Positions 1-64,000 of a stretch of 64,000 bases of DNA are shown piece after piece. Position numbers and translations under genes: made by a program. The notes below the pieces were generated by a model. The model saw only the letters and a program-made list of their open reading frames with translations. It ran no database searches and was not told where the DNA came from. Within the stretch, counting starts at the first letter, position 1, and each line of letters begins with the position of its first letter. The stretch comes from Candidatus Obscuribacterales bacterium (lineage in GTDB: Bacteria > Cyanobacteriota > Vampirovibrionia > Obscuribacterales > Obscuribacteraceae): contig JAGVKB010000113.1 of NCBI GenBank assembly GCA_020050835.1, positions 1 through 64,000 of the forward strand, in the 5' to 3' direction.

Positions 1-309
1 CCCCCTCAGCATTACCGCCAGGAGCAGCCCCAGGTTGATGCCGTACAGGACCGGCACAACGGCCTTTTGGGTCCAAAAGAGGTAAGGAATTCGCCAGAAA
101 ACTACAAGCGCGAAGAATCCTACCCAGATGAACTCCACCTGTTTATCGTAGAAGAGCCCGCCCTGTCCGGCGTGCTTCAAGGTCGCCAGACCGACCGCCA
201 TCAAAAAGCTGGTGGCTCCTGCCAGGAACCAGTCAACTTCCGAAAGAAGTCTCACTAGATTGCGAAGGATATACGAGCTGGATGGAAGTGATTCTGTCGA
301 ACTCAACAC
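1..309 (-). CDS. RodA/FtsW-family (SEDS) glycan polymerase, N-terminal fragment
   Basis: Reading the minus strand from about 309 to the window edge gives an open frame with two hydrophobic segments. It contains DWFLAGATSFLMAVGL, KQVEFIWVGFF and IPYLF, and then a Leu-rich stretch. This is the usual start of the SEDS proteins RodA/FtsW, inner-membrane peptidoglycan glycosyltransferases of elongation or division. The rest lies outside the window. The start is uncertain: a GTG at 309 and a TTG at 306 overlap the minE stop, and another GTG lies at 255; none has a convincing ribosome-binding site, so coupling to minE is likely. It is the last visible gene of the minC-minD-minE run. RodA is a little more likely than FtsW because of the min context, but the fragment cannot decide this. 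Confidence 0.7.
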   Translation of the reverse strand, partial: MLSSTESLPSSSYILRNLVRLLSEVDWFLAGATSFLMAVGLATLKHAGQGGLFYDKQVEFIWVGFFALVVFWRIPYLFWTQKAVVPVLYGINLGLLLAVMLRG

Positions 310-560
310 TTGGAACGTAAGAGTGGGAAGTTGGCGATCAAGGCCGCCCTGCGTTCGTATTGTTGCAGATCAAAGCGTGTTGTTTCACGGTCTATATCAA
401 AATAACGAGAAACAACTGCGATCAGCTCCTCTTCCAGGCTCGATAATCTGTCGGCCGGCAGCTCAAGGCGATCATGGATGAGCATCAATCGCATGCGATC
501 CTTGGCTTTAGTCCGGACAGACTCATTCTTTCTTTGGAAAAACCAGTTGAGAACTTGCAC
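303..560 (-). CDS. minE: Cell division topological specificity factor MinE
   Basis: An 85-residue protein. It follows the MinE plan: a short N-terminal segment (residues 1-12, LNWFFQRK) able to become a membrane-targeting helix, then the MinD-contact helix (residues 18-33, AKDRMRLMLIHDR), then the topological-specificity domain with the LEEELIAVVSRYFDID segment. MinE stimulates the MinD ATPase and drives MinCD off the membrane at midcell. It starts 18 bases after minD and its stop overlaps possible starts of the following rodA/ftsW gene, so the genes look co-transcribed. Normal family length and no sign of damage. Confidence 0.95.
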   Translation of the reverse strand: MQVLNWFFQRKNESVRTKAKDRMRLMLIHDRLELPADRLSSLEEELIAVVSRYFDIDRETTRFDLQQYERRAALIANFPLLRSKC

Positions 561-578
561 CTTAGGGTCCTCCGTAAA

Positions 579-1391
579 CTACGCCCGGGCCGGGTTGAAG
601 AACTTGACTACCTTGTTCAACCAGCCCTGATTGAGCTCATCGAGGTCCATCAGCGGTACGTCCTCGCCTCTCAAGCGTCGCGCAATATTGCGGAAGGCAA
701 GTCCAGAGCGCGTATTGTCTGTCCCGGCGATCGGTTCTCCCTTGTTGGTGGAGACGATGATCCCTTCATCTTCCGGTACTACGCCAAGCAACTTGATGGA
801 CAGGATTTCCAGAACATCATCGACGCTCATCATGTCGTTGGTCTTAACCATAGACGGACGAATTCTGTTTAGAACCAGTCTGTATTGGCTGATCTCGTCC
901 TTGCGAGCCTCGAGCAAACCGATGATTCGGTCCGCGTCTCGCACCGCCGACATTTCAGGAGTCGTGATTACAACCGCTTCTTCAGCCCCGGCAACGGCGT
1001 TTTGAAATCCGCTTTCGATTCCGGCCGGGCTGTCTACTATTACATAATCGAATAGTGTCTTGAGCTCGTTGCAGAGCGTTTTCATTTGATCGGCATTTAC
1101 CGCCGTTTTATCCCTGGTCTGTGCGGCCGGCAAGAGACAGAGATTTGGCAATCGCTTATCCTTAACCAGCGCCTGGCGCAGTTTGCAGCGCTCCTCGATT
1201 ACGTCTACCAGGTTATAGACGACGCGGTTCTCCAGCCCCATCAAAATGTCCAGGTTGCGAAGTCCGATATCCATGTCGACCATCGCCACGCTAACACCAG
1301 TCTGCGCAAGCGCGACACCGATGTTTGCGGAAGCAGTTGTCTTCCCAACGCCGCCCTTGCCGGAGGTGATGACTATGACTCTGCCACTCAT
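579..1391 (-). CDS. minD: Septum site-determining ATPase MinD
   Basis: A 270-residue ParA/MinD-family ATPase. The deviant Walker A motif GKGGVGKT is at residues 11-18, and the switch segment VDMDIGLRNLD and the Walker-B-like IVDSPAG follow at their usual places. The last residues (LNKVVKFFNPARA) form the amphipathic membrane-targeting helix typical of MinD. The protein binds ATP, dimerises on the inner membrane and recruits MinC to block Z-ring assembly away from midcell. The ATG at 1391 has an AAGGGA site about 8 bases upstream. It sits between minC and minE in a complete min operon. Confidence 0.97.
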   Translation of the reverse strand: MSGRVIVITSGKGGVGKTTASANIGVALAQTGVSVAMVDMDIGLRNLDILMGLENRVVYNLVDVIEERCKLRQALVKDKRLPNLCLLPAAQTRDKTAVNADQMKTLCNELKTLFDYVIVDSPAGIESGFQNAVAGAEEAVVITTPEMSAVRDADRIIGLLEARKDEISQYRLVLNRIRPSMVKTNDMMSVDDVLEILSIKLLGVVPEDEGIIVSTNKGEPIAGTDNTRSGLAFRNIARRLRGEDVPLMDLDELNQGWLNKVVKFFNPARA

Positions 1392-1451
1392 GCTTTATTC
1401 CCTTTTGCTCTTGGTGGGGTGTTGACGAAATGCCGAATAAAAGAACGGGAA

Positions 1452-2300
1452 CTAATCTGGATTGTTTGCTGTGATCCGAATACTGCCGTTTACGACTCGG
1501 GCTGTTTCCGGTCCGATTCGTTGTTGGGTGCTCTTGCGCGGCCGGTCGGGTGATCTGGCGATGGCATGAGCGATCCGGATCTGAATCGGCTCGAGCCTGA
1601 GCGCTCGAATCTCGGCCTGGGTGTTGCCGTTCATTCCAGCGTGAGCAATTCCTCTTAAGGCACCCCAGACAGTGATGTCGCCATCGGCGACTACTTCGGC
1701 GCCCGGATTGACATCGCCGACGATCACCAGGTGTCCTTTGTGACTGACCGTCTGTCCGGACCGCAAAGTCTGGCGCAGATACAAAACAGCCGGTGGCGGT
1801 GGTGGCGCCGCTTTAGCCGGTGGTTCGGCTGGAACATCGCCGGTGGTGGCAGCCTCCGAGCCGGAAGCGTCCTCGGATTCGCTCGTGCACGCTTCGGCAA
1901 CAGATTGGTTCTCTTGCCCGCAAGCCGAAGCGTCAGCCGTTTTGTCTGCGTGAGGATGACTCGAGTCGCATACAAACGGACCAACTGAGAAGTTCATCGG
2001 TTTGCCCTGCCCGAGCGGAACATTTTGAGCGTGAAGCGCCGCTCGAGTCTGCTCTGATTCAGCGAAGACTTGATGCGGCTTGATGCCGACTTCGGCAGCA
2101 ATTGCCAATATTTGTGAGACCTCGTTGTGATTGAGTGGCAGTGCGCCAAGATTTAAATCAACATTCATGCCTGCCCAAAACTCGCTTGAGATCTGGAGCG
2201 TGGAAGTGAGGTGTTGAGTCGCTTCCTGTAAGGTGGAGCAACCGCCGACATCGATCAGAACACCCTGATCGGGTTGACTGATTATAGCTATCTTAGACAT
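1452..2300 (-). CDS. minC: Septum site-determining protein MinC
   Basis: About 282 residues from the ATG at 2300. The N-terminal domain (to about residue 105) is MinC_N-like. A low-complexity linker rich in Ala, Glu, Ser and Pro follows and ends in PPPPPPAV. The C-terminal part is the MinC beta-helix domain, recognisable from LRQTLRSGQTV, GHLVIVGDVNPGAEVVADGD, VWGALRGIAHAG and the Arg/Leu-rich end. MinC inhibits FtsZ polymerisation when bound to MinD. The frame stays open to a TTG at 2342, so a 14-residue longer form is possible. The linker is unusually acidic and contains several Cys residues. First gene of the min operon, behind the promoter at 2366-2394. Confidence 0.92.
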   Translation of the reverse strand: MSKIAIISQPDQGVLIDVGGCSTLQEATQHLTSTLQISSEFWAGMNVDLNLGALPLNHNEVSQILAIAAEVGIKPHQVFAESEQTRAALHAQNVPLGQGKPMNFSVGPFVCDSSHPHADKTADASACGQENQSVAEACTSESEDASGSEAATTGDVPAEPPAKAAPPPPPAVLYLRQTLRSGQTVSHKGHLVIVGDVNPGAEVVADGDITVWGALRGIAHAGMNGNTQAEIRALRLEPIQIRIAHAIARSPDRPRKSTQQRIGPETARVVNGSIRITANNPD

Positions 2301-2365
2301 TTGAAACCGAGTGGCTATGCGGAGAGTATACGAGTAGGGCAATTCACCCTGCGTTACATTTGTAA

Positions 2366-2394
2366 ATCCTATTGGTCTGAAAACCGCAAGTCAA
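2366..2394 (-). promoter_or_regulatory. Sigma70-type promoter of the min operon
   Basis: On the minus strand a TTGACT -35 box (2394-2389) is followed after exactly 17 bases by TAGGAT (2371-2366). Transcription would start near 2359, about 60 bases before the minC ATG. Box sequence and spacing are seen directly; activity is inferred. Confidence 0.6.
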
Positions 2395-2580
2395 GCCGAA
2401 TGGCATAGCGATTGCATATATATTTGATGACATTAGAGTAAGGTTGGGTATGGCTTAGACGCTATGCGTTTCTTCAAGAATGTTATTTGAATTGAAACTA
2501 GTTGATTAGAAACCGGTTTGCAAGTAGTCGGCGCGATAGATAAATGATCGCCAGCGCAAAAAGTGCGATGATTACCATTT

Positions 2581-3396
2581 ATGACCGACTCGAAACATTT
2601 CAACCCAGGCAGTCGCCCGCAACTGGAAGACATCTCCGACAGACCGATTCGTACATGGGCAGCGGTTGCCCAGGCTCGCGTGCGGATGAAGGCTGAGACG
2701 CTCGTCTTGTTAGTAGCCGGAGAGATTCCATCCGGAGATGTACTGGCTGTCGCTTCGATTGGTGGCGTGCTTGGTGCTAAGCACTGTCAAGCTGTGATTC
2801 CCGTTAAACATCCACAGATGATTGCGCAAGCAAAAGTGGAGTTCGGAATCGATTCACTCCGCTCTTCTGTTGACATATTAGCCAGGGTAAAGAGCGTTGG
2901 AGCGACTTCAGTAGCAGCAGAAGCGCTCGCAGCCTCTTTCGCGGCCGCCCTGACTATCTTTGATATGTGTCGCTCTTTCGATGATGAGATAGCGATTGAA
3001 TATGTCAAGCTCGTAAGTGAAAGCTATATAGATAGTAGTAACTCTTCCGCAGTATCCGAGCCGAGCTCGCAAATCGGTGCGACCGTACAGGCGGCAGAAG
3101 AGCCGGTACAGTCGCGGCGCTTGCGTGTTGTAAGTAAGACCGATCCGGTTGTGCGTCTGCCTAAGCTCAAGAGCAAGTCAAAAGCCAAACCGAAAGCAAA
3201 GGCGAAGCTCAAACCGAAAGCAAAGGCTCGAGCAAAATCCAAGCCTAAAGTAAAGGCGAGGGCAAAGACCAAAGCCAAACCGAAAGTCAAGGTACGGGCG
3301 AAGGCGAAGCCAAAACCCAAGACAAAAGTGAAGGCCAAGGCGAAGACACCGGGAAAGAGCCGTCGCAAGACCAAGCGGAATGTAAAGGGACGTTGA
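2581..3396 (+). CDS. MoaC-like protein without catalytic lysines, fused to a Lys/Ala/Pro histone-like tail
   Basis: A 271-residue protein. Residues 1-150 align without gaps to MoaC (cyclic pyranopterin monophosphate synthase of molybdenum cofactor synthesis): RVRMKAETL, GDVLAVASIGGVLGAK, IPVKHP, AAALTIFDMC. In E. coli MoaC numbering, which fits directly, His77, Glu114 and Asp128 remain. The essential Lys51 is Ser, Lys131 is Arg, Glu112 is Ala, and the Cys before His77 is Lys. Canonical CPMP synthesis is therefore unlikely. Residues about 194-271 are almost only Lys, Ala, Pro, Val and Arg (for example KPKAKAKLKPKAKARAK), like the tail of histone H1 or of some HU proteins, which suggests nucleic-acid or polyanion binding. 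No other moa gene is nearby. It is divergent from minC. No clear ribosome-binding site precedes the ATG. Confidence 0.8.
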   Translation: MTDSKHFNPGSRPQLEDISDRPIRTWAAVAQARVRMKAETLVLLVAGEIPSGDVLAVASIGGVLGAKHCQAVIPVKHPQMIAQAKVEFGIDSLRSSVDILARVKSVGATSVAAEALAASFAAALTIFDMCRSFDDEIAIEYVKLVSESYIDSSNSSAVSEPSSQIGATVQAAEEPVQSRRLRVVSKTDPVVRLPKLKSKSKAKPKAKAKLKPKAKARAKSKPKVKARAKTKAKPKVKVRAKAKPKPKTKVKAKAKTPGKSRRKTKRNVKGR

Positions 3397-3461
3397 GAGG
3401 CCTGCGTATGCAATCGATATCGCTGAAAGCGAGTCGTTCGCCGTCCGCGCTAGCTAAATAG

Positions 3462-4943
3462 TTGGGTGGGTGTAATCCGGGGGACAGTCAGATTTCTATA
3501 GCAATTAATGAGGGGAATACCGGCAGTTTTACCCGTGCACTGGGACTGCTCGATGCTACTGCGGTGGTCGTCGGTTCGATGATCGGCTCCGGCATCTTTA
3601 TAGTGTCTGCGGAGACTGCGCGACACGTCGGGTCGCCTGGGTGGCTCCTCATGTGCTGGGTTCTGGCCGGACTGCTGACTGTGCTGGGAGCGCTCTGTTA
3701 CAGCGAGCTGGCCGCGATGTATCCTCATGCTGGTGGACAATATGTCTTCTTGCGGGAAGCTTATGGGAAGCTGGCAGGCTTTCTATATGGCTGGACGCTT
3801 TTTACTGTTATTCAATGCGGAACGATTGCGGCTGTGGCAGTTGCGTTTGCAAAATTCCTCGGAGTTTTCGTGCCGTGGGTATCAAATACCAATGTGCTTC
3901 TGGCTCTTTCGTTCTGGAAGTTTACTTCGGTTCAGTTGGTGGCGGTAGCGTTGATCGCCTTGCTGACGGCGATCAATTGTCGAGGCGTGCATACCGCCAA
4001 GTTCATTCAAACTACTTTTACTGTTACCAAAGTAGGAGCGCTGGCGGCCCTTATCTTGTTCGGGCTTTTGTCCTTCGACAAGTTCAACGGTTTGAAAGTA
4101 AATCTCATTGATTTCTGGCAGCCGCATGATTTAAGCGGCGCGCCGCTCGGCGGCGTGAGCTTTTTGGCGGTGCTGGCCTTGTCGATGGTAGGAGCGTTAT
4201 TCTCCTGCGATGCGTGGAACAACATTACCTTTGCCGGGGAAGAAGTAAAAGACGCCGAGAAGGTCCTGCCCCGCAGTCTGGCGATCGGAACCATTCTGGT
4301 TGTTCTGCTTTACCTGCTTGCTAACGTCGTTTACATCTTTCTGCTGCCGTTGCATGGTGTTGCCGGTGGCGCCACCGTCCTGGAGCGCGGGATTGCTTTT
4401 GCGGCTGAAGACAGAGTGGGAACGGCTGCTGCCGAAATCATGTTCGGGCCGGCCGGTCAGGGCATTATGGCTGTCGCCATCATGATCTCCACTTTTGGTT
4501 GCAACAATGGTTTGATCTTGTCGGGACCGCGGGCCTATTACGCGATGGCGCGCGACGGACTCTTCTTCAAGAAAGCCGGCATCCTTGACGTCAAGACGAA
4601 TGTGCCGGTCTTTGGGCTCTTGCTACAGGGTATCTGGGCCAGCATGCTGGCTACTTCCGGAACTTACAGCAATCTTCTGGAGTATGTTGTTTTTGCCGCG
4701 TTGCTCTTTTATGTTCTGACAGTGGGTGCTGTGTTCATTTTGAGACGAAAGGAAAAAGACCGCCCGCGGCCTTATCGCGTGCCAGGTTATCCGGTGATGC
4801 CGGCTTTTTACATCTTGTTTGGATCGGCTGTATTGATCGGACAGATCTGGCTGTCTCCCCAATACAGTGGAGCCGGGCTTTTGATCATCTTATCGGGTTT
4901 GCCGGCTTACTTTCTCTGGCGTCGCAAGCAGGAAAGTGATTAG
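3462..4943 (+). CDS. APC-superfamily amino acid permease
   Basis: About 493 residues with some twelve hydrophobic segments. The start of helix 1 carries the APC signature VVVGSMIGSGIF, and helices 2-3 have CYSELAAMYPHAGGQYVFLREAYG, typical of amino-acid/polyamine permeases of the LAT/APA type. It would move amino acids across the inner membrane by proton coupling or exchange; the substrate cannot be read from sequence. The start is doubtful. The frame begins with TTG at 3462, but a strong GGGGGA lies about 8 bases before an in-frame ATT (Ile) codon near residue 11, so a rare ATT start is possible. It lies 65 bases after the MoaC-like gene and may share its transcript. Confidence 0.9.
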   Translation: MGGCNPGDSQISIAINEGNTGSFTRALGLLDATAVVVGSMIGSGIFIVSAETARHVGSPGWLLMCWVLAGLLTVLGALCYSELAAMYPHAGGQYVFLREAYGKLAGFLYGWTLFTVIQCGTIAAVAVAFAKFLGVFVPWVSNTNVLLALSFWKFTSVQLVAVALIALLTAINCRGVHTAKFIQTTFTVTKVGALAALILFGLLSFDKFNGLKVNLIDFWQPHDLSGAPLGGVSFLAVLALSMVGALFSCDAWNNITFAGEEVKDAEKVLPRSLAIGTILVVLLYLLANVVYIFLLPLHGVAGGATVLERGIAFAAEDRVGTAAAEIMFGPAGQGIMAVAIMISTFGCNNGLILSGPRAYYAMARDGLFFKKAGILDVKTNVPVFGLLLQGIWASMLATSGTYSNLLEYVVFAALLFYVLTVGAVFILRRKEKDRPRPYRVPGYPVMPAFYILFGSAVLIGQIWLSPQYSGAGLLIILSGLPAYFLWRRKQESD

Positions 4944-5183
4944 CAACAGGCAAGCATTTTTCCAGCGTTCTGGTTAGCGCTCTCAGACCGGTTGAAATTC
5001 TTTAAGTTGTCAGGGTTGGACATCGCTCGTGCTCCTTGAGATCGGTTTGATCGATTGGATTCCACAGCCCTCAACCCATCGGCTTGCCGAAAGTCGATTT
5101 CGCTTGTGTGTCGGCTGTACAGTGTATAGAGCTTCTGGGAGAATTTTGGAAGGAAGTCGGAAGCGTACCTGATTGGAGTAATT

Positions 5184-5942
5184 ATGAATGGATTGACGGC
5201 GTTGGTTTCAGGAGGCGGATCCGGTATCGGTCTGTGCACAGCCAAAATGTTGCTGGACGAAGGTGCTAACGTCGTCATTGCCGGTCGCGATACCAAGAAG
5301 CTCAAAGCTGCTGTTGCGGAGATCAACTGTTCGGATGGTCGTTTGAAGTACGTCAGCTGTGACATCTCTCGGGAAGCGCATGTAAATAAGCTGATCGGAG
5401 AGACGATCAACGCTTTCGGAAGTCTGCATATTCTGGTCAACAATGCCGGATTGTTCCGGATGGGCAGCATCTTTGACATGACCGAAGAAGACTATGACGA
5501 TGTGGCCGATGTCAATCTCAAGGGTACCTGGTTTATGTGTAAGTTCGGCGGAAAGGCGATCGCCGAAGCTGGTGGCGGAGTAATCATCAATGTAGCGTCA
5601 CTTCTGGGTATTCGTGGTGCAACCGGTTATCCTACTTCTGCTTATTCAGCAGCAAAGGGAGGTGTATTGGCTTTGACGCGCGCGCTGGCAATTGAGCTTG
5701 CACCGCTGCGAATCAGAGTCAATGCTGTGATTCCGGCGATTGTGAATACGCCTATGCTCTCCAGCGTTGGCGACGACCAAGTCGTCCAGGATATTCTTGA
5801 AAGCAGCAAGAAGTTTCATCCGCTAGGCAGAGCCGGTGAGCCTGAAGATGTTGCCAGAGCAATCTTGTTCTTGGCTCGGTCTGAAAATAGTTGGATCAGC
5901 GGAGCTGAATTGCCTGTCGACGGTGGACGAAGCGTCCTTTAG
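5184..5942 (+). CDS. SDR-family NAD(P)-dependent oxidoreductase
   Basis: A 252-residue classical short-chain dehydrogenase/reductase. The cofactor glycine motif SGGGSGIG is at residues 9-16, NNAG at 86-89, the catalytic Ser at 139, and the YSAAK motif puts Tyr154 and Lys158 in place. The C-terminal PVDGG loop is also present. It probably oxidises or reduces a small alcohol/ketone or an acyl substrate; the specificity is not visible. GGAG lies a few bases before the ATG. The gene converges with the MeaB gene and overlaps its end by 4 bases. Confidence 0.92.
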   Translation: MNGLTALVSGGGSGIGLCTAKMLLDEGANVVIAGRDTKKLKAAVAEINCSDGRLKYVSCDISREAHVNKLIGETINAFGSLHILVNNAGLFRMGSIFDMTEEDYDDVADVNLKGTWFMCKFGGKAIAEAGGGVIINVASLLGIRGATGYPTSAYSAAKGGVLALTRALAIELAPLRIRVNAVIPAIVNTPMLSSVGDDQVVQDILESSKKFHPLGRAGEPEDVARAILFLARSENSWISGAELPVDGGRSVL

Positions 5943-7054
5943 GAAATCTTCTGCTGCTCGTTGCCGAACAACTCTTGCATTAGCTCTTCGGCTGCTGAGT
6001 GTGGGTCGACTTCCCGGCTGAGCACCTGTCCGAGCAGATCTTGAATATGCGATTGCTCGAGGGACGCTTTCAGATTGGTTCTGGCCATTTCCGCCACCAG
6101 CTCTTCAAGCTCGGCTTGTACCTTGGCTTTGCGCCGTTCTTTCAACATGCCGGTCTGATCGAGATATTGTCGATGCTCCTTGACTGCGTTCCAGACTTCC
6201 GGCATGCCGTCGCCGGTTTCGGCGATACTGATTAGCACCGGTGGTCTCCAGCTCGTGGGTAGATGGGCAAGCTCCAGGCTGTGGATCACTTCCGAGGCGG
6301 TTTTGCTGGCACCAAGTTGATCGCCTTTATTTACCACGAATAAATCACCGATCTCCATAATTCCTGACTTGATCGCCTGGATCTCATCGCCGGATCCAGG
6401 CATCAAGACAAGCACTGTTGTGTCAGCAGTTTGAGCGATCGCCAATTCGGATTGACCGACGCCGACTGTTTCAATAATTACAATCTCATAGCCGAAAGCT
6501 TCCAGCATCCTGACTGCATCATAAGTAGCCAATGCAGTCCCGCCGGCATGTCCGCGATTGGCCATCGAGCGTATGAACACATTGCGGTCAAGCGTGTGTT
6601 CTTGCATGCGTATGCGGTCGCCGAGAATAGCGCCGCCGGTAAACGGGCTGGTCGGGTCGACGGCCAGCACGCCTACTTTCAGTCCTTCTTTGCGAATCTC
6701 AGTCACCAGTGCATCGACCAGGGTGGATTTGCCTACGCCTGGTGAGCCGGTGACGCCGATCAGATGCGCCCGCCCGCTGTGGCTGAACAGCTGCCTGACA
6801 AGTGTGGACGCTTCCGGACCGCCATCTTCGACAATCGTGAGAGCACGAGCCAGAGCTCGACGATTGCCGGCAAGAACTTCTTGAGTGATTAATTCCAATT
6901 CGCTATCCAAATATATCGACCAGTCCGCTTGCAGTTCACTGATTTTAGCAAGCTCGCCTGCTCTAGCGAAGGCGGAGCAGGCAATCTGTATTATGTTATG
7001 CCATTTAACGCGTAACGATTCGCAAATGTGTTCGGGCGAGCACTGCGCCGCCAA
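5939..7054 (-). CDS. meaB: MeaB/ArgK-type G3E GTPase, chaperone of a B12-dependent acyl-CoA mutase
   Basis: The core is a MeaB/ArgK (LAO/AO ATPase) GTPase. It has LAGNRRALARALTIVE, Walker A GSPGVGKS at 103-110, then VDPTSPFTGGAILGDRIRM, FIRSMANRGHAGG, ETVGVGQSE and a NKGDQ base-recognition motif. In this family the GTPase loads adenosylcobalamin into methylmalonyl- or isobutyryl-CoA mutase and protects the enzyme. A matching mutase large subunit lies at 41099-42715. The frame opens with TTG at 7054, giving about 45 residues not typical of MeaB; a TTG near 6910 would give the usual length. It is not next to the mutase, as it often is in other genomes. Confidence 0.9.
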   Translation of the reverse strand: MAAQCSPEHICESLRVKWHNIIQIACSAFARAGELAKISELQADWSIYLDSELELITQEVLAGNRRALARALTIVEDGGPEASTLVRQLFSHSGRAHLIGVTGSPGVGKSTLVDALVTEIRKEGLKVGVLAVDPTSPFTGGAILGDRIRMQEHTLDRNVFIRSMANRGHAGGTALATYDAVRMLEAFGYEIVIIETVGVGQSELAIAQTADTTVLVLMPGSGDEIQAIKSGIMEIGDLFVVNKGDQLGASKTASEVIHSLELAHLPTSWRPPVLISIAETGDGMPEVWNAVKEHRQYLDQTGMLKERRKAKVQAELEELVAEMARTNLKASLEQSHIQDLLGQVLSREVDPHSAAEELMQELFGNEQQKIS

Positions 7055-7203
7055 GCCGTTTAGCTTTGTGCAGCAGCTTCGCGCGGCTCCAGTGCGGCAC
7101 TTTTAAATTATCACTAGCGCTACAATAGTCGGCAACTAAGGGAACAAATCTGAATTGCTAAAGTCAAACTTAGCAGAAGAGCCCATTTGAGAGGACTACT
7201 TAT

Positions 7204-7728
7204 ATGATTCGCCCAGTTTTGGCATCGGCAGCTGTCGCAACGATACTGTCATTGTCCTGCTCCCTTTCGGGTTTAGCGCGTGGCAACGATTTGACTGTAA
7301 CGACTGGACACGGCGAAGAGATTCAGATTAAGAATGGATTCTTCGGTCGCAGAAATGTCGAGATTAAGGATCGACTTGGCGACAAGTATGTGCAAAAGAA
7401 GGGATTCTTTGGCAGCAAGGAAACCAGCGTGAATCTGTTCGGTAATCAGATTCAGAAGAAAAAGGGCTGGTTTGGCGGCTCGGACATCTCCGGTCAAGAT
7501 ATCCTGGGTGATAAGGTGACAACCAAAAAGGGTATCTTTGGTCGCCGAACAACCACGGTGGATGTAAGCGGTGCGGCGAGCTTGATTCAGAACTTGTTTT
7601 CGGACAAGAAACCGCTTTCTCAGCTGCCTCAGCTGCCCTTAGATGCTCGTGGCAAGGCAATTGACGCCTTGACGCCGCTGGGCGGTTCTAATGAGGCTCT
7701 GCCGCCGCCACCGTCTGACGCTCCGTAA
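7204..7728 (+). CDS. Secreted protein with four GFFGR-type tandem repeats
   Basis: A 174-residue protein of unknown function. A signal peptide covers residues 1-27 (hydrophobic core, possible cleavage after LARG). Residues about 37-125 hold four repeats of about 22 residues, each built as Gly-Asp/Asn, four residues, Lys-Lys/Asn-Gly-aromatic-Phe-Gly, then a polar beta-strand-like part; examples are KNGFFGRR, KKGFFGSK, KKGWFGGS and KKGIFGRR. The C-terminus is Pro/Leu-rich and ends in PPPPSDAP. The pattern suggests short beta hairpins exposed outside the inner membrane. GAGAGGA lies 8 bases before the ATG, and a TACAAT at 7121-7126 may be the -10 box. It converges with the coiled-coil gene downstream. 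Confidence 0.8.
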   Translation: MIRPVLASAAVATILSLSCSLSGLARGNDLTVTTGHGEEIQIKNGFFGRRNVEIKDRLGDKYVQKKGFFGSKETSVNLFGNQIQKKKGWFGGSDISGQDILGDKVTTKKGIFGRRTTTVDVSGAASLIQNLFSDKKPLSQLPQLPLDARGKAIDALTPLGGSNEALPPPPSDAP

Positions 7729-7746
7729 GGCGGCTCCGCAAGCGAT

Positions 7747-8274
7747 TCAGCGTTGATCTTTGCCTTTCAGATACTTCATCCAGCCAGCCTTTTGGGTGTC
7801 AGTTTGACCTTGATAGATATCCTGAGCGCCGGACACCTTGCCGGGATGTTCAGTGGTCTGACGGCGTGTCTGGCGGGCGGCATTTTCAGCATCAGTCAAC
7901 ATAACGGCCAGCAGATCCCGTTCGGATTGACAGGTCTTGAGTTGGTGTTGTATATCGCCAATGACTGTTTTTAGGTCTTCCGACTCCTGCATCTTGGACT
8001 CGAGAATGCCAGCCATCCGGGACAGCTCCTGATGCAGGTGTTTGTTTTCACGACTTTTATCAGCAAGCAGCTGACCCTGGTTGGCCAGCTCGGACTTGAG
8101 ATCTTCGGCATCGCGGGCGATTCGCTCCAGCTCTCGCGCCTGCGCGGTCAGCATTATATTGCGCTCCTGGGCTTGCAAGAGAGCGTCTTGAAGCTCCAGG
8201 AGCTTCTCGATTAACGAGTTGAGATCCCACTGACGCCCGGTCACCGGGTTTACCGTAGGGTTTGTATCAACCAT
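7747..8274 (-). CDS. Coiled-coil protein of unknown function
   Basis: A 175-residue hydrophilic protein. After a short N-terminal segment, residues about 18-135 are a nearly continuous heptad-type coiled coil rich in Leu, Glu, Gln and Lys (LNSLIEKLLELQDALLQAQ and further on). The C-terminal about 40 residues are basic and polar, with KAGWMKYLKGK. There is no signal peptide or membrane segment, so it is probably a cytoplasmic scaffold or filament-like protein. It is divergent from nagA with a 90-base gap. I do not recognise a family. Confidence 0.65.
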   Translation of the reverse strand: MVDTNPTVNPVTGRQWDLNSLIEKLLELQDALLQAQERNIMLTAQARELERIARDAEDLKSELANQGQLLADKSRENKHLHQELSRMAGILESKMQESEDLKTVIGDIQHQLKTCQSERDLLAVMLTDAENAARQTRRQTTEHPGKVSGAQDIYQGQTDTQKAGWMKYLKGKDQR

Positions 8275-8364
8275 TTAGTGAGAGGCCTTGTGAATCCGCC
8301 ATTCCAACCTTTAATATTCCCTGCCATATAGCCATCCAATCCAATTGAACCAGAAAATCAACCC

Positions 8365-9543
8365 ATGCCCCAACTAAACTTTGCTAAATCCCCAGTGCCG
8401 CTATCAATCAGAGGTGGCTGTCTCATAACGCCTCATGAGGAGCGGTTTGCCGATGTCGAAGTCTCAGCCGGTCTGATCGAACAGATAGGCTCGCCTGGGC
8501 TGAAGGAAGGAGCCGGCGCGGAGATACTGATGGCGGAGGGCTGTTTTGTCACCCCTGGGTTGATTGATCTGCAGGTCAACGGTGGACCGGAATGTGATTT
8601 GTGGGACTGTCCCAGCGACGGCAGTCTTACTGCCTTGTGCAAAACTCTGTCCGGCAGCGGCGTGACAGGATTCTTGCCGACCTTGATCACCGACGACATT
8701 GAGCATCTCAAGGAAAAGATGGCCAGGTTGTCAGCCCATTCTGTCAGCAGTCAACGCTCTTTGCTCTCCCTTTGCCCTGGCCAGCCGGCAATAGAGGGAG
8801 GCGCTGCAGCGTTCGCTTACGCTCGCATGTTCGGAGTTCATCTGGAAGGTCCGTTTCTGTCGCCGGCAAGGCCGGGAGTCCACCCCCCGCAGTGGATTAA
8901 ACCGCTGTCGAAATGCTCCGCCGCCGACCTCATCAATGATTCGGTCGCCTTGATTACGCTTGCGCCCGAAACCGACCGGTCAGGGGAAGCAATCAAATTC
9001 CTGCACAGCAAGGGGATTCGAGTTGCGCTCGGTCATTCTGATGCGACGTTCGAGGAAGCAAAAGCTGCTTTTGATCTCGGTGTTACCTTGATGACGCATA
9101 CTTTCAATGCTCTGCCGCCGCTCAAACATCGCGGCGCTGGCGCAGTCGGTGCGGCCTTGCTGGATCCAAGAGTGTTTTGCTGTGTGATTGCCGACGGCTT
9201 GCATGTGGATCCCGCTGTTGTAGAGCTGATTGTAAAAGTGAAGGGTGCGGACAGAACCATTCTGGTAACCGACCGTGCTGCGGTAGGAACGAGTCAGGGC
9301 GGGCTTGTCGGCTCATCATTAATGCTCGATCAAGCGGTGCGCAATCTGGTCGAGTGGAAAGTCGCATCGTTTGCCGATGCGATTAAGATGGCTTGTTGGA
9401 ACCCAGCTTTGGCGCTCGGGATCGAAAAGAAAGTCGGTCAACTGGCCCCTGGCGGGTTGGCCGATCTGGTAGTCTGGGATGCCGAGACGCTTACGGTCAA
9501 AGACGTCATCATCGGCGGCAGACTGCTCGAACGGCGCAAGTAG
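8365..9543 (+). CDS. nagA: N-acetylglucosamine-6-phosphate deacetylase
   Basis: A 392-residue amidohydrolase. Metal and substrate motifs of NagA are in order: TPGLIDLQVNGG near residue 68, VHLEGPFLSPARPGVHP, ALGHSDAT, THTFNALPPLKHRGAGAVG, ILVTD with the catalytic Asp, and the closing GLADLVVWD. It removes acetate from N-acetylglucosamine-6-phosphate in amino-sugar or cell-wall recycling. The usual TDAM motif reads TDRA here, but the Asp is kept. No nagB or PTS gene is adjacent. It converges with a ROK-family sugar kinase that could supply hexose phosphates, so a loose functional link is possible. Confidence 0.93.
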   Translation: MPQLNFAKSPVPLSIRGGCLITPHEERFADVEVSAGLIEQIGSPGLKEGAGAEILMAEGCFVTPGLIDLQVNGGPECDLWDCPSDGSLTALCKTLSGSGVTGFLPTLITDDIEHLKEKMARLSAHSVSSQRSLLSLCPGQPAIEGGAAAFAYARMFGVHLEGPFLSPARPGVHPPQWIKPLSKCSAADLINDSVALITLAPETDRSGEAIKFLHSKGIRVALGHSDATFEEAKAAFDLGVTLMTHTFNALPPLKHRGAGAVGAALLDPRVFCCVIADGLHVDPAVVELIVKVKGADRTILVTDRAAVGTSQGGLVGSSLMLDQAVRNLVEWKVASFADAIKMACWNPALALGIEKKVGQLAPGGLADLVVWDAETLTVKDVIIGGRLLERRK

Positions 9544-9602
9544 TACTACTGGTGGTGACAGTCGGTGCTGTCTGCCGGCTATTTGCTTCCGAATGCGGTA
9601 AT

Positions 9603-10544
9603 CTAGGCGTCTGCGGCGATCCGATCGAGCACGAGCTCGGCGGCGCCCACCATCCCGCCGTTCTTGCCTAGTACGGAGCCTCTGATCTCCATCTTCTCGG
9701 CGATTCGAGGCAGGCAGCGGTCCGAGACCAGCTCGCGCAAAAGCGGATAATCGACAAATTGCTCCATGCCGCCGGTCAATACGAAGCAGTCTGGATCGAG
9801 TGTATGGGCCAGATTGATTAGGCCGGCACAGATATGCTCGTGCCACATGGTAAAAGCCTTTTGGGCTAACAGGTCGCCGTTTTCGACAGCTTCGATGATC
9901 GCTTGATTGGTCAGACTGTCGCCCAGCTCGGCTAATTTGGATTGCTCCGGTTTTACTCCGGCGATCAACTCTTTGCCTGTAGTTAAAAGCCCGCGACCGG
10001 AACCATAAGCTTCCCAGCAATCGAATAATCCGCAGGTGCAGAGACGGCGATTCTCCATCGAGATCTTGATATGCCCACATTCGCCGGCCGCCCAGTGCGA
10101 GCCGCGAAATAGCTTGCCGTCGATGATAATGCCTACTCCGATCCCTGTGCCGAGCGTAACAACGACCAGGCAGTACTTCCCCTTTAAGTCGCTGGCTGTA
10201 AACTCGCCATAAGCCGAAGCATTGGCGTCATTTTCCACATGCACAGGCAGCATGGTCTTTCTTTCTATGATCTTTCGGATCGGTGTGCCTTCCCAGCCTG
10301 GCAAATTGCCGGTCGAACCGATCACCTCGCCTGTATCGACTTTTACGATGCCGGCGGTAGCGATTCCGACGCCGACCAGCACATGCTCTTGCTTGAACTC
10401 GGCAAGGAGGTCGAGGATCGCCTCTACTATCTTGTCCGGACCGCTTGGAGTTGGTCGTTGTTTTACATCGGTAACCAGCCGCTGATCGCAGATGACGGCT
10501 GCGCTCAGCTTCGTGCCACCAAGGTCGATACCAAGGGCCGGCAT
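9603..10544 (-). CDS. ROK-family sugar kinase (glucokinase or N-acetylglucosamine kinase)
   Basis: About 313 residues from the ATG at 10544, where the phosphate-binding LGIDLGGTK starts close to the N-terminus. The open frame continues 18 residues upstream but that part is not family-like. The substrate/catalytic region has ENDANASAYGE and TLGTGIGVGI, followed by the ROK zinc site GECGHIKI and CTCGLFDCWEAYGSG (CxCGxxxCxE type). Members phosphorylate glucose, N-acetylglucosamine or related sugars in the cytoplasm; specificity cannot be fixed by eye. It follows the LptD-like gene on the same strand and converges with nagA. Confidence 0.9.
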   Translation of the reverse strand: MPALGIDLGGTKLSAAVICDQRLVTDVKQRPTPSGPDKIVEAILDLLAEFKQEHVLVGVGIATAGIVKVDTGEVIGSTGNLPGWEGTPIRKIIERKTMLPVHVENDANASAYGEFTASDLKGKYCLVVVTLGTGIGVGIIIDGKLFRGSHWAAGECGHIKISMENRRLCTCGLFDCWEAYGSGRGLLTTGKELIAGVKPEQSKLAELGDSLTNQAIIEAVENGDLLAQKAFTMWHEHICAGLINLAHTLDPDCFVLTGGMEQFVDYPLLRELVSDRCLPRIAEKMEIRGSVLGKNGGMVGAAELVLDRIAADA

Positions 10545-10599
10545 TTTCGTTCTCAAGGTCGAAGGGTTGTTCGGCCGATCCGATCTTTCCACTGACACG

Positions 10600-12693
10600 C
10601 TAAATTCCGCCTAGTTTGCCGGTATCAGGAGCTCCCTTTAGCACCAGTTTGTTTGTGTTGACCGGCGCTTTGTAAAAGACGTTGAAGCCAAATCGGTTGA
10701 AGCCGCTCAGTGTATCGTGCGAAAGCAGAACTTTGAAATCATCAGGACCGATCGCTACCTTAATTGTCTTTTGATACATAGCTTTCGCGTCGAGATTGTA
10801 GCCCACCATGCCACCGACTGTCAGATATCTGCTTAGTCTGATGTCGCCGTTCAGGCTGGTGGAGCGGCTGCCTTGAATGAACTGGTCGAACACGAACGGT
10901 GATTTACCGCTCGTCCCTGATTGGGTATAGCCTCCTTGCAGGCGTAGCCGGTGCAGCCTGACGTCAAGAATTGGACCGACCTGGGCGAGCGCCAGAGTAT
11001 CGCCTGTCGAGTAGCCCTTGATGCCGGCGCCGCCGTATATGAAAAACTTCGTGCCGACGCGATTATCCCCCAAGGAAAAGATCGGCAAAGTGCTCAAAGT
11101 CGCTTGCTCTTGAACACGTAGAGCGAACAGCTTGCCTTGATTGCCTTGCAGGTTGTAAAGCTTCTCGAGGCTGGGAGTTTGATTGAGCAGGTCGGGATCG
11201 TCTTGAGCAAAGCCGGCGGCAGTTCGGAAATTTATGCCGGTGATAAACGGAATGCCGCTGACGCCTTTGTTGTAGACCGCTTCGCCGAGCAGGCGGGCGC
11301 GGCGATAACCGAAGACCCCGTCTTCGAGATAGCGATTGATACCGCTCTGGAGCTTGAAGCGATCGTTGAACTGGTGCTTCGCTTCGGCCACGAGCAGATT
11401 AGAGTTTGTACCGTACGCCAGGCGGACAGTATTCTTCTCATCGATGTACTGGATGCGCGCACCAAACCCGACCGAACGCTTATCGGGATCACCGCTGGCC
11501 AGTGTGCTGCCGCCCAGCTGCAACAAGGGTGCCCAGGAAAAGACTCCGCTTTTGAGGACCCGGCGATTGAACATCGGACCGATGCTTGTACCGCCCATCT
11601 GCATGTTGTTAGCGATCAGCGGAGAGATCGGCACGACTGCTCCGCGCTCTTCTGCTCCCGCCGTTAAGGTCATCTTGGGAAGTGGAATGCCGAAGGAGCC
11701 GAACATGACCTTGCCACCAAATATAGTGATATTGTTGTTCTCTTTGTATCGCTCGTAAACTATCTTTCTGGCCTTGAACTTGAATGACGGATTGGCTGGA
11801 GCATAGGCATCCGGGTGTGCCGTCTGCTCGGAGATCATCTCAGCGGTGCCCATCGGACCGTAATTGGAGTTGTTGAAGAGGTGAAGCGGCTTGGGCAGCT
11901 CAATGCGCGCGTCACGAAAGGCCATGCCAGTCTTGCTGCCCTGTCCCTTCCGAGCGACAACGGTTGTGCCCTGAAGTTCGGTATCCGGCTTAGTGATCAG
12001 ATATTCATCGGAGGTGACCTTGAATTTGAAGGCGCTACCGGTGGTTACCTGCCCGTCGCGGTAGATTCGGACATTGCCTCGAGCGTCGATAGTCTCGTGA
12101 TTTTGATCGTAGAGAATAGTATCGGCCTCGAGTTTGGAGTCTTGCCCGCCGATATAGACCACGGCGTTGCCTGTTCCCAGAAAGGTATTTTTCAACTGGT
12201 CGTATTCGGTGTCATCAGCGACCAGTTGAATAGTGCCCTTGAGAGTGGTGTCAGATCCAATCTCTGTCGCCTCCGAGCTGGTATCTTCAGTTTCAATATT
12301 GCCGAGTTCCGGAGAGATCTTGTCCGGTGCCGGAGCCAGCTTGTTGCCTTTCGCGGCGGCAGCTTCGCTATCGGCCGATATCTCAGCGTCGTATTGAATC
12401 TTATGACTCGGCGCAGCCGACCCTGGTTGGTTTTGAGCTGCCGGAGCAGCTTTGGCAGCGGAAGTAGCCTGGCTGGAGGTTCGGGAAGTATCGATTTTTG
12501 GAATGAGCGGAATCAACATCGTTCCACGTGAAGGTTGAAAGTCAGTCGGTTTAGTTGCGGCCGGCGCCGATAATGTCTGGCCGCTCAACAACGCAACTGT
12601 TACCGCCAGGAAGAGCGTTCGACTGGCAGTGCCAGTAAGAGAATTGCGGCGCAGAGAACCCGCCGAATTCCTGGACGCTTGTGAATCACTCAT
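10600..12693 (-). CDS. LptD/OstA-like outer-membrane protein with LptA-like domain
   Basis: A 697-residue secreted protein. Residues about 20-46 are a signal peptide and are followed by a long Ala/Ser/Pro-rich linker. Residues about 150-240 form an OstA/LptA-like beta-jellyroll (TIQLVADDTEYDQLKNTFLG, SKLEADTILYDQNHETIDA, GNVRIYRDG). The rest is a long alternating beta pattern suited to an outer-membrane barrel, ending near GFNVFYKAPVN. Cyanobacteria carry LptD-like proteins of this general plan (DUF3769 type). A role in lipopolysaccharide or other lipid export to the outer leaflet is inferred, and it supports a diderm envelope. A promoter lies at 12818-12845. Confidence 0.8.
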   Translation of the reverse strand: MSDSQASRNSAGSLRRNSLTGTASRTLFLAVTVALLSGQTLSAPAATKPTDFQPSRGTMLIPLIPKIDTSRTSSQATSAAKAAPAAQNQPGSAAPSHKIQYDAEISADSEAAAAKGNKLAPAPDKISPELGNIETEDTSSEATEIGSDTTLKGTIQLVADDTEYDQLKNTFLGTGNAVVYIGGQDSKLEADTILYDQNHETIDARGNVRIYRDGQVTTGSAFKFKVTSDEYLITKPDTELQGTTVVARKGQGSKTGMAFRDARIELPKPLHLFNNSNYGPMGTAEMISEQTAHPDAYAPANPSFKFKARKIVYERYKENNNITIFGGKVMFGSFGIPLPKMTLTAGAEERGAVVPISPLIANNMQMGGTSIGPMFNRRVLKSGVFSWAPLLQLGGSTLASGDPDKRSVGFGARIQYIDEKNTVRLAYGTNSNLLVAEAKHQFNDRFKLQSGINRYLEDGVFGYRRARLLGEAVYNKGVSGIPFITGINFRTAAGFAQDDPDLLNQTPSLEKLYNLQGNQGKLFALRVQEQATLSTLPIFSLGDNRVGTKFFIYGGAGIKGYSTGDTLALAQVGPILDVRLHRLRLQGGYTQSGTSGKSPFVFDQFIQGSRSTSLNGDIRLSRYLTVGGMVGYNLDAKAMYQKTIKVAIGPDDFKVLLSHDTLSGFNRFGFNVFYKAPVNTNKLVLKGAPDTGKLGGI

Positions 12694-12817
12694 GCTCTAC
12701 TCCCTGCTATTTTTTTGGAATACACATTCAACGACGAAGGTATTCCGTTCAAAGTTGCCGCCGAGCGCTTGACTACGTGCGCTCTGGCAACTGCGGATGT
12801 CAACACTCGATAAACAT

Positions 12818-12845
12818 ACTATAGGATAGATGCGCGTGAATTCAA
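12818..12845 (-). promoter_or_regulatory. Promoter candidate for the LptD-like gene
   Basis: Minus-strand TTGAAT (12845-12840) and TATAGT (12823-12818) are separated by 16 bases. The start point would be about 115 bases before the ATG at 12693, giving a rather long leader. Confidence 0.45.
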
Positions 12846-13121
12846 GATATGGTGCATGAATTATACAGAAGCGAACGAGTCCTAAAGTCTGGAATGGCGC
12901 AGTCTGACCGGAGCCTTGCACCGGTGCTGTTTGATTGAATTGTCCCTAGGCTACGCTTCCCGGAGATATCGCGGTTGCATGCGTCTTTGTAAACTTTAAA
13001 AGCGATAACCTGAGCGCGCGCCGGTAGGACCCAATTTATCGGCATTTGCAGCATGTCAGCATGATACTTGGGCTGTTCCTAGCGTAGTCTTTGCATGAAC
13101 AATTTGTCATCTGAACCTCGA

Positions 13122-13149
13122 TTGGATAAGGCTTGGTTTACTCTGTAAT
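13122..13149 (+). promoter_or_regulatory. Promoter candidate for the alcohol dehydrogenase operon
   Basis: TTGGAT (13122-13127) and TGTAAT (13144-13149) with a 16-base spacer, ending 26 bases before the ATG at 13176. No clear Shine-Dalgarno site follows, so the leader would be short. Confidence 0.4.
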
Positions 13150-13175
13150 TTCATCTCTTTGTACTGGCTTTCGTA

Positions 13176-14339
13176 ATGCAGCCGTTCACATTCCATGCTC
13201 CGACCAGAATCACTTTCGGTGCCGACACTGCCAGTAGTGCCGGCGAGTTTGTCAAGGAGCTGGGTGGAACCAGGACGCTAATCGTCACTGATGCCAATCT
13301 TATGAAAGCTGGCTTGCTAGATAAGATTCTGTCGTCGTTTAAAGATGACGGTCACTTCGAGCCGGTGATTTTCAGCGATGTTCCTGCCGATTCAGATGTT
13401 CCTTGCGTGAAGCAGGCGGCCCAACTTGCGATCGAGTCCAGATGCGACAGCCTGTTAGCCGTGGGCGGCGGTTCCGTGATCGATACCGCAAAAGTAGTCA
13501 ATATCTGCCTGACTTATGGCGGTGATCTGCTTGACTATCAAGGATTGAACAATCTCCCGTCGCGACTTCATCCATTACTTTGCATTCCAACCACGGCCGG
13601 AACCGGTTCGGAAGTTTCGCTCGTGGCGATGATTAAAGATCACGCCGAAGGTAAAAAGTTGCTTTTCGGCAGTCGATTACTTGCTCCCGATTCCGCCATC
13701 CTCGATCCGGCACTGCTACTGTCGTTACCGCCCAGACTGACTGCCGGCACAGGGTTAGATGCCCTTACGCACTGTCTCGAAGCGCTTGCTGCAGTCTCTA
13801 CCTCCTCGTCGCTGACGGATTCGCTGTCGATCGAAGCGATGAAGATGATCTTCGCGAATTTAGAACGTGCTACTACGGATGGTGCCAATCTTGAGGCGCG
13901 ATCTAATATGCTGGTAGCCAGCACGATGGCCGGATTAGCATTTACAAATGCCGGTGTCGGAATCGTGCACGCGATGGCTCATGCCACCGGTGGCAGATAC
14001 GGTACGCACCATGGAATCACTAATGCTGTCTTTCTGCCGTATGGTCTCGACTTTAATCGCATGGCGATCGCTCCGAAGTATGCATATGCGGCACGGCAGC
14101 TGGGTATAACTAATTCGACTGACGATGCGAAGGGGGCTGACGAGCTGATTCGGGTGGTTGTTAGTTTGATTGAACGATGTGGCTTGCCTTCCTGTTTGAA
14201 AGATCTCGGCGTTCCGGAGTTTTCTGAGGTTGATTTAGAGGAGCTCGCCGAACAAGCTATAACGGATCCTGCCATAATGTTTAATCCGCGAGAGGCATCG
14301 GCCGAAGATATCATCAATATATATAAGAGGGCGTATTAA
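13176..14339 (+). CDS. Iron-containing (group III) alcohol dehydrogenase
   Basis: A 387-residue group III dehydrogenase. The NAD(P) motif GGGSVIDTAK is at residues 97-106, and IPTTAGTGSEV follows. Metal ligands fit the family: Asp195, His199, His265 and His279, matching Asp196/His200/His263/His277 of E. coli FucO. It would interconvert an alcohol or diol and an aldehyde with NAD(P)H. The stop overlaps the start of the SCP2-domain gene (TAATG), and a PfkB kinase follows after 21 bases, so the three look like one operon. Substrate unknown. Confidence 0.93.
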   Translation: MQPFTFHAPTRITFGADTASSAGEFVKELGGTRTLIVTDANLMKAGLLDKILSSFKDDGHFEPVIFSDVPADSDVPCVKQAAQLAIESRCDSLLAVGGGSVIDTAKVVNICLTYGGDLLDYQGLNNLPSRLHPLLCIPTTAGTGSEVSLVAMIKDHAEGKKLLFGSRLLAPDSAILDPALLLSLPPRLTAGTGLDALTHCLEALAAVSTSSSLTDSLSIEAMKMIFANLERATTDGANLEARSNMLVASTMAGLAFTNAGVGIVHAMAHATGGRYGTHHGITNAVFLPYGLDFNRMAIAPKYAYAARQLGITNSTDDAKGADELIRVVVSLIERCGLPSCLKDLGVPEFSEVDLEELAEQAITDPAIMFNPREASAEDIINIYKRAY

Positions 14340-14752
14340 TGTCGGTTTTCGGCAACTCAGATGAATTGAAGAATGTGATGTTGACCCTGTGGGGCAGAAT
14401 TAAGACCGATGCCGATATGTCGGAAAAACTGTTGCGTTCCAGGTTGCTAGTGCAGTTCCGTTACCGGGATCCCGAAGGTCTTTTGACTGTCGATGCAAGC
14501 GATGGTGTCGAGCTCAAGTTGATCTGGGGGCGCTTCGATCAGAAGCCGGTAATCGAGATGGCGATGAAAGCAGATATCGCTCATGAGTTTTGGATGGGGC
14601 GCATCAGTGTGCCGGTAGCAATTTTGACCGGTAAGATGGTGTCCAAGGGACCGACGCCGAAAGCGTTAGCTTTGTTGCCAGTAATTCGACCGGCTTTCGA
14701 CTTCTATCCTGATGTTGTTCACGAAGTTGCTGGTGAAGGTGCGAGAAAGTAG
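14339..14752 (+). CDS. SCP2 sterol-binding-domain protein
   Basis: A 137-residue protein with the SCP2 lipid-binding fold over most of its length. It has an amphipathic N-terminal helix, then GVELKLIWGRFDQKPVIEMAM and the end pattern FWMGRISVPVAILTGKM, GPTPKALALLPVIRPAF. Small single-domain SCP2 proteins bind acyl chains or acyl-CoA in the cytoplasm. Its start overlaps the dehydrogenase stop by one base, so translation is probably coupled. The link suggests that the dehydrogenase may act on a lipid-derived or hydrophobic alcohol/aldehyde; this is an inference. Confidence 0.8.
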   Translation: MSVFGNSDELKNVMLTLWGRIKTDADMSEKLLRSRLLVQFRYRDPEGLLTVDASDGVELKLIWGRFDQKPVIEMAMKADIAHEFWMGRISVPVAILTGKMVSKGPTPKALALLPVIRPAFDFYPDVVHEVAGEGARK

Positions 14753-14773
14753 TAGGATTTACGATTTCAGCTC

Positions 14774-15760
14774 ATGGCTTTTGTCACAATCGGCGAGTTG
14801 GTTGTTGATTGGTTGAGTGCGACGGCCGGTCAAAGCCTGCTGGAGTCCGGCAGCTACTATCGATGTTTGGGTGGCAATGCCAGCAATGTTGCTGTCGGGC
14901 TTAGCCGTTTGGGAGGCTCCGTCAGACTTCTGGGCAAGCTGGGCGATGACATCAATGGGCAGTTTCTGACCAGTGTGCTTGCTCGCGAAGGTGTTGACGT
15001 GAGCAAGATAGTCAAGGATGAGCGCTATCCGACCGCTCAATGCTTTTGCCTGACCGGCTTGGACGGCGGGCACTCTTATCACAACTGGCCAAGACCGAAT
15101 GCCGCTCAAATGCTTTCATGTAAGGACTTCAGCGCCGCAGATCTCAACGGCGCACGTTTTCTGCATACCACCGGTCTGTCCTGCACTCATGATCCGCGCC
15201 GAGCTGCCATTAGCAGGGCTGTTGACATTGCAATTGAGCTCGATGCGCTGGTCTCCTTCGATGCTGGCTTTCCCACCGGCGAAGATACTGCCGTGCGACG
15301 CTCATTCGAGCAGATGATGGATAGCGCACATGTCCTGAAAGTCAATCTGCCCGAGTTGCGTTTCTGGTCGCAAGCGCAGTTAGGGGAATCGGCCTGCGAG
15401 ATGGCGCGTCGAATGTTTAGCATTTATCGACCGATTGTGCTCGTAGCTACCTTGGGCGCCGAAGGATCGCTCGTCGTGACCGACCGTCAACTAACTGCCT
15501 GCCCGCCGCTTGCGGTCGACTCCGTCGATGAGATCGGCGCCGGCGATGGATTCATCTCAGGGTTCTTATACAAGCTCTGGGAATTACTCGGAGATGAAGC
15601 ATCGCCAGCTGGATTGCGCAAGCTCAGCCGGCAGCAACTGGCTGATGCCGGCCGGTTCGGCAACGCGGTGGGAGCGCTGGTGACTCGACGGGTAGGGGCG
15701 ATTGATGGTTTGCCAGCCAAGGCGGAAGTAAGCATGCTCTTGAGCGGTTCTGTAAAATAG
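14774..15760 (+). CDS. PfkB-family carbohydrate kinase
   Basis: A 328-residue ribokinase-like protein. The N-terminal GGNASNVAVGLSRLGG (sugar-binding), the central GDDINGQFL, and the C-terminal anion-hole motif DEIGAGDGFISGFLY with the catalytic Asp are all present. It phosphorylates a sugar or sugar-like alcohol; fructose or 2-keto-3-deoxygluconate are possible but not shown by the sequence. It is the third gene of the dehydrogenase/SCP2 run. Confidence 0.9.
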   Translation: MAFVTIGELVVDWLSATAGQSLLESGSYYRCLGGNASNVAVGLSRLGGSVRLLGKLGDDINGQFLTSVLAREGVDVSKIVKDERYPTAQCFCLTGLDGGHSYHNWPRPNAAQMLSCKDFSAADLNGARFLHTTGLSCTHDPRRAAISRAVDIAIELDALVSFDAGFPTGEDTAVRRSFEQMMDSAHVLKVNLPELRFWSQAQLGESACEMARRMFSIYRPIVLVATLGAEGSLVVTDRQLTACPPLAVDSVDEIGAGDGFISGFLYKLWELLGDEASPAGLRKLSRQQLADAGRFGNAVGALVTRRVGAIDGLPAKAEVSMLLSGSVK

Positions 15761-15890
15761 CAACAAAAATCTTGCGAAATTGCTAGAGCCTACGTGGGCC
15801 AGTCGCCGGTGTTCGCGATTGCTCATTCCCATAAAATGATACAGCTGTTAGACTTAGCGTTGGAGCTTGATGTTGCAGGAGGTCCTGCCG

Positions 15891-16022
15891 ATGATCAATA
15901 ACCTGAAGTACCTCGTTAATGATCTGTCTAACTTAACGGTTGCATTGCTCATTTTGATTGCGCTGGTTTCCATCTTTGTATTCGTCAAGGTGTTTAAGTC
16001 GGATTTTTCAGAGTTGGATTGA
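15891..16022 (+). CDS. Small single-pass membrane protein, 43 residues
   Basis: A short gene with a strong AGGAGG site 8 bases before ATG. The product starts MINNLKYLVNDLSNLT, continues as one hydrophobic helix (about residues 16-34, ending FVFVKVFK) and closes with the acidic tail SDFSELD. This is a credible one-helix inner-membrane protein with the tail in the cytoplasm. The ribosome-binding site sits inside a perfect 6-base inverted repeat (15875-15888, GCAGGA/TCCTGC), which could hide it in RNA. It lies between the PfkB gene and the convergent yedF. No family is recognised. Confidence 0.65.
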   Translation: MINNLKYLVNDLSNLTVALLILIALVSIFVFVKVFKSDFSELD

Positions 16023-16137
16023 GCCGACAGCGGTGCGTGGAGCTGTCACTGACTTGACGGATCAACTTTCGACATAAATGGGGTCATGCCTGGCATCAGA
16101 TTACCGGCTCGGTGTAGACGCTTGCTTGAAAGCGTTG

Positions 16138-16779
16138 TTAGGGCGAGATTACCTTTTCGGCAGCGAAGAGATACTCCACGATCGCAAACATGTTCGTGAT
16201 CTGGTCTTTGGCAATCACATCTTTTAATCCATAGAACTCGACGCAAAGTCCGCAGGCTAGTACTTCGCAACCGTTTGCTTTGAAATCTTGCAAAACTTTG
16301 AGCGCCGGCGAATCAGCTGCCATCAGCCGCACGCCAGTATTGGCCATTAGAATCGCTCGCGGTTGGTGCCCGGTCTCGAGCACGCTTTGAAGGAAGAGGC
16401 TGAGCAGCGTCTTACTGAATTCAGCGTCGCCATCACCGAAGGTATCCTTAGCCAGAAAGATTACCTCTGCCGTTTTCTGACTGCTGTCTGCCAGCGATGA
16501 TTCAGCTGGCTTAGCTGCGGGTTGTCCGTGTTTTTCGGATGACCGGCTTAACTGAGCATCAGATTGACCGCGTTCGATTACTACTTGGAAGTATCCCTCT
16601 TTTGGTAAGGCAGTAACGGTTGCTTTGAGCGAGCGAGAAAGTCTGCTCAAGTTGTTGACACACACTTGATCGTCAACCAGCGCTTCGACCTTCAGGATCG
16701 ATTGGTCGTCGAGCAAGCGTTTTGTTCGCAAGACCGGCTCCGGGCAGGTAAGACCTCTAAGATCGATTCTCTCTTCCAT
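16138..16779 (-). CDS. yedF: YedF-type TusA/DsrE fusion of selenium metabolism
   Basis: About 213 residues from the ATG at 16779. The N-terminal TusA/SirA domain has RGLTCPEPVLRTK with the CPxP motif. A linker follows, and then a DsrE/DsrF-like domain (VIFLAKDTFGDGDAEFSKTLL, ILMANTGVRL, CGLCVEFYGL with a Cys pair). This two-domain form is the putative sulfur/selenium carrier YedF, which in many genomes sits next to selD. It lies 16 bases after selD on the same strand, so one operon is likely. A longer in-frame start at 16857 overlaps selD and lacks family similarity. Confidence 0.88.
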   Translation of the reverse strand: MEERIDLRGLTCPEPVLRTKRLLDDQSILKVEALVDDQVCVNNLSRLSRSLKATVTALPKEGYFQVVIERGQSDAQLSRSSEKHGQPAAKPAESSLADSSQKTAEVIFLAKDTFGDGDAEFSKTLLSLFLQSVLETGHQPRAILMANTGVRLMAADSPALKVLQDFKANGCEVLACGLCVEFYGLKDVIAKDQITNMFAIVEYLFAAEKVISP

Positions 16780-16795
16780 CGGTACTTCCCTCCGT

Positions 16796-17866
16796 TTAAG
16801 CTTTGTCGTAAAGGCTGACTTCAACCTGACCGCTCTTGCCCGTCCGGAAGGCTCCAATTGTGGCGGCGGCGACTCCCAACGCCTTAAGATCTCTAGTCAG
16901 GAGCGTCGCGTCTTTGGCCGGCAATGAAAACAGCAGCCCACCGGCAGTCTGCGGATCGAACAAGAGGTCCATCAAAGAATCATCGACGGCATCAATGTAA
17001 TTGACAAACGGCTGATAGGTCTGCCGGTTTGCGTAAGCGCCGGCCGGCACGAATCCTTCTGCGGCCAGCTGCCGGACGGCCGGTAAGAGCGGTACGCCAG
17101 CTGCATTAATCGATGCCAACAGGCCACTTGCTTCTGCCATCTCGTGCAAGTGACCGATCAAGCCGAACCCGGTGATATCAGTTGCGGCATGAAGTTCATA
17201 CTGCAAACCGGCCGCGAGAATCTGGTCGTTAAGAGTAGTCAGATTCTTCAGCAACGACTGTTGAGCCGTCGCTGACAGTTGTTCTCCTTTCATCCCGAGA
17301 AGACCTACGCCGGTGCCGATCGACTTTGACAACACCAATGCATCGCCGGCTTTGGCACCACCATTGGTGAGGATCGCCGAAGGATGGACTAATCCGGTTA
17401 CAGATAGCCCGTAGATCGGCTCCGGTGCCTGAATGGAATGCCCTCCGGCCAGAACGGCTCCGGACTCAGCGATGGCATCAGCTCCACCCTTGAGAATGGC
17501 TCTTACAATTTCTAGTGGGTAATCGCAAGTAGGAAAACAGAGGATGTTCAGCGCGAGTACTGGACGTCCTCCCATCGCATATACATCGGACAAGGCATTG
17601 ACTGCCGCTATTCGTCCGAACGTGTATGGATCGTCTACGACCGGAGGGAAGAAATCGGTCGTTTGAATAATTGCTACATCTTCAGAAATCCTGTAGACTG
17701 CCGCATCTTCGAAGTGATCCATGCCGGTCAGAAGAGCGGGGGATTTCAAGCTTGGCAGCTCCCGAAGAATCTCGCCGAGTTCACCAGCGCTGATTTTTGC
17801 CGCACAGCCAGCGGCTTTTACATGGGCTGTTAGTTTTGGTTGCCCCGAACTTGCCGAATCAGTCAT
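16796..17866 (-). CDS. selD: Selenide, water dikinase (selenophosphate synthetase)
   Basis: A 356-residue PurM/SelD-fold enzyme that makes selenophosphate from selenide and ATP. The N-terminal AAGCAAKIS keeps the catalytic Cys and Lys (Cys17 and Lys20 of E. coli), with Cys rather than selenocysteine. Further motifs are DDAAVY-like DHFEDAAVY, TTDFFPPVVDDPYTFGRIAA, NALSDVYAMGG, GGHSIQAPEPIYGL and TDITGFGLIGHL. It precedes yedF. No selA, selB, selU/mnmH or tRNA-Sec was found in the window, so the use of selenophosphate here (selenoproteins, selenouridine or a labile selenium cofactor) is open. Confidence 0.96.
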   Translation of the reverse strand: MTDSASSGQPKLTAHVKAAGCAAKISAGELGEILRELPSLKSPALLTGMDHFEDAAVYRISEDVAIIQTTDFFPPVVDDPYTFGRIAAVNALSDVYAMGGRPVLALNILCFPTCDYPLEIVRAILKGGADAIAESGAVLAGGHSIQAPEPIYGLSVTGLVHPSAILTNGGAKAGDALVLSKSIGTGVGLLGMKGEQLSATAQQSLLKNLTTLNDQILAAGLQYELHAATDITGFGLIGHLHEMAEASGLLASINAAGVPLLPAVRQLAAEGFVPAGAYANRQTYQPFVNYIDAVDDSLMDLLFDPQTAGGLLFSLPAKDATLLTRDLKALGVAAATIGAFRTGKSGQVEVSLYDKA

Positions 17867-18234
17867 TGTATGTAGCTCTGTAGGTTAGATCGATATCCGC
17901 ATAGCCAGCGGTGTTGAGAAGGTGGACTAAAACAAGTAACGATGTGCGGCTTGGCTGCGGCGCTTGCCCATCTTTCGAAAACCGGCATGCGCTGTACATC
18001 TTGATTGGTCTGGGTTCTAGCCATTCGGAAAAACCTTTTATGTTGATTTGAACGATTTTGCTGAGTTCTGGGCCTTGAGCCCCTTTAAAAAGGCTGCTGA
18101 GAAGTGTAGATTGTATCCGTTGAAAGGGAATCAAGCATAGTAGACGCAATGCCTTGCGAACGTCTATTGACTTTGATTTTAGTAATACGTTTTGTTATCC
18201 CACCTATCTCACCCGTTTTAAAAAGGGATCGCAC
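17867..18234. other. Intergenic region upstream of selD and of the RHH gene
   Basis: About 368 bases without a gene I can support. Each strand has an open frame, but with no family similarity and no ribosome site. On the minus strand a TACAAT lies near 18115, a possible -10 for selD. No tRNA-Sec and no SECIS-like structure was recognised. Confidence 0.45.
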
Positions 18235-18441
18235 ATGCCTAAGAAAGTTCTTGTGGCCCTACCCCCCGGTTTGCTTGAACAGATCGATTTTGTCGCGCAG
18301 GTCGAGCATCGCACTCGCTCCGATCTAATACGTGAAGCGCTGCGCCGCTACATCGATACGTTTAGAAGGTCGCAAGGTCCGCGCATGTCTGTTAGCTCAG
18401 TCGGACCGCAAAAGGTCGCTCTTTTGACCGACGCCGAGTAA
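18235..18441 (+). CDS. Ribbon-helix-helix (CopG-type) DNA-binding regulator
   Basis: A 68-residue protein from the ATG at 18235, with AAGGG about 8 bases upstream. Residues 3-45 fit the RHH fold: an N-terminal strand KKVLVALPP, helix A LLEQIDFVAQ, and helix B RSDLIREALRRYIDTFRR. The C-terminal part is short and polar. RHH dimers insert the beta ribbon into the major groove and usually repress their own or a neighbouring promoter. A perfect 9-base dyad around the next promoter (18464-18497) is a natural target candidate. The frame is open upstream to 18154, but that segment is not RHH-like. Confidence 0.85.
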   Translation: MPKKVLVALPPGLLEQIDFVAQVEHRTRSDLIREALRRYIDTFRRSQGPRMSVSSVGPQKVALLTDAE

Positions 18442-18458
18442 TTCTCCCCCTGAAAGCC

Positions 18459-18497
18459 TTGACTGTAAGAGCAGTCGACTCTACGATCGCTCTTACA
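18459..18497 (+). promoter_or_regulatory. Promoter enclosed by a perfect 9-bp inverted repeat (operator candidate)
   Basis: TTGACT (18459-18464) and TACGAT (18482-18487) are spaced 17 bases apart. The arms TGTAAGAGC (18464-18472) and GCTCTTACA (18489-18497) are perfect inverted copies 16 bases apart; they touch the end of the -35 box and the region just after the -10 box. A dimeric protein bound there would block RNA polymerase. The RHH gene ends 18 bases upstream. Confidence 0.6.
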
Positions 18498-18522
18498 TGT
18501 TAATGCGGCTTGAAGCTAGATT

Positions 18523-18840
18523 ATGCAGTGGGGCAACATTCTTTTGACCGAACTCCTCTTCACCTTTGCGGTGTTGATGGCGTTGGGATTTCTTAAGTTG
18601 CCCGCATTCTTGCGTAGAAGACGACTGGCCCGCGGCTTCCCCTGGGGTTATTACACAGATTCTGTTCCTAAACAGGATCCCGGCTACTTTAGCGCTGACG
18701 ATCGTGACTTCATGCACGACCACACTACTGAGTTTGGCGGCATGGAAGGCTTCGGTGATTTCGGCGAATTTAGCGGATTTGGCGAAATGGGCGAATTTGG
18801 AGCATACTTCGGCTCCGGCGGTAATCCTGGCGGCGACTGA
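18523..18840 (+). CDS. Membrane-anchored protein with Gly/Phe/Glu-rich tail
   Basis: A 105-residue protein of unknown function. Residues about 5-31 are one hydrophobic helix followed by RRRRLARG, so the C-terminal part is probably cytoplasmic by the positive-inside rule. Residues about 71-104 are low complexity with repeated GFGDFGEF/GEMGEF/AYFGSGG, similar in composition to FG-type disordered segments. It stands behind the dyad-flanked promoter and may be controlled by the RHH protein. An antisense open frame covers the same region but lacks any such organisation. Confidence 0.6.
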   Translation: MQWGNILLTELLFTFAVLMALGFLKLPAFLRRRRLARGFPWGYYTDSVPKQDPGYFSADDRDFMHDHTTEFGGMEGFGDFGEFSGFGEMGEFGAYFGSGGNPGGD

Positions 18841-18909
18841 TAGACAAGTCAGCCTGTAAAGCATCTATACTTAAACTGCCCCGATTGAAAGTTGCGCGCA
18901 GGTACATAG

Positions 18910-20466
18910 GTGATCGCTCCTTTTGTCTACTGGTTGACCGCTTTCATTCTGCTCGGGCTGGCATGCCTGTTCTATCCGGACAGTCGTTGGCGTGCCAATC
19001 TCAGGCGGGCAATGCTCATTTTCGTGAGCTCATTCGTCTTTTGGGCGCTCGTCTATTCGATCGGAGTTCAAGGCCGGATTAGCCGGTCGACGCCGGTGAT
19101 CGATTCCGACCGGGCTGAGGTGATGCTCAAGCTGGGCACCGCTTTCAATGTCTTGGAGAAGGGTTGGTTGCAACGCGGCCGTGACGCCTTCAGTTCGCCA
19201 AAGTCTAAAGACGCTTCGGCCAAGAAGTTTCAGCAAGAAGCAAGAAAGATTCTTCGGGACAGCATAAATGAGAATCCGGAATCGGCCGAGCTTAGAGCTA
19301 AACTGGCTATCCTGCTCTACGACTTCGGCGATGCTAAAAACAGCGCAGAGGCGACAACGCTTCTAAACGAGCTGGTGCACCGGCGCGATCAGAAAGACCA
19401 GCTTCTGGGCAAGGCGCTTTTGCAAGTTTACGGTCTTTCGAAACTATCGGCCGAGGATGAGCTTAAGTTGCAAACGGTGCTTGAAAGTCGCCTGCAAAAA
19501 GGCTGGTATCGAGATGCAGCTGAACTGCAGCTTTTCAGCGTGGTCGAAGACAAGCCTCGCTACGAGCAGCTACATTCGAGGCTCGAAGACAAAGCCGCCG
19601 GCATGTTGCTCAACGCCGTCTATCTAATTGTATTTGCGATCGCGGCCGGATTGATCGGATTGATAGTAATAGCTGTGCAGCTCTTCTTGTTCGGCGGGCG
19701 GAGAGCGGCGGCAGAGGAGGACAGTCAATGGCGTAGCGGCCCGGATTGGAATCTCAAGACCGTATACATCGTATTTGTGTCCTGGTTGGGAACTCAAATC
19801 GCTTGCGGATCGCTCATTCAGTGGGCGACTAAAGCCGGCGGCTTGGCATCTTACGGACCGCTGGCTGTCGCTGTCAGCACTGCGGCAAGCTACGCATTTA
19901 GCAATTTGCCGGCTCTCTTTTACATCTACTGGTTTGCTTGTCGTCCGCTGAATGTAAAGTATAAGGAGTCCATTCGGCTGGTCGCACATTCCGGAAAGTT
20001 AGGCCCGGTATCGCTCGTGTTCACAGGGCTGGCGACCTGGTGCGCAGCCATACCGGTGGTCGCTCTGGCCTGTTGGCTCGGTTCGAAGCTGCTGGGAGCG
20101 CAAGGCTCGTCCAATCCGATTATCAGCCTGGTTTTAGATGCTGCTCGCTCGTCCAACAGTGGAGCAATTCTCCTTTTCTTCTTGACGCTCGGTGTTTTGG
20201 CTCCCCTGTGTGAAGAATCACTTTTTCGCGGGTTTTTGTATGGCAGTCTGCGCAAACGATTCGGCGTAGGCATCTCTTTGCTGGTCAGCGCCTCGCTGTT
20301 TGCCGCTGCGCACCTGGATCCCGGTGCGGTGGTGCCGCTGCTTTGTCTTGGGCTGGTGTTCGGCTACGTTTTTGAGCGAACCAGGTCTCTGGTGCCATCA
20401 ATGATTGCGCATGGATTGTGGAATAGCGGCTCCTTCTCAATCATGCTGCTAGTGTTTGGATCTTAA
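18910..20466 (+). CDS. CPBP-family intramembrane protease with N-terminal helical-repeat domain
   Basis: A 518-residue membrane protein, GTG start. Two hydrophobic segments lie in the first about 55 residues. Residues about 95-215 are a soluble alpha-helical, TPR-like domain (NPESAELRAKLAILLYDFG). Several membrane helices and the CPBP/Abi (Rce1-like) core follow: EESLFRGFLYGSLRKRFG, then FAAAHLD and the final MIAHGLWNSGSF. The EExxxR and His motifs are those of CPBP glutamic proteases. The TPR-like domain in front is unusual and may recruit substrates. Its place next to the RHH/FG-tail genes is probably incidental. Confidence 0.88.
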   Translation: MIAPFVYWLTAFILLGLACLFYPDSRWRANLRRAMLIFVSSFVFWALVYSIGVQGRISRSTPVIDSDRAEVMLKLGTAFNVLEKGWLQRGRDAFSSPKSKDASAKKFQQEARKILRDSINENPESAELRAKLAILLYDFGDAKNSAEATTLLNELVHRRDQKDQLLGKALLQVYGLSKLSAEDELKLQTVLESRLQKGWYRDAAELQLFSVVEDKPRYEQLHSRLEDKAAGMLLNAVYLIVFAIAAGLIGLIVIAVQLFLFGGRRAAAEEDSQWRSGPDWNLKTVYIVFVSWLGTQIACGSLIQWATKAGGLASYGPLAVAVSTAASYAFSNLPALFYIYWFACRPLNVKYKESIRLVAHSGKLGPVSLVFTGLATWCAAIPVVALACWLGSKLLGAQGSSNPIISLVLDAARSSNSGAILLFFLTLGVLAPLCEESLFRGFLYGSLRKRFGVGISLLVSASLFAAAHLDPGAVVPLLCLGLVFGYVFERTRSLVPSMIAHGLWNSGSFSIMLLVFGS

Positions 20467-20581
20467 GCCAGCAGAAAGTCGTCTCCGCGCCGCCCAGGGA
20501 CAAGATCATGGACTTCCGGTCAGCTCTTCTTGAAATCTCTGTCAAAATAGAGACAGCTTGGGTTGAGCGGAGGAATGCTCC

Positions 20582-21106
20582 ATGGCAGCAGCAGTCGGCT
20601 CGGTGCGAATCAAGCTCCACTCCCAGCCTTATGTCAAGCGGGTTGGACTCTGGCCGATGCTGATTGTGGTGGCCTTTGCCTGGGGTTTCGATCTGATGTG
20701 GTTGTTCGTTGCCTGCTGGACTTTCCAGTTCAATGCTTATTGGGCGGTTACGCTGCTGGGCGCGACTGTGGCTTTTGGTTCTTGTCTCAGTTTTATGTCC
20801 TGGAAAATGTTTACCGATGCCTATCGCGAATTCGATCTCGAGCTGACCGACGAAGAAGTGGTACTGTCGGTGATTGACAGATTCAGAAAGAAAAAGGCCG
20901 TGCAGATGGTTCTGCTCGATGACGTAAAATATGCTGAATACTATTCGTTTCAGGATTCCGCCAGTATCATCTTGCATGCCGATTATGCCGACATGGAAGT
21001 GCCGCTCTGGCCGATGGGAACGACCGGCCGAGATGTCGTTGATTTTTTGAACGGACGCGGCGTTACGGTAGTCGACGTCCAGTTTGACGACAAGGTACCG
21101 GACTGA
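20582..21106 (+). CDS. Two-helix membrane protein with PH-like C-terminal domain, unknown function
   Basis: A 174-residue protein. A GGAGGA site lies 7 bases before ATG. Two membrane helices (about 23-45 and 52-75) are followed by a beta-rich domain with FDLELTDEEVVLSVIDRF and ADMEVPLWPMG. This pattern resembles membrane-attached bacterial PH-like proteins, but I cannot confirm the family. Convergent with the IPT/TIG protein gene. Confidence 0.65.
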   Translation: MAAAVGSVRIKLHSQPYVKRVGLWPMLIVVAFAWGFDLMWLFVACWTFQFNAYWAVTLLGATVAFGSCLSFMSWKMFTDAYREFDLELTDEEVVLSVIDRFRKKKAVQMVLLDDVKYAEYYSFQDSASIILHADYADMEVPLWPMGTTGRDVVDFLNGRGVTVVDVQFDDKVPD

Positions 21107-21129
21107 CAACTAATCGGAAACTCATCAGC

Positions 21130-22137
21130 TCAGCGTGCTACGCGCACGGTCGGATTTCCTTTCGCTTGGGCACTGCCGACGAAGACTGTTACCGTAAGCG
21201 ATTGCTGGCTGGCAAAGTGCGGCACGACAATTGTAATGGTGGTATCTGACGAGGCTGACACCTGAGCTCGTTGGTTACCTAGATAGACGGCGTTGTCGGC
21301 AGCATTGTCCGAAAAATTCTTGCCATAGATGTTCATCTGCTGTCCCGATACGACTGTGCTGTATTCAGTTGACATCACCTCCGCACCGGCATAAACGGTC
21401 ATTTTTATCGGTCTGCTGGGATAGCCTGCGACGCAGACGGACAGGTCGTAAGTACCGGGAGTGAAGCCGGGAGGGACCTGCACCTTTAGCGTGCGGGTGC
21501 TGGCTTGCAAGACGGCAAGGGCTGTCGAACCGAGTTTTACTCCGTTTTCTTCTGTCCGGAGTGAAAAGCCGAACCCGGATAAGGTCAGGCGGGCACCACT
21601 TATAGTTGAACGCGGATTCAAAGGCGAAAGTTCGGGCGGACCGGCTGAGCGGAGTTCCCAGGAAAAAACTGAGCCAGCCGGGGCGGCACCTTCGATGTTG
21701 AGACGATTCACTCCGGCATTGAGCTGTCCGGTCAGATCGAGATAAATCTGCGATGAGTTAGCGAATGAGTGTTCGTCTACCAGTAGTCGTCCTTGCGACT
21801 CGCTACCTGCTTGAAAGTTGACATCGGTCTCGTTCGGTAGCAGAAAAACACGCACCCAGTTGAATCCCAGGTGTGAGTAGGAGCCATTGGTAAACAGGAT
21901 TGACAGAGGCTGATTGGCATAATGTCCAGGCAGGTAGATGCTGTCGTGAAAGTGCTGGATGGAAGTATCTTTCGCTTCGTATGGTCCGCCCGATCCAATC
22001 ACCACACGTGGCAATCCGGTCTGACAAGAGCCAGGCGGAGCGCTGAGTAAGACTGGCATTACCAGAGTGGTAAAGAGCCAAAAGATGGTGTGCTCAACTT
22101 CGCCGAAGCGATTGAAGGTAGACCCACATGATTTCAA
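21130..22137 (-). CDS. Secreted IPT/TIG-domain protein
   Basis: About 335 residues from a TTG at 22137, chosen because it follows the previous gene's stop (22151) and gives a signal peptide (hydrophobic IFWLFTTLVMPVLL, cleavage near SCQ). The middle part is beta-rich. The C-terminal half has two IPT/TIG Ig-like domains: LSPLNPRSTISGARLTLSGFG with KVQVPPGFTPGTYDLSV, and STVVSGQQMNIYGKNF with ITIVVPHF. Such domains bind sugars or act as spacers on exported proteins. The open frame runs back to 22260 inside the upstream gene, which is unlikely to be used. It forms an operon with the gene at 22151-22777. Confidence 0.75.
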   Translation of the reverse strand: MKSCGSTFNRFGEVEHTIFWLFTTLVMPVLLSAPPGSCQTGLPRVVIGSGGPYEAKDTSIQHFHDSIYLPGHYANQPLSILFTNGSYSHLGFNWVRVFLLPNETDVNFQAGSESQGRLLVDEHSFANSSQIYLDLTGQLNAGVNRLNIEGAAPAGSVFSWELRSAGPPELSPLNPRSTISGARLTLSGFGFSLRTEENGVKLGSTALAVLQASTRTLKVQVPPGFTPGTYDLSVCVAGYPSRPIKMTVYAGAEVMSTEYSTVVSGQQMNIYGKNFSDNAADNAVYLGNQRAQVSASSDTTITIVVPHFASQQSLTVTVFVGSAQAKGNPTVRVAR

Positions 22138-22150
22138 GGCTGCGTGTCGA

Positions 22151-22777
22151 TCACCAGAGCTTCTGACCACCACTGAATCCCATTCCCTGCATCGAATAGA
22201 ATGTTCCTCGAGGATTCGGGGCCTGCCAGTTTGCCGGTCCCATCTCGGTTTGCAGCTCATTGAAGTAATTCATCTGCATTTGCTGGCTGAACTTGGTGTT
22301 GTCAGCCTGGCCTTGTGCATCTTGTCTGATGGCGTTGACGTCATTACCGAGGTTAGACATCAGTTGTTGTTGGTTTTGTTGCAGCCTGGCGATTTGACTT
22401 TGCAAGCTACGAATGGTTTGCTGATCTTGCGCGCGCATTTCGGCATCGGCCTTTAGCCACTTTTGCAGAACGCCCAGCTGCTCGTCATTTCTTGAGTTGC
22501 CACCCTTTAGCTTTTCGAGCTCCTGCACTCTCTTTTCAGCATAAAGGCGGTATGTCGAGTCTCTTTGGTCGTCGGCCGCCGCCCGCTGCTCGGCAGATTG
22601 CTCTTGCTGTTGCATTTGCCGAATTTGCGCATTGTCCATTTGCAACATTTCGCCTTCGTCGTTGAAGACTGATTGATCGGTCGAACTTTGAGCCCAGGCT
22701 CCTGATGTAATTGACAAACAACCAATCGCCGCCGCGGTCAACCCGACGGTCAGCAACCTTGACTTAATCAAAAGCAT
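22151..22777 (-). CDS. Secreted Gln-rich coiled-coil protein
   Basis: About 208 residues from the ATG at 22777, with GAGG a few bases upstream. A clear signal peptide (MLLIKSRLLTVGLTAAAIGC, cleavage near AWAQ) is followed by a helical, Gln-rich region (QIRQMQQQEQSAEQRAA and SLQSQIARLQQNQQQLM) that should form a coiled coil in the periplasm. The last 30 residues are not helical. Possible envelope spacer or assembly factor; no family recognised. It lies 13 bases before the IPT/TIG gene. Confidence 0.72.
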   Translation of the reverse strand: MLLIKSRLLTVGLTAAAIGCLSITSGAWAQSSTDQSVFNDEGEMLQMDNAQIRQMQQQEQSAEQRAAADDQRDSTYRLYAEKRVQELEKLKGGNSRNDEQLGVLQKWLKADAEMRAQDQQTIRSLQSQIARLQQNQQQLMSNLGNDVNAIRQDAQGQADNTKFSQQMQMNYFNELQTEMGPANWQAPNPRGTFYSMQGMGFSGGQKLW

Positions 22778-22953
22778 AAACACCTCGCCCGTTTCTTCTT
22801 TCGCCTGTGATTCGCAGTGAGCAGCAAACACCCCATTAATTATGTCACGCCATTGTCCCGATGATGTCAGGAGTGCTGCACGACAGTCGGGCAGTGTTAA
22901 GGTTTCCGACTTGCTGCTACTCTTAGTAACGCTCTGTCAAAAGGGGAAATTGT

Positions 22954-23577
22954 ATGTCAGCCAATAGGCGAGTCGAAACATTACTATCTCTTCCAATCGC
23001 GGCACTATTTTGTCTCAGCGCGCCCGGCCTTTCAGCTGAAGACGCCAAGGATGCCAAAGCGGCGCTGCCTTCGGCTCAAGAGGTTCACTCAAAACGGACA
23101 TCGGTTCGTGAGAGCGTGACAATTCCTTCTTTAGATGGAATTCGCGGATTTGCCTATCGTACCGTCGGCTTTGCTGATACTGAGCGCGCCGACAAGAAGC
23201 TCGGCACCAAATTCGAACAAATAGGCCTGCCGCTGTTTTCATCTGGTGAATTGAAGGAAGGCTCCGAGCCGGTTGACGCCTTGGTGCAGGTCAGCTTTGT
23301 TCCGCTGGGGAAGTACGCCGTCACTGAATTGACCGTTACCCAGTGGGTCTCGCTCTTGCGATCACCGAAAACCAAGGTACGGGCGGTTACTTATCGCAAC
23401 CGCGTTTTTGCCCAGACCGCAGTCGGTGACAACGCTGTTACCGAATTGGCGAATCAATTTGTGATTGATTTCCTGAAAGCAAATAAGAAGCCGTCTTCAG
23501 CAACACAGAAAAAAGCCGCTGCCGGATCGAAGAGCAAGGACGTCAAGACTAACGCCGGTGAAAAGAAATTCGATTAG
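22954..23577 (+). CDS. Secreted protein of unknown function with basic tail
   Basis: A 207-residue protein, AGGGGA 8 bases before ATG. Signal peptide over residues 1-28 (LPIAALFCLSAPGLSAE). The middle (about 55-175) is a mixed alpha/beta domain with DALVQVSFVPLGKYAVTELTVTQW-like strands. The C-terminus is Lys/Ala/Ser-rich (about 177-207). No family is recognised. It is convergent with the Ser/Thr kinase gene. Confidence 0.65.
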   Translation: MSANRRVETLLSLPIAALFCLSAPGLSAEDAKDAKAALPSAQEVHSKRTSVRESVTIPSLDGIRGFAYRTVGFADTERADKKLGTKFEQIGLPLFSSGELKEGSEPVDALVQVSFVPLGKYAVTELTVTQWVSLLRSPKTKVRAVTYRNRVFAQTAVGDNAVTELANQFVIDFLKANKKPSSATQKKAAAGSKSKDVKTNAGEKKFD

Positions 23578-23610
23578 TCGTTAGGCTAGCCCACGAAAGG
23601 CCATTTCGAC

Positions 23611-24864
23611 TTAAGGAGTTGTAGATCCGTTGCCTGTGTCCGGCAGCGGATCTAAACCCTCCGGGTCTGTCAACTGGGCTTCGCCCACCGCTTGGGCTGC
23701 AACGTCGGCGTTAGTTGCTTTTGTAGGCTGCCCTTCATTCCTGGTGGTGGCCAGCCGGCGCCATTCTTTCAAGGCTTCGTCATTCGCTTCTACCGCTCGG
23801 CTGTAAGCTTTCAGCTTCTGTTTCAACTGCTCCTTTTCCTTTGCGTCTTTACTTGCTTCTTTCTCGAAGGCTTTCATTTGAACGCCGACTTCATCTCGCA
23901 TTTTCTCAACCTGTTGCAGAAAGAAGTAGCCGCCAACCACGACAGCCAGGACTGACGCTCCAATCACGAGGTCGCTGGCATGACCTTTTCCCTTGACCTT
24001 TTCCGCTGGCAGTTCCTCTAGAAGCGCCAGTTTGATTTCGTCGGCCTTTTGATAGCGAACTTTGGCATCCTGGGCGGTTGCTTGTTGGACGATTGCATCG
24101 ATGCGTTCTGAAATGGCTGGGTTTTCTGCCCGCGGTGATGAGGGATGGAGCGCCACCGGGTCCTTTCCGGTCAAGAGGAAGTGCATGGTGGAGCCGAGCG
24201 CGTAAATGTCAGAGCGCGGATCGGCGGCGCCCCAATACTGTTCAGGTGGCGAAAATCCTGCTGAAACTACATGAGTGTTGTCAACGCCTTCCTCGACCGG
24301 TCTGGCTATTCCAAAGTCGACAAGTTTGATTCGGCCTTTGACGTCGAGCATGATATTGCTCGGTTTGAGGTCGCGATAAATAACCGGAGGAAAGTGCTCA
24401 TGGAGGTATTCGAGCACCTCGCAGATCTGGATCGCCCAGTCTCGAACTTGTTCTTCGGGAAAAGGTTCGCCGCGCTCCTGCAGGATGTTATGGAGATCTC
24501 GGCCTTCGACATACTCCATTACCAGGCAATAATCGTCGTTCTCCTCAAACCGGTCGAGGATATGAACGATATTTGGATGTTGTAATTCGCTCAATACACC
24601 TATTTCGCGCTGAAAGAACGCTACAGCCTTCTCCTTATCTTCTTCACGGTAAAAGTCGTCCCGCAGCTTCTTCACTACGCAGGGGCGGTTGTGAAGGCGA
24701 AGGTCCCTGGCCATGTAAACGGTGCCCATGCCACCCTGTCCAAGCAACCCGATTAGCTCGTATCTCTCTTGCAACACGATATTTGAGCTGGAGTTCAATC
24801 CATTCAGGCGTGGACAGGGTCCATCGTGCGGTGCTGGCAACCCGCAATTAGGACATGTTGCCAT
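23611..24864 (-). CDS. Membrane-anchored Ser/Thr protein kinase with N-terminal zinc ribbon
   Basis: A 417-residue kinase of the Hanks/PknB type. An N-terminal Cys pair set (CPNCGLPAPHDGPCP) can bind zinc. The kinase domain (about 35-290) has GLLGQGGMGTVY, the VAIK-like VVKKL lysine, catalytic YRDLKPSNIMLD and DFGIARP. A juxtamembrane linker, one membrane helix (about residues 300-320, LVIGASVLAVVVGGYFF) and a coiled coil of about 60 residues follow; the last part is Thr/Ala/Pro-rich. The kinase is cytoplasmic and the coiled coil probably outside. GGAG lies 7 bases before the ATG. Substrates unknown. Confidence 0.93.
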   Translation of the reverse strand: MATCPNCGLPAPHDGPCPRLNGLNSSSNIVLQERYELIGLLGQGGMGTVYMARDLRLHNRPCVVKKLRDDFYREEDKEKAVAFFQREIGVLSELQHPNIVHILDRFEENDDYCLVMEYVEGRDLHNILQERGEPFPEEQVRDWAIQICEVLEYLHEHFPPVIYRDLKPSNIMLDVKGRIKLVDFGIARPVEEGVDNTHVVSAGFSPPEQYWGAADPRSDIYALGSTMHFLLTGKDPVALHPSSPRAENPAISERIDAIVQQATAQDAKVRYQKADEIKLALLEELPAEKVKGKGHASDLVIGASVLAVVVGGYFFLQQVEKMRDEVGVQMKAFEKEASKDAKEKEQLKQKLKAYSRAVEANDEALKEWRRLATTRNEGQPTKATNADVAAQAVGEAQLTDPEGLDPLPDTGNGSTTP

Positions 24865-25001
24865 CTGTCAGCTCCAATCCGCAGTGTCCCGTCACACCAA
24901 AATCTACAATGTTTTCAGTATATAGCAATGCTTAGTCGATCCCAACTGGAGTTGCACGTACAATATTTGCCAGAAGCTGGTCGGTTGTTGGGAGGAATTC
25001 T

Positions 25002-25469
25002 ATGGGCGGAACTGTGGCGCTCGGCGCTGATCATGGCGGATATCCGCTCAAGCCTACTGTCAAGGAGTTTTTGGAGTCTCAAGGCTATACGGTAATCGAT
25101 TGTGGCACGCACAGTGCCGACCCAGTCGATTATCCTGATTTTGCAGCGGCGGTGGCCGAAGCTGTGCATAACGGCCAGGCAGACCGGGGAATTGTAATCT
25201 GCGGCAGCGGTGTGGGTGCATCGGTTGCGGCCAACAAGTTTCCCGGAGTGCGAGCCGGACTCTGCCATGACACATTTTCCGCTCACCAGGGAGTCGAAGA
25301 TGATGACATGAACGTACTGTGTTTGGGCGCGCGGGTAATCGGGCCAAGTCTGGCCCTCGAAGTAGTACAGACCTGGCTGTCTGCTCGGTTCTCCGGCGCA
25401 GAACGCCATCTACGCCGTCTCAAAAAGGTAGATCAGATTGAAAGTCGATTTATGAAGGTGGAATCATGA
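25002..25469 (+). CDS. rpiB: Ribose 5-phosphate isomerase B
   Basis: A 155-residue RpiB/LacA-LacB isomerase. It has ALGADHGGYPLK, the catalytic Cys in VICGSGVGASVAANKFPGVRAG, CHD, and the closing QGVEDDDMNVLCLGARVIG. It interconverts ribose 5-phosphate and ribulose 5-phosphate. A strong GGGAGGAATT site precedes the ATG. Its stop overlaps the zwf start by 4 bases (ATGA). First gene of the pentose-phosphate operon. Confidence 0.95.
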   Translation: MGGTVALGADHGGYPLKPTVKEFLESQGYTVIDCGTHSADPVDYPDFAAAVAEAVHNGQADRGIVICGSGVGASVAANKFPGVRAGLCHDTFSAHQGVEDDDMNVLCLGARVIGPSLALEVVQTWLSARFSGAERHLRRLKKVDQIESRFMKVES

Positions 25470-27022
25470 CGCATGCTTCGGTCATTCTCAATCCTCTGCG
25501 CGAAGGGCTGACCATGGAGCGGGCTGCTGAGCCGTGTGCGTTGGTGATCTTCGGTGCCCATGGCGATCTAGCCAAACGAAAGTTGATACCGGCTCTTTAC
25601 GCGCTGTTCGTGCAAGGGCTCCTGCCTCATGGGTTTTGTGTGCTAGGCACTTCACGTACGAAGATGGACGACGAGCAGTATCGAGCTTTAATGAAGGAGT
25701 CGGTGCTCAAGTATGCGCCGGATATTGATGTCGAGGAGGATGCCTGGGCTCGATTCGCCTCCGTCCTTTATTATCTGCCCGGCGATACCGGCAAGCAGGA
25801 GAGCTTCACCGAGCTTGCCAAGTTGCTTGAAGAGCTTGCCAGCCGGCATGGCACCGGTGGCAATAACGTCTTTTATCTCTCAACACCACCATCGCTTTAT
25901 TCACCGACAGTCGCTCATCTGGCTGCCGCCGGGCTGGCAGTAAAGAGACCGGGTAGAGCACCCTGGCCCCGAATAGTAGTCGAAAAGCCGTTCGGGCATG
26001 ATATCGGTACCGCCCAATCATTGAACGCCGAATTGCATGAAGTGCTCGAAGAGCAGCAGGTCTTTCGGATCGATCATTATCTCGGCAAAGAGACGGTGCA
26101 AAATATTATGGTGCTGCGATTTGCCAACAGTATTTTCGAGCCGCTTTGGAACAGGCATTACATCGACCACGTGCAGATCACCAACGCCGAAACGCTCGGC
26201 GTTGAAGACCGAGCAACCTATTATGAAGAAGCGGGCGCTCTTAGAGACATGATTCAAAATCACATGCTGCAGCTCGTTTCGCTGGTAGCAATGGAACCGC
26301 CGATTTCGCTCGAGTCCGATGCGATTCGGGACGAGCGTTCGAAGGTCCTCAAATCGCTTCGTTCGATTGAAAAGTGCGCTGTAAATAAATTTGCGCTGCG
26401 CGGCCAATACGGTCCTGGTTGGATTCTCGGTCAGAGCGTGCCGGGCTATCGCCAGGAGAAGGGCGTATCGCCCGAATCTCATACCGAGACCTTTGCTGCT
26501 CTAAAGCTTTACATCGATAACTGGCGATGGGCTGATGTGCCGTTTTATGTGCGTTCCGGTAAACGGCTGGCCAGAGGTATAACCGAGATCGCCATCTCGT
26601 TCCGCCCGGCTCCTCACCGGCTCTTTGCTCAGCAATTAGCCGGCGCTGCCGAAGCAGGCAATCCGAATGTGCTGGTGATGCAGATTCAACCGGACGAAGG
26701 AATTTCACTCAAATTCGCCACAAAACTGCCTGGTCCGACGACGCAATTGCGCTGGCTCAGCATGGACTTCCGGTATAGCACCGCATTTGGTGTCCGCTCT
26801 CCGAGCGCATACGAGCGCTTGTTGCTTGATTGTCTGATTGGTGACGCTTCCCTTTTCGCCCGCAGCGATCAAGTCGAGACGTCCTGGCAGTTTCTCAAGC
26901 CGGTGCTGGAGACCTGGCAGGAGATTGAAAGTGTGCCCTCCGATTATGCAGCCGGCTCCTGGGGACCGCAGGCCAGCCATGATTTGCTGGCCGCCGACGG
27001 CCGCGCCTGGAGGCGGCTATGA
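25466..27022 (+). CDS. zwf: Glucose-6-phosphate 1-dehydrogenase
   Basis: A 518-residue Zwf. The cofactor motif GAHGDLAKRKL is near residues 30-40, and the active-site segment RIDHYLGKETVQNI carries the catalytic base region; EKPFGHD, TNAETLGVEDRATYYEEAGALRDMIQNH and the C-terminal FVRSGK-like YVRSGKRLARG are all in place. It oxidises glucose 6-phosphate to 6-phosphogluconolactone and makes NADPH. The gene overlaps rpiB and opcA by 4 bases each, which points to coupled translation. The N-terminus is about 20 residues longer than in short forms. Confidence 0.97.
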   Translation: MTHASVILNPLREGLTMERAAEPCALVIFGAHGDLAKRKLIPALYALFVQGLLPHGFCVLGTSRTKMDDEQYRALMKESVLKYAPDIDVEEDAWARFASVLYYLPGDTGKQESFTELAKLLEELASRHGTGGNNVFYLSTPPSLYSPTVAHLAAAGLAVKRPGRAPWPRIVVEKPFGHDIGTAQSLNAELHEVLEEQQVFRIDHYLGKETVQNIMVLRFANSIFEPLWNRHYIDHVQITNAETLGVEDRATYYEEAGALRDMIQNHMLQLVSLVAMEPPISLESDAIRDERSKVLKSLRSIEKCAVNKFALRGQYGPGWILGQSVPGYRQEKGVSPESHTETFAALKLYIDNWRWADVPFYVRSGKRLARGITEIAISFRPAPHRLFAQQLAGAAEAGNPNVLVMQIQPDEGISLKFATKLPGPTTQLRWLSMDFRYSTAFGVRSPSAYERLLLDCLIGDASLFARSDQVETSWQFLKPVLETWQEIESVPSDYAAGSWGPQASHDLLAADGRAWRRL

Positions 27023-28203
27023 GCGGACAGAGCGGACCGGCGGAGAGAACTGCCGTCGAAGAGTTCCTTTCTGGCAAATTGGCCCAAGTCAATGTGCAGG
27101 CGATCGAACGCGAGCTGAGGAAGCTCTGGCAGGAAGCGGCCGAGCACGAATCTGAGAGCTCGGGAAAGAATGTTGCTCGAGCTTGCGTGCTCAATCTAAT
27201 TCTCTACACCAGAGATCATGGTTCGGAGCTGTCTGCCGGTAATGTCCTCGGTCAGGTAATGCTAAGTCATCCCTGTCGGGCGCTTCTGGCGATTGCAGCT
27301 GACGGCGCTGTGCCGCAGGTGGAAGCCTGGGTGTCCGCGCGCTGCCATCTGGCTGGTCCCGGCAGCACCAAGCAGATCTGTTGCGAGCAGATCTCGGTCA
27401 AAGCGGTCGGACAAGATGCGCAAGCCTTACCGAGCGCTGTTCTACCTTTGCTTGTTCCTGACTTGCCGGTCTATTTGTGGTGGCGTACCTCCCAATTCGA
27501 GCGGCAATCGCTCAGTCCGTTCGTGCCGGCGGTGGACAGATTGATCTTCGATTCCCTGGGTTGGACGAAGGAAAGGACTTTCTTTCAGGAAGCTGCCACA
27601 TACGTAAACGGCGGCGTAAGCGTTGCGATGAGCGATCTCAATTGGGGACGCCTTTTGCACTGGCGCCGACTGATAGCCAAAGCGTTTGATTCACTGGGAA
27701 TCGGATTGGCGCCGGCAGATCTGCCGGCGATTGAATCTGTTCGCCTCGACTGCTCGGCGCCAGGCAGGGCACAAGCAGCGCTCTTAACCGGTTGGTTGGC
27801 GAATCAGTTGCAATGGCAGCCGCTGTCAGCTGTTTCGGCCGGCGGCAAAGACAGCATTTTATTCAGCAACCGCACCGGCGGCGAGGTGCAAGTAGAATGG
27901 AATGATTGTTCGAGAGCGGCGGTGCCAGCAGGCAATCTCGCCTGTGTCTACTTCAATCTGACTGAAGCACGCAAGTTGTCCGTGTGTCTGAGTTTGCTGG
28001 ACGGTAAGTTCAATCTCCTTACCTCGCTTCATTCCGCATCGAGCGCGAGCCGAGAGATAATGGGTCGGGGACCGATCTTGAACGAGTCCGAATTGGTGGG
28101 AAGAGAGCTCGATGCGGTCGGGCACGACAGCGTCTTCGAAGGCGCTCTAAAAATGTCAGCAAGTATTTGCACACTTTTTGGCAGCGAGGAAGGACATGGA
28201 TAA
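27019..28203 (+). CDS. opcA: Glucose-6-phosphate dehydrogenase assembly protein OpcA
   Basis: A 394-residue OpcA-type protein. The N-terminal half has TRDHGSELSAGNVLGQVMLSHPCRALLAI and the middle PLLVPDLPVYLWWRT, both typical of OpcA. In cyanobacteria OpcA activates Zwf under redox control. Several Cys residues (for example in QICCEQ) could be redox-active, but the specific cyanobacterial control Cys residues cannot be identified by eye. Start overlaps zwf by 4 bases and end overlaps pgl by 8. Its presence is one of the cyanobacterial-type signals of the window. Confidence 0.92.
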   Translation: MSGQSGPAERTAVEEFLSGKLAQVNVQAIERELRKLWQEAAEHESESSGKNVARACVLNLILYTRDHGSELSAGNVLGQVMLSHPCRALLAIAADGAVPQVEAWVSARCHLAGPGSTKQICCEQISVKAVGQDAQALPSAVLPLLVPDLPVYLWWRTSQFERQSLSPFVPAVDRLIFDSLGWTKERTFFQEAATYVNGGVSVAMSDLNWGRLLHWRRLIAKAFDSLGIGLAPADLPAIESVRLDCSAPGRAQAALLTGWLANQLQWQPLSAVSAGGKDSILFSNRTGGEVQVEWNDCSRAAVPAGNLACVYFNLTEARKLSVCLSLLDGKFNLLTSLHSASSASREIMGRGPILNESELVGRELDAVGHDSVFEGALKMSASICTLFGSEEGHG

Positions 28204-28972
28204 GATCGAGTCGCAATGCGGCACCATACAGCTTTGTCAGGACCGGCAGGAGCTAGCCAGCGCTCTTGCAGACAGATTTGTCGAAGTAGTAGGTGCGGCG
28301 GTCGGCCGCTCTGGCAAAGCCAACGTTGCGCTTTCCGGTGGCTCTACGCCAAAGGCTCTCTATAGCCTCCTGGCTGAGCCTGCTTACAGCCAGAAGATCG
28401 CCTGGAACAAGGTTCATCTTTACTGGGGTGACGAGCGGTGCGTCTCGCATGACAGTCCGGAAAGCAATTACAAAATGGTGCTAGATTCGTTGTTGTCGAA
28501 AGTCCCTATTCCGGAAAGCTGCGTTCATGCTACTAATGGTCAGGATACCGATCCGGTTGGAGCGGCCAGAGCGTATGAAGAGGTTTTGAAACGAGAGTTT
28601 CAACTGTCCGATGGCAATCTCCCTCACTTCGATCTAGTCTTGCTCGGTTTGGGTCCGGATGGGCACACCGCATCGCTTTTCCCTGGTACGGAGGCGCTCA
28701 AAGAAACCGGCCGGCTGGTGGTGGCAAATTATGTTGAAAAGTTCAAATCGAGTCGAATCACTTTTACCCTGCCCGTCTTGAACGCTGCTGCCAATGTGAC
28801 TTTCATGGTTGCCGGAGCAGACAAGCAGGAGATCCTGCCTTTGGTGCTAAGAGCGGAGCCGAAAGACTACCCGGCCCAATTGATTCGACCAACCGAAGGG
28901 ATGCTTACCTGGTATGTCGACAGTCTGGCCGCCGCCAGGATCGATCGTCGCACGCTCGCAGCCCGTCCATAG
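28196..28972 (+). CDS. pgl: 6-phosphogluconolactonase
   Basis: About 258 residues from the ATG at 28196, preceded by GAGGAAGGAC; the frame also opens at a TTG at 28178, which is less likely. Family motifs are ALSGGSTPKALY, HLYWGDERCVSHDSPESNYKM, LLGLGPDGHTASLFPG and ITFTLPVLNAA. It hydrolyses 6-phosphogluconolactone in the oxidative pentose-phosphate pathway. Last gene of rpiB-zwf-opcA-pgl; 6-phosphogluconate dehydrogenase (gnd) is not in the window. Confidence 0.95.
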   Translation: MDKIESQCGTIQLCQDRQELASALADRFVEVVGAAVGRSGKANVALSGGSTPKALYSLLAEPAYSQKIAWNKVHLYWGDERCVSHDSPESNYKMVLDSLLSKVPIPESCVHATNGQDTDPVGAARAYEEVLKREFQLSDGNLPHFDLVLLGLGPDGHTASLFPGTEALKETGRLVVANYVEKFKSSRITFTLPVLNAAANVTFMVAGADKQEILPLVLRAEPKDYPAQLIRPTEGMLTWYVDSLAAARIDRRTLAARP

Positions 28973-29123
28973 CTCCCGCCTAAGCGACCCGATTTTGCCA
29001 TAATTGCGACCGGTAGTTGCCATCGGCGACCACTAAGCTGCTCTTGTTGAAGGGTTCAATCTGCTCTTGCCAGTCTGAGTCCAAGAACGCAAATTCTGTC
29101 TTGAGAGCAGAGCCGGAGGAAGG

Positions 29124-29357
29124 ATGATGAATATCGCCGAGGTCGCCAGAACATTCGAGCGGGAAGCTCAACGAGATCCCCGGCAAGCTGCTGCGGATAT
29201 GCAGTTCCTGTCCGAAGGTGTTCGCAATTGCATCTTAGAACAGATGAAGGTTCATGCCAGCGATCCGGCCAGGCAAGCAATGCTGCAAGTAGATCGTGAC
29301 AGGCACGGCAAGCTCATTGCTGTTCATTTCATCGCTGCCGATCGCCTTTCAGCTTGA
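29124..29357 (+). CDS. Small helical protein of unknown function, 77 residues
   Basis: A short gene with a strong GGAGGAAGG site directly before two ATG codons (29124 and 29127). The product is soluble, mostly helical (VARTFEREAQRDPRQAA, GVRNCILEQM), and ends in a beta-like segment (GKLIAVHFIAADRLSA). It has no signal peptide or membrane helix. It follows pgl by 151 bases and may have its own promoter. Family not recognised. Confidence 0.6.
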   Translation: MMNIAEVARTFEREAQRDPRQAAADMQFLSEGVRNCILEQMKVHASDPARQAMLQVDRDRHGKLIAVHFIAADRLSA

Positions 29358-29389
29358 AACGATTACTTCGTCTTGTTCATTCCGGATAA

Positions 29390-31522
29390 CTAACGCGACT
29401 TGTTCGGTTTCTTGTTTAAGCGCCTGAGAGCTGATGCCACTTTGGAGTCGGACGGGAAGTGTTCAGCAGCCAATCTCAAGCTGTTCAAGGCGCTTTCGAA
29501 ATCCTTGGTTTTTTCCTGGGCGGCGGCGATCATCAGCCAATCGTCCGCAGAAACGTCTTTTGCCGCAATGCACTTTTGAAGATACTCCAGCGACTCATTC
29601 CACTTGCTTTCGCGAAAGAGCAGTTTGCCTGTCAAGCAAAAGGCTCTTGTGTTGCTCTTATCCAGTGCGATCACTTGGCGGCACTCTTCCATACTGGCGT
29701 CATGCTTACCTTTCTTGAAGAGCACTTCAGCCAGCAGCAGGTGTGCTATCGCACTGGCTGGTGCCGCTGCGACCGATGCCTCAGCCAGTGTGACGGCCTT
29801 AGCTGTGTCATTATGTGCCAGCGCGAGCCTGGTGAGCCCGGCTAGCGCTCGGTCGTTATGGTCTTCTAGTTTCAGCGCAGCCTGATAGGTGGCGGCGGCG
29901 CTGTCCAGGTCTCCCTTCATCTCTTGAGCGTAAGCTAACTCGCAACGTAGAGCAGAATTGGTCTGGTTGCGGGCGATTACTTCCTTCAGCAACAAGATTG
30001 CGCCGTCATAGTTGCCCTGCATGGCGAGCGCTCCGGCTTGAATTCGTTTGGATTGCGGGTTGGTTGGTGCCAGCTGGAGCGCCTGTTGGGCTAACTTTGC
30101 TGCTTCCTTCGGCTCGCCGAAATCGAGCCTAGCGGCCGCCAGCTCGTTGATAATGAAAACATTATAGGGCTCTTCAGACAGCGCTTCTTTGAGTTGTGAC
30201 AAACAGTCTGCTTGCTCGCCGCGCGCTTTTGCCACTCTGGCCAGCGCAATCCTGGCGATTGCCGGTACGTCCTTCTTGGTAAGCGCAGCCCGAGCTTGTG
30301 ATTCAGCCAGTTTCAATTCTCCGCTGGCGCTGTTGACCAGCGCTGACAATGCCAGGGCATCGCTCGAGTCGGGACTCTCCAGCTTGACCTTTTCAATCAA
30401 TTCACGAGCTTCAGTAAGCTTGTCGGTCTTGAGATAGAGTGTGGCGAGATTGAGTTTGGCAGGCAAATGGTCGGGATGGACGGCTAAAGCGTTGTGGAAC
30501 GCTTCATCGGCAGAATTGAAGCGACCGAGCTCAGTCAAAAGCAATCCGTAAGCATTATTGAGCTCTGAATCCAACGGCTCAATCTTAAGCGCTGTCTCGA
30601 AATCCTCTCTGGCTTCGCGCAGGTCGCCGCTGGCGAATTCGCACCAACCTTTCATGAATAGCGCTTGCGGATTGCTCGGGGAGAGCTGGAGCCATTTATC
30701 AGCACAATCTTTCGCGCTGGCCCAGTCTTTGCGGGCACCGTATAAGGTGGCGAGGTGTTGCAGCGAGCTGCGATCTTTTGGATTGAGTCGAAGCGCTTCC
30801 TGAAAGGCGGCAATCGCCTGGTTGGCATCTCCTTCGCGTTCGTAGAGTGTGCCTAACTGGAAGCGCAAACGCGGATCATCGGGAGAAGCCTTGATGGCGG
30901 CGCAGCATTCTTCAATCGCCTTTTCCATCAAGCCGATCATGCTCAGTCGTTGCGAGAGCTCCTGCCTCGCTTTGGCATTGCCGGGAGCGAGTTTGACGGC
31001 GCGAGCGAACTCCGTAATCGAGTCATCCTCGCCACCAGATTTGGCGCGTACCTGAGCCAACTTGAAATGATAACGAAACTGAGAAGGATCGAGTCCGACC
31101 GCCTTCTCCAGCTCGAAGCGAGCTTCCGAAAGCCGGTTGAGCGCCAGATAGGCAACACCGAGTTGGTAATTTGCCGGAGCGTAATGCGGACCAAGCTCGC
31201 AGGCTTTCTTAAGCTCGACCAAGGATTCTTCGGCCTGGTTGTCCAGCAGCTTGAGTCGCCCGATACCCAGATGCGGGCGGGGATCTGCCGGTGCTTGGTT
31301 CGCTGCGAATTGGAGAATCTTGAGCGCTCGTGCGTTGTCTCCTTGCCGGACTGCATTTTGAGCGTCAGCCAGGAGCTTGTCGACCGAATGATTGCAAACA
31401 GAACAAGGAGGCTCCGGATTAGCCCGGTTCTCGCCAACACCGTTAGCCTGTGCGGCCGCCAAGCCCGGAAGACCGGTGGTCATCAGCAGCACAATGATCC
31501 CTGAATTGATTAGGTTGCTCAC
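29390..31522 (-). CDS. Secreted protein with many TPR repeats
   Basis: About 710 residues from a GTG at 31522, chosen because it gives a signal peptide (SNLINSGIIVLLMTTGLPGLAAAQ) and does not run into mqnA; the frame is open to 31630. A CSVC motif is near the mature N-terminus. The rest is a long series of 34-residue TPRs (for example PADPRPHLGIGRLKLLDNQAEESL, DPSQFRYHFKLAQVRAKSGGED, NPKDRSSLQHLATLYGARKDW), about 18 or more. Likely a periplasmic or outer-membrane scaffold. It is 44 bases after mqnA, possibly in the same transcript. Confidence 0.85.
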   Translation of the reverse strand: MSNLINSGIIVLLMTTGLPGLAAAQANGVGENRANPEPPCSVCNHSVDKLLADAQNAVRQGDNARALKILQFAANQAPADPRPHLGIGRLKLLDNQAEESLVELKKACELGPHYAPANYQLGVAYLALNRLSEARFELEKAVGLDPSQFRYHFKLAQVRAKSGGEDDSITEFARAVKLAPGNAKARQELSQRLSMIGLMEKAIEECCAAIKASPDDPRLRFQLGTLYEREGDANQAIAAFQEALRLNPKDRSSLQHLATLYGARKDWASAKDCADKWLQLSPSNPQALFMKGWCEFASGDLREAREDFETALKIEPLDSELNNAYGLLLTELGRFNSADEAFHNALAVHPDHLPAKLNLATLYLKTDKLTEARELIEKVKLESPDSSDALALSALVNSASGELKLAESQARAALTKKDVPAIARIALARVAKARGEQADCLSQLKEALSEEPYNVFIINELAAARLDFGEPKEAAKLAQQALQLAPTNPQSKRIQAGALAMQGNYDGAILLLKEVIARNQTNSALRCELAYAQEMKGDLDSAAATYQAALKLEDHNDRALAGLTRLALAHNDTAKAVTLAEASVAAAPASAIAHLLLAEVLFKKGKHDASMEECRQVIALDKSNTRAFCLTGKLLFRESKWNESLEYLQKCIAAKDVSADDWLMIAAAQEKTKDFESALNSLRLAAEHFPSDSKVASALRRLNKKPNKSR

Positions 31523-31565
31523 TGACCAAAGTTTAACAGGCCGCTCAGCGAAAGAGAGAGCACAC

Positions 31566-32420
31566 TTACTTCTTTGGGGCAGCCAGTAAACCATGGTGCT
31601 GGCAAAGTTCGCGAAACAGCTGCAAACCATCGTGATGCTTCTGAGTCAGCTGAAAGTTCAATTCTGCTTGATAGTAGCGTTGCAATCTAGATTGCGGAAG
31701 CGCTGTGCGATTAGTCGCCTCGTTAACTACAAGTGGTAGCAAACTGTTCAGTCCATAATCTCTGGCGCTTCTCAAGGCCGCTGCCACAGCCTGGAATTGT
31801 TGCTGATTGCGAGCTGCCCAGTCGTTGCGAGCAGCCCACAGTCCAAAAACCATCGGCAGACCGGTTTGAATTCGCCACCACTGGCCGAGGTCGGCTCGCC
31901 AGTATTTGTTAGCCCAATCGCCGTCGAATGCCAGCGCCCGGTCACCGATTAAAAGCGCTCCGGCTGTCTTCGGGTTGTCTAGGCTCGGCTCGTTTTCAAT
32001 CACTATTTCCGGTCTGACATTGAGCTGCTCGAGCAAGAGGACTCTCAAAAGATTGACTGACGTTGCTGAAGAGGCTGGTGCGGCAATTCTGGCGCCATTC
32101 AGCTTGTGCGGAGCAACCCTACTGAAGAACAGCACACTGCCAACCGGTCCGTCCGATGAGATTGACAGATCTGTGATTAACTCCAGACCGGACCTTTCCA
32201 GATAGTAAAATGAGCTCATCGCACCGAGATCGAGATTGCCGCCCGAGTAAGCTTTGTTCAGCTCGGCAGGGCTGGCGTAATAAGTTTGCGCGGGCAGCTC
32301 GACCTGCCCCTTCTCAATTGGTAGCACTACCGGCAGGCAATTGATAAAGGAGATCTGTCCAAGCCGCGGTAGCGGTCCAGACAGTACCGAATTAGTTGTG
32401 ACATTGGACAGAAGCGGCAT
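31566..32420 (-). CDS. mqnA: Chorismate dehydratase MqnA (futalosine menaquinone pathway)
   Basis: A 284-residue periplasmic-binding-fold enzyme. The N-terminal LGQISFINCLPVVLPIE is the MqnA signature; SPAELNKAYSGGNLDLGAMSSFYY, SSDGPVGSVLFFSR, AAPASSATSVNLLRVLL and LLIGDRAL follow in family order. MqnA converts chorismate to 3-enolpyruvyl-benzoate, the first step of the futalosine route to menaquinone, so the organism probably respires with menaquinone. Other mqn genes are not in the window. Confidence 0.93.
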   Translation of the reverse strand: MPLLSNVTTNSVLSGPLPRLGQISFINCLPVVLPIEKGQVELPAQTYYASPAELNKAYSGGNLDLGAMSSFYYLERSGLELITDLSISSDGPVGSVLFFSRVAPHKLNGARIAAPASSATSVNLLRVLLLEQLNVRPEIVIENEPSLDNPKTAGALLIGDRALAFDGDWANKYWRADLGQWWRIQTGLPMVFGLWAARNDWAARNQQQFQAVAAALRSARDYGLNSLLPLVVNEATNRTALPQSRLQRYYQAELNFQLTQKHHDGLQLFRELCQHHGLLAAPKK

Positions 32421-32790
32421 TACCTGCAGGTCTCCAGGTAGTCAAGTGAATGTACAAGCATACACCACGGAGCTAAGTCGGCCAGGTGAAAGGATTCTCA
32501 TCAAAGCCGAACAAGCCGTTACCGCCGGTTCGCCTGCGACCATAGCTCTACTCAACGACCGTCAAAATCTTACAGCTTTCCAAGCCGGTGGCTCGTTTTG
32601 ACCTAAGCGGTCGCGTCGAATTGATTCATTTCTTCACTAGGTGTGCGCGCTTATTGCCGAGAAGTTAAGTTTATCTGCGCGGAAAGCGATCTGCTCTTTT
32701 AGACTGCCCATCAAAAGAACTGCCTTCACGGCCAACGGCTGATTGCTAAAGGAGCATGGATTAAGGCTTCTTGGCGCTTGCGTCAATTCC

Positions 32791-32825
32791 AAAAAATTGC
32801 CGGTTGAGCTCTGCTCAGCCGGCAA
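32791..32825 (-). terminator. Intrinsic terminator of the predicted small RNA
   Basis: On the minus strand a 13-base-pair stem (arms 32825-32813 and 32809-32797; one position is a G-U pair) with the 3-base loop AGA is followed at once by six U residues (32796-32791). This is a textbook rho-independent terminator. It works only for minus-strand transcripts: on the plus strand the hairpin is followed by CAGTTGCA. Confidence 0.8.
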
Positions 32826-32891
32826 CAGTTGCAATAGTAAAAGGGAGGAGACCAAAAGTTTTTGGTACGTTAAAGTGGCCTCGCTCCCTCT
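32791..32891 (-). ncRNA. Predicted small RNA, about 100 nt, with own promoter and terminator
   Basis: A minus-strand unit with promoter 32899-32926 and terminator 32791-32825 encloses about 100 bases without a meaningful reading frame. The 5' part can fold: GGGAG (32888-32884) pairs with CUCCC (32847-32843), and inside it ACCAAAA and UUUUGGU (32866-32860 and 32857-32851) form a second stem. The segment UCUCCUCCC (32851-32843) is complementary to Shine-Dalgarno sequences and would be a natural seed if exposed. It lies between mqnA and the pyrimidine-nucleoside phosphorylase gene. I do not recognise 6S, SRP, tmRNA, RNase P or Yfr1; a regulatory RNA is the best guess. Confidence 0.65.
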
Positions 32892-32898
32892 GAGTCCA

Positions 32899-32926
32899 TT
32901 AATACAAACAGCGTCTTCATTGTCAA
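32899..32926 (-). promoter_or_regulatory. Promoter of the predicted small RNA
   Basis: Perfect TTGACA (32926-32921), 16-base spacer, TATTAA (32904-32899) on the minus strand. The start point is expected near 32892. This is the best -35 match among the intergenic promoters I noted, and no minus-strand protein gene follows before the terminator. Confidence 0.7.
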
Positions 32927-33000
32927 GTGGTTTTGCCAAGCAACGGACCAATTTTAAGGATGTACAATTTCAAGACCTAAGGCGCAGTAGGAGATGCAAC

Positions 33001-34311
33001 GTGCGAATGGTTGATTTGATCCTCGCGAAACGCTCTGGCAAAGCGCATTCACGCCAGGAGATTGATTTCATCATTGACGGAGTCATGAGTAACTCCATTA
33101 GCGACTATCAGCTGGCCGCCTGGTTGATGGCTGTCTGCTGGCAGGGCATGACTCTGGCGGAGACAACTGATCTGACCGATGCGATGACGCACTCAGGGAA
33201 GGTTCTGGACTTATCGGAGATCGGTCCGGTCGTCGCTGATAAACACAGCACCGGCGGCGTCGGTGATAAGACCACCCTGGTCTTTGCGCCGATGCTCAGC
33301 GCCGCCGGCATTCCGATGGCGAAGCTTTCGGGGCGCGGTTTGGGACATACCGGTGGCACACTCGACAAGCTCGAGGCTATTCCAGGCTTCCGCGTCGACC
33401 TGAGCACGGAGAGTTTCGTCAAGCAGGTCAGAGAAGTCGGAGCGGCGATCGGCGGGCAAACGGCGGAACTCGCTCCTGCTGACGGCAAGATTTATGCAAT
33501 GCGCGATGTAACTGCGACAGTCGACTCTTTACCGTTGATCGTGGCTTCAATCTTGTCTAAGAAATTCGCTGCCGGATCAAACTTGATCATTTTGGATGTT
33601 AAATGCGGCCGCGGCGCAATCATGGAATCTGATGAACGAGCGCTCGAGCTGGCTAAAATGCTGTCTGCAGTCGGTGAGCGCTTGAATAAGCCGGTGACCG
33701 CCGTTGTAACTCATATGGAGCAACCACTCGGGTTTGCCGTGGGACACGCCCTGGAAGTGGCGGAAGCAGTAGAGACCTTGAGCGGCGGCGGGCCAGAAGA
33801 TCTGCGCGAGCTCTGCTTCAGTTTAGGCTCACTGGCGCTGGTTAAGGCTGGGAAGTATCAAAGCGAAGACAGCGCCAGAGAAGCGCTCAATCAGGTGATC
33901 GAAAGCGGGGCAGCGCTCGAGCAGTTTCGCCGGATTATCAAAGCTCAAGGCGGCGACCCCCGCATCGTCGAGCAGCCCGAGCTGATGCCGCAGGCACGCA
34001 TTCGCCATCCGATCGCGGTGCCCGGTCAAGGCAAGCAATGGATAGAGCATATCGATGGCCGGGAAGTGGCCGAAGCTTGCAAATTGATGGGTGCGGCCAG
34101 AGCAGGCAAGGGCGATAGCATTAATCTGGCGGTTGGTGTCGTGCTGAAAGGCAAGATTGGCTGGGAATTTGAAGCTGGACAGACGGTGGCCGAAGTGCAC
34201 GCCGATAGCCAGCGCGATTGCCAGGCTGCCGTGGCAAAGTTGGAGCAAGCGATTACGTACAGTCGCACGCCGGTGGCGAAGCCTGACGTGATTAGAGCGC
34301 GCGTCGGTTAA
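33001..34311 (+). CDS. Pyrimidine-nucleoside/thymidine phosphorylase
   Basis: About 437 residues from the GTG at 33001 (an ATG lies two codons later), with TAGGAG 7 bases upstream. The frame is open to 32743, but that part is not family-like and overlaps the small-RNA unit. Motifs: MVDLILAKRSG, the phosphate-binding VADKHSTGGVGDKTTL, SGRGLGHTGGTLDKLEAIPGF, YAMRDVTATVDSLPLI, and the C-terminal biotinyl-like domain. It splits pyrimidine nucleosides with phosphate to base and (deoxy)ribose 1-phosphate. PdP or DeoA type cannot be separated by eye. Confidence 0.93.
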   Translation: MRMVDLILAKRSGKAHSRQEIDFIIDGVMSNSISDYQLAAWLMAVCWQGMTLAETTDLTDAMTHSGKVLDLSEIGPVVADKHSTGGVGDKTTLVFAPMLSAAGIPMAKLSGRGLGHTGGTLDKLEAIPGFRVDLSTESFVKQVREVGAAIGGQTAELAPADGKIYAMRDVTATVDSLPLIVASILSKKFAAGSNLIILDVKCGRGAIMESDERALELAKMLSAVGERLNKPVTAVVTHMEQPLGFAVGHALEVAEAVETLSGGGPEDLRELCFSLGSLALVKAGKYQSEDSAREALNQVIESGAALEQFRRIIKAQGGDPRIVEQPELMPQARIRHPIAVPGQGKQWIEHIDGREVAEACKLMGAARAGKGDSINLAVGVVLKGKIGWEFEAGQTVAEVHADSQRDCQAAVAKLEQAITYSRTPVAKPDVIRARVG

Positions 34312-34322
34312 GGAGCATCGGC

Positions 34323-35135
34323 ATGGTGGCCTCTGGCAATTGGCGAATCGTCGGTTTCTCCGAACATGATGCTGCTGCCAACATGGCGGTGGACGAGGCA
34401 ATACTAGAATCTCATTTACAGAAGATGGTGCCGCCTACGCTCAGAATTTACCGATTCAATCCTCCTGCCATGTCGGTCGGGCGTAATCAACACGTGCCAC
34501 CGGAGGTGGTGGCACGTGTGCTCGCGAAAGGCTTCGATATCGTGCGCAGACCGACCGGCGGGCGCGCCGTCTTACATGCAGGAGAGTTGACATACTCATT
34601 TGTGGCTTCGTCGGATGACGGCATCCTGGGCACGAGCGTCGATCAAGCGTACAGGCAAATTTGCCGGGGACTGCAATGCGCCCTCGAGAGCGTCGGTGTC
34701 AATCTGCAACTCGGAAATGCGCACGCTCCCTATCGACAATTGCAAGACTGTTTCCACGCCACGACCGGCAGTGACCTGCATGTAAACGGAGTGAAAATGA
34801 TCGGCAGCGCTCAGCTCAGGCGTCGCGGTGTCGTGTTGCAACACGGTAGCATTCTGCTCGATCAAAGACCCGACTTGATGCCTGAGTTGCTGGGTCTAGG
34901 TGGTGCCGAGGCCGGCGGTCATCGGGCCAATCTCTTTGAGATTTGCGGCAGAACGTTTGAAACTTTGGAGTTGCAGGAAGCTCTCAAGCACGGTTTTGAG
35001 AAGGCGTTTACGGCACGATTCGAGCAGTCCGAACTGAGCGCTTACGAGCGCAGGTTGACGGAGCAGCTTTTACCTTCCTACCGGCAGTTTGACGTCCACG
35101 CCGGCCATCATCGCGGGACAGCTATCTCTGTATAG
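34323..35135 (+). CDS. Lipoate-protein ligase/octanoyltransferase family (LipM-like)
   Basis: A 270-residue BPL/LplA-fold protein. It has MAVDEAIL, LRIYRFNPPAMSVGRNQ, VRRPTGGRAVLHAGELTYSF, and DCFHATTGSDLHVNGVKMIGSAQLRRRGVVLQHGSILLD. A Cys in the DCF position is typical of the LipM octanoyltransferases, which move octanoate from acyl carrier protein to GcvH or E2 proteins. A lipoate ligase role is not excluded. A gcvPA gene at the window's end makes a link to glycine cleavage plausible. The 3' end overlaps the convergent EEP gene by 28 bases. Confidence 0.87.
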   Translation: MVASGNWRIVGFSEHDAAANMAVDEAILESHLQKMVPPTLRIYRFNPPAMSVGRNQHVPPEVVARVLAKGFDIVRRPTGGRAVLHAGELTYSFVASSDDGILGTSVDQAYRQICRGLQCALESVGVNLQLGNAHAPYRQLQDCFHATTGSDLHVNGVKMIGSAQLRRRGVVLQHGSILLDQRPDLMPELLGLGGAEAGGHRANLFEICGRTFETLELQEALKHGFEKAFTARFEQSELSAYERRLTEQLLPSYRQFDVHAGHHRGTAISV

Positions 35136-36103
35136 ATCGGGAAATGGTCCGAGCCCAGTTGTGGTCCGCGTATGTGTTTGAGCACAGTCAATCTTTCACT
35201 TACCAGGCAATGGTCGATCGGTATCTGTATGAGCGGCAGTGTGGTAGGCCAGCTCGAAATAATGCCAAGTCCGAGTCCGCAGTCCTTGAGCGCGGTCGAA
35301 TCAGTTAGCTTTGGCATTAGATAACACCATGGTGTGGTGTTCAGATCCCCCACTAAAATGACATCCCCCTGGATCGCTGCTCGTGCCTGAGCAATCTTCT
35401 CGATCTGCAAGCTTTGTAAAGCAAAGGTCTGTTCGGTCAAAGCGTTCAAAAGATGTGTGTGAATCAATGTGAGCGAGCCGCTCGCCAGCTTAACTCGACA
35501 GATTGACGATGGACAGTTCGGAGTACTGGTACCAAATCCTTCCGGGAAGTCCAGTGTGTTAAGTCCGGAAAGTGGAAATCTACTAAACAGTACCAGTCCG
35601 AAGTTATCCCAACGCGGAATTGCCTGCATGTACGGGTAGTCGGCAAGAGATTTGCTTAGAACCGAACAACATTCCGGAGTCGCTTCCTCAACAGCGACCA
35701 GATCCGGATTGATCTCTCTGACATAATTCACGAGCGCTCGATAGTTCTTGTTTCTCGAGTTGATGTTGTATTGCAGCAATCGCAGGACTGAGCGCTGGGT
35801 CGGCCCGGTGGACTGGCCGCCAGTTTGCGGAAGATAATAAGGTGCTATCTGGGTTAGATTGATGATGCTGAATAACGCTGCCAATCCGGCCGGCTTCCAG
35901 GCTTTGGCTGAAAGCAGAGTTGCAAGGGCCAGTAACTGAGCGAGCAGATATTGCAGACGAAAATGACAAGGCAGGCTCCACAGCCAGCCAAGCTTGTCGC
36001 AGAAGCACAGGAGCGTCAAGAGGCAGGAGATGTATAAGGCAATTTCAATCAACGAAATCGAGACATTGGATATGCCCCGAAGTTGCCTGCGATAGTCGAG
36101 CAT
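35108..36103 (-). CDS. Membrane-anchored endonuclease/exonuclease/phosphatase (EEP) family protein
   Basis: A 331-residue protein. Two to three hydrophobic segments (about 15-95) anchor it, and an EEP domain follows: LLQYNINSRN, PDLVAVEEATPE with the metal-binding Glu, RFPLSGLNTLD, LVGDLNTTPW, and the closing LGSDHFPIYTEIA. Membrane-bound EEP proteins of this type are hydrolases of unknown target (phospholipids, nucleotides or DNA). It overlaps the upstream gene's stop by one base, so it probably ends an operon with the two genes at 36103-37033. Confidence 0.88.
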   Translation of the reverse strand: MLDYRRQLRGISNVSISLIEIALYISCLLTLLCFCDKLGWLWSLPCHFRLQYLLAQLLALATLLSAKAWKPAGLAALFSIINLTQIAPYYLPQTGGQSTGPTQRSVLRLLQYNINSRNKNYRALVNYVREINPDLVAVEEATPECCSVLSKSLADYPYMQAIPRWDNFGLVLFSRFPLSGLNTLDFPEGFGTSTPNCPSSICRVKLASGSLTLIHTHLLNALTEQTFALQSLQIEKIAQARAAIQGDVILVGDLNTTPWCYLMPKLTDSTALKDCGLGLGIISSWPTTLPLIQIPIDHCLVSERLTVLKHIRGPQLGSDHFPIYTEIAVPR

Positions 36104-36648
36104 TACTCCAGCGTCTTCTTGTTGGCTGAAGCGAGCGATTCCTCCCGTTCTCGAACCTTATCTTTGTCCTTTTCCTTGCGGTGTTTCTCGATTCCTTTAG
36201 CGATTCGCATGAGCGCTCGGCACTGAGCCTTGGCTTCGCCTTGCTCAAGCTGGTCGGCGTTGTGGTGCCAGAGCAGGCTCCACTCTTCCAAGCATCTGGA
36301 CAGCAAAGCTTCGTCGACCGTCTTTTTTGAGTAGAGGATTTTAGTGATGCAGCGCGCGTACATCATGTGCGTTTCCGGGCTGCCTGGGTCGAGCATGACA
36401 GCCTTGCCGAGTTTCGCCTTGGCCTCTTCCAGCTTGCCGTCGGCCATGAGCTGGTCGCCTTCGAAACGAAGCTCGGAAGCCTCGGTCATCCTGCCCGAGA
36501 ATCCGCTTCCGTAATAAGCAGCGTTCGGCTTCTCCTTCGAGTAATCTCGCTCACCATTGTGAATATTCGGCGAGATCGGATCGGACAATGCAGCGCTGCC
36601 GATCAGGAGTGATACCAGCGATGGTATTACTTTACGCTTGTTGATCAT
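36103..36648 (-). CDS. Secreted TPR-like protein
   Basis: About 181 residues from the ATG at 36648. A signal peptide (MINKRKVIPSLVSLLIGSAALS) is followed by a helical domain with a TPR-like pair (ELRFEGDQLMADGKLEEAKA, DPGSPETHMMYARCITKIL), and a highly charged C-terminal helix (KGIEKHRKEKDKDKVREREE). Its start lies inside the end of the upstream coiled-coil gene (17-base overlap). Unknown role. Confidence 0.7.
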   Translation of the reverse strand: MINKRKVIPSLVSLLIGSAALSDPISPNIHNGERDYSKEKPNAAYYGSGFSGRMTEASELRFEGDQLMADGKLEEAKAKLGKAVMLDPGSPETHMMYARCITKILYSKKTVDEALLSRCLEEWSLLWHHNADQLEQGEAKAQCRALMRIAKGIEKHRKEKDKDKVREREESLASANKKTLE

Positions 36649-37033
36649 CTTGCGGCTTTCCCTCGGCTGCTGTGGAGTCGGCTGGTTCCGTGACTTCCTT
36701 GACTTCTGTCGCATCCGTTATATCGGGCGAACTGGGCATGGTTTGGAGCTCGTGTATCTCGTCTTCGATTTCGCGGATGCGCTCCTCGATGCGCTGGATC
36801 ATCGTGAATTCATTGCGGATACGCTCGAGCAAACCGTCCAAGCCTTTCGTTTCCGAAAAAAGCTGGTAGGTCTTTTCACCGACATTCTGCAAAAGTCGCG
36901 TCTTCTCCCCGTTTTGAGTCATGATGTCCATCTTAAGCTTGGTGACTCTGGCTGCACGGCTCGCTTGATCGACAGCATGCTTGGTGGATGATTTGAACTT
37001 ATTGATAATGTTGTCAAAGGATGGGGGAGTCAT
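36632..37033 (-). CDS. Small coiled-coil protein of unknown function
   Basis: A 133-residue cytoplasmic protein. Residues about 15-100 are helical and charged with a coiled-coil pattern (LLERIRNEFTMIQRIEERIR); the last about 35 residues are acidic, Thr/Pro/Glu-rich and probably disordered. AAGG stands very near the ATG. A TATAAT (37065-37060) inside a 13-base palindrome (37056-37068, GCTTATTATAAGC) lies just upstream and may be the -10 box and an operator, though no good -35 is seen. First gene of a three-gene run. Confidence 0.68.
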   Translation of the reverse strand: MTPPSFDNIINKFKSSTKHAVDQASRAARVTKLKMDIMTQNGEKTRLLQNVGEKTYQLFSETKGLDGLLERIRNEFTMIQRIEERIREIEDEIHELQTMPSSPDITDATEVKEVTEPADSTAAEGKPQDDQQA

Positions 37034-37146
37034 GACCTTAACCTCGATTAGTCTTGCTTATTATAAGCACGGAAGGTTGTTTCGGTGTCGTCAATGAACG
37101 GTCGCCACGAATCTTATTCTTAAATGCAATTGGTAGGACGAGCTGG

Positions 37147-38373
37147 CTAAAGCTCAAATCGATTGTGGATCGATTTGACGGCATCGCGCGCATGCTTGGC
37201 TGGTACGAGAGCGCTCACCTTTATGTCGCCGGTGGCGACCATCTGTACGGGAATGGCTGCGCTGAACAAGCTCTCGAAGATATCTGCTACTACTGCCGGT
37301 CGGGCAGTCAGTCCACGTCCGATTACAGATATCCTGGCGATATCTGTGTCGACAGTTAACTTGGGATGACCGAGCTCTCGGTCGAGCGCTTCGATAATCG
37401 ACTGGACTCGCAAGAGCGATCTCTTCTCTACAGTAAAGGCGAGCTCCTGCGATGGCTCATCCTCTCGAGCCAGCAGCATTACCATGTCCGTCACTATGCC
37501 GAGCTCTTTCAGGCGGGTAAAGAGTCCCGATATCCCCTCGAGTTGAGAGTGACTGCCGTCCACCATCGGGGTGGTCAGGCAGAGCGACGCATGACTCATA
37601 TCGCAAGCGATGCCGCAGATAGTGTACTCCGGAGAGACCAGATGGTGTGTAATGAGCGTTCCGGTGTCATGCGGCTCGAAAGTCGAGCGCACGCGCACGG
37701 CGACCTGAGTGTCCATCGCCAGCTCAACCGAGCGGGCGTTCATAACCTGAGCGCCAGCCGCTGCCAGCTCGAGCATCTCTTCGTAGCTTACGGCCGTCAG
37801 CTTCCTGGCTTCGTGGAGCAAGCGCGGATCTGCGGTATAAACTCCGTTGACGTCCGTATAGATGTCGCAGCGCTCGGCGCTCAGAGCAGAAGCGAGCGCC
37901 ACTGCTGTGGTATCCGAGCCCCCTCTGCCCAGCGTGGTCAACTCGTTGTGATCCGAGACGCCCTGAAAGCCGGCTACAACTGCAATCTCTCCCCGTTTTA
38001 AGCTCGACTCGACCGCGTCGGGTCGAACTTCCTTGATGCGGGCAAAACCGTGCTGGTGCTCCGTAATGATTCCGGCCTGTCCGCCGGTGAACGATCTCGC
38101 TTGCCCGCCCAGCGATTGAATCGCCATGGACATCAAGGCGATTGACTGCTGCTCGCCGGTCGTCAAGAGCATGTCCAGCTCGCGAGGGTCTGGCTGTTGC
38201 GTTACCTGCTCGGCTAACGAGATTAAGTGATCGGTGGTGTGCCCCATCGCCGAGACTACGGTTGCCACCTCATGGCCTTCAGCGACCGCGGCAACAGCGA
38301 TCTCCGCGGCTTTGCGAATACGCTGCACGTCGGCAACTGAGGTTCCACCAAATTTCTGGACAAGTCTGGTCAT
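37147..38373 (-). CDS. lysC: Aspartate kinase
   Basis: A 408-residue aspartokinase. Motifs: [10 protein letters not shown] at the N-terminus, [55 protein letters not shown], and two ACT domains in the C-terminal 150 residues ([21 protein letters not shown] and [20 protein letters not shown]). It phosphorylates aspartate at the entry to lysine, threonine, methionine and diaminopimelate synthesis; the ACT domains bind lysine and/or threonine. A long, possibly structured leader lies upstream (38374-38681). Confidence 0.95.
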
Positions 38374-38681
38374 TACACCGGCTGCATATAACTATCCAGT
38401 CTGACTTAGTGAAGACTGATCGACTGGCGACGGAATTGCCATCCAAGGCGAGAGTCCATTCGCGGGGAAGATGCCGATCAACCTGCAGAAGGCACCGCTG
38501 GACCGGCTTGCTGCCCGCTGCTCAGTTGAGCGACTGAATGCCGTCTAAGCTAGATGACACCCGATTCCGCGCAAGCGATGATCATAACTTGATTGAACTT
38601 GGGTGTCGCTCAGACCTGACGGAAAATAATTAAAAGCCTACTAATACGCCCGTTAACATTCAGCAATCCGCAGCGATTATA
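38374..38681 (-). promoter_or_regulatory. Long lysC leader with alternative hairpins
   Basis: A perfect TATAAT (38681-38676, minus) with only a poor -35 predicts a leader of about 295 bases before lysC. In it the segment TGAGCGACACCC (38612-38601) can pair either with GGGTGTC (38562-38556) or with GTCGCTCA (38534-38527); the two helices share three bases and exclude each other. No lysine-riboswitch core could be matched and no U-run terminator was seen. The rest of this roughly 500-base gap holds no gene I can support. Confidence 0.4.
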
Positions 38682-38880
38682 AGCGCTCGCCCGGAGTTTC
38701 GGAAGCGCCGGTCGAGATCGCACGTTGAGGCTGTAAAGCCTTAGCTGCTGGCGGTTTGACTTCCTGATACCGTCGCTACTTAAGTTACTCACTGTTGGGA
38801 CTACTATCGGCTATACTCAATTCCATGAGTCTGTTTTGAGTCTTTGTGGTACTCGAAAAAAGCCGGAGTCGAGAGCGAAT

Positions 38881-39222
38881 ATGGCACGAATAAATGAACG
38901 GCAGAAGCGCCTTTTTGAGGCGATCGCCGATGCCGGAACTGTAAGCTTGGCGATGGGACCGACCGGGATCACCTGTCATATTGTTGACTACTGTTATGTT
39001 ACCGGCACAGACAACGAAGATCGCTTGGATTTTGGCGATGGCACTCACCATATTCATATCGATTGGGACCGAATTAAAAAGGCCACCTACGGCATTCTGG
39101 AAGGCCGGGCGGCGATCAGCTTCAATGACGGCGAGCACCTGCTGTTCAGGCTTTACAAACCGGACGGGGATTACAGCGAACTGGTTCGCCGTCGTTGCGG
39201 AACCTTGAGCATGCAAGATTAG
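38881..39222 (+). CDS. Conserved-looking small alpha/beta protein, unknown function
   Basis: A 113-residue soluble protein from the ATG at 38881. An N-terminal helix (INERQKRLFEAIADAG) is followed by alternating beta strands (GITCHIVDYCYVTG, HIHIDWDRIKKATYGI, AISFNDGEHLLFRLYKPDGD). His, Cys and Asp residues are frequent, but no metal motif is clear. No signal peptide. The frame is open 15 residues upstream. It lies between the lysC leader and the convergent hutU. Confidence 0.65.
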   Translation: MARINERQKRLFEAIADAGTVSLAMGPTGITCHIVDYCYVTGTDNEDRLDFGDGTHHIHIDWDRIKKATYGILEGRAAISFNDGEHLLFRLYKPDGDYSELVRRRCGTLSMQD

Positions 39223-39276
39223 CCGGGTGCTTACGGCGACTGGCAGTCCTTGCCGCGACGGACTCTTTTGGCCACT

Positions 39277-41010
39277 CTAAGTTTCCTGCATCGGCAGCCG
39301 GATTCCAGCTTGGTGCGCGAAGTCCAGAGCTTCCTTGTAACCGGCATCGGCATGGCGAATCACTCCCATACCGGGATCGCTGGTTAAAACCCGCTCCAGG
39401 CGCTTGGTGGCGGATTCGGTGCCATCGGCGACGATTACCTGGCCGGCATGCAACGAATAACCGATGCCGACTCCTCCGCCGTGATGGAGCGAGACCCAAC
39501 TTGCTCCACCGACTGCATTAATCAGGGCGTTGAGATAGACCCAATCGGCGACCGCGTCGGTGCCGTCTAGCATTGCTTCGGTTTCGCGGTTCGGCGATGC
39601 TACCGAGCCGGCGTCGAGATGATCTCGGCCAATCACAATCGGCGCGCTCACCTCTCCGGAAGCTACTAAGCCGTTGATGATTAAGCCCAGCTTCGCTCTG
39701 TCACCGTAGCCGAGCCAGCAAATTCGAGCAGGCAGACCTTGAAACGCCACTTTCTGAGAAGCCATTTCAATCCAGCGGCAGAGAGCTTTGTCATGAGCGA
39801 AACTCTCCAGGATTGCTCGGTCTATTCTTTCGATATCGGCTGGATTGCCTGATAGCGCCGCCCAGCGGAATGGACCCTTTCCTTCGCAAAAAAGCGGACG
39901 AATGAAGGCCGGTACGAATCCGGGGAAATCGAAAGCGTTCTCGACTCCGCCTTCTTTCGCAACCTGTCTTATGTTGTTGCCGTAATCGAAGACAACTGCG
40001 CCTTTCCTTTGGAATTCCAGCATTGCTTTGACGTGAACACTGATCGATTTGACCGCTTCCTTAAGATACCGCTTGGCGTCTGAATTCCTTAAGGCGGTAG
40101 CCTGCTCGAGCGTGTAACCGAGTGGAATATAGCCGGTCAGCGGATCGTGAGCTGAGGTCTGATCGGTCACAGCATCAGGAATCAGCCCCTTTTTCAGTAG
40201 CTCCGGCAGCACGCTTGCCGCGTTGCCCAAAAGGGCGATCGAAAGCGCCTTGCCTTGAGCTTGGGCCTCCTTTGCAAGTGCAATTGCCTGGTCCAGGCTG
40301 TCCGCCTTTATGTCGCAATAGCGAGTCTCCAATCGGCGCTCGATTCTTTGGGGGTCGACTTCGATACAAAGCGCAACTCCCTCATTCATGGTGACGGCCA
40401 GCGGCTGTGCTCCTCCCATTCCGCCCAGCCCGGCAGTGACGACGAGCCGACCTTTCAAGCTACCGCCGAAATGCTTGCGGGCAAGCGCACCAAACGTTTC
40501 ATATGTTCCTTGCAAAATTCCTTGGGTGCCGATGTAAATCCAGGAGCCGGCAGTCATCTGCCCGAACATGATCAGCCCTTTTCGTTCGAGATCCCGGAAG
40601 TGGTCCCAGTTAGCCCAGGCACCGACCAGGTTGGAATTGGCGATCAAGACTCTGGGCGCATCGGCATGAGACTTGAAGATACCGACCGGCTTGCCCGACT
40701 GCACTAACAATGTCTCGTCCGACTCCAGACCGACCAGCGCTTTGACAATCGCTTTGAGGCAATCCCAATTTCGTGCAGCTTTGCCGGTGCCGCCGTAAAC
40801 AACCAGCTCCTGGGGCCGTTCGGCTACAGCCGGGTCCAAGTTATTGAGCAGCATACGAAGCGCCGCTTCTTGAATCCAGCCCTTTGTGTTAAGCGCAGAG
40901 CCGCGCGGAGCGCGGACCGCAATTGCCTTTTCGCTCAGCAGGATGGACTGGATTATCTCGAGTCCGCTTTCGACGGAATCCGACGCTGCTACCCCTGACG
41001 CTCTTGTCAT
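39277..41010 (-). CDS. hutU: Urocanate hydratase
   Basis: A 577-residue HutU. Family segments are in order: [47 protein letters not shown] (NAD-binding), [36 protein letters not shown] and the C-terminal [17 protein letters not shown]. It adds water to urocanate in histidine breakdown. No hutH, hutI or hutF gene is next to it, so the pathway is either scattered or incomplete. Confidence 0.95.
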
Positions 41011-41098
41011 GTCGCTTTCACTCCGGTTATCAAATCATTACTTCTATCAGTCTTTAGTGTAGACTGGCAGAGGATAATCATATACAGGGGAACGAGAA

Positions 41099-42715
41099 AT
41101 GGTCCAGCAGGTGAATAAGCCTGAGAGTGAAGTCATCAAGCACAGTCTTTCTGACATTCCAATCAAGTCGGTTTACACCGCCAAGGATTTGAAAGATTGG
41201 GAGTATCGAGAAAGGCTGGGTGAGCCAGGTCAGTTCCCTTATACCCGCGGCATTCACCACAATATGTACCGGGGAAAAGTATGGACGATGCGCCAGTTTG
41301 CCGGATTCGGCGGGCCGGAAGAAACGAACGAACGCTTCAAGTACCTTCTGTCTCAGGGTCAAACTGGGTTGTCGACTGCATTCGATCTTCCGACCTTGAT
41401 GGGATACGATTCGGATCATCCAAAGGCCAACGGTGAAGTCGGCGTCTGTGGAGTCGCGATTGACAGCTTGGAAGACGTGGAGATTCTCTATCGAGACCTC
41501 CCACTCGATCAAGTTTCTACCTCGATGACTATCAACGGGCCGGCCGTGATTGTTTATTGTATGTTTCTGGCCAACGCTGAAAAGCAAGGCTTCGATTTAA
41601 AGCAACTCAACGGCACATTGCAGAACGATATTTTCAAGGAATACATTGCTCAGAAGACGTATTTGATTCCGCCCAGACCCGCCTTGAAGCTGATTCAAGA
41701 CATGATTGTTTTTTGTACTTACAACGTGCCGAAATGGAATACGGTCTCTGTCAGCGGATATCATATTCGCGAAGCCGGCGCGACAGCGATTCAAGAATTG
41801 GCATTTACTCTGGCTGATGGCTTTGCTTACGTGGATGCCGGTATTGATGCTGGTTTGAAAGTCGAGCAATTCGTTCCTCGCCTCTCTTTCTTCTTCAATG
41901 CGCATATCGATTTCTTCGAAGAGATAGCGAAGTATCGCGCTGCCAGGCGCATCTGGGCGAAGCGGATGAGGGATTATTATGGAACCACCGACGAGCGCTG
42001 CTTGAAGTTGCGCTTTCATACTCAGACAGCCGGTTGCAGTTTGACTGCTCAACAGCCGGAAAACAATATCGTCCGGACGGCTATTGAAGCGCTGGCAGGC
42101 GTATTGGGCGGCACCCAATCACTTCATACAAATTCGATGGACGAGGTGCTCGGTCTGCCCACTGAGAAGGCTGCGCATATCGCATTGCGTACTCAGCAGA
42201 TTATCGCTTACGAAACAGGAGTTGCCGATGTGGTCGATCCACTAGCCGGCTCGTATTACGTCGAATGGCTTACCGACCAGATGGAAGAGGGGGCCAACGA
42301 GTATTTCCGCAAGATTGAAGAGGTCGGCGGGGTGCTGGCCGGGATTGAAAAAGGATTTTTCATGAAAGAGATAGCCGATGCCGCCTATCAATTTCAGAAG
42401 AAGCTGGATTCGAATGAGCGCATCTTTGTTGGATTGAACGCATTCAAGGAAGAAGCAGCCGGCTCAAAGATTGAAATCTTGAAGATCGGCCCCGAATATC
42501 AACGGCGGCAGACCGAACGCCTGAATAGTCTGCGCGCTCGACGAGATAGCGCCAAGGTCGGGCAGTCGCTGGAGACGTTGAAGGCTGGGCTCAGAGCCGG
42601 TGAAAACAGCTTTCCGCTTATTCTCGAAACAGTCAAGGCTTATGCAACACTTGGTGAGATTTGCGACGCCATGCGCGAAGTTTGGGGAGCATATCGAGAG
42701 ACGGCAGTACTCTAG
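41099..42715 (+). CDS. B12-dependent acyl-CoA mutase large subunit with isobutyryl-CoA mutase-type residues
   Basis: A 538-residue catalytic subunit lacking the C-terminal B12-binding domain, so a separate small subunit must exist. It resembles methylmalonyl-CoA mutase (FPYTRGIHHNMYRGKVWTMRQ, SGYHIREAGATAIQE, FHTQTAGCSLTAQQPENNIVR, GGTQSLHTNSMDE). With a constant offset of 22 to P. shermanii MCM, the substrate residues Tyr89 and Arg207 are Phe67 and Gln185, while catalytic His244 is kept as His222. Phe/Gln is the combination of isobutyryl-CoA mutase (Phe80/Gln198). The enzyme therefore probably interconverts isobutyryl- and n-butyryl-CoA, or a similar non-carboxylated pair. MeaB at 5939-7054 is the likely helper. 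Confidence 0.9.
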   Translation: MVQQVNKPESEVIKHSLSDIPIKSVYTAKDLKDWEYRERLGEPGQFPYTRGIHHNMYRGKVWTMRQFAGFGGPEETNERFKYLLSQGQTGLSTAFDLPTLMGYDSDHPKANGEVGVCGVAIDSLEDVEILYRDLPLDQVSTSMTINGPAVIVYCMFLANAEKQGFDLKQLNGTLQNDIFKEYIAQKTYLIPPRPALKLIQDMIVFCTYNVPKWNTVSVSGYHIREAGATAIQELAFTLADGFAYVDAGIDAGLKVEQFVPRLSFFFNAHIDFFEEIAKYRAARRIWAKRMRDYYGTTDERCLKLRFHTQTAGCSLTAQQPENNIVRTAIEALAGVLGGTQSLHTNSMDEVLGLPTEKAAHIALRTQQIIAYETGVADVVDPLAGSYYVEWLTDQMEEGANEYFRKIEEVGGVLAGIEKGFFMKEIADAAYQFQKKLDSNERIFVGLNAFKEEAAGSKIEILKIGPEYQRRQTERLNSLRARRDSAKVGQSLETLKAGLRAGENSFPLILETVKAYATLGEICDAMREVWGAYRETAVL

Positions 42716-42791
42716 TTTCGCCTCGCTCTAGTCAATTAGACTCAAGTGTCGCAACTGTGAGGTTGCGGTCCCGGATCGGTGGAGAAAGCAG

Positions 42792-43550
42792 ATGAGAGTT
42801 CATAAGTGCGATGTCGTCTTGCTGGCGGGACTGACATTCTTGGTTTGTTTGTGTCCTTTCTCTGTGGCTGCGACTGTCGAGTCGAAGGCCCATGCGGAAA
42901 GAGGAATTGCGCTCTACAAACAGGGTAAGGTCGACGATGCTATCGCCGAGTTTCGCAAGGCAGTTGAGATCGATCCACAAAATGCCGATTATCACAATAA
43001 TCTCAGCTTGGTGCTCCAGAGCAAAGGGCAGAATCAGGATGCCATCAAGGAAGCTCAGTTAGCGGTCAAGTTTCGACCGTCCAGCGCTGCAACCAGAACG
43101 AATCTTGCCGATCTGCTCTATAGCGCAAAGAACTATTTTGAGGCTGAAAAACACTATCGACAGGCCGTCAGATCCGGTGGCAAGAACGCGCAATACCATT
43201 ACAAATTGGGATTGTGTTTGCAGTCGCTGCAGAAACCGGCCGATGCTCAAAAGGAATTCGAAGAAGCCTTGAAGATCCAACCAAAGGACGCCGAAGCGCG
43301 TATCCTTCTGGTCCAGTTGTTGCGCGCCCAGAAACACTCTGATCAGGCCCAGAAGGAGGCGCGGCTGGCTGTTAAGTACGCTGAAAAGAATCCCGATGCA
43401 CATCTTTGCCTGGCTGATTCACTGAAGGACTTGCGACAGGACAAAGAGTCATTGAAGGAATATGAGACTGTTTTGAAGCTGAAGCCGGACTATTCAAATG
43501 CCAGTTACGTGAAGCAATGCATTGATTACTTGAAGGGTCGCAGAATCTAG
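42792..43550 (+). CDS. Secreted TPR protein
   Basis: A 252-residue protein with GGAGAAAG before the ATG. Signal peptide over residues 1-30 (VVLLAGLTFLVCLCPFSVAA). About six TPRs follow (AERGIALYKQGKVDDAIAEFRKA, DPQNADYHNNLSLVLQSKGQN, NAQYHYKLGLCLQSLQKPAD, PDAHLCLADSLKDLRQD). It may be a periplasmic adaptor. A 6-base stem hairpin (42750-42767) separates it from the mutase. The barrel-like gene follows after 24 bases. Confidence 0.85.
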   Translation: MRVHKCDVVLLAGLTFLVCLCPFSVAATVESKAHAERGIALYKQGKVDDAIAEFRKAVEIDPQNADYHNNLSLVLQSKGQNQDAIKEAQLAVKFRPSSAATRTNLADLLYSAKNYFEAEKHYRQAVRSGGKNAQYHYKLGLCLQSLQKPADAQKEFEEALKIQPKDAEARILLVQLLRAQKHSDQAQKEARLAVKYAEKNPDAHLCLADSLKDLRQDKESLKEYETVLKLKPDYSNASYVKQCIDYLKGRRI

Positions 43551-43574
43551 GCCCCCAATTGTCAGAAGCTTGAA

Positions 43575-44837
43575 TTGAGAGACTATTTTGATTTGATACG
43601 TTTGACTTTTGCGCGCCTGCTGCCGGTATTGAACTTCTTTCTGCTTGCGATGCTGCCTGTGTTCGTGGTTGGATCGCCGGCGAGCGCTCAGTTGAATGGT
43701 GTCTCCGAGGTCGGACACAGCTTTCAGTCCGATGCGCGGGGCGGATGCGAAGTTGCGATCGGGGACACCGGGCTGGCGCACGTTCGTCAACCTGCATCTG
43801 TTTTGCTTCAATCTAAGGCTAAGTTCGATTCCAAGATTACAAATATCTTTGTCCGGAATCATTGGAGTGCTACCAGCGATGGTGCATTTTCGACGATCAA
43901 GCAATTGCTCTCCTATAATTTGGGAGCCACCGTTCCGTTAGCCGAGCGAAATGGACTCGGTTTGGCATGGGAGACCGGCGGCTGGAGCACGCGCTTCAAG
44001 AATCGCTACGTACAGTACCCAGGGGTTGCAGAGACGTCGGTTGATCTGAAGAAATACTCTATCTATGCCAATTTTGGCAGAAAGCTGACAGACAAGCTGT
44101 ACGTCGGCGGCGGACCGCACCTTCAAATCGTCAAATTTACAACCGATCTTGTGCTTGGCAATGGCGGCTTGAAGTGGCCAAACAGCTACTCGGTCGGAGC
44201 GGGGTTCCAATTGGGGAGCATCTACAATCTCACCAAGAAGGTAAGGCTTGGCGCCAGTTACGTCTCGCCGACTTTTATGAGTTCAATGACGAGCCACCGG
44301 GCGAAGTACCTAGTACCAGGCGCAGGAGAATTGGCCGGACCGCTGACGGTAAAGCCGTTCACCATGCCTGGCAGGGTCTCTTTCGGAGTAAGCTTTAAGC
44401 CCACCGAGAAGCTCAAGCTTGCCACTGAAGCTGGTTACCTGAATTATCGAAACAGTCTGTACGGCAATGTTAGGATTGGTGGCATTTTCAATACCAGATT
44501 CGGCCCGGGCTTTAAGGACATCTGGGTAATCAACTCCGGACTGGACTATGATTTCAATCGAAACTGGAGCGGCTCTGTCGGTTATGTATGGAACAGCGCT
44601 CCGATTTCACGAAAGCAGATGATTCCCATTTTCGCTTCGAATACTCAAAACATGTTCACCTGGGGATTGCGTTACAGGCGCGGGCGCTGGTGGACTGGGT
44701 TTGCTCATATCATCGGACTTCCGGCCGTGACCCGCTCGACTCCAGTCACTCATCTGGCCCTCGGCACTGATTACCAGAACAGCGCTGTCAGACAGATGCT
44801 ACAGAGCTTTAACTGCGGAGTCGGCTTCTACTTTTAG
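43575..44837 (+). CDS. Predicted outer-membrane beta-barrel protein
   Basis: About 420 residues, TTG start at 43575 (other in-frame TTG codons near 43593 are possible). Signal peptide up to GSPASAQ (about residue 38). The mature protein has alternating short beta strands with aromatic girdle residues (RYVQYPGVAETSVDLKKYSI, KLYVGGGPHLQIVKF, WSGSVGYVWNSAPISRKQM) and ends in GVGFYF; a terminal Phe is the usual outer-membrane signature. It resembles FadL/OmpP1-like barrels in style, but no family is certain. Probably co-transcribed with the TPR gene. Confidence 0.7.
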   Translation: MRDYFDLIRLTFARLLPVLNFFLLAMLPVFVVGSPASAQLNGVSEVGHSFQSDARGGCEVAIGDTGLAHVRQPASVLLQSKAKFDSKITNIFVRNHWSATSDGAFSTIKQLLSYNLGATVPLAERNGLGLAWETGGWSTRFKNRYVQYPGVAETSVDLKKYSIYANFGRKLTDKLYVGGGPHLQIVKFTTDLVLGNGGLKWPNSYSVGAGFQLGSIYNLTKKVRLGASYVSPTFMSSMTSHRAKYLVPGAGELAGPLTVKPFTMPGRVSFGVSFKPTEKLKLATEAGYLNYRNSLYGNVRIGGIFNTRFGPGFKDIWVINSGLDYDFNRNWSGSVGYVWNSAPISRKQMIPIFASNTQNMFTWGLRYRRGRWWTGFAHIIGLPAVTRSTPVTHLALGTDYQNSAVRQMLQSFNCGVGFYF

Positions 44838-45144
44838 TGACGCAAAGTACTGCTTTCTACCTTTTAATAGACTACATTGCCGCTTGGTAATTTGAAAGCA
44901 GCGCGGGCTGCAAGTTAGATCGCGTGAGCCATTTAGCCGCCACCCGAATGCCGGAAAACACAACATTCTGCAGCCGATGTCCGAAAAATTCCTTTGACAA
45001 AGGCGTTGTCAAGACCGCTAATGGATAGTTAAGGGGGTGTTAATCTGCCGACCAAGAAATATCGACTGTTGGGTCTGTCTATATAGCTTGTGAGTCGAAG
45101 AGCACCTTTTGGGATAGCACAAACAATTCTGGGGGCAGTAACTC
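44838..45144. other. Intergenic region upstream of the first CAP gene
   Basis: 307 bases without a gene. It holds the dyad-flanked promoter at 44994-45022. No terminator hairpin with U-run was seen after the barrel gene. Confidence 0.45.
44994..45022 (+). promoter_or_regulatory. Promoter with dyad over the -35 box, upstream of the first CAP gene
   Basis: A perfect TTGACA (44994-44999), a 17-base spacer and GCTAAT (45017-45022). The -35 box belongs to a perfect 7-base inverted repeat, TTGACAA (44994-45000) and TTGTCAA (45006-45012). The dyad may be an operator or a back-to-back -35 pair. Confidence 0.4.
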
Positions 45145-46080
45145 TTGCTGCTTGCAGTCATATTGCTGTGTCTGAACCTCATATTGGTTCAGGGGCCTGT
45201 TTTGGGCCGGGAATATTTTTCTCCTCAATCGAGTGGAGAATGGCTCAATCTGCGGCAGGCGCGCCAATACATGGTCGGACTAATAAACAGGGATAGAGCA
45301 TCCTATGGTCTGCCACCAGTAGAGCTCGACGATGTGGCCAGTGTCGTGGGTCAAAGACATACAGTCGAGATGGCGCTATCGAAATATGTAAGTCACTGGG
45401 ATGCCCTCGGGCGCAAACCCGATCAAAGATATTCTGAGCAAGGCGGTCAAGCTGCCGTTTCAGAGAACGTTCTGGTTACCCACGACTTTGCTCCTGGTGA
45501 AAATTACATGCTGGCTCCCACTCAGCTTTTCTACAGCAAAGAGCTGGAGCAGATCGAGTCCTTGTTCTTCAATGAGCCTCCGCCTGAAGATGGGCATCGC
45601 CGGAACATCTTGCACGCGTCCCACAATAAGGTTGGAATTGGATTGACTATGACCGTTCCAGGCAATCGAGTAATCTGCGCTCAGGAGTTCGTCAATCAAT
45701 ACGGCAAGATAAATAAGGTGCCGGCGCTGCACGCTCGTGGTGCAAGCTTCCCGGTCAAGGGAGAATTGCCCAAAGGGGTCTCGGTCTACAGCGTTGATAT
45801 TTATCGAGAAGCGGCACCGACACCGATGTCGACTACCGAGCTCAGAGCAACCCATTCTTACTACCTTCCCACCGAAAGAATTGCCCGTTATTTACCGTCG
45901 CCGTACACGTCTGCCTCCAGAGTGGATGTCGCTGCCACGCAATCAGGAGAGAGATTCTCCGTCGATGTCAGAGCCGGACAGAATTGGACACCAGGGCTCT
46001 ATTACGTTGTTGTCTGGGTGAAGCGGTCTGATAGCAATGTGCCGCTGGTCACTTCGTCGCAGACAGTGGCTATAAATTAG
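45145..46080 (+). CDS. Secreted CAP-domain (SCP/PR1) protein, copy 1
   Basis: A 311-residue protein, TTG start after GGGGGCAG. Signal peptide MLLAVILLCLNLILVQG. The CAP domain (about 40-190) has MVGLINRDRASYGLPPVELD, SKYVSHWD, SENVLVTHDF, and GHRRNILHASHNKVGIG. The C-terminal about 120 residues are a second, beta-rich domain (ELPKGVSVYSVDIYREA, PGLYYVVVWVKRSD) shared with copy 2. CAP proteins occur in many secreted contexts; the function here is unknown. It pairs with the paralogue at 47316-48251. Confidence 0.88.
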   Translation: MLLAVILLCLNLILVQGPVLGREYFSPQSSGEWLNLRQARQYMVGLINRDRASYGLPPVELDDVASVVGQRHTVEMALSKYVSHWDALGRKPDQRYSEQGGQAAVSENVLVTHDFAPGENYMLAPTQLFYSKELEQIESLFFNEPPPEDGHRRNILHASHNKVGIGLTMTVPGNRVICAQEFVNQYGKINKVPALHARGASFPVKGELPKGVSVYSVDIYREAAPTPMSTTELRATHSYYLPTERIARYLPSPYTSASRVDVAATQSGERFSVDVRAGQNWTPGLYYVVVWVKRSDSNVPLVTSSQTVAIN

Positions 46081-46208
46081 TGGTTCAGCTTCGAGCGTGC
46101 TTCAAGCAATTTCAATTTGGCTCTACGGGCAGTCGCCTTGCCTGAAGGCTGAGAAAAATTGTGACCGATCCTGGCTATCGTTTTGGAGTCACCTGGTTTA
46201 ATGCTCAA
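46077..46208 (-). CDS. Candidate small basic protein, 43 residues
   Basis: After the Uma2 stop the minus strand continues in another frame from a TTG at 46208 that overlaps that stop. The product starts MSIKPGDSKTIARIGHNF and ends with a basic helix (ARRAKLKLLEARSKL). Composition and lack of rare-codon noise look protein-like, but the frame is short and has no ribosome-binding site, so translation would depend on coupling to the Uma2 gene. Its end overlaps the CAP copy 1 stop by 4 bases. Confidence 0.35.
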   Translation of the reverse strand: MSIKPGDSKTIARIGHNFSQPSGKATARRAKLKLLEARSKLNH

Positions 46209-46909
46209 GCATGCGTTCTTGCCAATCTGTTTACGAACGAAGTATGCTCGGAAGATGCCAAGCCTTCAGCCAATGTTTTCATCGATTGGCGGTAGTCTAG
46301 AGATGTTAATGCTCGATTGTCTATCCACAGTCCGGGAAAGACTTTCGAGCGAGTGATACCGGCATCATTGGCTCTAAGTTTTCGGCGGCCAATCAGGTCA
46401 AACCACAATATCTCTTTTGGCTTAAGGCAAATCACCAGGTATTCTAAGACTCCGGAGCGCAAGTACAGCTTCTTTTTCAGGTGAAGATCAATTGACCGGC
46501 TGCTGTTTGCGACCTCAGCAACTAGTTCCGGCGCACCCAGTACATAAGGACCGTTGCCAGCGTTGAAGGCATCCTTGGACTGACCAAGGTATTCAGGTAA
46601 CACTCGCAAGAAAGCGTCCGGTTGGACTTCATCTTTTTGACTGAGAATGACCGTAGCATTGTCACAAACTTGGACGCCTGGTGTTGATGCCTCGTACGCT
46701 ACTAAAATCGCAATCAGTCTGGCGTGAGCTTTTCCATGTGGCTGGGCAAGCGGTTCGGCGACATAGACTGTGCCGTTTACTAGTTCGGCTTTGAAGGTTT
46801 CAGGCATGCTTTCATAAAGGTTGTGAAACTCCTTTTGCTCGAAGGAGTCTCCGTTGTGCAATTCGGTGACAGCCTGACAGCTGGAATGCTTGCGAGCGGC
46901 TGTGGACAT
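46205..46909 (-). CDS. Uma2-family (DUF820) PD-(D/E)XK-like nuclease
   Basis: About 234 residues from the ATG at 46909; a perfect TATAAT at 46999-46994 just upstream supports this start over the longer frame to 47188. The core has AELVNGTVYVAEP, PHGKAHARLIAILVAYE, DNATVILSQKDEVQPDAFLRV (the D-x-Q-P-D metal motif), GAPELVAEVANSSRSIDLHLKKKLYLRSGVLEYLVI. These are hallmarks of Uma2 proteins, abundant in Cyanobacteria and their relatives. Function is unproven. It sits in opposite direction between two CAP paralogues. Confidence 0.83.
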   Translation of the reverse strand: MSTAARKHSSCQAVTELHNGDSFEQKEFHNLYESMPETFKAELVNGTVYVAEPLAQPHGKAHARLIAILVAYEASTPGVQVCDNATVILSQKDEVQPDAFLRVLPEYLGQSKDAFNAGNGPYVLGAPELVAEVANSSRSIDLHLKKKLYLRSGVLEYLVICLKPKEILWFDLIGRRKLRANDAGITRSKVFPGLWIDNRALTSLDYRQSMKTLAEGLASSEHTSFVNRLARTHA

Positions 46910-47315
46910 TACTTGAATCCTCTGTGCCTCGGTCGAGCCCCGCAGAATGGCGTGTGATCGCACTTTATCGTCTGATTCTCTTGGAGTGTTTCTATTATAG
47001 ACAGCTAACTGCCCGAAAAAGTTCAACGTGCAAGCAGGCAACAACCATTCGCTGGCTAAGGTTAAATCCTTAGAGGAGCGTTGTCTGAGTAGCTCGTAGT
47101 TGATTGCTCGGGCAACCAAGAAAGGGTGAGAGGTTAGTCTGTCACCGCCGCCGAGCACGTTGTAGTCGAATGTGAATTGAATGTCCATATGATGCAGATC
47201 TGCTCTAGCCCAGCGGTGTTCGTCGAAGAATTAAGGAAACTTGAATAAGTTTCCCCGTTACTGGGCATAAATCAAGCGGAAGACTTAGCACGAACATTCC
47301 TGGAGGCAGTAACAG
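46910..47315. other. Region between the Uma2 gene and the second CAP gene
   Basis: 406 bases. On the minus strand the Uma2 frame stays open to 47188, but that part lacks family similarity and holds the TATAAT at 46999-46994, so it is probably leader DNA or a decayed segment. The plus strand has TTGAAT near 47240, a weak -35 candidate for CAP copy 2. Confidence 0.4.
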
Positions 47316-48251
47316 TTGCTGCTCGCCATAATATTGTTGTGCCTGAACCTGGTGATGGTTCAGGGACCGGTTTCAGGCCGGACATTGAGCGCTCCGGCCG
47401 ACGGTGGAGAGTTGTTGGAGCTCAACGCTGCGCGTGCGTATATGGTCGGTCTCATCAATCGGGACCGGGCTTCTCTGGGGTTGGCACCGGTTGAGCTCGA
47501 TCCGGTTGCAACGGCTGCCGGTCAAGAGCACAGCGACGATATGGGCGTATCCAAGTACGTCAGTCACTGGGATATGCAAGGACGCAAGCCGGATCAACGG
47601 TATTCGGAAGTCGGCGGGCAAGGTGCGGTCTCTGAAAATGTACTCGTGACCCATGATTTCGCAGAGGGTGAAAGGTACTGGCTGGCTCCTCAGCAACTGT
47701 TCCGCAAGGCCGAGCTCGAGCAGATGGAAGCGCTCTTTTTCGAGGAGCAAGCGCCCAATGACGGTCATCGCAAAAACATCTTGAATCCGCATCACAACCG
47801 CGTTGGAATCGGTCTTACACTCACTCTGCCGGGTGGGCGGGTATCCTGTACTCAAGAATTCGTCAATCAGTACGGCAGCATCAGCAAGTTGCCCGATCAA
47901 CATCAGCGCGGGGAAAGAATTGCCGTCAAGGGCGAGTTTCCCAAGGGTGTGTCTATCTACAGTGTCGACATATACAGAGAGGCGCAGCCGCGCCCGATGA
48001 CGCGCTCAGAACTGAGAGCTACTCATTCTTATACTTTACCGACGGAGAACGTCGCGCGTTACTTCCCACCTCCATATCTTTCTCCGGCGAAAATGAACGT
48101 CATGAAAACCGACGACGGGGAGAAGTTTGCCATCGACGTGAAAGCCGGCGAAGATTGGAAGCCAGGGCTCTATTATGTGGTGGTTTGGGTGAAGAAGGCG
48201 GACAGCACCAGCCCGCTGGTGACATCAACTCAAACGGTTGCTATTAACTGA
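47316..48251 (+). CDS. Secreted CAP-domain (SCP/PR1) protein, copy 2
   Basis: A 311-residue paralogue of the protein at 45145-46080, equal in length and similar throughout, with TTG start and GGAGG 9 bases upstream. Signal peptide LLAIILLCLNLVMVQG. CAP motifs: MVGLINRDRASLGLAPVELD, SKYVSHWDMQGRKPDQRYSE, GHRKNILNPHHNRVGIG. The beta-rich C-terminal domain ends in VTSTQTVAIN, almost the same as copy 1. The pair arose by duplication, and the Uma2 gene separates them. Confidence 0.88.
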   Translation: MLLAIILLCLNLVMVQGPVSGRTLSAPADGGELLELNAARAYMVGLINRDRASLGLAPVELDPVATAAGQEHSDDMGVSKYVSHWDMQGRKPDQRYSEVGGQGAVSENVLVTHDFAEGERYWLAPQQLFRKAELEQMEALFFEEQAPNDGHRKNILNPHHNRVGIGLTLTLPGGRVSCTQEFVNQYGSISKLPDQHQRGERIAVKGEFPKGVSIYSVDIYREAQPRPMTRSELRATHSYTLPTENVARYFPPPYLSPAKMNVMKTDDGEKFAIDVKAGEDWKPGLYYVVVWVKKADSTSPLVTSTQTVAIN

Positions 48252-48271
48252 CAACCAAAGCTGAACTGAGC

Positions 48272-50113
48272 TTAAGTCCGCTCTGTTTCGCGGTGCTTTT
48301 TGAACTGTATCTTCTCGATCTCTCTGACAGCAAGGCTGTATGAAACCAGGTTGCCGTTACCTTTCTGCTTGGCCCACATCATGTGTTGAACGGCCTGCTT
48401 ATGATCTCCACCAGTCAACATCATATTGATGCCTATGTAGGCATGAACATCGGTCAACTTGTCCAGATCGTCGCCAGCTTGAGCGAGTAGCTCGTCTTCT
48501 TTTATCTCGTGGTGCAGATATCGAATGACGGCGTAGGGCCACTGTGTGGTGTCGACTCTCTCTGCGGCAGCTCCAAGCAGCTGCTGAGCTTCATTGGTCT
48601 GGTGATTGACGTTGAAACCGAGATAACCCAGGATGACGGCGGACAGCGAGAGCTCTCCACGCCAGTTAGTCATCTCCAGATAGCGTTTCAAGTCGACTAG
48701 GGCGGTCTGGTTCTTGATCATCAAAATGCGTGTAGTGGCCCGGTAATAATACTCATCCGGGTTGCTGATCTTGTGCACTTCCTTGGCGCCTTTGACCGGA
48801 TCCAGCGGCAATTCATAGAGTGCTAGAGCGTAGTGTGGATCGTATTTGATCGCTTGTTGCATGTCCTTTGTCGCTTGTTCGTAGTGGTGCATCAGAAAGT
48901 GACTGATCGCGCGATCGTAATACGCAAGTGCAAAGTTTGGCTTCAGTCGTATTGCTTCATCGTAGTCAGGAACAGCCTTTTCATGCTGACCGATTTCGGC
49001 GTAACTGATCGCTCTATGACAGATGTATTTCGGTTCGCCTGGTTTTAAGCTGAGCGCTTTGTTGTAATCCTTGATGGCGGTCTGGTATTGCTTGAGCTGG
49101 TGCTCGCACAGCCCGCGATTGTCATAGCCGACCGGGTTGTTGGGATCTCTTTGAATGGCTGCATTGGCGCTGGCCATGGCAGCTTTATAATTGCCCATGA
49201 GATACTCGGTTCTGCTGCGGCTCAACATTCCGCCTGATTCCTTTGCGGACTGCTGAAGCGCTAATCCCTTGTTTATGTCCTGCAAGCTCTTTTGATACTG
49301 CTCGAGTTTCGAGTAGACGTTGCCGCGTGTCGTATACGCCTGAGCCAGATTCGGATTGAGCTTAACAGCTTCGTTCAAGTCTCTGAGGGCGTCTTGGAAC
49401 TTCCCAAGCTTGTAATACGAATAGCCGCGGCTCGCATACGCAGAGGCAAGCGCTGGATCAAGCTTAAGAGCCTGATTGAGATCTTCGATCGCCCGGTCGA
49501 ATTGCTCAAGTTGATTGTATGCAGTTCCGCGTTGCTCGAATGCGCCGGCATCGGTTGGATCTTCTTCAATCGCTTTGTTCATCTCCTCAATCGTTTTATT
49601 AGGATCGCTCGAGGTTGCTTGAGAATGAGACCCGGCTCTCTTGACCGGTGTCGGCGTGGTCAAGCCGGTGACTGAGGCGCTGGCGGTCTCCGTCTTTCTT
49701 GGTGATTCTTCTTTCTGAAGCACCTGGCCTTCTTGTGTGACAGCCGGAGTCGGTTTCGGTAGTGGAGCAACGGCAGCTGGTTGCGCTTCCGGTTCGGCCG
49801 GCGGTGCCACAGCTGCTGGTGACGCAGTCGGTTCTGGTGAAAGGGTAGGTGCTGGCGGCGTCGGCGGCTCGGCAGACGGCGGGTTGGGTACAGTTGGATC
49901 TAAAACTGGCGTCGGTGTTGGCAATTGCGGTGCCGGCGCAGTCGGATCAAAGCCCATTTGTGCACCACCGGTAGGGTCAGCCAGTGCGCTCTTGGCTGTT
50001 AAGAGCAGGATGGAGGCAACCAGGAGAGCCGCTAAGAGTGGACCTTTCCTGTCAGTCCGGTAGAAATTGTTGGATCTGTGATTGGCTTTCATCTCTTTCG
50101 TGGCATTCTCCAT
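48272..50113 (-). CDS. Exported TPR protein with Pro/Ala-rich N-terminal linker
   Basis: A 613-residue protein. A signal peptide (LLAALLVASILLLTAKSALA) lies after about 24 polar residues; an ATG at 50092 is an alternative start. Residues about 55-165 are a Pro/Ala/Val/Glu-rich linker. Ten or more TPRs follow (DPTDAGAFEQRGTAYNQLEQFDRAI, DPALASAYASRGYSYYKLGKF, NPNLAQAYTTRGNVYSKLEQY), then a helical C-terminal domain. The linker may span the periplasm or peptidoglycan. It follows the Pro/Gly-rich repeat gene on the same strand. Confidence 0.85.
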   Translation of the reverse strand: MENATKEMKANHRSNNFYRTDRKGPLLAALLVASILLLTAKSALADPTGGAQMGFDPTAPAPQLPTPTPVLDPTVPNPPSAEPPTPPAPTLSPEPTASPAAVAPPAEPEAQPAAVAPLPKPTPAVTQEGQVLQKEESPRKTETASASVTGLTTPTPVKRAGSHSQATSSDPNKTIEEMNKAIEEDPTDAGAFEQRGTAYNQLEQFDRAIEDLNQALKLDPALASAYASRGYSYYKLGKFQDALRDLNEAVKLNPNLAQAYTTRGNVYSKLEQYQKSLQDINKGLALQQSAKESGGMLSRSRTEYLMGNYKAAMASANAAIQRDPNNPVGYDNRGLCEHQLKQYQTAIKDYNKALSLKPGEPKYICHRAISYAEIGQHEKAVPDYDEAIRLKPNFALAYYDRAISHFLMHHYEQATKDMQQAIKYDPHYALALYELPLDPVKGAKEVHKISNPDEYYYRATTRILMIKNQTALVDLKRYLEMTNWRGELSLSAVILGYLGFNVNHQTNEAQQLLGAAAERVDTTQWPYAVIRYLHHEIKEDELLAQAGDDLDKLTDVHAYIGINMMLTGGDHKQAVQHMMWAKQKGNGNLVSYSLAVREIEKIQFKKHRETERT

Positions 50114-50262
50114 GGATAGACATTGCGGATTGTTTGTTCAGCCCATACATGACTGATTCGAACAGTCTCTCTCTCTCATCCGCCGTCCAGCAAGGCGCCG
50201 GGCTAGTTCTAGAACAGATGCTGGTCCCGATTCACCAGCTCAGAAGGGGGCAAAGCAGTTGG

Positions 50263-52197
50263 TTATCCGGGACCTCCGACCAAACGGTGTGCGTAGTCTG
50301 GTGTTGTTGCAGACCGAGCATGTTGATAGTGGATGCCTTGTGGATCCGTGGCCCTCGAATAAATTACGACCTGATTGCGGGGTCTAGCGTGACCACGAGG
50401 TGTCGGATAGGGTACTGTCACCAATTTAGGACCTTGATACCAGTCCATGTTGTCGGCCGGTCCGCCCCAAAATCTGTGAACGCCGTCACCGGGAGGTCCA
50501 GGCATCCAGCCACCACCTTCAGGAATTCCTGGAATGATTGGCGGGATACCGATCGGTCCATAACCGCCAGGGTTGCCTGGCAGAATCGGCGGAAATCCGC
50601 CCGGGTTGAACGGACCATTGCCAGGATTACCGGGGATTACCGGCAGGGTGCCAATTGGCGGCGGTCTGTCATCGGGCGATCCGGGAATGACTGGGATCCC
50701 GCCGCCTGGTGAACCAGGAACGATTGGTGGCATTCCGATCGTTGGGCCTTCGCCCGGATTACCGGGAATGTTGGGCATTTCGCCGGGTGGAAATGGTGCT
50801 TCTCCGGGACCGCCCGGAATATAAGGCGATCCGCCTGGTCCACCGGGACCTTCACCGGGTTGTCCAGGTATGACTGGCACGGTACCGATCGGTCCTTCAC
50901 CAGGAGACCCGGGCGGTAGAACCGGTCCACCGGGAGGGAAGCCCTCGCCGGGAGAGCCCGGCGGCAAGACGATCGGAGGTCCGGGTGGAAAACCTTCACC
51001 CGGTGAGCCGGGCGGCAAGAATGGCAGTCCGGGTGGGAAACCACCGCCGGGAGAGCCGGGCGGCAAGAACGGCAGCCCAGGTGGGAAACCACCGCCGGGA
51101 GAGCCAGGCGGCAAGAATGGCAGTCCAGGTGGGAAACCACCACCGGGAGAGCCGGGCGGCAGAACTACTGGTGGTCCGGGCGGAACGTCACCTGGTCCAC
51201 CGGGCGGGAAACTAGGCGGAAAGCCACCTCCTGGTCCACCGGGTGGCAGAATCGGCGGTGGAAAGCCACCACCTGGTCCGCCTGGCGGCAAAACTACTGG
51301 TGGTCCTGGCGGGACGTCACCGGGTCCACCCGGTGGGAAAAACGGCGGAACTACTGGCGGCACTCCGGGCGGAAATCCTCCACCTGGCGGAAAGACTACT
51401 GGTGGCACACCGGGCGGAAATCCTCCACCTGGGGGAAAGACTACTGGTGGCACACCGGGCGGAAATGTCGGCGGAACACTACCAGGGGGAAATATCGGTG
51501 GGGGAAAAAACGGAGGTGGGCCGGCTATAGGAGGTCCTCCAGGAGGGCCCACCGGCGGGACCACTGGCGGCGGAAAAAAAGGGGGCGGACCTCCGGGTGG
51601 AAAGCCCGGCGGCGGGAAAAATGGAGGTGGGCCTCCTCCTGGTGGAAAGAAAGGCGGTATAGGCGGCCCACCCGGCGGCGGGAAGCCTGGCATCGGTGGA
51701 AATCCCGGTGGTGGAAATCCTGGCGGCACCTCCGGTGGCGGAAATCCCGGCGGCGGAAATCCTGGCGGCACATCCGTAGTCGGGAATCCTGGCGGCGGAA
51801 AGCCTGGCGGTGGGCAAAACGGCACCGGCATGCATTCCATCGGTTGGCAAGGCATGCAGATCGGATAACTAGGTTGGAAGTAGACAGGCGGGCAAGGCTC
51901 GCAGACCATCGGCATTTCAGGGAGGCACGGTCGGCAGCAACAGCCGCAACCGCAACCTGCCAGATGGATAATGTTGATGTTGATCTGCCGGTTATCTTGA
52001 ATATTGATGCTGTTATCAACTTGATTGATGATCTTGTTATGACAGCCGTTGACGTTGTTGATTACGTTGCGCTCGTTGCCGTAAATGTCGCAAAGATTCA
52101 AGTTCTGCTTCGGCGCGCACACCTCTTTGTGAGGCTGCGGCGGTTTCTCCGGATGATGCTCCGGCTGGGTTGGTTTTGGTTGTGGCAAATCACACAT
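50263..52197 (-). CDS. Pro/Gly-rich repeat protein with Cys-rich N-terminal region
   Basis: About 644 residues from the ATG at 52197. The N-terminus (MCDLPQPKPTQP) has no signal peptide. A segment rich in Asn and Ile follows (NVINNVNGCHNKIINQVDN), then a dense Cys cluster (AGCGCGCCCRPC and further CxxC pairs up to residue about 130). Residues about 130-590 are low complexity, with GFPPPGFPP units and then PGG/PPG-based tandem repeats; the last about 70 residues are ordinary (MDWYQGPKLVTVPYPT). It could be a cross-linked structural or surface protein; the export route is unclear. The antisense strand gives a collagen-like frame, which I treat as an artefact. Confidence 0.65.
   Translation of the reverse strand: MCDLPQPKPTQPEHHPEKPPQPHKEVCAPKQNLNLCDIYGNERNVINNVNGCHNKIINQVDNSINIQDNRQININIIHLAGCGCGCCCRPCLPEMPMVCEPCPPVYFQPSYPICMPCQPMECMPVPFCPPPGFPPPGFPTTDVPPGFPPPGFPPPEVPPGFPPPGFPPMPGFPPPGGPPIPPFFPPGGGPPPFFPPPGFPPGGPPPFFPPPVVPPVGPPGGPPIAGPPPFFPPPIFPPGSVPPTFPPGVPPVVFPPGGGFPPGVPPVVFPPGGGFPPGVPPVVPPFFPPGGPGDVPPGPPVVLPPGGPGGGFPPPILPPGGPGGGFPPSFPPGGPGDVPPGPPVVLPPGSPGGGFPPGLPFLPPGSPGGGFPPGLPFLPPGSPGGGFPPGLPFLPPGSPGEGFPPGPPIVLPPGSPGEGFPPGGPVLPPGSPGEGPIGTVPVIPGQPGEGPGGPGGSPYIPGGPGEAPFPPGEMPNIPGNPGEGPTIGMPPIVPGSPGGGIPVIPGSPDDRPPPIGTLPVIPGNPGNGPFNPGGFPPILPGNPGGYGPIGIPPIIPGIPEGGGWMPGPPGDGVHRFWGGPADNMDWYQGPKLVTVPYPTPRGHARPRNQVVIYSRATDPQGIHYQHARSATTPDYAHRLVGGPG
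51011..51154. repeat. Three tandem 48-bp copies in the Pro/Gly-rich gene
   Basis: Copies at 51011-51058, 51059-51106 and 51107-51154 differ at only a few bases and encode the 16-residue unit PPGSPGGGFPPGLPFL on the minus strand. A diverged copy flanks them on the low-coordinate side. Recent expansion by slippage or unequal crossing-over is likely. Confidence 0.85.
51356..51466. repeat. 45-bp tandem repeats in the Pro/Gly-rich gene
   Basis: Two full copies (51356-51400, 51401-51445) and a partial third (51446-51466) encode the 15-residue unit around PPGGGFPPGVPPVVF on the minus strand. The copies are nearly identical. Confidence 0.8.
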
Positions 52198-52253
52198 GCT
52201 GTTCGTCTCTTCTGAGCAGATGTTGCCGATGTTACGCAGTTCCCAGCAAGGAA

Positions 52254-52448
52254 TCAAGCACTGAGCGTGGTGGTTCTCCCATTGCGCCCCACGGTTTCTC
52301 CCAGCCCGAGCGTTCGGTCAGTTAGTTCAGTCGCTTTGTTAGGCAGTGATGTCGCCTCTTTGGGCAATCTTTTATATGCGTCCGCATACAGCTTCTCAGG
52401 CATTAGTTCAGGCTCGATACTAATAGCGGTGCATTGCTGGGAGATCAA
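52254..52448 (-). CDS. Candidate small exported protein, start codon unclear
   Basis: From a TTG at 52448 the frame gives 64 residues, including ELMPEKLYADAYKRLPKEA and ending TTTLSA. In the same frame upstream of the TTG the codons read SLLGLAAAFCLISQQC, a signal-peptide-like segment, but only an ATT near 52500 could start it. The gene would precede the Pro/Gly-rich gene on the same strand by about 55 bases. Composition looks protein-like, but evidence is limited. The rest of 52198-52691 holds no other gene; a bulged hairpin (about 52520-52555) is present. Confidence 0.3.
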   Translation of the reverse strand: MISQQCTAISIEPELMPEKLYADAYKRLPKEATSLPNKATELTDRTLGLGETVGRNGRTTTLSA

Positions 52449-52691
52449 GCAGAATGCGGCTGCTAATCCAAGTAAAGATTGATTTCGGTCTGGTAAAATC
52501 GTAACAAAGGGTAGATACCAGCAGACCGCTCGTCGTCAAAACGAGCTGCTGCTTTGCTTGTAGCGCTGAAGTCTTGCGTAAAGCGTTTGGTCTACGTAGT
52601 TCCACCAGTTACAAAGTGCGGTGCGGTTCCTTATATTTGATTGCCATCAAGGTATCTTTATTGCAATTAGAAATTCAGGAAATAGCCCGCT

Positions 52692-53657
52692 ATGCGACAA
52701 ACTGCCAACCTCACCGCGCCTTTCAAACTTTCCTTCTTAAGTCTGTCTATCGCTTTAGGGATGGGAGTTACTGCCAGTCTCTCCAGTTCGGCTGAAGAAT
52801 CAGGACAAGCAGCAAAAGACATTTCCGATCTGAAAGGACATGTCGTTAAGGTTGGGCAAGACGGCAGCAGCAGTAAGGATAGTGACACGCAGAAAGACCA
52901 AAGTTTTGGTTCTCTGTCGAATGATGGATTAGGAAATGGCGTTGCAGTTCCAATTTCTGAGACACAAGAAGTGTCTCCTACAGAGACAAAAGTCTTAGAA
53001 GAGGAGCCGACAAAGACCGCTTCCATTGAGATGCCCAACCTGAAGAAGGCTCCTGTGCAAAAGGGTCGGGCCGAATCCGATGGCACCATCTCTCACGGTG
53101 AATCCGGTGTAGACTGGTCAAAATGGGTCAGTCAGCTGGCAGATCGCTGGTTCCTCAATTTGAAGAATCTCGAATTTCGGTCGGCAAAAGTATTTCGCAC
53201 GGCCAGACCGGCATTGATTCGCTTTACCTGCTATCGCAACGGTACTATCGGTGGAGTTTGGCTGCGTCAAAGCTGCGGTGTACCGGAGTACGATAAGATG
53301 CAGATTGAAGCGTTAAGGCGATGTACACCACTTCCGGCATTTCCGGAAGGCTCGGTGCGAATGAGCTATACACTATTGCAAGGCTGGGAATGTCATCCCA
53401 GAGAAGCGGGCGAAACCGATTTCAAACCAGGCAGCTTCGGAAAGGACTTTCCGGTCGAGCATGTCGGTGTAAATTCTAAGTCACACCATACAGCTGGAGC
53501 GACAGCTAAGAACAAGCCAGCCGGTAACAGAGCAAACGCAAGTAAAGCTCCCGCGAAGTCTGTAGCAAAACCGATAGTAAAACCCGCAGTTAAGACCGGT
53601 GTTAAACCGGCCGTGAAGGCCCAAGCTTCCACTGCCAAGAAACTGGCAACTAAGTAA
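52692..53657 (+). CDS. Secreted protein with TonB-C-like domain and Lys/Ala/Pro tail
   Basis: A 321-residue protein. Signal peptide near residues 1-34 (LSIALGMGVTASLSSSA). Residues 35-135 are polar and probably disordered. Residues about 145-240 resemble a TonB C-terminal domain (RNGTIGGVWLRQSCGVPEYD, ALRRCTPLPAFPEGSV). The tail (about 255-321) is rich in Lys, Ala, Pro and Val (KSVAKPIVKPAVKTGVKPAV), a milder version of the tail of the MoaC-like protein. The basic tail could bind peptidoglycan, lipopolysaccharide or nucleic acid. It stands alone between intergenic regions. Confidence 0.68.
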   Translation: MRQTANLTAPFKLSFLSLSIALGMGVTASLSSSAEESGQAAKDISDLKGHVVKVGQDGSSSKDSDTQKDQSFGSLSNDGLGNGVAVPISETQEVSPTETKVLEEEPTKTASIEMPNLKKAPVQKGRAESDGTISHGESGVDWSKWVSQLADRWFLNLKNLEFRSAKVFRTARPALIRFTCYRNGTIGGVWLRQSCGVPEYDKMQIEALRRCTPLPAFPEGSVRMSYTLLQGWECHPREAGETDFKPGSFGKDFPVEHVGVNSKSHHTAGATAKNKPAGNRANASKAPAKSVAKPIVKPAVKTGVKPAVKAQASTAKKLATK

Positions 53658-53683
53658 AACTCTGCGTTGGCATGAAAGCATGT

Positions 53684-53712
53684 GTAGGGGCGGCTGCCAG
53701 AGCCGCCCCTAC
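53684..53712. repeat. Perfect 12-bp palindromic hairpin (REP-like)
   Basis: GTAGGGGCGGCT (53684-53695) and its exact reverse complement (53701-53712) are separated by GCCAG. It lies 27 bases after the TonB-C-like gene. No U-run follows on either strand, so a REP-type interspersed element fits better than a terminator. The following DNA up to 53953 has a second small dyad, TTCTGTC/GACAGAA (53741-53756), and no gene I can support. Confidence 0.7.
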
Positions 53713-53953
53713 GAGCTGCACTAGCATCGCCTTTTCAGATTTCTGTCTTGACAGAACAAACGTTGTCTACGAAATTTCCTGCATGGACTTGCCGAATAAC
53801 TTAATGAATCGCTTCGGCCGGGCGCAGCTGTTTCCTTCAGCAGTAATGTATCTCCCAATCGGCATATGATTATGTTGAGTAGTCAACAGCTTGTTGTAAG
53901 CTCGCACAGTTGATAAGCTCAGGAACGGAACTAATACATAGAAGGCTGGACAG

Positions 53954-55465
53954 ATGAATCGGGGAGCGAGCCTTGTCGCCCAGGCGCTAATTGTTCTTGT
54001 ATCGGTAAGCTTTGTGTTTCCGCTGAATGGACGTTGCGGAGACTCGGTCTGGCGCATGTATAACGATCATGGCACTCAATTGATGCAGGATGGTGACTAT
54101 TCCAAGGCGGAAGGAATGCTTCTGGAGGCGGTAGCACAGGCTGAAACTTTTGGTCCGACCGATGAGCGCCTCGTGTCCAGCCTGAAGAGTTTGCTGGAAG
54201 TATATAAAGCATTGAAAAAGACGGCTGAAGTAGAGCGAACCGAAAGGCGAATTCAGGATATCTCTAGCAAGAAGGTTCAGCAGCCGCCGGCAGAGAATGA
54301 GCCATCCAAGCCGGCTGAAGTTCTGAAAGCAGAGACTCAGCCGGTGGAGACAAGCAAACAAGATTCAGCCGCCTCCGAGACTGCGCAGTCAAGCTCTGTC
54401 AGTCAAAGTGCACCGCCTTCCGGTGTCGATGCTGGCGCAGCTAGTCTGGAAAGCGTTGAGGGCAAGGGACTGACTCGTTCTACTCCAAGCAAGCCGGCTG
54501 CGCCAAATCCAATTGCAGAGAAGACCGAAGAAGTAGCGATGACAGGTCCTTCCAAACGAGCTCCCGCTCCTCCCAAGGATCTCGAAGAGGTTCGTCAGTT
54601 AGAAGGGCATATCAGTTTTGTTAAGTCGATCGTTTTCTCTGCCGACGGACACCGGGCACTATCCGGCAGCTCGGATTCGACAGTTCGCTTATGGGACGTA
54701 GACAATGCCAAAGAGGTTCAAAAGATGGAGGGGCACGGCGCCGATGTAACGAGCGTTGCCTTCTCTCCCGATGGTCAGCAAGCGCTTTCAGGCAGCTCCG
54801 ATCAGACGGCTAGACTCTGGGACTTGCAGAGCGGAAAGGAGCTTCGACAGTTTACCGGTCACGAGAACCTGGTTACTTGCGTAGCGTTCGCTCCCGACGG
54901 CAGGCGGGCTGCCACCGGCAGTTACGATAAATCGGTGCGAATCTGGGATGTAGACAGCGGTCAGCTCATTCGCTCGATTAGCGGACACAGCGAGACGGTT
55001 CGCTGTTTGAAGTTCTCTCCTGATGGACAACAATTGTTGTCCGGTGGCGATGATAAAACAGTGCGCCTCTGGGAAGTCGACACAGGAAGAGAGATTGTTC
55101 AGCTGAGCGGTCATACAGGCACCGTCCTATCGCTTGAATATTCAGCAGACGGTAAAAAGGCGCTTTCTGCGGGGCGCGATCAAACTATCAGGTTGTGGGA
55201 TGCAGAAAATGGCCAAGAGTTACGGGTGTTCTCCGGTCATCGTGACTGGGTCCTTCGGGCAATCTTCACTGATAGCGGTCAACAAGTAATGTCAGTCAGC
55301 CTGGACAAGACTGTCCGAAGGTGGGATCTGGAGACCGGGAAAGAGCGCAAAATCTACGAAGGATTGGCCCACGGTTTGTGGAGTGCCGCCATCTCTGCGT
55401 CCGGTACTCAGCTTTTAACCGGAAGCGACGACAAAAGTATCTGGATCTGGAAGTTGATTCCGTAA
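53954..55465 (+). CDS. Secreted WD40 seven-blade propeller with TPR-like N-terminal part
   Basis: A 503-residue protein. Signal peptide about 1-28 ([16 protein letters not shown]). Residues about 35-100 carry one or two TPR-like helical pairs ([22 protein letters not shown]), followed by a disordered Ser/Pro/Glu-rich linker. Residues about 215-503 hold seven WD40 repeats, each with a GH motif near the start and a WD-type end (RLWDVD, RLWDLQ, RIWDVD, RLWEVD, RLWDAE, RRWDLE, WIWKLI), enough for one closed propeller. A scaffold outside the inner membrane is likely. Bacterial WD40 proteins of this kind are common in cyanobacterial relatives. Confidence 0.92.
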
Positions 55466-55564
55466 CTCTTGGTTTGGTTACTTCAAGCTCTTGGATGGCT
55501 CGATGGTGGTATTACCAGCGATGGCAGGCACCGCATTGACAGAGACTTCAGCGGGAGCCGCTTT

Positions 55565-57094
55565 TCAGGCATGCACGGTCTGAAGTTGTTTTTTGTCGAC
55601 CTTGCCGGTATGAGTTTTGGGCAATGGATTGGAGGCTGGGCGAAACTCCCAGTCCATCGGTCTCAGCTCCCGTTTGAGGTTTTGAGCGCAGAACTCTCGC
55701 AGGCTGGCCCGCAATTCTTCTTCAGCCGATTTAGATTCAGTGTTGTCGCCAGCGAGCCGGTCGCTCCACTGCCCGTTGGGCACCACCACAATCGCCTTGA
55801 CGATCTGACCGAGCTTTCGGTGTGGAACTCCAATCACGGCTACTTCTTGAGCGAGCGGATGTTGACGAAGAACCGACTCCACCTCCGAGGGAAATACTTT
55901 GTTGCCGGCGACATTGATCATCTCTTTCGAGCGGCCGGAGATAAACACCCAGCCATCTTCGATATGTCCGATATCTCCGGTGTGATAATGGCCGTCGTGC
56001 AGCACCGATTCCGTTACGTCAGGTTGATTAAGATAACCCTTCATCAAACAATGACCGGAGATCCGAATCTCTCCGGTTTCGCCTGCCGGAAGGACTTTGT
56101 CATGCTCGTCGACAATCTCGACAGTCACCGAGGGGATCGCCTGACCGATCGAAGATACTGGTCCCCCCTTGTTGATCGTTGTAATCTTGGTTTCGGTTGC
56201 TCCGTATCCCTGGAAGATGTGCCGGCCGAAAGTCTTTTCGAATTGCTCTGAAAGTGATGGAGGCAGCGCTGCTCCGCCAGACAGGTAGAAATCCACTATT
56301 TCGCAAATCGGTCCGGGGTGAGGAAGGCTGAGCAGAGCACCATAGATGGTGGGAACTCCGACAACCAGCGACGGCTTGAGGCGGCTGACCGTCGGCCAGA
56401 AATCTGCCGGCGAAAAATCAGAGAAGATTACCGATCCCCCTAGATTCAAGAAAGCAAGCATCACTTCGATGCCGAAAATATGGCTGACCGGCAACGGCAA
56501 AAGCGCGCTCGTGGCCGGCTTCAGACCAAATACTTCGCCGATTTCGACAAAATTGGCGAGCAGTGATCCCAGGTCATGAACCGCACCTTTGGGCATGCCG
56601 GTAGTGCCTGAGGTTAGAATTACCAGACCGAGCGACTCTGGTTTTAGCTTTTCCAGTAAACTGGCATCCGGCGCGGCCGGGCCTTGAGAAAATATCGACT
56701 GGTCCAAGTTGGTTAGGTTTGCCAGCTTAAACCTCGGGCAATAAACAATCTTTGCATTGACCTTGCTCGCGATATTCTCGACCTCCGGCTGGGTTAACCG
56801 GAAGTCAACAGGTATCGCTGTTGCTCCGCAGCTCCAGGCGGCCAAGATTCCGGCAACAAGCTCGGGCGAATTCGGAGCGCAAAGCAGAACTGAATCGCCA
56901 CTTTCGACGCCGGCTTCCTTATACTGCCAAAGTGCTCTGGCAGTTAAGGTCTGTAGTTCGGCGAAAGTAGTTACTTTGTCTGTGCTTCCCTGCTCTTTTA
57001 AGCCAGCCTGGATGATGGCAGGCCGCGAGGCCCAGTCCGGAGCGGCTGCTGCCGGAGTTAGGAGCTTTGCCATCGCTTCTTGAAAATTGATCAT
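55565..57094 (-). CDS. AMP-dependent acyl-CoA synthetase/ligase (ANL superfamily)
   Basis: A 509-residue adenylate-forming enzyme. The P-loop-like LVILTSGTTGMPKGAVHD is near residue 155, GYGATETKIT (A5 region) near 300, YHTGDIGHIEDGWVFISGRSKEMINVAGNKVFPSEVES (A7-A8) near 375, and PLPKTHTGKVDKKQL-like A10 with the catalytic Lys at the C-terminus. It activates a carboxylic acid, probably a fatty acid, to acyl-CoA. No obvious partner gene is adjacent. A link to the acyl-CoA mutase is possible but unproven. Confidence 0.93.
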   Translation of the reverse strand: MINFQEAMAKLLTPAAAAPDWASRPAIIQAGLKEQGSTDKVTTFAELQTLTARALWQYKEAGVESGDSVLLCAPNSPELVAGILAAWSCGATAIPVDFRLTQPEVENIASKVNAKIVYCPRFKLANLTNLDQSIFSQGPAAPDASLLEKLKPESLGLVILTSGTTGMPKGAVHDLGSLLANFVEIGEVFGLKPATSALLPLPVSHIFGIEVMLAFLNLGGSVIFSDFSPADFWPTVSRLKPSLVVGVPTIYGALLSLPHPGPICEIVDFYLSGGAALPPSLSEQFEKTFGRHIFQGYGATETKITTINKGGPVSSIGQAIPSVTVEIVDEHDKVLPAGETGEIRISGHCLMKGYLNQPDVTESVLHDGHYHTGDIGHIEDGWVFISGRSKEMINVAGNKVFPSEVESVLRQHPLAQEVAVIGVPHRKLGQIVKAIVVVPNGQWSDRLAGDNTESKSAEEELRASLREFCAQNLKRELRPMDWEFRPASNPLPKTHTGKVDKKQLQTVHA

Positions 57095-57229
57095 CTTTTG
57101 AGGAGCCTCGCTCGGGCGTCAATTGGTTACACTAGACTGATCTGGTCAAGCCTTAAGTCGATCCAGATTTGAGTATGGCAGGAATTATAACTGGTGCTGG
57201 AATCTACCTGCTAAGGCTGTCTAGTATTT

Positions 57230-58924
57230 ATGGCGACGGAGAGTTCTCGATTGAATAAGCTGTCAGTAGTTGCACTGGGCGGACAAGGCGAAATCGGCCA
57301 GGTCTTGTGGGTAGTTAACTATGGCGGCGATCTGCTTCTGGTGGATGCCGGCGCTTCCTATCCCGGTGAAGACCTTCCTGGAGTCGATCTGCTCCTGCCG
57401 AATACCAACTTTCTTGAAGCTAATCAAGAGCGCATTCTTGCACTCCTCTTGACTAATGGTCATGAGGAGCACTCGGGAGCGGTCGAGTATCTGCTAAATC
57501 ACTTGAAGATTCCGCGCATTATGGCGCCGAGATTCGTCTCGACCTTGGTTTCGCAGAATTTGATGGAAAGTGGTACTGATACTGTGATTGATACCATCGA
57601 TACCAGGCATACCTATCAGATCGGTCCGTTCGAAGTGGAATGGATGCAGGTAAACGATGCGATTGCTGACGCTTGCGCTCTCAGCATCGAGACTCCGGAA
57701 GGAAGAATTGTTTATACCTCCAGCTTCAAGCTGGATCAAACGCCGGTCGATGCACGCTTACCGGACGTGGCGCGTTTGGCGCAAATCGGCGATCAAGGAG
57801 TGTTGTTGCTAATCAGCGATTCGGCCGGGGTCGAAACGCGAGGCTATACGCCCTCTGAAAAGTCGGTTACCGGCAATCTGCACAAACACATAGCCGGTGC
57901 CGGCGGAAGAGTTATTGTCGTAATCCCTGGTACCAATACTCATCGCCTGCAAATTCTCTTCGATCTTGCGCGCAGATTAGACCGCAAAGTAGTTCTGGTT
58001 GGTGAAGCACTGGTAAAGGCGGCGCTGGTAGCCGTTATTACTGGCAATCTCATTTATGATCGCAAAATCGAGGCCACTTTAGATGATCTCAAAGAATTGC
58101 CAGACGAGAAGATTTTAGTCGTAGCAACCGGTCAAGAGGGCGACCCGATCAACGTTATGATCGACCTTGCCAATTCGAGGCATAAGGAGATTGCGATCAA
58201 GAGCGGCGACACCGTCATTTACTCTGCTGACATCTATCCCGGGCGATCGAGACAGATGGCTAATATCCTCGATCTCTTTCTCTCGGCAGGTGTCAAATAC
58301 TTCACCGGCAGTCGCGATGGTGTGCACGTCTCAAAGCATGCCAGCCGTGAAGAGCTGAAACTCATGTTCTCGATTACGAAGCCGCGCTTTTTCATTCCAG
58401 CGATTGGTGAAGGCCGCCATACGATGAAACATGCAAATCTGGCAATCGAATGGGGAATACCCAGCGATTCGGTCTTCCCGCTTCAAAACGGAGAGATTTT
58501 GGAGATTGGCAACGGGCTTGCTCAGGTGATCGGCTCGATCGAATCGCAAGCGGTTTTGTTCAATCGAGATCAAGGTGAGCGCGTCACCACATTTTCGGTG
58601 AAAGAACGAAAGATCCTCAGCCTTGAGGGGATTCTGACTATCGGTTTGGTAGTCGACAGTTCGCTCAATCTGCTGGCCGGCCCTAACTTAGAGACAAGCG
58701 CTTCAGGCTATCTGCAGTCCTCCGAATGGGTGACTGTCAGGCAGGAGCTCTGTACCGCCGTAGTCGACGCGTTAACGACGCTGAGACAATCTAAGCGTGT
58801 TGAGCTGTCCGAGGTGCGCTCCAGCCTGCGAGATATGGCAGCAAAGCTGATCAGAGCCAAACTACAGGCCAAACCGCTCGTGCAGATCATAGTGCACGAG
58901 CTTGTTACCAGCCCCCCTGAATGA
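57230..58924 (+). CDS. RNase J-like protein with degenerate metal site (probable pseudoenzyme)
   Basis: A 564-residue protein colinear with RNase J: VVALGGQGEIG, GVDLLLPNTNFLEANQERI, TPEGRIVYTSSFKLDQTPVD, RGYTPSEKSV, VATGQEGDP, DGVHVSKHASREELKLM. The catalytic residues are changed. The THGHEDH motif is TNGHEEH (Asn76, Glu80); the HSIPD motif is DAIAD (Asp143); the TGDFK Asp is Ser165; the PVHGE His is Ile392. Of the metal-ligand motifs, only His78, His81 and the HVSxH histidines stay. Zinc-dependent RNase activity is therefore unlikely. It may be a structural partner of an active RNase J or an RNA-binding regulator. The end overlaps the convergent gene by 20 bases. Confidence 0.88.
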   Translation: MATESSRLNKLSVVALGGQGEIGQVLWVVNYGGDLLLVDAGASYPGEDLPGVDLLLPNTNFLEANQERILALLLTNGHEEHSGAVEYLLNHLKIPRIMAPRFVSTLVSQNLMESGTDTVIDTIDTRHTYQIGPFEVEWMQVNDAIADACALSIETPEGRIVYTSSFKLDQTPVDARLPDVARLAQIGDQGVLLLISDSAGVETRGYTPSEKSVTGNLHKHIAGAGGRVIVVIPGTNTHRLQILFDLARRLDRKVVLVGEALVKAALVAVITGNLIYDRKIEATLDDLKELPDEKILVVATGQEGDPINVMIDLANSRHKEIAIKSGDTVIYSADIYPGRSRQMANILDLFLSAGVKYFTGSRDGVHVSKHASREELKLMFSITKPRFFIPAIGEGRHTMKHANLAIEWGIPSDSVFPLQNGEILEIGNGLAQVIGSIESQAVLFNRDQGERVTTFSVKERKILSLEGILTIGLVVDSSLNLLAGPNLETSASGYLQSSEWVTVRQELCTAVVDALTTLRQSKRVELSEVRSSLRDMAAKLIRAKLQAKPLVQIIVHELVTSPPE

Positions 58925-59999
58925 CCAGGGCGTTGGATTCAGTAAGCTGAATACTTTCGGTCGTTCCGGCGGCCAGGGTAACCGGAATTTGCCAATAATA
59001 GAACAGGCCAGGTAGCTTGCGGCTGCCGGCTATCCACCAGGTACCGGCCGGAATCCGCACTGCAAGCAGACCTTTGCGAGCGGTGCGGAAATTGACGGCA
59101 AACAGTCCTTTTCGCGTCGCGTCGTTTTGCAACTCAAAGTAAGTTTTCTGATACTCGACTACCGCCTTGTCGTAGCGCTCTTTTCGACGTTCTTCGGCTT
59201 CGTTAAGTCTGATTACTTCCGGCTGAATGTAGTTGGCCATCTGGTCGGCCCAGCCATACATTTGCAGGATTGTGTGCGGAACGCCTCCACCTTTGTGACG
59301 CAGCGCTGCCTGATAGGCATACTGCCAACGCCAGCCGCCGGGCGGGTAAGGAAGGTCTCCAGAGAAACGGGTCGTATAGCCTGTATCCACCAGCATGCCT
59401 TTCAGGGCCTTGATTTTTGTGGGCAGCGGCAAGATCTCTTTGAATATCTTTGGTGGCTTGACCGGGAATGGAAATGCTGTAAAGCTGTCCACTGCCTTGG
59501 TTCTGTGCGGTACGCTGATACTGACATAGACCGAGGCCGGCGCGGCTTGCTGCCCGGAGAGCTGGTCAACAGGCTGAGATTCCGACCTGCCGGCTGCCGG
59601 TTGCACGATCGTAGTGCCGGGCAGAAACGGCTGAATTCGCACTTCACCGTTGCCGCCACCGTCCGGGCTCGTCTTGTCCGGTTGATTCTCCTGGTCCACG
59701 TCGCTGCGACTCTCTGCCGGATTATTGACCGACTTCGGAGTGGCAGTTGCAGCAAGCCGAGTATCCGATTTAAGCGTCCGCGGGGGATCCAGCAGGACCG
59801 GAGCCTGTTCCGCTGAGGATTTGGAGCCTTCTTCCGGCTGAACGGTCAGGCCCGACGCCGGTGCGCTCGCTGCAATCAGCAAGAGCAAACTTGCAAGCAT
59901 GGCTGCGGGCGTAGAAGTATTGCTATACCGAACCCGGGCGATGCATGACGTCTCCCCTTTCGGTTTTGGAGTCCGATCATTTTCTATTGACATGACCAC
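58905..59999 (-). CDS. Secreted Pro-rich protein of unknown function
   Basis: A 364-residue protein. A signal peptide (about 33-50, MLASLLLLIAASAPASG) follows about 30 polar residues. Residues about 55-160 are low complexity (Pro, Ser, Gln, Gly). The C-terminal half is ordered: PFPVKPPKIFKEILPLP, a Trp/Tyr-rich YPPGGWRWQYAYQAALRH, a helix RLNEAEERRKERYDKAVVEY, and a final beta segment with IPAGTWWIAGSRKLPGLFYYW. No family is recognised. It converges with the RNase J-like gene, overlapping it by 20 bases. Confidence 0.68.
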   Translation of the reverse strand: MVMSIENDRTPKPKGETSCIARVRYSNTSTPAAMLASLLLLIAASAPASGLTVQPEEGSKSSAEQAPVLLDPPRTLKSDTRLAATATPKSVNNPAESRSDVDQENQPDKTSPDGGGNGEVRIQPFLPGTTIVQPAAGRSESQPVDQLSGQQAAPASVYVSISVPHRTKAVDSFTAFPFPVKPPKIFKEILPLPTKIKALKGMLVDTGYTTRFSGDLPYPPGGWRWQYAYQAALRHKGGGVPHTILQMYGWADQMANYIQPEVIRLNEAEERRKERYDKAVVEYQKTYFELQNDATRKGLFAVNFRTARKGLLAVRIPAGTWWIAGSRKLPGLFYYWQIPVTLAAGTTESIQLTESNALVIQGGW

Positions 60000-60047
60000 A
60001 TTGTAAGCCCATTGAACAAGCTACTTCCCTAGAATTAGCTCATTTTT

Positions 60048-60413
60048 TTAGGCTCGGAAATGCCCGTACTTCTCGATGAGGGCGGAAACAGCTTGCTTGG
60101 TATCTTTGCCTTCAGTTAACTTCTTGAGATCTGCCGCCGGAATCAGTTTGGGTAGAGCCGCTGTCGCTTGTTGGCGCACCCATTCGGTGGGATGAGCGAC
60201 TGATACGAGATATAACGGCGGGACCGCCACCGTTTTTTTCTCCTTGACCATCTGATCTATAGCTGTCTTAACTGCCATCGGGTCTTCGCTTTTGAGACAA
60301 TTAACCATCATGCCGTAGCTCCAGCGGTCAAGCGCGCTAAAAACCGAGCCGGCTCGCGACTTTACCTCATCCTCCACCGTTTTTAGCGAAGATACGAAGT
60401 CAATGAAGTTCAC
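60048..60413 (-). CDS. Small helical-repeat (HEAT-like) protein
   Basis: A 121-residue protein, GTG start 2 bases after the stop of the GAF/HD-GYP gene, so translation is probably coupled. It is all helical, with HEAT-like pairs (SEDPMAVKTAIDQMVKEKKTVAV, HPTEWVRQQATAALPKLI). No signal peptide. Possibly a partner or regulator of the HD-GYP protein. Followed by AATGAGC and a T-rich stretch on the minus strand; no clear terminator. Confidence 0.68.
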   Translation of the reverse strand: MNFIDFVSSLKTVEDEVKSRAGSVFSALDRWSYGMMVNCLKSEDPMAVKTAIDQMVKEKKTVAVPPLYLVSVAHPTEWVRQQATAALPKLIPAADLKKLTEGKDTKQAVSALIEKYGHFRA

Positions 60414-60415
60414 AG

Positions 60416-62008
60416 CTAATCAAGTCCTTGATAATCAGAGGGTAGCCCTGCAAAGTAAACTCTGTCGAACAAGTCTCTCATACCTTCTTCATGCTCTTCG
60501 GGGTTCTGTCCGTCGCAGAGTTCCATCAACCGGCTCCACTTGATCTCCTTGAATTGCTCCAGTTCGACTGGTATCTCCTGCCCCCGTTCGGATTCCATCA
60601 CCTTGAGCACTTTGTCGCAGGGCAGTCGGAAAAAGGCGTCGATCACGGATGGATCGAAATGATGTTCGCGCCCGCCATCCATGATTTCAGTCACTTTTGT
60701 GATGACCATTCGATTGCGGTAATGCCGAACCGACGTGAGCGCGTCAAATACATCGGCAACTGTGATGATGCGGGCGAGAAAAGGTATCTCATGTCCTTTC
60801 AAGCCGCGGTAGTAGCCAGAGCCGTCCAGCTTTTCGTGGTGGCACGATGCGACAAACGGAACGTTGGAAAGCCTGCGGGTGAAAGGCAGGTTGGACAGAA
60901 GCTCGTAGGTGATTCGGGCATGCGTTTGCACCAGTGCATATTCTTCCGGAGTCAGCCGCCCGTTTTTCCAGAGGATTGCCTCCGGTACGCCGATCTTTCC
61001 ATAATCGTGCATCATTGCGGCGTATCTCAGAACGTCCATGTCGCATTGAGGCAGATTAAGTGATTCGCCGATCAGCAGGCTGTATTTCGTTACGCGAATT
61101 GAATGTCCGGCTGTGAGTGGATCTCGTTTGTCAATTGTTTGAGCAAGCGTCTCCAGCGTCTTATCGACGAAAAATTCAATCTCCTCGTAAGCTTGCGCTT
61201 GCTCGATTAGACCAGCGGCCACGCCGGCCAAAGCTTGCAGCCATTCTTCGTCATTGGAAGTAAATGGTCCGCCGGTTTTATTCAATACTTGGAAGACGCC
61301 GAGAACTTCTGCATCTCGATTGCGCATCGGGACGCACAAGATATTGCGAGTTAAATAGCTGGTCCGCTGATCGAAGCTCGAGTCGAAGCGAGGATCTGAG
61401 TAAGCATCGGGTATGTTGATTACTTCACCGTGTCGAGCGGTCAGACTGACGATCGATGTATTTTTCAAGGGTATGCGGAGAGTATCCTGACGATCCAAGC
61501 CCTGGGCGATTTTGGTCCAGAGCTCCTGAGATTTGGGTTCCAATACAAAGACGCTGCAACGTTCGCAATTGAGTATCTGCTGGGTTTCCCTTGTAATCAC
61601 TTCGAGCAAAGGCTCGAGCTTGCGCTCGGTGGCCATTGCTTTGACAACTCGATAAAGTCCCGATAAAGGTCTTAACTGATCCAGCTCCTTTTGTAACCCG
61701 ATGTACTTGATCTCCCGCTCCAGCAATTCGAGCTCGCGCTTGGTCAAGTCGGACTCCAGCTGACGCAAGTCCTCTTGGCGGGAAGCAAGCGCTTCTCCGG
61801 CAAAATCTTCGGCGGCCCGCTTGCGTCCGTTCAACTTTGATTTGGTGTTTAAGGTCAGTGGCCCTGGACGATCTTCGATTACCACTTCCTGTCGGCGAGC
61901 TCGCGCCACGAATTGGCGGCACTCTTCAATGTAGGCGCTGATTTCATCGCCATAAATGTTACGCGGAAGTGCACTCTTTCCAGCCCTTGCACTTGAATTT
62001 TTGGCCAT
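60416..62008 (-). CDS. GAF plus HD-GYP-type phosphohydrolase
   Basis: A 530-residue cytoplasmic signalling protein. A coiled-coil segment (about 70-120) leads to a GAF domain (about 130-275: CERCSVFVLEPKSQELWTKIA, RNILCVPMRNRD). An HD-GYP-type domain follows (about 285-460): AGHSIRVTKYS, MMHDYGKIGVPE, and HHEKLDGSGYYRGLKG, ending ADVFDALTSVRHYR. The hallmark GYP reads GYY, while the metal-binding HD and HH are kept. Family members hydrolyse cyclic di-GMP or related dinucleotides. The change may alter EAL/GGDEF contacts or substrate. It is followed by the HEAT-like gene. Confidence 0.9.
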   Translation of the reverse strand: MAKNSSARAGKSALPRNIYGDEISAYIEECRQFVARARRQEVVIEDRPGPLTLNTKSKLNGRKRAAEDFAGEALASRQEDLRQLESDLTKRELELLEREIKYIGLQKELDQLRPLSGLYRVVKAMATERKLEPLLEVITRETQQILNCERCSVFVLEPKSQELWTKIAQGLDRQDTLRIPLKNTSIVSLTARHGEVINIPDAYSDPRFDSSFDQRTSYLTRNILCVPMRNRDAEVLGVFQVLNKTGGPFTSNDEEWLQALAGVAAGLIEQAQAYEEIEFFVDKTLETLAQTIDKRDPLTAGHSIRVTKYSLLIGESLNLPQCDMDVLRYAAMMHDYGKIGVPEAILWKNGRLTPEEYALVQTHARITYELLSNLPFTRRLSNVPFVASCHHEKLDGSGYYRGLKGHEIPFLARIITVADVFDALTSVRHYRNRMVITKVTEIMDGGREHHFDPSVIDAFFRLPCDKVLKVMESERGQEIPVELEQFKEIKWSRLMELCDGQNPEEHEEGMRDLFDRVYFAGLPSDYQGLD

Positions 62009-62247
62009 CCCTACTGCCCTCTTAGCGCACGGACTGGCTTCTCTGCTTCCTGATCGGTTATACCCAGTTGCTCAGGAGAGTTTCCCAAAAGCTCAAAAAT
62101 TTATCCGGGTTGCCATATCTATAGCCAGATCGTGTAAACACCTGCTTCATTAGTTGGCACTAAAGCATAGCTGAAATGAGCCGTTCTGGGAATATGGAGA
62201 TTCAAGCCGGACAATCGAATCGCGGATTGCTGAGAGGGTTTTGGCGC

Positions 62248-63051
62248 TCAGTTATTCTCGTCCAGGAAGCGAGGGTAGAGCGGTGCCTCGAGACGACGCC
62301 AGAACAACAAGCAGGCACGTCCAATCACTCGCTTCTGATCCAAGAAACCCCAGACATGGCTGTCTTCGCTATTGTTGCGATTATCGCCCATCATGAAAAG
62401 ATGTCCGGCGGGCACTACAATCGGGTCCTTGACGTCCTCGTATGGTCTGATTCCAAAACCGGTCGAGGCTCTGCCGCCGATGTCAGCCAACACGTTAAGG
62501 TCGTAGTTCGGGCGCTCTTTGGTGTAGAGCGATTCATCGAGCAACTCACCGTTGATGAAAACTCCCACGCCTTTTTGGACTTTGATGTGATCGCCGGGCA
62601 GGCCGATGCAGCGCTTGATAAACGCCGGCTCATTGGGCAGAAACGGCAGACCGGTCAAGCGACCAAGGACTGTCAAAGGGTCATTGCTCAGATCTTTGCC
62701 GCCCATCTCTAATGGCGGCGGATAGAAGACGAGGATATCGCCACGTTTGATCGGCTTACCGAGATGTCCAGACCACTTTTCTACCAGCAAGCGATCGTTA
62801 ATTTGCAACGTAGGCTCCATCGAGCTGGATGGTATATATCTTGCTTCGGCGATCGCCCATCGAATTACAATCAAAAGCACGAGCGTTACAACGACCAGCT
62901 CTATCCCTTCACGCAGCAACTGAACGAGACCGCCACCGTCCTTGCCTGGCGGTTTCTTCGGTTCTTTAGATCTTTCCGCCTGCTTGCCGGACTCGATTAA
63001 TTCTGGTGTCGCGCTGCCAGCCGTGGGAGTAACAGGTTCTCTAGCTTCCAT
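62248..63051 (-). CDS. lepB: Signal peptidase I
   Basis: About 267 residues from the ATG at 63051 (TTG at 63078 and a GTG between them are in frame). A polar, Pro/Glu/Lys-rich N-terminal segment is followed by one membrane helix (ELVVVTLVLLIVIRWAIA). The catalytic Ser is in IPSSSMEPTL, the catalytic Lys in FIKRCIGLPGDH, and box E is MMGDNRNNSEDSHVWG. It removes signal peptides from exported proteins on the outer face of the inner membrane, fitting the many secreted proteins here. Length is typical. Confidence 0.95.
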   Translation of the reverse strand: MEAREPVTPTAGSATPELIESGKQAERSKEPKKPPGKDGGGLVQLLREGIELVVVTLVLLIVIRWAIAEARYIPSSSMEPTLQINDRLLVEKWSGHLGKPIKRGDILVFYPPPLEMGGKDLSNDPLTVLGRLTGLPFLPNEPAFIKRCIGLPGDHIKVQKGVGVFINGELLDESLYTKERPNYDLNVLADIGGRASTGFGIRPYEDVKDPIVVPAGHLFMMGDNRNNSEDSHVWGFLDQKRVIGRACLLFWRRLEAPLYPRFLDENN

Positions 63052-63231
63052 CAAATCAACTAACACCTCGAGAGTCAACTTCCCGGAGAGAAGCCCCGGA
63101 GGAACACCTCATTATACCGAAGTCAACTAGGGGAAAGGAAACGGTTGCGCTCAGCGTTTGAGTCAAGCAGACAAGCCTACCGGTTCGTTGGATTGGCGCC
63201 AGCAGAGCCCGGCTCGCAGTAGAAATGTATA

Positions 63232-64000
63232 TTACGCATTTACACGCCGTTTTGTCACCGCCACCGGAGATTTGGTGGAATTTCCTCTAAGGAGCTCAGA
63301 AAGAGCTGCTGCATATCTTTCGAGCTCCGCCGGGCGATTCATTTCAGTTACGGCCACCAGCAGCGCGTTCGAGCAGGCCGGGTCGTAGTCTTTCAGGTCT
63401 AACCCACCGAGAATCTCTTTGGAACGCAAGTGGTCCAGTATCTCGGCGGACGGGCTGTCGGTCTCGATCACGAATTCATTGAAGAACGGCTGCTCGAACA
63501 TCAAGCGCACCCCGTCAATTTGACAAAGAAGGGAGGCCAGATGGTGCGCTCTTCTCACACTGATCTCAGCCAGTTGACGCAAGCCTTGCGGTCCGAGCAG
63601 GGTGAGATAAACCAGCATGGTTAGTGCATTGAGCGCCTGGTTGGTGCAGATGTTGGAGGTTGCTTTGGCTCTTCTGATGTGCTGCTCGCGCGTTTGCAGA
63701 GTCAAGGTAAAAGCGCGCTGCCCGCGGTTGTCGACAGTCATTCCGGCCAGGCGCCCGGGCAGCTGCCTCACGAATTCCTTCTTCGTCGACATGAAGCCTG
63801 CTGAAGGACCGCCGAAAGAGAGATTGTTGCCGCATGGTTGCGCATCCCCCACCACAATGTCTGCTCCGCATTCACCTGGAGGCTTGAGTAGAGCCAAACT
63901 AATCGGGTCGGCTACGACTATTAACAAAGCGTTGTCCTGATGCGCTCTAAGCGCCAGCTGTTCGAGTTCCTCGAGGCAACCCAAGTAATTGGGATGTTGC
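63232..64000 (-). CDS. gcvPA: Glycine dehydrogenase (decarboxylating) subunit 1, C-terminal part
   Basis: The frame enters from the window edge, so the N-terminal part is missing; the visible part is the C-terminal 255 residues. QHPNYLGCLEELE at the edge, GECGADIVVGDAQPCGNNLSFGGPSAGFMSTK, RQLPGRLAGMTVD, FTLTLQTREQHIRRAKATSNICTNQ and the final part match GcvPA, the first subunit of two-part glycine decarboxylases (P protein). It uses pyridoxal phosphate. The lipoylation gene at 34323-35135 could modify GcvH. A subunit 2 gene is not seen. Confidence 0.95.
   Translation of the reverse strand, partial: QHPNYLGCLEELEQLALRAHQDNALLIVVADPISLALLKPPGECGADIVVGDAQPCGNNLSFGGPSAGFMSTKKEFVRQLPGRLAGMTVDNRGQRAFTLTLQTREQHIRRAKATSNICTNQALNALTMLVYLTLLGPQGLRQLAEISVRRAHHLASLLCQIDGVRLMFEQPFFNEFVIETDSPSAEILDHLRSKEILGGLDLKDYDPACSNALLVAVTEMNRPAELERYAAALSELLRGNSTKSPVAVTKRRVNA

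Follow-up and report, generated by a model that had tools for sequence, protein, structure and literature searches.

UpsM is a small RNA of the Rhodobacteraceae derived from the 5′ UTR of the dcw cluster; it lies within one 268-nt 5′ UTR, and functions both as a leader and as a trans-acting sRNA have been proposed for it (PMC5089854). The cyanobacterial sRNA Yfr1, 54-69 nt long, consists of a 5′ stem-loop, a linker and a 3′ terminator hairpin, and its hallmark is an unpaired, ultraconserved ACUCCUCACAC, its loops being unconserved (PMC2190773). A further class of comparable elements comprises transcription attenuators and riboswitch leaders that contain intrinsic terminators; in these, a hairpin and a U-tract lie near the promoter and upstream of a biosynthetic gene. 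Searches of the open-licence literature found no relevant paper on regulatory RNAs in the lineage studied here or on mqnA leaders.

Here, a stretch of 64,000 nucleotides (the window) from a member of the Obscuribacteraceae was analysed. On its minus strand, between mqnA (futalosine-pathway menaquinone biosynthesis; 31566..32420, minus strand; Pfam PF02621, E=8e-55), which is downstream and co-oriented, and the divergent gene for a pyrimidine-nucleoside phosphorylase (33007..34311, plus strand; Pfam PF00591/PF02885/PF07831), lies a candidate RNA gene made up of a promoter, a hairpin (H1) and a terminator hairpin (T2). With moderate confidence, we read it as an approximately 100-nt non-coding RNA specific to the Obscuribacteraceae, which would have its own promoter and an independent terminator, make contact through the loop of H1 and act in trans.

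Comparison with described RNAs

Like UpsM, the candidate is a short RNA restricted to one family, with its promoter ahead of a housekeeping operon and its end at a Rho-independent terminator, and it may serve as both leader and trans-acting sRNA. It differs from UpsM in that the downstream gene usually seems to own a promoter, and in gene and phylum. Yfr1, whose host lineage is sister to the Melainabacteria, has a comparable succession of parts, its 5′ stem-loop (one bulge is possible in Yfr1) being followed by linker and terminator, but against the 54-69 nt of Yfr1 the RNA measures approximately 83-105 nt in the genomes bearing T2. The conserved unpaired sequence is here found in the loop, unlike in Yfr1, and CUCC is located within a variable helix arm. 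Neither ACUCCUCACAC nor ACTCCTCACAC occurs anywhere in the assembly of the window's genome, and with the motif absent an identity with Yfr1 was rejected. As in attenuators and riboswitch leaders, the hairpin and U-tract are promoter-proximal and precede a biosynthetic gene; in contrast to these, no antiterminator structure, no separate aptamer and no Rfam match were found.

The covariance models of Rfam 15 gave no match at gathering threshold in the window and nine homologous loci, and permissive searches returned chance-level scores only, the best being 14.8 bits where 60 would be required. The sequence-only reading, which could not assign the RNA to a known family, is thus upheld against Rfam 15.

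Distribution in the Obscuribacteraceae

A DNA search of relatives detected H1 at the corresponding position in two further genera (E=2.8e-11 and 0.0015), and a pattern search found the RNA in nine genomes. These searches were followed by the covariance model R1 and then by R2, built from 37 sequences. With R2, one significant copy was detected in 40 of the 50 genomes of the window's own family, representing 18 genera; one genome of the family had an extra match at chance level (E=0.49). None of the three genomes from the other family of the order carried the RNA, and in a sample of 292 genomes from the phylum the window's genome was the sole match at E<=0.01. A search of the class with R1 gave noise-level matches only outside the family, and the best of these, L066, was without both neighbour genes. 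The relatives that bear names are mostly Obscuribacterales or Melainabacteria MAGs.

Ten genomes of the family had no match. Six of them (G001, G002, G003, G005, G020 and G024) possess mqnA without the RNA beside it; in the remaining four, whose assemblies are 64-83% complete, mqnA was not found (three genomes) or found only in part (one genome). In a tree of MqnA and the phosphorylase, midpoint-rooted and with weak deep support, the six RNA-less genomes group into two clades that lie apart from each other among genera with the RNA. This suggests that the RNA is ancestral and was then lost in some lineages.

Promoter and transcription start

The −35 element TTGACA (32921..32926, minus strand) and the −10 element TATTAA (32899..32904, minus strand; 4/6 identical to TATAAT), with a 16-nt spacer, can be read directly from the DNA, exactly as first described. 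In all 40 homologues TTGAC is present 28-32 nt 5′ of the helix, as expected if the promoter is conserved in relatives, and a −10-like hexamer, e.g. TGCATAAT or TGGATAAT, is found at the matching place between TTGAC and the helix with near-constant spacing. The window promoter was not called by a generic sigma-70 scanner, because the scanner demands a T at the last −10 position. Judged by these predicted promoter elements, the RNA would be transcribed from a sigma-70-type promoter of its own. The start region expected from the −10 position (32891..32898, minus strand) is directly 5′ of the helix, and the distance of TTGAC and the −10-like hexamer from the helix places the predicted 5′ end within a few bases of H1.

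Hairpin H1

H1 (32888-32843, minus strand) consists of 11 pairs with a single bulged base. Its 5′ arm GGGAG(C)GAGGCC (32877..32888), in which C32883 is bulged, pairs with the 3′ arm GGUCUCCUCCC (32843..32853) around a loop of 23 nt (32854..32876) with the conserved core UACCA (UACYA among homologues). On its 3′ side follows a U-rich stretch (32831..32842), a weak U-tract in the window genome with a score of 2.25. The region 32898-32791 folds at −41.7 kcal/mol (z = −5.1), and none of 200 shuffles folded as low, but without the terminator (32898-32817) the z was only −1.4. Thermodynamics alone is thus no proof of the upstream helix, and the proof is supplied by conservation. The low z of the helix without T2, and generic matches in the surrounding 6 kb that were about as many as in shuffles, would fit motifs resembling a promoter and a terminator that lie together by chance. 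This explanation, to which we give practically no weight, is refuted by conservation and covariation across 40 genomes and 18 genera.

Among the 35 distinct sequences, 91.7% of the cells were paired (80.7 in shuffles), 40 cells were changed on both sides (8.5 in shuffles) and the covariation score was 0.294, compared with 0.125 in shuffles and 0.160 in the best slid version. Genus g23 has GGGACCC(C/U)GGCC...GGCCGGGUCCC instead of GGGAG(C)GAGGCC...GGUCUCCUCCC, the middle of the stem having been swapped with compensation. The conservation of the stem pairs that the sequence-only reading had proposed to look for in relatives is accordingly found, with covariation, in 40 genomes. Alternatively, the inverted repeat, which follows closely on a strong promoter, might be bound by a transcription factor as a DNA operator, and an operator would be symmetric. 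In all 40 genomes, however, the best pairing had an extra 1-2 bases on the 5′ arm and symmetric repeats were found in 0/40, a count from a fit that let extra bases fall on the 5′ arm only and with which the reading of the arms by eye agrees. Furthermore, G-U pairs and compensatory changes lie inside the arms, and conservation of the loop is confined to one strand. The one-sided bulge and the covariation make an operator very improbable.

The loop measures approximately 22-28 nt among relatives and varies by single bases. In the UACYA core one A is invariant and the neighbouring U, C and A are kept at 86-91% by weight; outside the core the loop differs from genus to genus, a pattern untypical of a base-pairing seed, which counts against an independent sRNA. 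The 5′ hairpin would nevertheless act as a functional module, and because the helix is kept as structure and the loop as sequence, the loop is most likely the site of contact with a target RNA or protein. Action in trans is the most likely mode. A pseudoknot between CCAA of the loop and a UUGG further downstream could be made out by eye in some genomes, but was inconsistent and was discarded.

A C-rich segment complementary to ribosome-binding sites had been pointed out in the RNA. The segment, UCUCCUCCC, is present at 32851-32843 within the 3′ arm of H1, but a pairing role for it is unsupported. It is base-paired as a helix arm, and this arm is replaced with compensation in genera g23, g13, g11, g5 and g10, so that an anti-Shine-Dalgarno seed was rejected and the expected conservation of the segment is not found. 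Within the same genome, the loop gave no pairing signal with the start region of mqnA (mean z +0.30) or with the 5′ region of the phosphorylase gene, pdp (mean z +0.21).

The changes in loop length by single bases argue against a coding frame, and the ORFs across the RNA region had no Pfam match, in agreement with the original remark that no sensible protein frame is present. The longest frame of the phosphorylase starts at a TTG at 32743 and would run antisense through the whole RNA (32743-33006, plus strand). Conservation supports a phosphorylase start at 33007 or just upstream, and a gene caller may mis-annotate the RNA region as coding.

Terminators

T2 (32797..32826, minus strand; fold of −18 to −20 kcal/mol), a strong intrinsic terminator, is followed by a T6 tract (32791..32796, minus strand) at which the 3′ end of the RNA is expected. 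It had been described as a 13-pair hairpin followed by six U; the six U are there, and 13 pairs appear in the fold. In the stem, a single C.A mismatch is flanked by 12 canonical pairs, with a G.U in addition. By a fixed rule applied to the 80 nt after H1, an intrinsic terminator was detected in 11/40 genomes (shuffles: mean 0.9, maximum 4), and by inspection a terminator lies within approximately 25 nt of H1 in 12 genomes from 5 genera, the window's included. The terminator stems are unrelated in sequence between genera. A clear T2 is not evident in the other 28 RNA-bearing genomes, which speaks against an independent sRNA. The proposed sRNA gene with promoter and terminator is supported by the conservation of its promoter and stem across 40 genomes and of terminator function in 12.

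In most genomes a U-rich tract is located 3′ of H1. Its score exceeds 4 directly after H1 in G019, G008 and three g7 genomes and is weak in the others, and the idea of H1 as a universal terminator was dropped. T2 is absent where the U-tract directly after H1 is best, a trend compatible with termination at either site but weak, since members of one genus do not count as independent observations.

Relation to mqnA

The RNA, a single copy, was located in the mqnA region in 40/40 genomes; in 39 it immediately precedes mqnA in the same orientation. This constant company counts against an independent sRNA. The RNA might instead be a cis-acting 5′ leader of mqnA, its promoter being the mqnA promoter and the hairpin with its U-tract, or T2, an attenuator which would stop most transcripts in the absence of a ligand or protein bound to the loop; the short terminated RNA could then arise as a by-product or, as with UpsM, represent an sRNA derived from the leader. 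We regard this as a serious but less probable possibility. It is favoured by the association with mqnA, kept even where the phosphorylase is displaced (G011) and with two inserted genes in the sole exception, by the U-rich tract after H1 in most genomes, and by the conserved loop, which fits ligand or protein recognition. Against it, H1 and T2 showed a pairing probability of 0.00 in the 12 T2-bearing genomes and thus no antiterminator pairing, although other switch designs are possible; the element was not found before any other gene; 20/26 long-gap genomes have a probable mqnA −10 element of its own further downstream; and G008 retains the RNA despite two TadE/TadG-like genes, so labelled by eye, between it and mqnA (L100 4624-6247, minus strand).

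In G011, a DUF2252-like gene (by eye; L101 6392-7891, minus strand) is located between the phosphorylase and the RNA, starting approximately 30 nt from the RNA on the opposite strand. The 3′ end of mqnA overlaps the longest-frame start of a TPR-repeat gene (29390-31630; overlap at 31566-31630 of the window, minus strand), and a TPR-like gene is also found 3′ of mqnA in G011, which suggests an mqnA-TPR operon.

The spacing between the RNA and mqnA divides the genomes. Downstream of the RNA in the window, TGTATGCT (32457..32464, minus strand), recurring in relatives, is the probable extended −10 element of a separate mqnA promoter. The pattern TG(N)YATNCT was found at this place in 20 of the 26 genomes with gaps >80 nt, in nine genera, against 1.15 expected from shuffles, a ratio that overstates the significance since the pattern was chosen after inspection of the data, which also weakens it as an argument for an independent sRNA. 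It occurred in 0/13 genomes with shorter gaps. In these 13 compact genomes the hairpin lies only 24-66 nt before mqnA, and neither T2 nor a separate mqnA promoter is seen, so that the RNA promoter probably reads into mqnA; they speak for a leader and against an independent sRNA. We read the mqnA promoter as separate in the long-gap genomes and the transcript as shared with the RNA in the compact ones.

Since mqnA usually has its own extended −10 element, the RNA is in the window most likely an independent sRNA of approximately 100 nt, which would end at its intrinsic terminator before the probable mqnA promoter is reached. The stand-alone, trans-acting regulator of the sequence-only reading is by the same token likely in the window, while the compact genomes resemble an mqnA 5′ leader. 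Both arrangements may be true, in different genera. A reading that joins them links the loop to menaquinone synthesis by the futalosine pathway, as a minimal element sensing a ligand or protein; the promoter-proximal hairpin would act as an attenuator in compact genomes, and elsewhere as a free trans-acting RNA whose terminator is its own and from which the mqnA promoter has become separated. We consider it unlikely. If true, a leader-to-sRNA series, or the reverse, would be visible within one family.

The locus adds a structured RNA family, supported by covariation and absent from Rfam, to the non-photosynthetic sister lineage of the Cyanobacteria, a lineage without a described small RNA in the open-licence literature searched. 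The existence of two gene arrangements makes it useful for studying how leaders and free sRNAs convert into one another, and its constant link to mqnA makes a control of menaquinone synthesis a testable idea.
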